A DNA stretch of 32,532 nucleotides from Desulfurococcales archaeon (lineage in GTDB: Archaea; Thermoproteota; Thermoprotei_A; Sulfolobales; NBVN01). Below, in pieces: positions 1-32,532 of this stretch. A program made the position numbers and the translations under genes. Location: positions 1-32,532 of the forward strand of contig JALSOX010000023.1 in NCBI GenBank assembly GCA_026986255.1. The letters run 5' to 3'. Position 1 is the stretch's first letter, and each line of letters opens with the position of its first letter. Under the pieces are notes generated by a model. That model made no database searches. It saw only the letters and a program-made list of their open reading frames with translations, and had not been told where the DNA came from.

Positions 1-169
1 CAGGCTTACCCTCAGCGTACCTGTGCATCATGTCGGTAAAGTACGCGGCCTCAGCTAAGGGAGACATGACGTTCTCAGACGCTATCAGGTTAACGCATTC
101 AAACCTTCTCCACCGATTATGATTGCGCGTGATTTCAATAACTTTATTCAGTAGCTCACGTGCAGACAT
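1..169 (-). CDS. glyA: Serine hydroxymethyltransferase, N-terminal fragment cut by window edge
   Basis: The minus strand from an ATG at 169 encodes 56 residues that run off the left edge. They contain the GlyA signatures [17 protein letters not shown] and RYAEGKP, characteristic of the N-terminal arm and start of the PLP domain of serine hydroxymethyltransferase, which interconverts serine and glycine using a pterin C1 carrier. A good ribosome binding site (GGGGAGG) lies 5 nt upstream of the ATG. The family is about 430 residues, so roughly 13% is present. Identification rests on near-invariant motifs and is firm; catalytic residues lie outside the window. Confidence 0.93.
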
Positions 170-197
170 GGTGTCCTCCCCTAGTTCTAAGTAAGTG

Positions 198-226
198 GCG
201 ATTAAAATGCTGTTGAGAACATGTTC
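198..226 (-). promoter_or_regulatory. glyA promoter with adjacent palindrome
   Basis: Read on the minus strand, an AT-rich box A (ATTTTAAT, 201-208) lies about 30 nt upstream of the glyA ATG. Immediately upstream of it is the perfect 10-bp palindrome GAACATGTTC (217-226), placed where a BRE or an operator would be. Regulatory meaning is inferred. Confidence 0.45.
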
Positions 227-256
227 AAACCCCGCTAGCTTGGGGCGCAGCGTTGA

Positions 257-703
257 CTATTGCGGTCTGGAAACCACCACGTCGTAGAAGAGCATGCCAT
301 GCACCCTCGTGTATATATATACACGGCAGGTTTGACCTGGCTTCAACGCTTGTGGCTTACCTATCCTTTCCCAATTCTTTATGGTTATGGTTCCAACAAA
401 ACCTTTAGGAATGTTGAATGACGTGGTGTTGATGTAAAAGCCGTCTCCAGCTTTTATAGCTACGCGTATTATGACGTCATCCTCCCCTCCCTTGTTGGTA
501 ATGCGTAATTCCAGTACTGGATTACCTGCCGAGCCTGCTGAGTTCCGCGTAACGCGCACTATGGGGTTTACTGTGAAAGGCTTCCCCGTGGTTTGCCAGA
601 GCCCCATTGTCCACATTATAACTAAGGGTATGAGAATCACAGTAAGAATCAGTATCAGTACTTCAACAATCAGCGACGATATAGCAGTACCTTTCCTCAG
701 CAC
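257..703 (-). CDS. Archaeal prepilin-like protein with class III signal peptide
   Basis: A 148-aa protein starting at a GTG. The N-terminus has a short basic leader (MLRKG) followed directly by about 26 hydrophobic residues (TAISSLIVEVLILILTVILI...), the layout recognised by archaeal prepilin peptidase PibD/FlaK, with cleavage expected after Gly5. The rest is a beta-rich domain with a conserved-looking N-I-P-K-G-F-V-G-T-I-T-I core and no cysteines except one near residue 124. It lies downstream of, and parallel to, the 1027-aa surface protein gene (135-bp gap) and close to the pilus platform and ATPase genes, so a pilin or minor pilin role is likely. A TATA-like TTAATTAAG at 760-768 suggests its own promoter. 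The specific pilus type cannot be read from the sequence. Confidence 0.75.
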   Translation of the reverse strand: MLRKGTAISSLIVEVLILILTVILIPLVIMWTMGLWQTTGKPFTVNPIVRVTRNSAGSAGNPVLELRITNKGGEDDVIIRVAIKAGDGFYINTTSFNIPKGFVGTITIKNWERIGKPQALKPGQTCRVYIYTRVHGMLFYDVVVSRPQ

Positions 704-838
704 AGCACTGCACCCTGAAACATTACCTAGGTAAGTATGTCTAACCGGAATTATTTACGTTAATTAAGTTTGGACTCTGACCCTCATAAATCCAAGGAAA
801 AGTTTAAGAAAGTTCCATTAAGCTGACGCCGCAACCTC

Positions 839-3800
839 TCAGAATAACTCCTCCTTAGGCAGCCTCTCCGCTATCTTAGCCCTTATCCTAAGAATACCTA
901 TTATTGCAACAGCAGCTATACATACCACGATAATTATTATTGAGTACCGCATTATTACTGTGAGTAGCTGTGGTTGAAGCGTTACTGTGAGTTCAGTATC
1001 TTTATTCAGGATAAGATCCCGCTGAGCAGGATAGAAACCTTTAGCATGGATCTCTATCCTGTAACCACCGTAGAATAGAGATCCCTGAACGCTTCCAGAA
1101 GCGTCCGTCAATAGTGTTGATATGTAGGTACCCTTGTCTATACTGAAGAACCTCACCTCAGCATTCTTTACTGGCGCACCAGTGTCATCAACAACAATGA
1201 TTTTCACCTTAAAGAACCTCCTAGATAACTTGAAGGTTACCTCAGTATTGTTAAACACTTTAACCACTTGTGGGCGAGGCACGCTGTAAACGCCCGCATA
1301 CTTAGGCTCCGGGGTTACCGACACTACGTAAACGCCGTACGGGAGAGTAACGTTAGCAAATCCCCTCACACCCGACGCAACTTTACTTTCATTAACGTAA
1401 ACATCGAATAACCCGGTCAGGGTTCCAGTGGTTACGTCTTTAATGGAGATGTTAAGAGTGTACCTTACTCTATTAAGGACTAACGTCACTGTACTCGGCT
1501 TGCTCAACGTGATCCTTGTAGTAGCGGGTACGTATATGTTACTATATCCCTTCAAGGGCGTGACACGAATGAAGTAATCCCCGTAAGGCAGAATGAAAGA
1601 TGCCTTGGTCCCTCCAAAGCCTATTATCTTCGATACGCCTTTACCTACCTCAACAATCACAGGCGCTAGTAATCTCTTCGAATACTTATCAACCACCACG
1701 ACATTGAGAGCGTATTTCTTCCTGATCAGAGTCGCGTTAATGGACGTGTTCCCAGTTACGTAAGCGTGGATAGTGGACTCCTCATAGACATTCTCATAAC
1801 CGCTAGCTGGTTTTACCACTATGGTGTGATTCCCGTAAATCACCGGAAGTCTCACGGTACTATTCTTAATTTCCCTCAAAACCGCCTTGCCGTCAACTAA
1901 AACATCGTAGGGAGCAATGATATTAGCACCGCTAACAGAGTCCCTAACGTTTAGGATTAAAGTGTATATTTTATACGTCAAATTCACAGTCACGTGTACA
2001 TCACTGTACCCCGCAGGTGTTATGTTTAGTGTGACTTTATTTATGTAGGGCCTAGAGTAATCCACGACGAGGGTGTAGTTCTCAGAGGGTAATATGTTCG
2101 GGAATACCACAACATTGCTTTTCCCTAGGGTTCTCTCCAAAACGCCTCCAGGGTAGAGTAGGTAGATTTTAGTTCCGTTGGTAGGTAGGCCTTCTGGCAG
2201 GTTCACTCTCACAAAGAGTCGCGGCAGTCTTATAGATCCTAGGTTAGCGGGTTTTCCTTCTTTGATTAGGGGGGCTATGTTCCGTAGGATGACTAGGTGG
2301 TCGCTGTACGCTATGACTCCGTAATTCAGGTCTCCCCCTACGTCACTGTCTATGGATCCCGTTGCGTAGTTCACCGTCGTTCCGTACCTAAGTATGGGTA
2401 CTTGGTAGGGATACGTGCGGACTATCTGAAGCCCTGCTGAGGTGTGGGCTATGTAATAGTAGCCTTCCGTTGATGGCACTATCTCCACCTTGTTTAGTAT
2501 GCCTCCGAGGGTTAGTTCGTAGTAGAATTCGTATGAGTTGTCATGTGCTATGTAGTACTTTATCTTGCCTTCCCTATATGCTGTTATGATGATCCTTTCA
2601 TCGGGGTAAGTGAAAGCTCCTAGGGAACGTAGCTTAATTCCTACGTAGTCTGTAATTTCACTTATTTTTCTGAAGGATGATGTGTAGACCTTAATGTGAG
2701 CCTCGCCGGAGGAGGGGTCGTAGTAGTAGAGGACGAAGTTGGGGGAATTGACTCCTTTGAGTAGGGAAAGTCCTGTTGATGCGGGATTTATTCTGGTATT
2801 GTTAAGGGAAGTCACTACGGTGAAGGAGTTAGGGACATCATCAACGTTAATTATGTGCGGGGTAGCGAGTTCATACGGGGGGACTCTATATAGCGTTGCT
2901 GCCTCAGCGGTTATTGGTTGAGCATTAAGCTTGAAGGATACGTATACCTTAGTTACTCCACTTGTGTTCGGGGCTTCAACATGCTTGACATACCTCTTGC
3001 CATTCACGTCGGTAAGCGTTAAATTAGCGTCGAACCCCCACGGAACAGGTATCTCTGCCGTGCCGTCCCTTCCCAAGTTAATGCCATAGTGATACATTTC
3101 ATGTAATCCCCTGTTATATGTAATTATATCCACTAAGGCGTGGGCTGCCGGTTTCAAAGTTTCATTCTTGGATACGTATGTTGCGTTCACTAAGATAATA
3201 TAGAACTTAGCGGGTAGCCAAGTGACGACGAACCTTTGCGCATCGTAGTAATAGCTCCCGTCACTTACGACGAGGGCCGCTGAAATGTCTTGCGGTAACA
3301 CATTGTTTATAGTGAGGGACGCGTTACCCTCGTTCAAACCTATCCTCATAGCGCCGCCTGATAATTCATCGAACACGTAGACATGGCACTTAGTGCACAC
3401 ACCCCCTGCAGGTGCCTTGCCCTCAACGGCTAATACTGCGAGCTTGTAATCCCTAGTACCCTTAAGGATCAGGAGTTTCTCTATAGCGAAGTCTGTTCCT
3501 AGAACGGCATGAAGAAGTAAGTATATCCGACCACCATTCACCTTAAAAAGAACTAGGTCGCCAGCATCCGTCCCCACCGCTATTCTCGTTACGGGGTATC
3601 CGTTTGTTGCGATAACTGTCGGGTTACCTACTAGTGGGTAGGACTGTAGTACCTTAGGGGGCGTGAGTGGGTTACTTACGTTTAATATCTCAACGACCGT
3701 GGATCCCTTCACCTTGCCAACCAAGAAGATTTCCTGAGGTGTTAACGCGTATACGGCAACGGGCTTTATCGAGATATTCACCCTATAGGCGTACGGGTTA

Positions 3801-3922
3801 GTGGCAGCCTCTACGATGCTGATATTAGTGGTCAACATTATGGCGGGAAGTAACGTCACAGAAATAAGTACCAGCACAGCCACCGCAGGCGGATAGAACA
3901 ACGTCTTTTCCTTCAAGACCAT
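839..3922 (-). CDS. Large membrane-anchored surface protein with four tandem beta-domain repeats
   Basis: A 1027-aa predicted exported protein. Residues 1-40 form a signal sequence or N-terminal membrane segment. Residues 45-560 are beta-rich with propeller-like phrases (VEILNVSNPLTPPKV, GDLVLFKVNGGRIYLL). Residues 651-985 contain four diverged repeats of about 84 aa, each beginning with a Y-T-L-N-I-type strand and containing a L-P-Y-G-x-Y-x-V-x-V-T-P motif; they resemble PEGA or carboxypeptidase-regulatory-like beta sandwiches. A transmembrane helix (987-1012) and a short basic/acidic cytoplasmic tail end the protein. Many N-x-S/T sequons fit archaeal N-glycosylation. An unusual CTKCH motif is at 176-180. 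SD-like GGGGGGAG precedes the ATG and box A (CCTTTATACTT) lies near 3963-3973. The function is unknown; the position suggests an S-layer-associated or pilus-associated surface component. Confidence 0.72.
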   Translation of the reverse strand: MVLKEKTLFYPPAVAVLVLISVTLLPAIMLTTNISIVEAATNPYAYRVNISIKPVAVYALTPQEIFLVGKVKGSTVVEILNVSNPLTPPKVLQSYPLVGNPTVIATNGYPVTRIAVGTDAGDLVLFKVNGGRIYLLLHAVLGTDFAIEKLLILKGTRDYKLAVLAVEGKAPAGGVCTKCHVYVFDELSGGAMRIGLNEGNASLTINNVLPQDISAALVVSDGSYYYDAQRFVVTWLPAKFYIILVNATYVSKNETLKPAAHALVDIITYNRGLHEMYHYGINLGRDGTAEIPVPWGFDANLTLTDVNGKRYVKHVEAPNTSGVTKVYVSFKLNAQPITAEAATLYRVPPYELATPHIINVDDVPNSFTVVTSLNNTRINPASTGLSLLKGVNSPNFVLYYYDPSSGEAHIKVYTSSFRKISEITDYVGIKLRSLGAFTYPDERIIITAYREGKIKYYIAHDNSYEFYYELTLGGILNKVEIVPSTEGYYYIAHTSAGLQIVRTYPYQVPILRYGTTVNYATGSIDSDVGGDLNYGVIAYSDHLVILRNIAPLIKEGKPANLGSIRLPRLFVRVNLPEGLPTNGTKIYLLYPGGVLERTLGKSNVVVFPNILPSENYTLVVDYSRPYINKVTLNITPAGYSDVHVTVNLTYKIYTLILNVRDSVSGANIIAPYDVLVDGKAVLREIKNSTVRLPVIYGNHTIVVKPASGYENVYEESTIHAYVTGNTSINATLIRKKYALNVVVVDKYSKRLLAPVIVEVGKGVSKIIGFGGTKASFILPYGDYFIRVTPLKGYSNIYVPATTRITLSKPSTVTLVLNRVRYTLNISIKDVTTGTLTGLFDVYVNESKVASGVRGFANVTLPYGVYVVSVTPEPKYAGVYSVPRPQVVKVFNNTEVTFKLSRRFFKVKIIVVDDTGAPVKNAEVRFFSIDKGTYISTLLTDASGSVQGSLFYGGYRIEIHAKGFYPAQRDLILNKDTELTVTLQPQLLTVIMRYSIIIIVVCIAAVAIIGILRIRAKIAERLPKEELF

Positions 3923-3960
3923 TGCTCCCCCCAGTAATATGACCTCATCATTACATCAAG

Positions 3961-3990
3961 AAAGTATAAAGGATGCCTTACTTTTAAGTT
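3961..3990. promoter_or_regulatory. Divergent TATA elements
   Basis: GTATAAAGG (3964-3972) read on the minus strand is CCTTTATAC, an archaeal box A about 45 nt upstream of the surface-protein ATG. The palindromic CTTTTAAG (3981-3988) can serve the plus strand, which would place a start near 4010, at the left end of the structured region. Inferred from motif and spacing. Confidence 0.45.
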
Positions 3991-4440
3991 TACTACCCCC
4001 ACGTAGACTTGGCAAGCTTAACTAGCGAAGCACTGACCCCCACTCCTTCGTGAGACGGCCTTGTAGCGCCCGTTAACGCGACTTCCAATGAGGTATCGAA
4101 CTTAGATGGGAGGTGCCGGGGCAGCCTGCCCCAAACCGATCATGAATAACCGTTCCCCGTCCCGGGTTATCGTGGGTTTCGCTAGGGCAGGCTTGCGCCT
4201 CACCGTGGCCGCGAGCCGCTTCGCGTGGAGGTCATTAGCGTCGCTCGGGGCTAACAGCACGCCTACCTAAACTGACAGGCGTAGGCGACTGCTTACTATG
4301 TATGTTCTATGTTTTAGGTAATGTGGTAGTGCCTTACTCGAGAGCCCTCCTGTAGGCATCAGGTTTAAGAATGGAGGAAGTCATGTAAAGGATGGGGACT
4401 CACGCATTCCTCATTTAGAAGGGTAATGGCTTGAGAGGTG
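3991..4440 (+). other. GC-rich hairpin-rich intergenic region, possible structured RNA
   Basis: No convincing coding frame was found. The region is clearly more GC-rich than other gaps in the window. It holds: a long imperfect hairpin of 9 bp (4123-4131 with 4185-4193), 5 bp (4133-4137 with 4175-4179) and 6 bp (4046-type segment at 4146-4151 with 4165-4170); a CGCGA/TCGCG hairpin near 4210-4226; ATTAGC/GCTAAC pairing around 4234-4256; and a perfect 7-bp stem (4260-4266 with 4281-4287). CGAAG/CTTCG pair near 4026-4050. I looked for the hallmarks of archaeal SRP RNA (helix 8 GGAAGG/AGCA) and RNase P RNA (GGAAAG core) and did not find them. It may be an unrecognised ncRNA or a structured leader of the downstream platform gene. 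Confidence 0.4.
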
Positions 4441-4450
4441 CTTGCCGGTA

Positions 4451-6238
4451 ATGGGATCGAGCATCACGGAGCCTCCTGAGCGGCGTTTAAGGGTTAGGAA
4501 ACCGACGGCGAGGGAAATCATAGATGCTGTTGCCTTAGCCTTGTTTGAGAGGTGGGGGAAGAGCCTAGCTAAGAGGTTTGAGCTTGATAAGGCGATCCTT
4601 AAGGCTGGAATTAGTGAGCATCCAGTAGTCTTTGCTTCCAGAATTATCCTCTACACTGTATTAGTGGCGTTTATGTTGGGCGCTGTGTTAATTGGGCTAG
4701 CGCTGGTAATTCCGGTGAGTCCCGTTACGCTAGTGACGATGCTGGTGATTGAGGTTACGGCCCCTGCCATGGTCTTCGCCATAGGCATAAGTTACCCTGC
4801 AAGTGTGGCGTCCTCTAGGAGGGCTGATGTGGATAATGAGCTTCCGTTCTTCATGGCTTATGTCTCAACCATGGTTAAGGGGGGTGTGAGTGTTGATAAG
4901 ATACTTGAGAGGGTTTCTGAGCTGAGGGTGTTCAAGGCTATAAGGAAGGAGGCGAAGAGGATGGTAATGGAGATGAGGTTCTTCGGTAAGGATCCTCTAT
5001 CGGCTATAGAAGCCGTTACTAAGTACCACCCAAGCACTAAGTTCAGGGACACTATGCTCGGTTACGTGACCACCTTAAGGAGCGGTGGTGACGTGGTTCA
5101 CTACTTGGAGACGAGGACCAGGGAGATCTTCGCTGCCAGAACAGCGGAACTCAAAGCGATAATAGAGAGGTTAGGTTCCTTCCTGGAGGTCTACATAATT
5201 CTAGGAGTGATAATGTCGATAACTATATTCGTGTTCTTCTCCGTATCAGGCACGTTGTCAGCAATACAAGCTAGCAGGCTTTCTGGCGCCACGAGGATTA
5301 ACCTCCTAATGCCAGCGCTCTACAACTTCCTTGGTTTGCCAGCCTTAGGTGCCATGACGCTCTTCATGGCGCACGCCTCGCAGCCAAAGACACCCGTGAA
5401 GAGGTATGGGCCTTACCTCGTAGCGTTGACGGCACTGCCTTTCGCCCTCGTAGTATTCATGATGATGCTTATCGTAACGGGCGGCTACGGGATCTTCTCG
5501 GGACGGATAGGCATGTTTGAGGCGAAGTCAGTAACTGTTTCCTTAGCTGCGGCGTTGCTCGTGGTTTTCGTCCCGGCGTGGATAAGCCATACGCATGAAA
5601 TGAGGGGGAGTAAGGGACTGGTGAACGCCACCGCGGACTTCCTGAGGGACCTAAGCGAAGCGAGGAAAACCGGGTTGAGCCCAGAGAAATGCATAATGTC
5701 GTTAGCGAACAGGGACTACGGGAACCTCACACCGATAGTTAGCAAGGCGGCAGTAGCTCTAGCCTCAGGAATGAGTTTGGAGGCCTCGCTAAGGAGGGTA
5801 TTGAGGAGGGTTAGGGAGTGGTTCGTCATAACGATATTCCGCTTCCTAGCCGACTCAATAGTTGTTGGGGGTGGGTCCCCCGAGATAATTGATGCATTAT
5901 CAAGCTTCACTCAGGATTTGGCGGAGGCTGAGGTAGAGATGAGGAGGAAGCTAAGAGCATACGTAGTGATGCCCTACTTCGGCACGATGCTTCTAGCGGC
6001 ATCACCAATAATAATCATAAACCTACTCCTCCAAAGCTCTAAGAACGTAACACCCAATGACCTAGCACCCCTAATAACTGTGCTCTCGGCAGGCACGTTA
6101 ATCAACGCAGTGATAATGGGGTTAGTAGCGGGCAAGGTAAGCGAACTAAGCATCGCGGCAGGATTCAAGCACGCCGCAATAATGGTGATCCTCTCAACAA
6201 TAACGATACTAGTGACACTAGCGCTAATCGGGCTATAG
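4451..6238 (+). CDS. Type IV pilus / archaellum-type membrane platform protein (FlaJ/TadC/GspF-like)
   Basis: About 595 aa. Two T2SSF-type cytoplasmic domains are visible, one near residues 125-235 (NELPFFMAYVSTMVKGG...) and one near 390-505 (DFLRDLSEARKTGLSPEK...). Clusters of transmembrane helices follow and separate them, the layout of archaeal FlaJ/AapF/UpsF platform proteins, which anchor the assembly ATPase and drive pilin extrusion. ATG 4451 is preferred over TTG 4442 because GAGGTG (4435-4440) is 10 nt from the ATG and only 1 nt from the TTG. Three small prepilins follow on the same strand and a matching ATPase is encoded convergently at 10623-12239. Codon preference changes sharply inside the gene near 5090, from G/T-ending to A/C-ending codons. 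The assignment to a secretion-platform family is firm; the pilus subtype is not. Confidence 0.88.
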   Translation: MGSSITEPPERRLRVRKPTAREIIDAVALALFERWGKSLAKRFELDKAILKAGISEHPVVFASRIILYTVLVAFMLGAVLIGLALVIPVSPVTLVTMLVIEVTAPAMVFAIGISYPASVASSRRADVDNELPFFMAYVSTMVKGGVSVDKILERVSELRVFKAIRKEAKRMVMEMRFFGKDPLSAIEAVTKYHPSTKFRDTMLGYVTTLRSGGDVVHYLETRTREIFAARTAELKAIIERLGSFLEVYIILGVIMSITIFVFFSVSGTLSAIQASRLSGATRINLLMPALYNFLGLPALGAMTLFMAHASQPKTPVKRYGPYLVALTALPFALVVFMMMLIVTGGYGIFSGRIGMFEAKSVTVSLAAALLVVFVPAWISHTHEMRGSKGLVNATADFLRDLSEARKTGLSPEKCIMSLANRDYGNLTPIVSKAAVALASGMSLEASLRRVLRRVREWFVITIFRFLADSIVVGGGSPEIIDALSSFTQDLAEAEVEMRRKLRAYVVMPYFGTMLLAASPIIIINLLLQSSKNVTPNDLAPLITVLSAGTLINAVIMGLVAGKVSELSIAAGFKHAAIMVILSTITILVTLALIGL

Positions 6239-6346
6239 CCAGCGGTACCTAGCTTAAAAGGCACCTAGCAAGGCGCAGGCAAAGCACGGGCAAATCAGTA
6301 ATAACGGAGCAAGCAAGAGAAGAATATGGGTAGGGGGCGGTAAGGC

Positions 6347-6766
6347 ATGGAGCACCGTAGAGGAATATCGCAGGAGATCGCGACAATAGTGATAATAGCC
6401 GTAACGATATCCATAGCCGCCGCATTCATAAGCTGGGTTCACTCAATAATATCAACGAGCGTGAAGCAACCTGAAATCCTGAGGGTATACTCCACTGACA
6501 CGTACATAGAGAAGCAAAACAACACATGGATACTCCACCTACACATACTTAACCAGGGCGCATCACCTGCGGAGATATACAAGATAGTCATAGTTGGTAA
6601 GGAAACAATCAACGTGAACATAAAAGTAGAACCGATGAAAGAGAAAATAGCGAACATAACACTCAAAGAAAACTACGCACCCCACACACTATACGCCATA
6701 AGAATATACACGAGGTCAGGCAACGTCTACAACGCAATAACCACCTACATACGATCAACAAAATAA
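6347..6766 (+). CDS. Small archaeal prepilin-like protein
   Basis: 139 aa. The leader MEHRRG is followed by ISQEIATIVIIAVTISIAAA, a textbook class III signal peptide with cleavage expected after Gly6. Glu appears four residues after the cleavage point, and the hydrophobic helix extends to about residue 29. The remaining about 105 residues form a compact beta-rich domain without cysteines, with the pattern N-Q-G-A-S-P-A-E-I-Y-K-I and a C-terminal Y-x-I-R-I-Y-T-R-S-G-N-V-Y-N. A similar C-terminal phrase occurs in the next prepilin (V-K-V-Y-T-A-A-G-N-V-Y-S), showing that the two are homologous. It follows the platform gene by about 110 bp. The coding strand is extremely A+C rich. Major or minor pilin status cannot be decided. 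Confidence 0.82.
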   Translation: MEHRRGISQEIATIVIIAVTISIAAAFISWVHSIISTSVKQPEILRVYSTDTYIEKQNNTWILHLHILNQGASPAEIYKIVIVGKETINVNIKVEPMKEKIANITLKENYAPHTLYAIRIYTRSGNVYNAITTYIRSTK

Positions 6767-6842
6767 CGAATCAAATATTTCCCTAAGCAACCACCTTAAT
6801 AAGGTATTAACAAGTTATAACGCGAATGCGAAATCACAGGAA

Positions 6843-6852
6843 TTTTTTTAAG
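6843..6852 (+). promoter_or_regulatory. TATA box of the second prepilin gene
   Basis: TTTTTTTAAG lies about 40 nt upstream of the ATG at 6887. A start of transcription about 26 nt downstream would fall near 6875, after the earlier in-frame ATG at 6863, which supports choosing 6887 as the translation start. Confidence 0.5.
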
Positions 6853-6886
6853 CACCTCACCCATGAAATGTTTGGTGTTAAACACA

Positions 6887-7342
6887 ATGAACACACGCAA
6901 GGCCATATCACCAATACTCGCCACAGTCATAATAATAGCGGTAACCTTAGTAATAGCGATAGGAGTAATAGGGTGGATAATGGGCATCTGGGGAAGCTTC
7001 GGATCAACAGAATCACTGCAACTCTACCCAGACAGCTACATTGACGCCGCAAACAAAATCCTGGTGCTTCATGTAAAGAATACAGGCACGGCGGCTTCAA
7101 CAATACAAAAAATTGAGATTGTAGGTGTTGAGACGGTAACGCCAGGCACAACAGTCACTACCTCACCTGTAGGAAGTACCACTAAAAGTACAGTGACGTT
7201 GGGTCAATTCACAATAGCGCCGGGTAAGGATGTGTATATAAATGTTACGCTAACGGGTAGCTATACAAGCGGTACATCGTACCAAGTTAAAGTTTACACC
7301 GCTGCAGGTAATGTCTATTCATTGGTAATTCAAGCCAAATGA
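6887..7342 (+). CDS. Small archaeal prepilin-like protein, pilin/archaellin type
   Basis: 151 aa from ATG 6887. This start gives MNTRKA followed by ISPILATVIIIAVTLVIAIG, the commonest archaeal pilin N-terminus (R-K-A/G then I-S-P-I/V). The longer start at 6863 would add MKCLVLNT, which is not class III-like and would lie upstream of the inferred transcription start. The C-terminal domain is Thr/Ser/Gly-rich (G-T-T-V-T-T-S-P-V-G) with few charged residues, as in major pilins. It shares the terminal Y-T-A-A-G-N-V-Y motif with its upstream neighbour. The strong TATA box and Thr-rich composition make this the best candidate for a major pilin in the island, which is an inference. Confidence 0.83.
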   Translation: MNTRKAISPILATVIIIAVTLVIAIGVIGWIMGIWGSFGSTESLQLYPDSYIDAANKILVLHVKNTGTAASTIQKIEIVGVETVTPGTTVTTSPVGSTTKSTVTLGQFTIAPGKDVYINVTLTGSYTSGTSYQVKVYTAAGNVYSLVIQAK

Positions 7343-7482
7343 ATATCAGGATTTTTGTTTATTTTTTAAGCTCAAAGTGGTCACTATGGTAATACTCTTC
7401 AATAATTTGTGATAAATGTAAAAGTACCATGAAGCGCCTTAGAAACATTAGATGCGTCGGAAGGTCTGCTATGGATATAGGA

Positions 7483-7491
7483 ATATTTATA
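7483..7491 (+). promoter_or_regulatory. TATA box upstream of the 225-aa prepilin gene
   Basis: ATATTTATA sits about 60 nt upstream of ATG 7551. The predicted start near 7513 lies downstream of the earlier in-frame ATG at 7452, so it argues for the shorter protein. Confidence 0.42.
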
Positions 7492-7550
7492 CTGTAGGAT
7501 TAGAGTCTTTATACGGGATTGAGGGAATTGCCCTAGCGAGGTTTAGGGTA

Positions 7551-8228
7551 ATGAGAGGGCAGGCTAATTTGATTTCAGTGGTGCTGCTGGTTGGTGCTTC
7601 CTTAGTTGTTGGTGTGGCTGTTGTTGCTTTGTTTACTAGTCAGGCCGCTATTATTTCTTCTCAGGAAGATGTTTCTGATGTCGTCGCTGATGCGGCCGCT
7701 AATGAGTTCGTTACTTTAGTGTATCATTCTTACGTTCCGGCTGACCCTACCGATCCTAATGCCGGTTATAATCACACCTTTATTTATAAGTTAGTTCTCC
7801 TGAGTTACGGTGCTAGGAATTACTTCTTTGTTGTGCCCTTAATTACCTCGGGCTCTCCACCGAGTATCTACGTTGAGGGGGGCCCCACCACTCAGTTGTG
7901 GGGTGCCATGAACATCACTTACCTTAAGGTTCAAGCTAATTCCATAGATTACGTCCCCACCACGTTAAGCCCACAGAACGTTTCGGGAGGTGACGTATTG
8001 TTAACTACTAATGGCTTAAGCCTTGGGAGTTTCGGGATTAACGTAGTGCCCATATATAGGGTTCCAGCACTCAACACCACCCCTTACCCAAGCGCTTACG
8101 TAATGATTAAGTTCACAGCCCCTCCAGGTTGGGAGAACTACGACTTTACCCTCTACACATTCATCCAGGTAAGCACTAAGTTCTATGGGGTCGAGAGAAT
8201 CTCAACCCCTTTAGGAGGTGGTGCCTGA
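7551..8228 (+). CDS. Prepilin-like protein, about 225 aa
   Basis: From ATG 7551 the protein begins MRGQANLISVVLLVGASLVVGVAV..., a class III-type leader of three to four residues followed by a 25-residue hydrophobic helix. A longer frame opens at 7452, but its extra 33 residues carry no family signal and precede the inferred transcription start. The mature part is beta-rich and contains a proline/glycine-rich loop and several N-x-S/T sequons. Its stop overlaps the ATG of the next gene by one base (TGATG), indicating translational coupling with the 745-aa prepilin-like protein, so the two probably act together, perhaps as a pilus tip or adhesin module. The first 350 bp use T/G-ending codons and later codons are A/C-ending. 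Confidence 0.75.
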   Translation: MRGQANLISVVLLVGASLVVGVAVVALFTSQAAIISSQEDVSDVVADAAANEFVTLVYHSYVPADPTDPNAGYNHTFIYKLVLLSYGARNYFFVVPLITSGSPPSIYVEGGPTTQLWGAMNITYLKVQANSIDYVPTTLSPQNVSGGDVLLTTNGLSLGSFGINVVPIYRVPALNTTPYPSAYVMIKFTAPPGWENYDFTLYTFIQVSTKFYGVERISTPLGGGA

Positions 8229-10465
8229 TGAGGCGTGCCGGAATCCGTTTATCGAGGAGGGCGCAGTCCGAACTCATAGCTGGCGTACTAATACTTGCGG
8301 TGCTCTTCACGGCCGTAATACCGTTAATGCTACGCATACAGTTATCAACACTATCAAGACAGGAGAACGTAATCAGTAAGGTAAAATTCCTGCAACTACG
8401 CAATGAAGAAACATTATCAATAAGCGGCGTTCCTCAGACCCAGCAGAACTTACTTAGAGGGATCTTCCCAGGGATATGGATCAACAACACAGGCTCCGTC
8501 CCGGTAACGTTGCATACCCTCATGTTAATAAACAGAACTACAGGTAAGGTAGTGTCAATAATAGATCTCTCACAAATAGGCACACCTCAACCACCGAATT
8601 CCATAGTCGAATGGGCGGTCATAAACCCGGGATCGACAAACCAAGAATTACTAGTAAGGGGTAAGTACCCAACACTACAGCCAGGCGACGACCTACTAAT
8701 CAAGCTAGCCATACCCGCGGAGAGGGCCAGTCAATACTATTTCAGAGTAGTGACCGCTAGAGGCAACGTCTTACCGAGCTCTGGCACGGGAGTCGCTTAC
8801 TTGGTACCACCTGCGACCCTTGCTGGAGGTGTGGGAGGGATATGGAGAGGGCTATTCTACCCGATTTCAGGTTTCAAGCTCATAGGATATAATCAAATAG
8901 TGAAAAGCAGTTCACTTACACTTCTTCAAGGGAGTAATGAAATTGAAGCTAAAACCTACTTCCTAACTTCGCTTATCTGGGATGATCCACAATATCCAGG
9001 CTTTTACATGATAACCTTAAGACCTGAGACACGTGGTGGTACATTATACATAAATGGTAAGGATTATTCGAACTTATTAAACAGTAATTACTACTTAGTC
9101 ATTACTGGTTTTATAGGAACCTACGAATTCCTTAAGGTACCAGGGTTAATTTATGATTACACAGAAAACTTCATTCACGGATACTTCACAAACCTTTACA
9201 TATGCCCAGCGTCCAGCTATGATCCACTGACCTCAACATCTCTCAATGCGTGCACTCTAGAAATTACTGGTAACATGGTAACTTTGACAAATGCTACAGG
9301 GTTGATAAGGGAGGAGGATCTAGACAAAAACGGTATTCATGAACTAGTCCTAGACACCATTTCGGGTGGAAACGGGAACTCAGACACTCTTGCATTAAGG
9401 GTAATGATCTCTAGAGACATTACTAACGCGGACTATATTAAAGTCTCGGCAAAGATCACCTCATACTGGCTCTTTAGTTTTACAGGATATGCTGACCTTA
9501 GTTCAATTCGAAAATTGAGGATAGCGATGATAGCTATATACAAATTTGACCCTCGATCAGGAGAATGGGTATTCTCTGGGTACAAAGATATAACATTCTC
9601 TATAGCCAAGCCCAGAACCTTTATGTTTAATGCTGTGTTTCCAGTAAATAGATCAAACATATATCGTGTAGCAGTTTTCTTATATGACCCTTACACAGAA
9701 GTATATGATCCCAATACAGGGGATGGTGGTACCGTTGAATTTAGAGTTGGTTTAGAGCATCTGTTTGTTGAGTGGGGCGTAAATAATCCATACCTAAAGA
9801 ATACTCCTAACGTTTACCTGCTGGCCATTCCTAACTATGAGGCGGAGGGACTGGGAGGCGGGAATGATACCTTAAATATGGAGAGGCTATTACAGATCGT
9901 TGAGAATAAATTGAGGTCTGTAGGTATTAATAGTTATATAGTAATCAATAGCGATACGCTCCTAAATGACTTACTGCTCTCAATACCTCCGAAAGATGCG
10001 ATAGTAATTAATCTTCACGGAATGGCTTCCCCTATAGATCCTACGATTGTGAAAGATTGTGTAGAGAATGATGGGTGGATCTGGGTTAACATAGTCGGTG
10101 ACCCTCCGGTAATTCCTTCCGGCTTGGTAGTGGATACTTCGAGTAACGTTACTGCAGGGACAGGCGCGGATTGGAATGATATGGTGAATATGTTTAGTTT
10201 ATATAATCTTCCCAGCACCGTATGGAGCAATTATAGTATAATAGCTACAGGGAGTACGGCACCTACGTATGTGTTTTATATGAATGCAAGCGTAAATAGG
10301 ATCGTCAGTGCTGCATGGGCTGAGGGTAAAGGATTCATCATTATTAATGCATTACCTCCTCTTGACTGGACAGGCAGTGATCCATACGGAACGGATCCAG
10401 ACTTCGATGCAACGCTGGCAGTATTCACAGCACTCTACATATGGTCGCTGACAAAGTCAGGATAA
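8228..10465 (+). CDS. Giant prepilin-like protein with large C-terminal domain
   Basis: 745 aa. The N-terminus MRRAGIRLSRRA followed by QSELIAGVLILAVLFTAVIP fits a class III signal peptide (cleavage after Ala12, Glu at +3), so it should be inserted like a pilin, although it is about five times longer. Residues 60-200 are beta-rich with NTGSVPVTL, similar to other archaeal pilin domains. Residues 200-525 are a further beta-rich stretch with one Cys pair (326, 342). Residues 527-745 look like an alpha/beta Rossmann- or GATase-like fold (strand VYLLAIPNY, then a long helix, then DAIVINLHG, then GFIIINALPP); this is a fold-level impression, not a family match. The gene is coupled to the preceding prepilin. 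The DNA from about 8880 onward is more AT-rich than the first 650 bp. It is probably a tip or adhesin subunit. Confidence 0.72.
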   Translation: MRRAGIRLSRRAQSELIAGVLILAVLFTAVIPLMLRIQLSTLSRQENVISKVKFLQLRNEETLSISGVPQTQQNLLRGIFPGIWINNTGSVPVTLHTLMLINRTTGKVVSIIDLSQIGTPQPPNSIVEWAVINPGSTNQELLVRGKYPTLQPGDDLLIKLAIPAERASQYYFRVVTARGNVLPSSGTGVAYLVPPATLAGGVGGIWRGLFYPISGFKLIGYNQIVKSSSLTLLQGSNEIEAKTYFLTSLIWDDPQYPGFYMITLRPETRGGTLYINGKDYSNLLNSNYYLVITGFIGTYEFLKVPGLIYDYTENFIHGYFTNLYICPASSYDPLTSTSLNACTLEITGNMVTLTNATGLIREEDLDKNGIHELVLDTISGGNGNSDTLALRVMISRDITNADYIKVSAKITSYWLFSFTGYADLSSIRKLRIAMIAIYKFDPRSGEWVFSGYKDITFSIAKPRTFMFNAVFPVNRSNIYRVAVFLYDPYTEVYDPNTGDGGTVEFRVGLEHLFVEWGVNNPYLKNTPNVYLLAIPNYEAEGLGGGNDTLNMERLLQIVENKLRSVGINSYIVINSDTLLNDLLLSIPPKDAIVINLHGMASPIDPTIVKDCVENDGWIWVNIVGDPPVIPSGLVVDTSSNVTAGTGADWNDMVNMFSLYNLPSTVWSNYSIIATGSTAPTYVFYMNASVNRIVSAAWAEGKGFIIINALPPLDWTGSDPYGTDPDFDATLAVFTALYIWSLTKSG

Positions 10466-10622
10466 TGATAAGTGTTTTTCAGCGTTTTCCGATGATAGTT
10501 AAGGCATGGTTTAAACCGCGAGAGTTATGTTCGGTCGCCACCCTAACGTTGGGGGCTCTGTTAGTGTGCTAGCATCATTATAAGGATTTAATAATGATGA
10601 ATGATGTGTAGTGAGACAGTCT

Positions 10623-12239
10623 TCAGAGCTCTCCTACGCCTATTTCTCTGAGCACTGCTCTTGAGTTTACGTAGTATTTCTGCACGTATGTGGCAACTTC
10701 TCGGTAGGATCTGATGCGGTTCGCGGCCAGCCATTCCAATATGGCTTTTCTGCGCGCTATCTCCTCTATGAGGCCCTCAATGGATTTACCTGTTAAGTCA
10801 CTAATCTTCTTCAGGACTATGCTGTCATTTAATTTCAGGTTAAATGTGTCGCGTATCGGGTCCCACCTAGCGATTTCCCTGTATTTCTCGTAGTCCTCGA
10901 TTTCCCAGATGTTCGTTATTCTCCTAGCAGGTCTGGGCCTGCCGGTTTCATCTGTTCTGATGACTCGTTTAATCACCATCGCGACGTTGATGAGTGGTAT
11001 GTATGAGGGGGGTATGTTCATGGGTGGGGACGTGAGTCGCTTGACTGCGGCGTCTATTGATTCTGCGTGTAGCGTGGTCATGCCGCTGTGGCCGGTCGCT
11101 ATGGCTTGGAAAAGTACGTACGCTTCCTCACCCCTGACCTCACCGACTATGATTACGTCGGGCCTGTACCTGAGGGAGACCTTGACTAGGTGGAAGAGCG
11201 TTATCTCGCCTATCCCTCCCGTGGCTAGGTAGGAGGGTCTGGAGACGAGTTGCACCCAGTTTTCCTGCGGTAGCCTTAGTTCGGGCGTGTCCTCTATCGT
11301 CACTATCTTGTAGGTCGGTCTGAGGAGGTTGGCTAACGCGTTTAGCGTGCTGGTCTTCCCGGCCCCGGTAACGCCGAGTATGAGTGTCGTTATCTTGTAG
11401 TCCATGATTAGCCAGAAGTAGGCGGCTATCTCGGGGGATATTGTTCGGTAGTCTATGAGGTCAATGATGGTTATGGGGTCAGCCCTGAACTTCCTTATTG
11501 TAAACGTTGAGCCCTTCGTAGACACCTCCTTCCGGAAGGTCGCCGCTACTCGGTGACCGCCGGGGAGGATCGCGTCGAGGATCGGGTAAGCGACCGAGAT
11601 GTGCTTCCCAGCCATGTGAGCTAACTTAAGGATGTACTCATCCAGCTCCTTCTCACTATTGAAAACGATGTTCGTAGGGAGCGACTCGTACCTCCTGTGC
11701 CACACATAAACAGGTATCCCGACACCGTTACAGGAAATATCCTCAACATTCGGATCCCTAAAGATCGGGTCAAGGGGGCCGTAACCCAGCAAGTCACGCT
11801 CAACATAGTAACTTATCTTAGCCCATGAAAGACCGGGCGTGCGACCCAACCTAATCTGGAAGAGGCGAATTGCCTTGCGGGCGTACTTCATTAGGTACTC
11901 CCTAGCGTCAGTTATCTCTTCAGGCGGCTCCAACTCCCAAGTGATGTAGTCTATGATTTCCTTGTATGTTTCAAGCTCTGTCTCATTCATGCTTACTTCC
12001 TCAACATTATACACTATTTTCCCGGTCTTGGGATCCTCAACTATGAAGGCGTATGCCCACGGTTCGTAGAGAGGGTAGGAAGCCAGTAAATGCCCTCTGC
12101 CGCTGAGGAATGTGCGTGTTCGCATCGTTAACCTAGGGGGTTCCCTCTCCTCAACAGCCTCCTCAACCCTCCCCTCAGGTGTTCTCCTTTTCTTCAGTTT
12201 TAGGCGGAATCCACGGAAAATACCTTTCAAGATGTTCAC
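10623..12239 (-). CDS. GspE/VirB11-family secretion ATPase for type IV pilus assembly
   Basis: 538 aa. Motifs in order: Walker A GVTGAGKT (289-296), Asp box TIEDTPEL (314-321), Walker B region VIIVGEVRGEEA (362-373) and His box GHSGMTTLHAES (383-394), all intact. An N-terminal domain (about 60-250) carries the usual LGYGPLDP and GGHRVAATF phrases of archaeal type II/IV secretion ATPases. It powers pilin polymerisation at the platform protein encoded at 4451-6238. The size and motif set fit archaeal pilus ATPases such as AapE/UpsE, but they do not separate these from FlaI-type ATPases. A TATA box (12279-12290) lies about 45 nt upstream. The gene converges with the giant prepilin-like gene across a 157-bp gap. 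The plus strand changes from GT-rich to AC-rich near 11550. Confidence 0.93.
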   Translation of the reverse strand: MNILKGIFRGFRLKLKKRRTPEGRVEEAVEEREPPRLTMRTRTFLSGRGHLLASYPLYEPWAYAFIVEDPKTGKIVYNVEEVSMNETELETYKEIIDYITWELEPPEEITDAREYLMKYARKAIRLFQIRLGRTPGLSWAKISYYVERDLLGYGPLDPIFRDPNVEDISCNGVGIPVYVWHRRYESLPTNIVFNSEKELDEYILKLAHMAGKHISVAYPILDAILPGGHRVAATFRKEVSTKGSTFTIRKFRADPITIIDLIDYRTISPEIAAYFWLIMDYKITTLILGVTGAGKTSTLNALANLLRPTYKIVTIEDTPELRLPQENWVQLVSRPSYLATGGIGEITLFHLVKVSLRYRPDVIIVGEVRGEEAYVLFQAIATGHSGMTTLHAESIDAAVKRLTSPPMNIPPSYIPLINVAMVIKRVIRTDETGRPRPARRITNIWEIEDYEKYREIARWDPIRDTFNLKLNDSIVLKKISDLTGKSIEGLIEEIARRKAILEWLAANRIRSYREVATYVQKYYVNSRAVLREIGVGEL

Positions 12240-12278
12240 CCAGCCTCGAGGATTCCATGGAACCTTTATTATTCCGTG

Positions 12279-12290
12279 TTTTATATATCT
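12279..12290 (-). promoter_or_regulatory. TATA box of the pilus ATPase gene
   Basis: On the minus strand AGATATATAAAA is a strong archaeal box A. A transcription start about 26 nt downstream (near 12258) gives a leader of about 19 nt before the ATG at 12239. Confidence 0.55.
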
Positions 12291-12326
12291 GTCCGCTATT
12301 ACGGCGTAGCATTGTTGCGGTGTTTC

Positions 12327-12368
12327 ACCTAAGGGACGAACTTAAAACAAGGGTTCAGCACCTTAGGT
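12327..12368. repeat. 8-bp inverted repeat
   Basis: ACCTAAGG (12327-12334) and CCTTAGGT (12361-12368) are perfect inverted copies separated by 26 bases. They lie between the end of the coiled-coil gene and the promoter of the pilus ATPase. It could be an operator pair or a 3'-end hairpin of the coiled-coil transcript. Confidence 0.4.
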
Positions 12369-12415
12369 ACGTATGCCAGTGACCCGCGAGCGGTTGTTTA
12401 AAATTCATTTAGTAA

Positions 12416-12832
12416 TTACATGATTCTTATGAGGATGTTCTTAGGTAGTCCGTCTATGTATATCGCAGTAAGTTTTACCTCGATATCCATCCCTCCTAGA
12501 ACATCTAGGTCTTTCTTGATTGCCTGAAGCTGGGTGATCTTGTTGTTGAGCATTTCAACGACTTGCTCTAAGGCCGACACCTCCTGCTCTGCTGTGGGAT
12601 TCATTATTAGCTTAATGGTCTTGAGTTCAACAACGTTTGACTGAGTGCTGGCTGAGGCCGCCCCTAGTTTACTGAGTATGGACCTGATCTTCCGTTCCTG
12701 CTCTACCTTCACGCGGAGCTCCTCCAGCCTCCTCAGAAGCTCTCCTAACTTTCTGCGCATTTCGCTTAACTCGTCATCCACACTTTTTATGAACTCACCT
12801 ATGCTGTTAAATTCACGTACGACGATTGACAT
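12416..12832 (-). CDS. Coiled-coil protein of unknown function
   Basis: 138 aa. Two heptad-rich helices (about residues 12-52 and 80-112) flank a short beta-prone stretch (NVVELKTIKLIMNP), and a beta segment ends the protein (MDIEVKLTAIYIDGLPKNILIRIM). The helix-strand-helix arrangement is reminiscent of prefoldin-like proteins, but I see no family signature and do not assign one. It has no signal peptide, membrane segment or cysteine. An AT-rich box (CTTATTAAG, near 12865-12873) gives a very short leader before the ATG. It is transcribed away from the TatD-like gene and toward the pilus ATPase gene. Confidence 0.72.
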   Translation of the reverse strand: MSIVVREFNSIGEFIKSVDDELSEMRRKLGELLRRLEELRVKVEQERKIRSILSKLGAASASTQSNVVELKTIKLIMNPTAEQEVSALEQVVEMLNNKITQLQAIKKDLDVLGGMDIEVKLTAIYIDGLPKNILIRIM

Positions 12833-12935
12833 TATTCAACACCGTGAAAAGTAGGTTGGGGTTACTTAATAAGTTTTAGTTTGTGGGGGTTTAATACATA
12901 ATGATCTTTTGCAAGGTTGCGGAGGTAGTGAGGGG

Positions 12936-13802
12936 GTGAAGGTTACGGTACCGATAGCTGACGCGCACGCGCATGCCTCACCGTTAGGGTTAGGTGCTCT
13001 CCGCATCAGTGAGAAGTTCAGGGATCGTGGAGGTTGGTTCATTGCCCTTGTCTCGCTTCCGCCGCAACACTATGGCTTACCTCAAACACTGGAGGGTATT
13101 ATCAAAGCTATTGAGTTGCATGTGAGGCAGTGCGATGAAGCCAGGGAAGCTGGCGTTAAGGTCGCATGTGTCGCGGGAGTGCATCCGGCGTTCATAGATC
13201 ATTTAATCAAGAGGGGTGGGGGCAACGCCTCAAACGTAGTATCGTTCGTGCGGGAGAACGTGATGAAGTTGCTGGCGAGGATGATTGACGAAGGTAGACT
13301 GCAGGGGATAGGGGAGTTCGGTAGGCCGCACTATAAGAGTATACCTGAGTCGTTCGCGGCTAACGACGCGTTACTGTTAACGGCGCTGGAGATCGTCCGC
13401 GATCATGGAGGAGTTCTACACCTGCACTTAGAGCAGGGAGGTCAAGTAACGGTGGAGTCTGTGGAAACTATGGTGAATTCACTAGGAATACGGAGTACTA
13501 AGTCCGTGATTCTGCATCATTCATCAGCAAGCATGGCGCTTCACGCGTGTAAGAAGGGACTCAGCGCCACGATATTAGGGAGGAGTGAGGCCCTGGTGCG
13601 GGCAGAGCGGTTAGGTGCCCTATGCGTTGAGGTTGAGAGCGACTACATAGATGACCCTAAGAGGCCTGGGGTAGTTATGTATCCTTGGGAAATAGCGGAA
13701 ACGGTTAACCACATGCTGAGCACTGATGCTGAGCTTTCGGAGTTCCTTCATAGGGTAATGGTGGATAATATCTCAAAGGTCTACGGTGTGGAGCCACCTT
13801 AA
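12936..13802 (+). CDS. TatD-family / amidohydrolase-fold metal-dependent hydrolase
   Basis: About 288 aa from GTG 12936, chosen because GGAGGT (12921-12926) is 9 nt upstream; an earlier TTG at 12909 lacks such a site. Metal ligands of the TIM-barrel amidohydrolase fold appear in order: DAHAHAS (HxH), GVHP, GEFGRP (Glu), HLHLEQ, HHSS and ESDYIDDP (Asp). This matches the archaeal branch of the TatD/urease-superfamily hydrolases (COG1831-like). The substrate is not known; bacterial TatD relatives are 3'-5' DNA exonucleases. TATA-like TTTAATACA is at 12890-12898. It converges with the small winged-helix gene, overlapping by four bases. Confidence 0.82.
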   Translation: MKVTVPIADAHAHASPLGLGALRISEKFRDRGGWFIALVSLPPQHYGLPQTLEGIIKAIELHVRQCDEAREAGVKVACVAGVHPAFIDHLIKRGGGNASNVVSFVRENVMKLLARMIDEGRLQGIGEFGRPHYKSIPESFAANDALLLTALEIVRDHGGVLHLHLEQGGQVTVESVETMVNSLGIRSTKSVILHHSSASMALHACKKGLSATILGRSEALVRAERLGALCVEVESDYIDDPKRPGVVMYPWEIAETVNHMLSTDAELSEFLHRVMVDNISKVYGVEPP

Positions 13803-14053
13803 GTTCTAGAGGCTAAGTATTCTTTAATCCTAGGGTTAAGTGATATTACACGTAAGCTCTCCCGGGACGAGGAGACGTGGATGTATCCCCTGATTTCCAG
13901 CATCATTAAGTACCTCATCATCTCGTGGTACGATATGTCGAATTCCCTCCTTAGGGCTTCGTAGAGGTCTGTGTCTTTCATTATCCCGGTATTCTCGTTC
14001 AGTACCTCCAGTATCCTCAACACTACGTTGGAAGGAAATCGGGCTATAAGCAA
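13799..14053 (-). CDS. Small winged-helix DNA-binding protein
   Basis: 84 aa from a TTG start. Residues 5-70 fit a winged helix-turn-helix: VVLRILEVLNENTG (helix 1), KDTDLYEALRREF (helix 2), SYHEMMRYLMMLEIRGYI (recognition helix and turn), then the wing strands HVSSSRESLRVISL. The N-terminal start is uncertain because there is no strong SD; a weak CTTTAAG box lies near 14088-14095. It overlaps the 3' end of the TatD-like gene by four bases and lies 55 bp downstream of cdc48 on the same strand. It is a likely transcription factor with an unknown target. Confidence 0.68.
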   Translation of the reverse strand: MLIARFPSNVVLRILEVLNENTGIMKDTDLYEALRREFDISYHEMMRYLMMLEIRGYIHVSSSRESLRVISLNPRIKEYLASRT

Positions 14054-14108
14054 CTCGCGTACCCCCGCTACACCTCTGCTACCGAGCCTTAAAGACGTTA
14101 TTGTTGCG

Positions 14109-16761
<2,653 letters not shown>

Positions 16762-17040
16762 TTAGAACGCTTCTGTCCTGGTGACGTACTCTATGTCTAT
16801 TGATGATACACCTTCAATACCTTTCAGATAGTCCTCTAGCTTCTCAGTTCCGCCTTCGAACTCCTCCGGCATTATTACGTACAACCTTAATGCGTAGAGC
16901 CCGAATGCTATGTAGGTCTTCTCATGCTTCACTATCTCGAAATCCTTAGGCAGGTTCTTCTTTACCTCCTCAACTAACTTGTCGAGATCCACGTTCTCAT
17001 CTGAGGGATTCATCCTCAACGCAACTAATACCTTAGCCAT
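16762..17040 (-). CDS. Translation elongation factor 1-beta (aEF-1beta)
   Basis: 92 aa from ATG 17040. MAKVLVALRMNPSDENVDLDKL and the ending GVSSIDIEYVTRTEAF are characteristic of archaeal EF-1beta, the guanine nucleotide exchange factor for aEF-1alpha; family members are about 90 aa. An upstream in-frame start at 17067 would add nine residues overlapping the neighbouring gene and is not favoured. GGGCGGG lies just upstream of the chosen ATG. It follows the zinc-ribbon gene by 13 bp in the same orientation, a pairing often seen in archaea. Confidence 0.92.
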   Translation of the reverse strand: MAKVLVALRMNPSDENVDLDKLVEEVKKNLPKDFEIVKHEKTYIAFGLYALRLYVIMPEEFEGGTEKLEDYLKGIEGVSSIDIEYVTRTEAF

Positions 17041-17053
17041 GTGACCCGCCCTC

Positions 17054-17272
17054 TTAAGGACCTTCAAAACCGCAGTTCGGGCACTTGTACGGTATCACCA
17101 GCTCCCTGCACTTCCTGCATCTCCAGATCAGTATCGTGCCGCAGTTTGGGCAGTAGAACTTAACGGCCTTCTCGCCGGGAGGAACTACCCTACCGCAACT
17201 ACTGCATATCGGCGGGGTTGAAGCCTCAACTATCACCGGCCCCTTACTGCTTTGCTCGCCCACATGACTCAT
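17054..17272 (-). CDS. Small zinc-ribbon RNA-binding-type protein
   Basis: About 72 aa. Four CxxC pairs (CSSC, CPNC, CRKC, CPNC) can bind two zinc ions, with a basic segment IWRCRKCRELVIPYKCP between them. It matches the small archaeal zinc-ribbon family associated with translation (COG2888-like, HVO_2753 type). ATG 17272 is preferred over GTG 17278, which is two codons upstream. A TTTTTAAGG box near 17302-17310 places the start of transcription near 17282. It forms a probable two-gene operon with aEF-1beta and is divergent from fen. Confidence 0.85.
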   Translation of the reverse strand: MSHVGEQSSKGPVIVEASTPPICSSCGRVVPPGEKAVKFYCPNCGTILIWRCRKCRELVIPYKCPNCGFEGP

Positions 17273-17373
17273 GCTCACGACCCATCATAGGTAAGTAGGT
17301 GGCCTTAAAAACAATCCGGTAGTGATTGTAATACTTAACTACGTCCATGAGGTTAGGTATACGGGGATAGTTG

Positions 17374-18429
17374 TTGGGTGTGAACTTAAAGGAACTAATA
17401 CCGCAGGAGGCCGTACGCGTTGTGGGGGATCTGAGGGAACTCAAAGGGAAGGTAGTGGCTATAGACGCGTACAACGCGCTATACCAGTTTCTTGCAGCGA
17501 TAAGGCAGCCTGACGGAACTCCCTTAAAGGATAGGCAGGGAAGGATAACCAGTCACTTGAGCGGGCTCTTTTACAGGACAATTAACTTCATGGAGGCGGG
17601 AATAAAGCCCGTCTACGTGTTCGATGGTAAGCCGCCGGAGCTGAAGGCTAAGGAAATAGCTGAGAGGATGAGCGTGAGGGTGGAGGCAGCGAGGAAGTAC
17701 GCCGAAGCGCTAAGTAAAGGTGACTTGGAGGCGGCTAGGAGGTACGCGCAGATGTCATCCAGGTTAACGAATGAAATGGTTGAGGACGCGAAGAAACTGC
17801 TTAACGCTATGGGTGTCCCGTGGGTTCAAGCCCCCTCTGAAGGGGAGGCTCAGGCAGCGTACCTAGCTAAGAAGGGTGACGCTTGGGCAGCTGCCTCACA
17901 GGACTATGACTCGTTGCTCTTCGGTGCGCCCCGGTTACTCAGGAACTTAACGATCTCAGGAAGGAGGAAGTTACCGCGTAAGAACGTCTATGTAGAGATA
18001 AAGCCGGAAATCATAGAGCTTGACACGCTGCTGAAGGCACTTAACCTCACAAGAGAGCAACTAATAGACATAGCCATACTGCTAGGGACGGACTACAACC
18101 CCTCAGGTGTTAAGGGGGTAGGGCCTAGGACGGCGTATCGCTTAATACGCACATATGGGACGCTGGAGAAAGCGCTTAAGGCCCTTCCAGGCACGTCCTT
18201 CCCCGTACCGCCCGAGAAGATTAAGGAATTATTCCTCAACCCACCAGTTACGGACGAGTATGAGGTTGAGTGGCGTGAACCAAACCTAGAGGAGTTAATG
18301 GAGATACTCGTGAGGGAACACGACTTCTCTCCTGAGCGAGTTAAGAACGCGTATGAAAGACTGAGGAAGGCGTACAGGGAGAATATAAAGGTACGGGTCA
18401 AGGGATTGGATGCGTGGTTCAAGAGGTAG
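17374..18429 (+). CDS. fen: Flap endonuclease 1 (FEN-1)
   Basis: 351 aa, structure-specific 5' nuclease that removes RNA-DNA flaps in Okazaki fragment maturation and repair. Conserved blocks are [12 protein letters not shown] (N-region Asp), [44 protein letters not shown] (I-region acidic cluster) and [19 protein letters not shown] (helix-hairpin-helix). TTG 17374 is chosen because it gives the family-typical [10 protein letters not shown] and lies 7 nt from GGGGAT; a TTG three bases earlier is possible. The C-terminus ends GLDAWFKR, resembling a PCNA-binding PIP box (Q-x-x-L-D-x-W-F) but without the leading Gln. It is divergent from the zinc-ribbon gene. Confidence 0.95.
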
Positions 18430-18442
18430 TGCTGGTTCCCCT

Positions 18443-19138
18443 TTAGGGCAGGATCCCAGCATCCTCAATTACGTAATATCCTGTGAAGGTATTTGGATTC
18501 CATGTCATTGAGGCCTTACGTACGGCTATGGATCTTCCTTTAAATAGTGGCGAAGAGATAACGAATGTTTCGAACTCACCGCCCTCTCCCACAGGGCTTA
18601 TGGAGTATCGCTTAAACCTGTGGAGTAGCTTTACTGCGAGGCTGGGGGTTACGGGTTTGCCTAGTAACTCGCTACTCAAACCATATGCTTGAACAGCTGT
18701 TATCAGGAAGCCTAAGGTGTTTGCCTCCTCAAGGAATAGCTTACCTTGCTCAGCCCCCCATAGGGGGGCATAGTGCTTTAAACCTAACTCATCTGCCAGC
18801 GCATCAACCCGCTCCTTCTGGTACCTAGAGGCCACAGCACCGGTTACTAGGTACTCGATTTCATCGGTGCGCATTACAGCTTGAGTTCCTAACGCGTGCT
18901 TAAGTTCTTCGACTTCAACCTCCTTCGCGCCGCTTACCTGCACCGTTACGTAAGGTATGTTCATTAATCTGGCATGGAGGATTGCTCGGTCAATGTTCAC
19001 GGTGTGGAACATCCAAGAATCCTCTCTGCCGGTCCTCACTATTATTAGGCAGGTGGTCACGATGCCCTTCTCCAGGGCCTTAATTATTGCATAGTGAGAA
19101 TCCTTCCCGCCCGTGTAAAGCGCTACGGCCCTACGCAT
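18443..19138 (-). CDS. DPH6-like diphthine-ammonia ligase family PP-loop ATPase
   Basis: 231 aa. The PP-loop TGGKDS near residue 9 and the C-terminal GEGGEFETF motif define the DUF71/DPH6 family, which amidates diphthine on archaeal/eukaryotic elongation factor 2 using ATP and ammonia. HYAPLWG is another family signature. ATG 19138 is used because a start at 19174 would run back into the upstream gene, whose stop is at 19143; GGGG lies just upstream. It is probably co-transcribed with the winged-helix regulator upstream. The family assignment is firm; the exact substrate is inferred from relatives. Confidence 0.88.
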   Translation of the reverse strand: MRRAVALYTGGKDSHYAIIKALEKGIVTTCLIIVRTGREDSWMFHTVNIDRAILHARLMNIPYVTVQVSGAKEVEVEELKHALGTQAVMRTDEIEYLVTGAVASRYQKERVDALADELGLKHYAPLWGAEQGKLFLEEANTLGFLITAVQAYGLSSELLGKPVTPSLAVKLLHRFKRYSISPVGEGGEFETFVISSPLFKGRSIAVRKASMTWNPNTFTGYYVIEDAGILP

Positions 19139-19142
19139 CACG

Positions 19143-19742
19143 CTAACCCCGCTTAAGTACTGTGATGGCGGCATTCACCACATGTTCGATGCATGACTCA
19201 TCATGAGGGCTACACATAGCAACGAGTATCACATCACCTTCCCTTAACGGGACTTTTTTCCTTACATTCGATACTAGCGGGTCTGTGAAAGGTATCTCCC
19301 CGCCCTGTATGGGCATCAAGGCCCTCCCGTTAGGGCCGACCAACAGTATTAATGCCCCATCCGCTCCCTGCTTAACTACTAGATCCCTAACCCTTATTAC
19401 CCCCATTCCCCGGAGGAGGTCTGCAGCGTTTCTCAGGACCACTGCTGAGGTAACGCAGTTATCGCAGATACTACCGTGTGCCACCTCCCCGAGCACTACT
19501 AAACTATTTAGTACTTCCTTGAGAACCTCACGCCCTCTCTCCGTTAGCTCAGTTCCGGTTGGGCGGAACGACCTTACCAACCCAGCCTCCTTAAGGCGCT
19601 TGAGTAACGTTCTCGTGCTGGCATCCCCCAACTTAAGTTCCTCCCGTAGCTTAGGGCGGCCTACGTGGCCCTTGCTAATTATCATGAGTGCCTTGATTAC
19701 GTGGTAGGGGGTGAAGTTGGGTTTGACCTTCCGGCGCGGCAT
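19143..19742 (-). CDS. Winged-helix transcriptional regulator with C-terminal ligand-type domain
   Basis: About 199 aa. Residues 10-80 form a wHTH (YHVIKALMIISKGHVGRPKLREEL, then STRTLLKRLKEAGLV). A C-terminal domain carries a cysteine cluster (SICDNCVTS, MCSPHDESC) and a beta-rich core, resembling archaeal DUF4443-type regulators. Earlier in-frame starts exist at GTG 19784 and ATG 19775. I favour ATG 19742 because the only good TATA (near 19788-19796) would start transcription near 19766. It precedes the DPH6-like gene with a five-base gap and is divergent from argF, so it may regulate either. Function is inferred; the fold is likely. Confidence 0.72.
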   Translation of the reverse strand: MPRRKVKPNFTPYHVIKALMIISKGHVGRPKLREELKLGDASTRTLLKRLKEAGLVRSFRPTGTELTERGREVLKEVLNSLVVLGEVAHGSICDNCVTSAVVLRNAADLLRGMGVIRVRDLVVKQGADGALILLVGPNGRALMPIQGGEIPFTDPLVSNVRKKVPLREGDVILVAMCSPHDESCIEHVVNAAITVLKRG

Positions 19743-19786
19743 CGCTATCTCAGCAATGATCCTCGCGGCATTCATTGCAGGCACAC

Positions 19787-19797
19787 TTAATATATCG
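19787..19797. promoter_or_regulatory. Shared bidirectional TATA element
   Basis: CTTAATATATC can be read as box A on both strands. On the plus strand it is about 26 nt upstream of the argF ATG (19821), predicting a leaderless argF mRNA. On the minus strand it serves the wHTH regulator. Confidence 0.5.
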
Positions 19798-19820
19798 CGT
19801 TACTTTGTTTAACGTTTATT

Positions 19821-20789
19821 ATGGTGCCCACGTCCCTAGCACTAGGGAGAAACGTGAAGTCCCTCCGTGGGAGAGACTTAATATCAATAGCTGACCTGAA
19901 CTCAGAGGAACTACAATTCATTATTCAGACGGCACTCGACTTCAAGAGAAGATTCTACGCCGGTGAGAGAATAATCCCCGTGTTGAGGGGGAAGACCCTC
20001 TTGATGATATTTCAGAAGCCAAGCACTCGAACCAGGATAAGCTTCGAGCAAGCAATGGTGCAGCTGGGCGGTTACGTCATATCGCTGGGTTGGAAAGAAA
20101 TGCAGTTAGGGCGGGGTGAAACCGTAGCGGACACGGCAAGGGTTCTCAGTAGGTACGTTGACGGAGTAGTTGCTAGAGTGTACAACCACGGCGACTTAGT
20201 TGAGTTAGCTAAGTACGCGACTATTCCAGTGATTAATGCCTTGAGTGATAAGGAACACCCGTGCCAGATAATCAGCGATATGTTAACAATACTTGAGAAG
20301 AAGGGAAGATTAGCCGGCCTCACCATAGCCTTCGTGGGTGACGGGGCTGATAACGTCCTCCACTCACTGCTACTGGCTTCAGCAAAGTTAGGGATTAACA
20401 TAAAGATCGGTACAGCCGAAGGCTACGACCCGGATCCCGAGATCATGAAGTTAGCTATGGAGGACGCTAACAGGACCGGGGCCAGCATAGAGGTGCTGAG
20501 AAGCCCTGAAGACGCTGTTAAGGGTGCTGACGTGGTCTACACTGACGTGTGGGTGAGCATGGGGCAGGAGGCTGAGCGTGAGAAACGCATTAGGGATCTG
20601 AGCAGGTTCAGGGTAACGCCCGAGTTAATGAGCCTAGCAAAAAGCGATGCTATATTCATGCACTGCCTACCGGCGCATAGGGGGATGGAGGTAACGAATG
20701 AGGTGATAGACGGTCCTCAATCAGTAGTGTGGGATCAGGCAGAGAATAGACTACACGCTCAGAAAGCTGTACTAGCGCTTCTTCTTTAA
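19821..20789 (+). CDS. argF: Ornithine carbamoyltransferase
   Basis: 322 aa. Carbamoyl-phosphate-binding [11 protein letters not shown], the HPCQ motif and the ornithine-binding [10 protein letters not shown] motif are all present, distinguishing it from aspartate carbamoyltransferase. It forms citrulline from ornithine and carbamoyl phosphate in arginine synthesis. The first about 15 residues before LRGRDLISI are variable, so the start is slightly uncertain, but the ATG is correctly spaced from the TATA for a leaderless message. Its last 18 bases overlap the 3' end of the convergent basic-tail protein gene. No other arginine gene is in the window. Confidence 0.94.
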
Positions 20790-21470
20790 GGCCCGCTTTT
20801 TCCTTCGGGTCCTCGATCTTCTTTTAGGTCTTCCCTTCCTTAACGATTTTTTCCTCCCTGCCTTCTTAGCCTTCCTTCCCCTCTTAGTTACCTTCTTAAC
20901 CGCGGCACGTTGGTAAGGATGCTGTGTTTTGAGGAGCTCCATACTCTCCTTCTTGATTTTCTCTATGTGCTCGTCATTCAATATGACTCTCGTTCCTTTA
21001 TCCGTAAGTATCCTCACCGCTACCACATCATTATGTGGTTCCACTAAACCGGCGCGTCCTTCGAACACGTAATAGGAGTTATCAACATTCACGTTCTCGT
21101 TAATCAGTGATCGTGAGAAGACAGCGTTGGCCTCCAACTCTACCCTCTCTTGCTTCTTAAGGAGCTGTATCCCCTTCAACTTAGCTATTCGAGGGAAAAT
21201 CACCGTTTTAGCGGTTGTTGCGGCGTCGCTTACAGGTACTAGTATCTCGGTCTTACCTTCATTATCAAGTAATAGTACGTAGTCGCACTTAGTTCCGCTG
21301 AAGGAGTTACTGATTATTCTTTTAATCCTGCTCTCTGGTACGCGGTTAGTGTCTAGGTCGCCCCGTATTTTTATAGTTTTCGAAGTCACTTCCTTAAGTA
21401 CAGTGAGGAGTACTTTCCCGTCAAACACCTTGTCTAAACGCTCCAGGCACTTGAATAAGTATTCACCCAT
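20772..21470 (-). CDS. Unknown protein with a strongly basic C-terminal tail
   Basis: 232 aa. Residues 1-185 are a mixed alpha/beta domain I do not recognise (phrases [51 protein letters not shown]). From about residue 190 to the end, roughly 40 residues are almost all Lys/Arg with a few Gly/Ala, as in nucleic-acid-binding tails. It has no membrane segment or signal peptide. The end overlaps argF by 18 bp on the opposite strand, so the tail's last codons are antisense to the end of argF. It lies 13 bp downstream of the adenosine-kinase-family gene, probably in the same transcript. A nucleic-acid or ribosome-associated role is inferred only from the tail. Confidence 0.72.
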
Positions 21471-21482
21471 TCAAGAAAACCC

Positions 21483-21977
21483 CTAACGCTTGTACCCTAT
21501 CTTCCTAAGGAACTCGTGCCTCTCCTTCTTCGCCGCCTCATCCTCCACACCGAGCGGTGCGTACCCGTCGACAACGCCAAGGACGGCCCGCCCTTGATCT
21601 GTCTCGGCAACCACCACCTGCAACGGATTAGCCGTTGCTGTGTAGATACGGCACACCTCCTGCACCATCTTTACGGCGTTAAGGACGTTTATTGGCCACG
21701 CATTTCTTAAGTATATAATGAACGTGTGCCCCGCACCTATCTTCAGTGCTACCTTCTCCGCCAGCTTAATGAGGTCGGGGTCGTTACCATCTGAGCGTAC
21801 CAGCCTTGCCCCACTCGCCTCAACGAAGCCAATGCCAAATTTAATGGAGGTTGAGGACGTCACTAGCGCTTCATAGAGATCCTCAACGCTCTTAATGAAG
21901 TGGGTGTGCCCTAGTATTACGTTAGTTCCTTCGGGTACGGGGATGTCAATGACCTCTATCTTCTTTAGTTCACCCAT
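21483..21977 (-). CDS. Adenosine-specific kinase family protein (DUF355)
   Basis: 164 aa. The sequence fits the COG1839/PF04008 family: [50 protein letters not shown], and [24 protein letters not shown], which is highly conserved. A member was named adenosine-specific kinase from ligand-bound structures; the cellular role is poorly defined. ATG 21977 is chosen because of the excellent GGAGGGTGAG site just upstream; a longer start at 22007 would lie before the inferred transcription start (ACTTTTTTAGC near 22010-22020). It probably forms an operon with the basic-tail protein. Confidence 0.88.
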
Positions 21978-22054
21978 AAGCTCACCCTCCTTATCAATAC
22001 GGTACATTGCTAAAAAAGTTGGTTGGTCATCCTTGATTAGTAATGCATGAGGAA

Positions 22055-22573
22055 CTACCTTCTATAAGGTTGAATTTTCATTACTTTTTCTTTAAATAAT
22101 TTATCCATGGCGTCCTCAACAACCCCAATACACACTACATTATCTAGTGGCTCAACGAGCAGGGTGTTGTCCGAATAGCGCGTTGAGAACTCACGCAGTC
22201 TCCTCTTAAGTAACTCGAGCTGATCTCTACTCAGGCAACCGCGCCTACCGAACCGCACCATACTATACCTCAGCCCCTCCTCCACCACCGTGTCGACTAC
22301 GCATTTTACAGCGTCGTCACCAGCATCGCAACACGTCATGATCGGAACTACGCGTTCAAGCGTTGTCGGTGGAAACGCTAGTAAAGCGTTAAGTAATTCA
22401 TCAAACTGCAGCGTAGTGCAAAGCACTAAAACACCGCCGAAGACTGTCCTCTCTATCTTGACGCTTGGGTCGGCGGGGAAAAGAGCGTCGCCAACTTCAA
22501 GTTCCGCTAGTCTTTCCTTCCCGTACCGCACCGTCAGTATATACGTGCTTCTGTCTCCGCAGGGAGTCCTCAT
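22055..22573 (-). CDS. THUMP-like RNA-binding protein
   Basis: 172 aa. A THUMP-like pattern runs through residues 20-155: an N-terminal strand/helix part ([21 protein letters not shown]), then [46 protein letters not shown] and [15 protein letters not shown]. This is how Tan1-like THUMP proteins read (V-P-I...R-R-G...V-x-I-x-x-I-G-V). Such domains bind tRNA or rRNA. Several cysteines are present (CC at 81-82) but there is no CxxC zinc site. The ATG directly follows the stop of the 79-aa gene, so the two are translationally coupled downstream of mcm. Assignment is moderate. Confidence 0.62.
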
Positions 22574-22813
22574 TTAGCTCTCGCCGCAGATCCTGCGCTT
22601 CGTGTACTCGAAGAAGGACGACGGTGTCCACGCTATCCACGCAGGGAGTCTCTTAATGAATTCGTACGCCTCCTCCCAGCTGTCGAGACCTAAATCCCTA
22701 GCCAGCATCTCTAGCGTGTATACTGACCTTATGTATTTGTAAACTATTGACAGTGTTGTCTCATCGATCGGCACTTCCTTACCGCTGCTGAGGCGTACCA
22801 CTAGCTCACACAT
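22574..22813 (-). CDS. Small unknown protein in the mcm operon
   Basis: 79 aa. An N-terminal beta hairpin (CELVVRLSSGKEVPIDETT) is followed by two amphipathic helices (LSIVYKYIRSVYTLEMLARDLGL, SWEEAYEFIKRL) and an aromatic-rich C-terminus (PAWIAWTPSSFFEYTKRRICG). I do not recognise a family. It lies 60 bp after mcm and abuts the THUMP-like gene, so it is very likely expressed with them. Confidence 0.68.
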   Translation of the reverse strand: MCELVVRLSSGKEVPIDETTLSIVYKYIRSVYTLEMLARDLGLDSWEEAYEFIKRLPAWIAWTPSSFFEYTKRRICGES

Positions 22814-22873
22814 TATCCCGACCCAGTAGAGAGGGTTTGTTCGGCTTATTAAGCTTGCATATTGCTGTTGATG

Positions 22874-25024
22874 TTAATCCGTTGGTGCGTAGCACAGTGC
22901 ACGTTTTTCGTAGATGTCCCCGGTTCTCCTGAGGCCTGCTAAGAGCCTGTCGAAGGTCTTCTCGTCAACTATGCCTAACTCCAGCGCCTTAGCCTTCAGG
23001 TACTTTCTCCTGACGCACCCCAGATCCGATTCCTTCGCTAATTCCCTAATTAGGTTAAGTAGCGCTATCTCCTTCTCCTGCAGGCTCCTAGGCTTCCCAA
23101 CCATTATCGTGTCTATGTCTAAGGCCCCGGTCTCAACGTCCATGCCGACCTTCTGCAGGACGGTGTTCATGAGCCTCACCGCCTCCGCGGCGTCCTCCGC
23201 CTCAACCTTGTTCTTGAGGGCCATTCTCGCATGTGCCTCCGCTAGACGCACCAGCGCCTCCAGTTGCCTAGTAGTTATCGCCAGGGGGGCCTTCGGGTTC
23301 TCGGCGCTCTTCTTGCGTAACTCTATGTAGTACTCCTTGATTATCTCTTGAGCCTCCTTAGTGAGGATGGGTTTCACGTTCTTCCTGGCATAGGCGATGT
23401 ACTTCCTAAGCAGGTCAGGTGGTATCTCCGGGGTCACTGACCCGTGTCTCTCATGCGTTCTGAGCACATAGCGGACTAGGGATTCATCATGCTTTATTTC
23501 CGCCACGTCCTTCAAAATGAAGATTAAGTCAAATCTCGATAATATGGTGATCGGAAGGTTTATGTTCCCTGCGAGTCCGAGTTCCGGTTCGTAACGCCCG
23601 CGCTTGGGGTTCCCCGCAGCCAGCACCGATGCCCGCGCGTTGAGCCGGGCAACGATTCCGGCTTTAGCTATGCTAACTGTGCCCTGCTCCATGGCTTCAT
23701 GTATTGCTACCCTGTCCTCCTCACGCATCTTATCTATCTCGTCTATAGCCACAATGCCGCCGTCGCCGAGAACCATGGCGCCGGCTTCTAGGAAGTATTC
23801 CCCTGTTTGTTTGTCTCTAATGACGGCGGCTGTGAGGCCGGCGGCGGAGCTCCCCTTACCGGTAGTGTATATCCCTCGAGGCGCTATCCTCGCAACGTAT
23901 TGGAGTATCTGGCTTTTCGCGGTTCCCGGATCGCCGAGTAGGAGTACATGTATTTCGCCTCGTATCTTGGTTCCGTCGGGGGCTTCCTTAGATACCCCTC
24001 CGAATAGTTGGAGGGCTACGGCCTCCTTTATGTCCCACATGCCGTAGATGGTGGGGGCTATGCTTGCTATGATTTTCCTCCGTATGAGGGGGTCGCGGGA
24101 CAGTGAGAGTATTTTCTCCTCATCCTCAGGACTTAACTTTAATTCCTCTAGGAATCTCTGTGCGACGATGACGTTGTTTGCCTCTATGTAGCAGGAGAAT
24201 ATTGGTTTCGAAGGTTTCTTACTCCTGGATAGCCTGACGACCCCTATTACGGAGACCCTATCGCCGGGCCTAGCCACATCGACTAGGTCGTCCACTAAGA
24301 CTACTTCAATGGATCGAGGTATCTGGCCAGCGGGTATTTCCTCGGGCCTTTCCTGAACAACAACTAATTGCCAGTCACGGTACTTTGACTTCTCGGGTAG
24401 GAGCTTAAATATGCCGCGCTGCCTTCTCTTAGCGCTTCCTTCCTCTAACTCTTCCTCGTACGCCGCGATGCATTCGGGGCAGTAAGTGGGTTTCTCGAGC
24501 TCATCCCCTACCTCCTCCCCTTCTCCTGGAGGCCACTCAAACTCGTGTTGCTCCCCAGTAGGAAGTATGTGGAGGTATGTTGCTTTGTAAAGCTTATGTC
24601 GTGGAGGGGTGCTCCGAACTATGATTCCTTCAATCATAACTAACCTGTTTATGTGCTCACTTCTGATGTGACGTATTGGTGTGGACTTCACCCACCCACT
24701 TAGCCTGGCGTAGAACTTAAAGACCTTGTCAGCATACTCGGGGTTCTCATCCCTCACTAGCGTCCTGATGCTTTCACTGAGCGCCGGGAATGCCTCGTCG
24801 GGGCTTTCCTCAATTATATCCGCTAGGTGGGGGTCGTGGGATATTAGGTCCTCATAATCTATTATCAAGGTCTTTGATTCCTGAAGTATCATCTCCCTTA
24901 CTCGTTCCCTGTACTTGAATCTCCCTTTATCGTCTCGGAAATTCCTAAGAAAGTCCGTGAAGAGTGTTTGAAGAGAGCTTATCTCTTCCTCCGTGAGTTC
25001 CTCTAAGTTAATACTGCTGGTCAA
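22874..25024 (-). CDS. mcm: Replicative helicase MCM
   Basis: 716 aa, hexameric 3'-5' DNA helicase. The N-terminal domain (1-290) contains an HHCC zinc-type set (H152, H160, C182, C185) where many archaeal MCMs have HCCC. Then come the AAA+ motifs: Walker A GDPGTAKS (364-371), Walker B IVAIDEID (424-431), sensor 1 AAGNP (469-473) and Arg finger LSRFD (495-499). A winged-helix C-terminus (about 640-716) follows. The start is a TTG that overlaps the last 17 bases of gins23, consistent with coupled translation. The MCM-GINS pairing matches their joint role in the archaeal replicative helicase. Confidence 0.96.
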   Translation of the reverse strand: MTSSINLEELTEEEISSLQTLFTDFLRNFRDDKGRFKYRERVREMILQESKTLIIDYEDLISHDPHLADIIEESPDEAFPALSESIRTLVRDENPEYADKVFKFYARLSGWVKSTPIRHIRSEHINRLVMIEGIIVRSTPPRHKLYKATYLHILPTGEQHEFEWPPGEGEEVGDELEKPTYCPECIAAYEEELEEGSAKRRQRGIFKLLPEKSKYRDWQLVVVQERPEEIPAGQIPRSIEVVLVDDLVDVARPGDRVSVIGVVRLSRSKKPSKPIFSCYIEANNVIVAQRFLEELKLSPEDEEKILSLSRDPLIRRKIIASIAPTIYGMWDIKEAVALQLFGGVSKEAPDGTKIRGEIHVLLLGDPGTAKSQILQYVARIAPRGIYTTGKGSSAAGLTAAVIRDKQTGEYFLEAGAMVLGDGGIVAIDEIDKMREEDRVAIHEAMEQGTVSIAKAGIVARLNARASVLAAGNPKRGRYEPELGLAGNINLPITILSRFDLIFILKDVAEIKHDESLVRYVLRTHERHGSVTPEIPPDLLRKYIAYARKNVKPILTKEAQEIIKEYYIELRKKSAENPKAPLAITTRQLEALVRLAEAHARMALKNKVEAEDAAEAVRLMNTVLQKVGMDVETGALDIDTIMVGKPRSLQEKEIALLNLIRELAKESDLGCVRRKYLKAKALELGIVDEKTFDRLLAGLRRTGDIYEKRALCYAPTD

Positions 25025-25559
25025 CCTTCGTCACCCCATCAAACCATTTCTGAATCACTGCACTAAGTTCTAGGAGAAGCCCTCTTTCCTCTGGTAGCAG
25101 CTTCTCTACTATTTCATCTATCTTAGTGCTTAGGAACGCGGCATTCAGTATTTTCCTTAACCTTATTCTGACTATGTCGCTTAGGTTCCCCTCAACCTTC
25201 ACTGCCTTCATGACGTTTTCCGGGTTCTCCCTTCCCTCCTCCCTGAGTCTCCTTATTAGCTCCCTAGCTTCTAAGTAGAAACGCTCCTTTAGTGAGTGGA
25301 AGGAGCTTCCTTTCATCCTCCGCTCTATCATCAGGTACTTACCTATGTCGGTGTCTGTAAGCTTGGGCTCCCTAACCTCAACATCGCCTCGCTTCTCAAG
25401 AAAGGTAGCCATCCAGTAAGGTATCCCGGCTTCATCGCCACGCTGGTAGGTCTCCCATCCGCCCTCCACGCGCACTCTTCCCAGATCCCTAAGCACAGCC
25501 ACACGCACAGGTGACAACATATGATAAATTTCCGCGAGTTTTACGCTATCTTCAGTCAT
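25008..25559 (-). CDS. gins23: GINS complex subunit Gins23-type
   Basis: 183 aa. The N-terminal phrase VRVAVLRDLGRVRVEGGWETYQ and GIPYWMATFLEKRGDVEV are typical of archaeal Gins23, with a small beta domain placed before the helical domain (helices from about residue 75). With Gins15 (not in the window) it forms the tetrameric GINS ring that bridges MCM and the primase/GAN nuclease. It directly precedes mcm with a 17-bp overlap, the conserved crenarchaeal arrangement. The ATG start has no strong SD and lies at the head of the operon. Confidence 0.85.
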   Translation of the reverse strand: MTEDSVKLAEIYHMLSPVRVAVLRDLGRVRVEGGWETYQRGDEAGIPYWMATFLEKRGDVEVREPKLTDTDIGKYLMIERRMKGSSFHSLKERFYLEARELIRRLREEGRENPENVMKAVKVEGNLSDIVRIRLRKILNAAFLSTKIDEIVEKLLPEERGLLLELSAVIQKWFDGVTKVDQQY

Positions 25560-25692
25560 TCCCCCTCCCTAAATTCTGGGTTCGTAACGAAACATATATC
25601 AGTAACCTAATAATACGAAGTTAAGCCCTCCTTACTGCGGTAATATCAGGATTCAACGACTCTAAATACAGGACATTTGCGCTCAATAAACC

Positions 25693-25757
25693 TGTGAGGG
25701 GATGTCGGTAACACGAGCCGTCATCACTGCGTCAGCCGGCGATCTCACGTCATCCAC
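25693..25757 (-). ncRNA. Candidate small guide RNA with a kink-turn (C/D or H/ACA-like)
   Basis: On the minus strand CTGA (25735-25732), four bases, then GTGATGA (25727-25721) form a perfect D'/C' kink-turn pair. It is enclosed by GCCG/CGGC, and further out GTGA/TTAC and GGATG (25755-25751) with CATCC (25704-25700) can pair. An ACA follows at 25695-25693. Read as C/D RNA, the outer boxes would be the degenerate TGGATGA and CCGA with 12-14-nt guide spacing. Read as H/ACA RNA, the K-loop hairpin plus ACA fits, although the pocket-to-ACA distance is long. A TTAAT box (25780-25786) lies about 26 nt upstream. The class is undecided. Confidence 0.42.
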
Positions 25758-25835
25758 TTAATCGTTAGGCCTTTCTGGGAATTAAGTGTTTAATGTAGGT
25801 TTTAGGGGAATTAGCGTCGTGGTGAGTAGAGGGTG

Positions 25836-25932
<97 letters not shown>

Positions 25933-25956
25933 TTCCCGTAATTTTGGGGAGTTGGG

Positions 25957-25967
25957 ATTTTTAAAGA
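25957..25967 (-). promoter_or_regulatory. TATA box of tRNA-Lys
   Basis: On the minus strand ATCTTTAAAAATC is a strong archaeal box A about 30 nt upstream of the mature 5' end. Confidence 0.6.
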
Positions 25968-26003
25968 TTATTTGAGTGGTTGTCACGTACCGGTTCCTTG
26001 AAT

Positions 26004-26363
26004 TTAACTCAGGAAATCCGGCATATCGGCTACGTTAATTATGGGAACCACTACGTAGCCTGTCTTCGCGGCTTTGGAGAACTCTATCTTCTCTTCGGAA
26101 TCGCTACTACGTAGCAACGCGTAGTTTGCCTCCTTAGGCACGGCGTTGCTATCGTCTATGACGTAATAGAAGAGGGGTATTCCATAGTACTTGTAGAAGT
26201 CCCTGAAGACAGCCATTATGCCGTAAATTGTTTTCCCTTCTCTTTCGCAACGCAGTATGTACGTAGGTTGCCCCATAGCGATACTCGATGCCGCCATACG
26301 GACCAAGTCATTTATGCTCTTCACCCGAACCCTGATAGCCTTGCCCACACCAGAGGCGCTCAA
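26004..26363 (-). CDS. Conserved-looking small protein of unknown function
   Basis: 119 aa from a TTG start preceded by GGGTGG. It is a soluble alpha/beta protein: VRVKSINDLVRMAASSIAMGQ (strand and helix), TYILRCEREGKTIYGIMAVFRDF (beta hairpin), YYGIPLFYYVID, then a C-terminal strand VVVPIINVADMPDF. No metal-binding or catalytic motif stands out, and I cannot name a family. A TTATAG box near 26396-26403 suggests its own promoter. It lies between the nitrilase-fold gene and tRNA-Lys. Confidence 0.7.
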   Translation of the reverse strand: MSASGVGKAIRVRVKSINDLVRMAASSIAMGQPTYILRCEREGKTIYGIMAVFRDFYKYYGIPLFYYVIDDSNAVPKEANYALLRSSDSEEKIEFSKAAKTGYVVVPIINVADMPDFLS

Positions 26364-26426
26364 CTCAATACCACCCTAGAGTCTTGTGTTAAGACAGCTA
26401 TAAGCGTGATAGCGTACCTGCTTGGT

Positions 26427-27260
26427 TTAGAAAATTAAGTATTTCTTCAGGACTTCGTAGTTCTTCACGATGTGGTCCTTAACGAACTTCAGGTACTTCC
26501 TAGCTACATCTGGCTGAGGTCTTCTGCCTGCGGAGGGTACCTCAACTTCGAATATGTCTGGTTCGGCATCCTTGGCAACCTCGGCCACGTGGCCATCCCT
26601 CTCTATAATGAACGTAGGTTGCTGGATGCTCCCATTCTCTGCGTAACCGCCGATCCCTATGATCGGTATGTCATTCTCGTTAGCCCTCGTGGCGGCAAGC
26701 ATTAACGTCATCTCCGGCCGCCTCCGCGTGATTATTGGGGGAGACACCGCAACGATTGTGTCGCCACCAAGAAACGCGTAGGCCCTTATAACCTCAGGTA
26801 CCTCTAAGTCGTTGAGTATAGCAAAACATATGTTTACATTCTCTATGGTAATCATCTCTATGTTCGGGCTCCCGGAAACCTTGCTTGACACGGGTATGAC
26901 GCTCTTCCCTCGGAATATGGGCGGCCCCACCGAGGGTATCAGGACGTTACTTAAGTATAGCTTATTACCCGCCCTTCGGAGAACCGGCGTCAACACTAGG
27001 GTTATGCCCCTGCGCCGAGATATTGAAGAGAGCCTACTCACTAGCGTTTTGAGGTTACTTCTGTAGTTACCGTACCTCCGCTTACCTATGAGTGTCTCGT
27101 ATAGAGGGAGCACGGGTGGGGATAGCAGGAGCGCTGAAACCCTATTGCTTAGGTGTTGAGTTATCTCGTCTGTCTTACGGATGAACTCCCTAGTCCCTAC
27201 ATCTAGGTTCATGCGGGCTACCGCGAGCACTACCCTGCGGTACTCCTTACCTGCGCTCAA
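26427..27260 (-). CDS. Nitrilase-superfamily fold protein, probably catalytically dead
   Basis: About 277 aa. The carbon-nitrogen hydrolase fold is recognisable: an N-terminal strand VVLAVARMNLDVGTREF, a central NVNICFAILNDLEVPEVIRAYAF that aligns to the I-C-Y-D-x-x-F-P-E-x-x-R motif, and a late IPIIGIGGYAENG. However, the position of the catalytic Cys is Leu (ILNDLEVPE against ICYDxxFPE) and the usual catalytic Glu (F-P-E) reads S-P-P. It may therefore be a non-enzymatic or regulatory relative. TTG 27260 is preferred: GGAGG lies 9 nt upstream and it overlaps the reverse gyrase stop by 14 bp. A TTG at 27278 or GTG at 27230 is possible. It is coupled to reverse gyrase. Confidence 0.68.
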   Translation of the reverse strand: MSAGKEYRRVVLAVARMNLDVGTREFIRKTDEITQHLSNRVSALLLSPPVLPLYETLIGKRRYGNYRSNLKTLVSRLSSISRRRGITLVLTPVLRRAGNKLYLSNVLIPSVGPPIFRGKSVIPVSSKVSGSPNIEMITIENVNICFAILNDLEVPEVIRAYAFLGGDTIVAVSPPIITRRRPEMTLMLAATRANENDIPIIGIGGYAENGSIQQPTFIIERDGHVAEVAKDAEPDIFEVEVPSAGRRPQPDVARKYLKFVKDHIVKNYEVLKKYLIF

Positions 27261-30200
27261 AGCATCCGCCCTCCACAATCCTAAACTGCCTTAACTCGTC
27301 ATATAACTCATCAAGCAACTCCTCGTACCTTGCTTTTCCTTCCTCAACCTCCCTCATCCTCCTCTCGAGGAACCTTGTTCTTTCTTCACTAACTAACTTT
27401 TCGTACTTTGACTGCAAGTAGGAGTAAACTTCCCTGCCTAGCGGTAGCGGCACTATGCCCAACTCACGCCTCCCTCCCTTCCCCTTCACCGCGATGTAGG
27501 CTACGTAGTGCCTCTTGAAGAGCGTGTCCACGATCTTAGCGTACGTGCTAGGCCTACCTATTTCCTTCTCCTTCATCTCCCGTACGAGTGAAGCTTGAGT
27601 ATGTAGGGGTTCACGGTGCCACTCCTTGAGCTCAAATCCGCGGCTGATAACGTACCTCCCTTCCTCGGGTACTCGCCGCACGCTGAAATACCTGTAGAAT
27701 GCGGTGAATCCATCAAATATCAAGTCGGAGTACACCTCGAAGTTCAGGGGGTCAAGCTCCACTGCCGTGCCGTCACTGAGCAGTACCGTCACCCTAGCTA
27801 CGCCCCTCACCTTCTTTACGACTGTGGGCTTTGATTGGGAGGCCATGAACCTCCTGAATATTAAGTCGTACACAGCAAAGTGTGCGCGGGTCAGCCTCCT
27901 CACAGGCTCTATGATTCCCTCATTAATTAGGTTCCTCAGAGTCTCTACGTCAATGGGTCTAGTGGGCCTTATACACTCATGCGCTCCTCCCTCACCCCAG
28001 GTTCTGGGCTGGAAGTAGTTCTCGAACTTATCACCGAATTTCTCCTTCATGTACTCCCTAGCGACGCTAATACCGACGTCAGAGACCCTCGTACTGTCCG
28101 TTCTGTGATACGTTATGAAGCCAAGCTCGAACAGGTCCTGCAGTATCTGCATGGCCTTAGGTGCCGGGATGCCGTACTTTGAGGAGATGTCGTAGAGTGC
28201 GGAGTCCGTAGTGTATGGGGGTAGCGGGTTGACCTGAGTCTCCGTGATTTCCTCGTACCTCACCTCCGCTATGACGGTCTTGACCTTACCTGAGTGTATC
28301 TTCCGCCGCTTGTCCTCCGGTATCGGTATCTCTAACCTTAACTCTTCGAGCTGTAAGATTAGGAAAGGCGTCTTTGACTTTATGTGGCGGTCATACGCAT
28401 CTATTATCCAGCCAAGTACGGGTGTCTGAACTCTTCCGGCGCTGAGGTTTCTGTATTCCTTAGGGTTGGCCTCGCAGAGCTTAGCGTACCGCTCGAGGTA
28501 TTTTAGTGTTCTTTTGTCTATGCGTGCACCCTCCTTCTTAGCCTTAGGTAGGGCCTCTAGCTTCTTCTTACAGAACTCTTGCCAGAACTCCGTCTGTAGT
28601 TTACGTGAGAGTGAGAAGCCTATCCACCTATCCTCTATCCTCCTGACGAGTTGCGCCTTAACTAGGTCGTAGTTTATCTTTCTGGGGTTATTCACGGCGT
28701 TGATGATGGCCCTTCTCGTTACCTCATGGAACTCCACCCTATACACGTTCCTATTCACTGGGAGGATCACGTTAGTTATATCGAACGCTATCTTCTCTCC
28801 CTCAGTGTCTGGGTCCGTCCCGACCAGTATTTCATCTACCTCCAGCGCTACGTCCCTCAATGCCTCGACAGCCTTGACGGAGTCCATCACATTAGTTGAC
28901 CCGCAGTAGGGACACCGTGGGTTCCGCTCGTCCAGCTCGGCCGTGAACTGATGACCGCAGTTATTGCATCTCTTAAGCGTAGTGTAGATAGGCACGAACC
29001 TGGGTCCGTGTTTATTATTCGATCCGCGGCAAACTATGCCGTGAATCGTGGGTAGCTCTTCCTTCAGCTCCGTGACTAAGTCGTAGATATGGCCACCGCT
29101 AGCCGTTATGAGTAGGGTGTAGTTTCCTAGGTTGGCTTCATAAACCCTTAGACGACCGTACTCCCTAACGCTTGGTCTGCCAAAGAATTTAGCTATGGTT
29201 CTCGCCTTGTTTGGAGACTCAACCACTAAGAGAGCTGTCTTCAACCTTAAGGGTCCTTCCTTACCTATCGCTTCACGCGGGATTCGTCCCTCCCTTATCC
29301 TACGTATTAACTCCCTAGTCCTGTCTATTTCTGATAACACCTCATCTAGACGCACCTCATTTAACGGTATGAACTTGAAGTCATCAATCATCCAACGCAG
29401 TCTCCTCTCAAGCCCACTGAGTATTCTCTCATCATCTACTATCACTACTGAGAGACCCTTGCTTATGCCTCCTAAGTAGAGCCTTGACGTCCTGCCGCTC
29501 GCCTGGATGTAGGTTGGTGCGTCCGGTATCAGCACGTATAGGTTGCCATCCTCCTCGTAGACGGCTACGTTGGGGTTTCGACGGATTGCCTCGAGGATTT
29601 CGGGCTTGGTTAGGAGGTTATTGAGCAGCTGGTAGGCATCCATGAATTCCCTCTCAGCAGGGGTTGCTGGTTTGCGCTTGCCTTCGAGCACTTTATTAAG
29701 TACTTGAATTAAGGCCATTCCCGCCCTCCTTAAGTACCTCCTCAGCCTGACGATGTGGGCGTCTATCGCGCGTCGTTGCTCGCTATCCTCTACAGCATCC
29801 CTAACGAGAGGAAGTAGTCTAAGGATGTCTTGGGGCTTCACACCCTCTAGTCTGAGGCTTATCTTGTGCCTCGGGGGCCCCGCAAATATGGCGTAGCGGA
29901 TCACTTCGGGTAAGTCAATGCCCCTAACGAGTATCCCGTAGTACGTGGCTACGCCCACCAGCACGTCAAGTTCTCCTTTAGCAAACCTATCTATAGCTGC
30001 GACGTTCCTGCTGTGCACGGCCTCGGCCTTAATTCCCCGTTTCCTCAGGTACTCCGCTACCTCCATAGCGTAGTCCACGCCCTTGTCTATTGGGACGTAG
30101 ATTAGGCCGCCCCCACCAAGCCTCCTAACTAACCGCAGGATCGTCTCCTTAATGTCGCCCTCGGGGTGCTTGTAGGTGTCCACGATATTACGTATGAACT

Positions 30201-31155
30201 CCGGCCTAGCACCGATCTCAAAGCCCAGTAGTTCCTTGAACAACTTAACCCTTGTGCCGCGCGGATTGCCTGTAGCTGACGCTATTATTAGTACCTTATC
30301 CACTTTCCGCCTTTTACGCTCAAGTACCTCCTCTATCTGGTTGAGCTTCTCTAGGAGCTTCGTGTCTTCCCCTCTGAACACGAGTTCCCTCTTAAGCCTA
30401 ATGGCCTGCAATGCGCGCTCTAAGTCTTCTTCGGTGAACCCCAGTAGTTGGAGCACGTAGTTTATGGCCTTAGACCCTTTCAGTATGGCATCGACGTCGT
30501 CAACGAAGATGAATTTGAAGTCGTGCCTGAGTATCTTATCCGGGTTGCGGAGCAGGTAGTTTGAGGTAGTCACGAGTATGTCGAAGCCCTGCGGATCCTC
30601 TAAGGCTTTCTCCCGTGCCTCCCTTTCACGCTTCTTGAGCTTCGAGTGAATGGCAACGAACCTAACCACGATCCCCGCCCTCGCAGACATCTCCTCAAGT
30701 CTCCTCTCAAGCTGCATGGCCAGCGCCGTCGTGGGGACTATGAAGTACGACTTATGTCCCTTCATAGCTAGGTAGAGCGCTACGGCAGCGCCGAACGTCG
30801 TCTTACCGACCCCGGTGGGCGCTATCATCGCGAATGAAGCCTTCTTAGCTATTCGCTTAATCCACAGCCTCTGAATGCTCCACGGGTCATTACCGACGCA
30901 TCTCCTGAAGAAATCACAGATCTCCTCATACGTACGGGTAACCTCATGCAACACCCCATACGCTTTAAGCGTGCCTAACCCCCTAAGCTTCTCGTAAACC
31001 TCATGAACGGATAGCTCCGCAGGAGGCTCAGGCAGGCATGAGGAGCAAGGCAAGCCCCTCTCTAAGCGCCTATCACTCACGAACCCCCCGCAGTTAGGGC
31101 AAGCCCTCCCATAGACCAGGAGGTCAGCCCCCTCAACTTCCTCCCTGAGCGTCAT
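27247..31155 (-). CDS. rgy: Reverse gyrase
   Basis: About 1302 aa, the hallmark enzyme of hyperthermophiles that introduces positive supercoils. The N-terminal zinc finger is CPNC...CSSC (about 19-40). The helicase-like module has Walker A APTGVGKT (112-119), DDVD (219-222) and QASGRTSR (551-558). The topoisomerase IA module has VVESPNKA (about 644), a second zinc finger CNNC...CPYC (730-751), TDPDTEGEK (about 780-788) and catalytic Tyr in TYHRTDS (Tyr about 1016). Both halves are intact. ATG 31155 with GAGGT 8 nt upstream is preferred over TTG 31167. TATA-like CCTTTATTAG near 31188-31197 would give a very short leader. The downstream nitrilase-fold gene overlaps its end. Confidence 0.97.
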   Translation of the reverse strand: MTLREEVEGADLLVYGRACPNCGGFVSDRRLERGLPCSSCLPEPPAELSVHEVYEKLRGLGTLKAYGVLHEVTRTYEEICDFFRRCVGNDPWSIQRLWIKRIAKKASFAMIAPTGVGKTTFGAAVALYLAMKGHKSYFIVPTTALAMQLERRLEEMSARAGIVVRFVAIHSKLKKREREAREKALEDPQGFDILVTTSNYLLRNPDKILRHDFKFIFVDDVDAILKGSKAINYVLQLLGFTEEDLERALQAIRLKRELVFRGEDTKLLEKLNQIEEVLERKRRKVDKVLIIASATGNPRGTRVKLFKELLGFEIGARPEFIRNIVDTYKHPEGDIKETILRLVRRLGGGGLIYVPIDKGVDYAMEVAEYLRKRGIKAEAVHSRNVAAIDRFAKGELDVLVGVATYYGILVRGIDLPEVIRYAIFAGPPRHKISLRLEGVKPQDILRLLPLVRDAVEDSEQRRAIDAHIVRLRRYLRRAGMALIQVLNKVLEGKRKPATPAEREFMDAYQLLNNLLTKPEILEAIRRNPNVAVYEEDGNLYVLIPDAPTYIQASGRTSRLYLGGISKGLSVVIVDDERILSGLERRLRWMIDDFKFIPLNEVRLDEVLSEIDRTRELIRRIREGRIPREAIGKEGPLRLKTALLVVESPNKARTIAKFFGRPSVREYGRLRVYEANLGNYTLLITASGGHIYDLVTELKEELPTIHGIVCRGSNNKHGPRFVPIYTTLKRCNNCGHQFTAELDERNPRCPYCGSTNVMDSVKAVEALRDVALEVDEILVGTDPDTEGEKIAFDITNVILPVNRNVYRVEFHEVTRRAIINAVNNPRKINYDLVKAQLVRRIEDRWIGFSLSRKLQTEFWQEFCKKKLEALPKAKKEGARIDKRTLKYLERYAKLCEANPKEYRNLSAGRVQTPVLGWIIDAYDRHIKSKTPFLILQLEELRLEIPIPEDKRRKIHSGKVKTVIAEVRYEEITETQVNPLPPYTTDSALYDISSKYGIPAPKAMQILQDLFELGFITYHRTDSTRVSDVGISVAREYMKEKFGDKFENYFQPRTWGEGGAHECIRPTRPIDVETLRNLINEGIIEPVRRLTRAHFAVYDLIFRRFMASQSKPTVVKKVRGVARVTVLLSDGTAVELDPLNFEVYSDLIFDGFTAFYRYFSVRRVPEEGRYVISRGFELKEWHREPLHTQASLVREMKEKEIGRPSTYAKIVDTLFKRHYVAYIAVKGKGGRRELGIVPLPLGREVYSYLQSKYEKLVSEERTRFLERRMREVEEGKARYEELLDELYDELRQFRIVEGGCFERR

Positions 31156-31214
31156 ACCCAACCTCAAGATATGAGGGCTTAAAACATTCTAATAAAGGAT
31201 TTCCCTTGAAAGAA

Positions 31215-31277
31215 ACCCTCAGTGAAGAGAAGACACATCACCCCCGAAGGTCAGGAGACCGTCGTATCATCACTCAA
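31215..31277 (-). ncRNA. C/D-box guide sRNA candidate (minus strand)
   Basis: Boxes in order on the minus strand: C GTGATGA (31273-31267), 12-nt guide, D' CTGA (31254-31251), 9-nt spacer, C' GTGATGT (31241-31235), 12-nt guide, D CTGA (31222-31219). Both guides have the archaeal 12-nt spacing. A TATA-like TTTATTAG (31298-31305) lies about 26 nt upstream of the start. The D' guide TACGACGGTCTC is complementary over 10 nt to the conserved 23S rRNA stretch AGACCGUCGU near the peptidyl-transferase centre, as recalled. The predicted methylated base is the C five nucleotides from D'. Confidence 0.72.
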
Positions 31278-31317
31278 CACAACAAATATCTAGCCCACTA
31301 ATAAACAAGAACCAAGG
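31274..31317. promoter_or_regulatory. Shared divergent promoter region of the two sRNA candidates
   Basis: The 44 bp between the C boxes hold AAATATC (31284-31290) correctly placed for the plus-strand RNA and TTTATTAG on the minus strand (31298-31305) for the other. Inferred from spacing. Confidence 0.45.
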
Positions 31318-31374
31318 ATGATGAGAGACGAGGAACGACTAAAAGGAATGAAGAAACCTGTCTCAGCTGACTTA
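31314..31374 (+). ncRNA. C/D-box guide sRNA candidate (plus strand)
   Basis: Boxes: C ATGATGA (31318-31324), 14 nt, D' CTAA (31339-31342), 5 nt, C' ATGAAGA (31348-31354), 12 nt, D CTGA (31367-31370). The outer C and D boxes are perfect and AAG/CTT can close the ends. AAATATC (31284-31290) is a possible TATA. The D guide AACCTGTCTCAG is complementary over 10-11 nt to UGAGACAGGUU, the 23S rRNA stretch directly after the minus-strand sRNA's target. Confidence 0.65.
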
Positions 31375-31607
31375 AGTTGTTAGTGATCTAGGGATTCCTA
31401 GGATGGCGATCAAAGACTCAGTTAAGATGAATATGCATGGATGAATACATGGGCAGTACCTGCCCATATTCGAAAACGTGGATTGTGGGAAGACACGTTT
31501 CAATATGGCTGGTAGTGATAGTAATCTATTTTAACGGAACAAATTAACAGAGATAAAAATAGCAATATATAAAAATGTTCACGATGCAATCGGCTTCTAA
31601 TGACGAT
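31375..31607. other. AT-rich non-coding gap with overlapping hairpins
   Basis: No coding frame is credible here. ATGGGCAG-tac-CTGCCCAT (31449-31467) is a perfect 8-bp hairpin. CCATATT/AATATGG with AAACGTG/CACGTTT (31464-31508) forms a second, and the two share 31464-31467, so they exclude each other. The last 80 bp are very AT-rich, downstream of the glycosyltransferase gene. Confidence 0.5.
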
Positions 31608-32532
31608 TTACCATTTCTTCTTTGGTCTTATCAGTGCTTTCCAGAACATGAATGAATTGATGAACCTGTGGACATAGTAGTGAGGTATGCTTTTGAGAGC
31701 GGTCTTCTTGGCATATTTGACTTTGTACTTAGATGACAGGTATAATGCAAGTGATGTAGAAATGGCTAGATCTACCCCAATAGCCAGCATTAACAATGAT
31801 AGCTGCCCGGTAATGGCTAAGTATGTCATTACTCCGAGCCCTATCAATGGGAGGAGCGATTCGATAAGAGTCCATATAACTATTGCCTTCAAACCTTTTG
31901 AGACGTGTTTAAACCTATTCTCTAATACGTCCTTCACGCTATACCATCTATGTATTTGACTAGTGTACTCTTTAAATGACTCAGGATCCTCAGTGTAGCT
32001 TATTGCGTTTGGATTGAATCCTAGCCTCATATACTCGTTCTCGTCGTTTTTAACGGATTGAGCAAGCCATGAGACATCCATGTCTTCGACCACGGTGTCT
32101 GTTGGGATCTTGTGTTCACGTAGGAATTTCGTCCTCCACATCATAGAGCACCCGGATAGTGTCCAGATACCACCTAGCTTGAGTTGTACCTTCTTTGACT
32201 GTGGTGAGACCAAATATTCCAGTAATCTGCTCTTTTGTGTTGAGGAACTTACATTCTTAGGAAGAATTAAGCCACTTACGCCTTGCACGGATTCCTTGTA
32301 GAATCCTCTTAGCACTTCATGAGCGAATGCTTTGTCTAGCACGGTGTCAGCATCTAGTATTAACGTGTAGGGTGTCCTAACGAAATCTAATGCTCTATTA
32401 ATTGACGCTGCTTTCCCTATATTTGCTTTGTTTGCTATCAGTGTTATCTTATCGCCGAACTTTTCCAGTATTTTTAATGAGTTATCGGTTGAAGCATCGT
32501 GGTTGCCCGTGTCCGTTAGTTTGGTTACTTCT
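31608..32532 (-). CDS. Membrane GT2 glycosyltransferase, N-terminus cut by window edge
   Basis: 307 residues are visible; the frame stays open to the right edge, so the internal GTG at 32342 is not the start. GT-A motifs: DASTDNSLKIL, NIGKAASINRAL, LILDADTVLDKAF (DxD metal site), VEDMDVSW (catalytic base region) and QIHRW, which is the QxxRW motif of processive GT2 enzymes such as cellulose and hyaluronan synthases. At least two transmembrane helices follow (about 151-200 residues after the GTG), then a basic C-terminus. It probably polymerises an extracellular polysaccharide or builds surface glycans. The gene is more AT-rich than most of the window, which may hint at an accessory or transferred segment. 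Confidence 0.85.
   Translation of the reverse strand, partial: EVTKLTDTGNHDASTDNSLKILEKFGDKITLIANKANIGKAASINRALDFVRTPYTLILDADTVLDKAFAHEVLRGFYKESVQGVSGLILPKNVSSSTQKSRLLEYLVSPQSKKVQLKLGGIWTLSGCSMMWRTKFLREHKIPTDTVVEDMDVSWLAQSVKNDENEYMRLGFNPNAISYTEDPESFKEYTSQIHRWYSVKDVLENRFKHVSKGLKAIVIWTLIESLLPLIGLGVMTYLAITGQLSLLMLAIGVDLAISTSLALYLSSKYKVKYAKKTALKSIPHYYVHRFINSFMFWKALIRPKKKW

Follow-up and report, generated by a model that had tools for sequence, protein, structure and literature searches.

Divergent box C/D sRNA genes beside reverse gyrase in a Desulfurococcales archaeon and their predicted targets in helix 93 of 23S rRNA

Two box C/D sRNAs upstream of reverse gyrase

From reading of both strands and a script, two box C/D sRNAs were confirmed at positions 31215-31374 of the window, which is the whole 32,532-nucleotide stretch of DNA analysed here. 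They lie head to head on opposite strands, with 44 bp between their C boxes, and sRNA 1 is followed in the same direction by reverse gyrase. The features of the locus are as follows.

27247..31167, minus strand: reverse gyrase, next gene after sRNA 1 and codirectional with it (zf_Rg, DEAD, Toprim and Topoisom_bac domains by Pfam)
31189..31196, minus strand: putative TATA-like element TTTATTAG between sRNA 1 and reverse gyrase, kept in four relatives
31215..31278, minus strand: sRNA 1, C/D box, with predicted guides to C2590 and G2056 of 23S rRNA (approximate ends; from boxes, descriptor and relatives)
31273-31219, minus strand: sRNA 1, C box to D box
31273-31267, minus strand: sRNA 1 C box, GTGATGA
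31266-31255, minus strand: sRNA 1 D' guide, TACGACGGTCTC, 12 nt
31254-31251, minus strand: sRNA 1 D' box, CTGA
31241-31235, minus strand: sRNA 1 C' box, GTGATGT
31234-31223, minus strand: sRNA 1 D guide, GTCTTCTCTTCA, 12 nt
31222-31219, minus strand: sRNA 1 D box, CTGA
31274..31317, no strand: 44-bp spacer between the C boxes, with TATA-like elements facing both directions (read by eye, window and relatives)
31314..31374, plus strand: sRNA 2, C/D box, predicted D guide for 23S G2599 (ends approximate; from boxes, relaxed descriptor and relatives)
31318-31370, plus strand: sRNA 2, C box to D box
31318-31324, plus strand: sRNA 2 C box, ATGATGA
31325-31347, plus strand: sRNA 2 D' half, degenerate, without clear D' box or accepted target
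31348-31354, plus strand: sRNA 2 C' box, ATGAAGA
31355-31366, plus strand: sRNA 2 D guide, AACCTGTCTCAG, 12 nt
31367-31370, plus strand: sRNA 2 D box, CTGA

Both sRNAs belong to a known kind. Four boxes, 12-nt guides and a 9-nt spacer from the D' box to the C' box were found in sRNA 1, in agreement with archaeal box C/D sRNAs, and it alone matched a strict C/D descriptor in the 32.5-kb window. In sRNA 2 the C, C', and D boxes are present and the D' box is degenerate, and it was matched by a relaxed descriptor only; sRNA 1 and sRNA 2 were the only sites of that descriptor in the window, and neither version yielded a site in 100 composition-matched first-order Markov sequences. An earlier note on this DNA had read two sets of C, D', C', and D boxes; the two sRNAs on opposite strands, 44 bp apart, stand, and the full four-box set is plain in sRNA 1 only, since sRNA 2 has no clear D' box. 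At 31215-31374 no C/D family reached its Rfam gathering score, the sole match of the window at gathering being a tRNA; nine sub-gathering matches at the locus were all to archaeal C/D families, the best being sR6 (18.7 bits vs 60).

The same note had placed the pair beside reverse gyrase, and the four Pfam domains encoded by the neighbour of sRNA 1 bear this out; its start codon is TTG, an ATG at 31155 being also possible. The TATA-like elements that face both ways suggest that the 44-bp spacer acts as divergent promoters for sRNA 1 and sRNA 2. At the other end of reverse gyrase, a carbon-nitrogen-hydrolase-like gene (window 26427-27278, minus strand; weak Pfam match) overlaps it; of 21 loci searched, 20 have a relative adjoining reverse gyrase, some of these loci lacking the sRNA pair.

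Predicted 23S targets and covariation with helix 93

The guides were matched to the 23S rRNA of close relatives as a stand-in for that of the organism itself, with E. coli numbering by alignment; the target site TAGACCGTCGTGAGACAGGTC was present in three of four close-relative genomes, one of these having a complete 23S. The sRNA 1 D' guide pairs with 2587-2597 (11 pairs, one G-U), placing C2590 at N+5, and its D guide, which the earlier note did not contain, pairs with 2053-2063 (11 pairs, one G-U), about 530 nt upstream of that site, placing G2056 at N+5. In sRNA 2 the D guide forms 10 Watson-Crick pairs (UGAGACAGGU) with 2596-2605, placing G2599 at N+5. Thus three of the four guides have rRNA complementarity in N+5 register, and two of these three are backed by covariation. 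In the E. coli secondary structure, 2056 and 2590 should lie close together in domain V, although they are approximately 530 nt apart in the aligned 23S sequence.

It had been proposed that the two RNAs guide abutting 23S segments at the positions corresponding to E. coli 2590 and 2599, and the N+5 positions in the 23S of relatives agree with this. The match described for the plus-strand RNA does fall on the adjoining segment, but the pairing is 10 nt long, the next rRNA base being C and not U. The idea of two guides for one helix strand was abandoned, as the footprints cover the 5' arm in one case and the loop plus 3' arm of the same hairpin in the other, and 2590 and 2604 change together.

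Single guide matches were only modestly better than those of shuffled guides: when each of the three guides was shuffled singly 400 times and compared with 16S and 23S rRNA, the real match was equalled in fractions of 0.025, 0.06, and 0.0175 of the shuffles. The case for targeting is carried by conservation and covariation instead, and with these, targeting of 23S rRNA by both sRNAs appears well supported.

Five genomes of the class (G360, G516, G517, G519, G520; hereafter the swap genomes) carry altered guides, ACGACGcTCT and AgCTGTCTCA, which predict an exchanged 2590:2604 base pair in helix 93, and the 23S rRNA reads GAGCGTCGTGAGACAGCT in five of five. The C2590 guide core, CGACGGTCT, faced an unswapped 23S partner in all 25 other genomes that had both an sRNA and a 23S match, G301 being counted among them with one mismatch elsewhere, so that guide and 23S agreed in every one of the 30 usable genomes (5 swap, 25 unswapped). 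The G2599 guide was AGCTGTCTCA in 5/5 swap genomes and ACCTGTCTCA in 22/25 unswapped ones; G141 and G099 gave no match for this guide, and G487 had only AACTGTCTCA, elsewhere in the genome. Additional matches to AGCTGTCTCA were seen in G368, G500, and G506, by pattern only. In these counts the 23S pattern permitted change at 2590 and 2604 only, and genomes went uncounted for want of a 23S match in three sets (1 of 4, 5 of 16, and 16 of 36).

Two genomes were dropped before the count of 30. In G518 the guides are altered and the 23S match is unswapped; its 23S fragment, about 76% identical to the class genomes compared, is probably foreign to the assembly. In G448 the pattern match fell in a stretch shared with G446, without C/D boxes around it and apparently coding.

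Since the swap genomes look related, the covariation perhaps reflects one event, although even a single swap required matching changes in two distinct RNAs. This helix 93 swap is a natural experiment that supports the predicted targeting. No such covariation test is given by the G2056 guide, because its 23S segment, GGGAGAGAAGAC, was invariant where found (9/14 genomes).

For the D' half of sRNA 2, a candidate target, AGTTGTTCCTAG, fits the version of this half in one relative (L004) over 9 nt and that of the window over 10 nt with one G-U. It was rejected because it lies within a 651-nt insertion after E. coli 1952, probably an intron, and the D' halves of sRNA 2 homologues at 18 loci had no common target. 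This insertion is found in the 23S of a relative (L014 and L017, G003), where the 16S also spans more bases than the model; taken together, the two suggest rRNA introns.

Distribution of the pair in relatives and across the class

In four close relatives, all Desulfurococcales MAGs with reverse gyrases 90-93% identical to that of the window, both sRNAs are kept (4/4); the sRNA 2 of L004 has a diverged D' half and an unchanged D guide. The glycosyltransferase beyond sRNA 2 in the window was not found upstream in L001 (1,418 bases), L002 (5,000), or L004 (5,000), the upstream sequence of L003 being too short to judge. A head-to-head pattern of the two guides, 70-100 bp apart, was matched in 4 of 398 genomes of the phylum (reversed control, 0), namely three of the close relatives and G183, which is not one.

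Within the class, reverse gyrase was matched in at least 222 of 229 genomes. We took 112 reverse gyrase upstream regions from the high-scoring matches listed, not as a random draw, and among the 110 that could be oriented, 17 carry both guides in divergent arrangement and an eighteenth shows the C2590 guide where its contig ends; four lone one-mismatch matches (L088, L108, L122, L147) look like chance. When searched class-wide, the C2590-type pattern gave 51 matches in 49 of 229 genomes (10 matches in the reversed control) and the G2599-type pattern was matched in 134 of 229 (7 matches in the reversed control); some of these matches are therefore due to chance. Reversed controls of two further pattern searches gave 1 and 0 matches.

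By coordinates, 33 of the 51 C2590 matches have a G2599 match within 400 bp, divergent in all 33. Of these 51, 24 are found no more than 3 kb upstream of reverse gyrase, 23 of them paired. G301, with one mismatch, and G518, whose D' box is CCGA, each have a further divergent pair, so that besides the window 35 genomes of the class have it; in 28 the pair is within 3 kb upstream of reverse gyrase. Paired matches were checked by reading; the matches in G538, G549, G550, G491 C54, and G499 C10 are known by pattern only. In this way the conserved divergent pair that the earlier note had suggested looking for in related genomes was recovered both in the close relatives and well beyond them.

The guides and their adjacency have been conserved for long; the identity of reverse gyrase to that of the window falls to 41% among pair-bearing genomes. 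The distance between C boxes ranges from 36 to 232 bp, with a median of 56 (script count over 34 measured pair loci), and 34 of 35 pair loci (counting the window but leaving out G518) have an intact G2056 guide core, CTTCTCTTC.CTGA, the remaining one running off its contig. Translated searches placed reverse gyrase next to the pairs of G491, G494, G498, and G519, and it also adjoins the pair of G301. Of the 28 adjacent pairs, 25 have sRNA 1 pointing the same way as reverse gyrase, and those of G165, G512, and G519 are flipped. Elsewhere the pair and reverse gyrase are on different contigs (G183, G484, G495) or 8.9 kb apart (G520), and no reverse gyrase lies in the stretch searched around the pair in G483, G489, and G518. 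In G499 and G502-G505 the two guides are themselves on different contigs; pairing is therefore not indispensable.

Homologues of sRNA 1 without a nearby G2599 guide were also seen (L185-L187, from G480-G482, L022, and L023). Their second guide is shifted and adjoins a weak D box, and its target may move.

An orientation survey covered 94 of the 134 G2599-positive genomes, already known pairs included; its random-placement control contained true sites and was useless. The C2590 motif within 400 bp of the G2599 guide was divergent in 39 genomes, convergent in 9, tandem in 2, and absent in 44, G301 being among the last although it is paired with one mismatch. The tandem cases (G285, G503), both more than 300 bp apart, are probably chance. 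A different second guide, ATTCTCCTT, is carried by five divergent genomes (G078, G376, G521, G529, G535) and by all nine convergent ones (L279-L283, L287-L290), in which the C2590 and G2599 sRNAs stand tail to tail with ATTCTCCTT in the C2590 RNA. In this second lineage the C2590 guide agrees with an unswapped 23S in 5/5 genomes. By contrast, ATTCTCCTT did not fit the 23S 2053-2063 segment in the five genomes read, and against rRNA stretches of four of those five and of G003 it gave weak, G-U-rich matches only. The G2056 guide is thus not kept in the second lineage, and the 2056 bridge is not class-wide.

Proposed function, alternatives, and known systems

Our main reading, to which we assign a probability of about 0.8, is that two box C/D guide RNAs are made from this locus, sRNA 1 directed to C2590 and G2056 and sRNA 2 to G2599, whose overlapping footprints on helix 93 would probably open the hairpin in turn. 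The RNAs would be transcribed from the divergent promoters of the 44-bp spacer, and each would assemble with L7Ae, Nop5, and fibrillarin. Pairing with 2587-2597 and 2053-2063, sRNA 1 would methylate C2590 and G2056, contacting helix 93 on its 5' arm and, approximately 530 nt upstream, another strand in the peptidyl-transferase ring, so that the G2056 guide would bring a second ring strand to the same sRNP. Bound to the loop and to the 3' arm of that helix, sRNA 2 would methylate G2599. The two footprints overlap by about 2 nt; the sRNAs would therefore exclude each other and probably act in turn, between them keeping the whole hairpin open and possibly helping it to fold.

That the motifs arose by chance in an intergenic spacer that makes no RNA is scarcely credible, even with the degenerate D' half of sRNA 2 in its favour, given the empty Markov control, the retention in every close relative together with the pairs of other genomes, and the covariation with helix 93. 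It is also improbable that the sRNAs, or transcription through them, serve to regulate reverse gyrase as a leader or by promoter interference, with the rRNA match secondary: the prevailing codirectional layout of sRNA 1 would suit such a role, but both guides track helix 93, the pair also exists away from reverse gyrase, and reverse gyrase has what looks like a TATA-like element of its own after sRNA 1.

We give even odds to the explanation that both RNAs are real, independent guides whose adjacency is historical in compact genomes, with neither coordination nor a link to reverse gyrase. The split guides agree with it, as do the pairs away from reverse gyrase, those with no reverse gyrase in the available stretch, and the flipped ones; moreover, many loci that lack the pair still have the usual downstream neighbour of reverse gyrase, and local gene order may therefore simply change slowly. 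Against this, the guides remain neighbours after leaving reverse gyrase, the second lineage keeps them adjacent though convergent (9 genomes), and the gene beyond sRNA 2 was not found upstream in L001, L002, and L004. The linkage of the guides persists where the pair has moved away from reverse gyrase and where its orientation has changed, and selection keeping the two sRNA genes together is plausible. A stronger form of the two-guide reading, tentative and in our judgement rather unlikely, is a selected two-gene module in which coupled expression would supply two sRNPs covering helix 93 end to end, one of them also holding the 2056 strand, so that at high temperature the peptidyl-transferase ring would be opened, methylated, and refolded in order; the recurrent location of the module at the promoter of reverse gyrase would tie stabilisation of the ribosome core to the heat adaptation of DNA.

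By numbering offset, yeast Cm2959 is presumably the same nucleotide as C2590, a coincidence already raised in the earlier note. The modification itself exists in yeast 25S rRNA and is guided by snR73, which like sRNA 1 is a C/D guide with the same nucleotide expected, but is a eukaryotic snoRNA (PMC5199042). Among archaea, PMC4644070 lists 23S C2864 as a C/D sRNA target in P. calidifontis (sR30) and I. hospitalis (sR124, sR127) and describes helices 90-93 as a methylation hotspot; C2864 corresponds to E. coli C2590, as counted here from the C2880 = C2606 of that paper. The locus resembles P. calidifontis sR30, a box C/D sRNA with both guides in helix 93 (C2880, C2864), but the second site of sR30 is C2880, whereas that of sRNA 1 is G2056; the section on sR30, sR124, and sR127 mentions no gene pairing, divergent layout, or reverse gyrase neighbour (PMC4644070). 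Furthermore, by joining 2056 and 2590, sRNA 1 would behave like the bridging C/D sRNAs of Table 3 in that paper, whose sites are far apart in sequence and near in structure, although the 2056/2590 pair is absent from that table (PMC4644070).

C/D sRNA genes beside reverse gyrase are also described for a half gene of the split reverse gyrase of N. equitans; unlike the pair of the window, there is one sRNA on each side of the half gene and one of them is permuted (PMC3491384). A review puts the share of archaeal C/D genes with a TATA-like motif of their own at about 20%, and states that clusters of two or three C/D genes occur and that the guides evolve fast, with varied pairing of the two guides; its section on clusters does not mention divergent pairs (PMC7994747). 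In a literature search by title and abstract, we found no description of the conserved paired locus. Against the fast evolution of such guides generally, this pair of sRNAs has retained its targets and the relative placement of its two genes across many genomes of the class. The locus is a sharp test case for whether guides jointly help folding at the peptidyl-transferase centre, and for why such genes sit beside reverse gyrase.

Elsewhere in the window, a tRNA-Ala was called at 25836-25932 on the minus strand, with anticodon AGC and a length of about 97 nt, which is unusual and perhaps reflects a misread intron.
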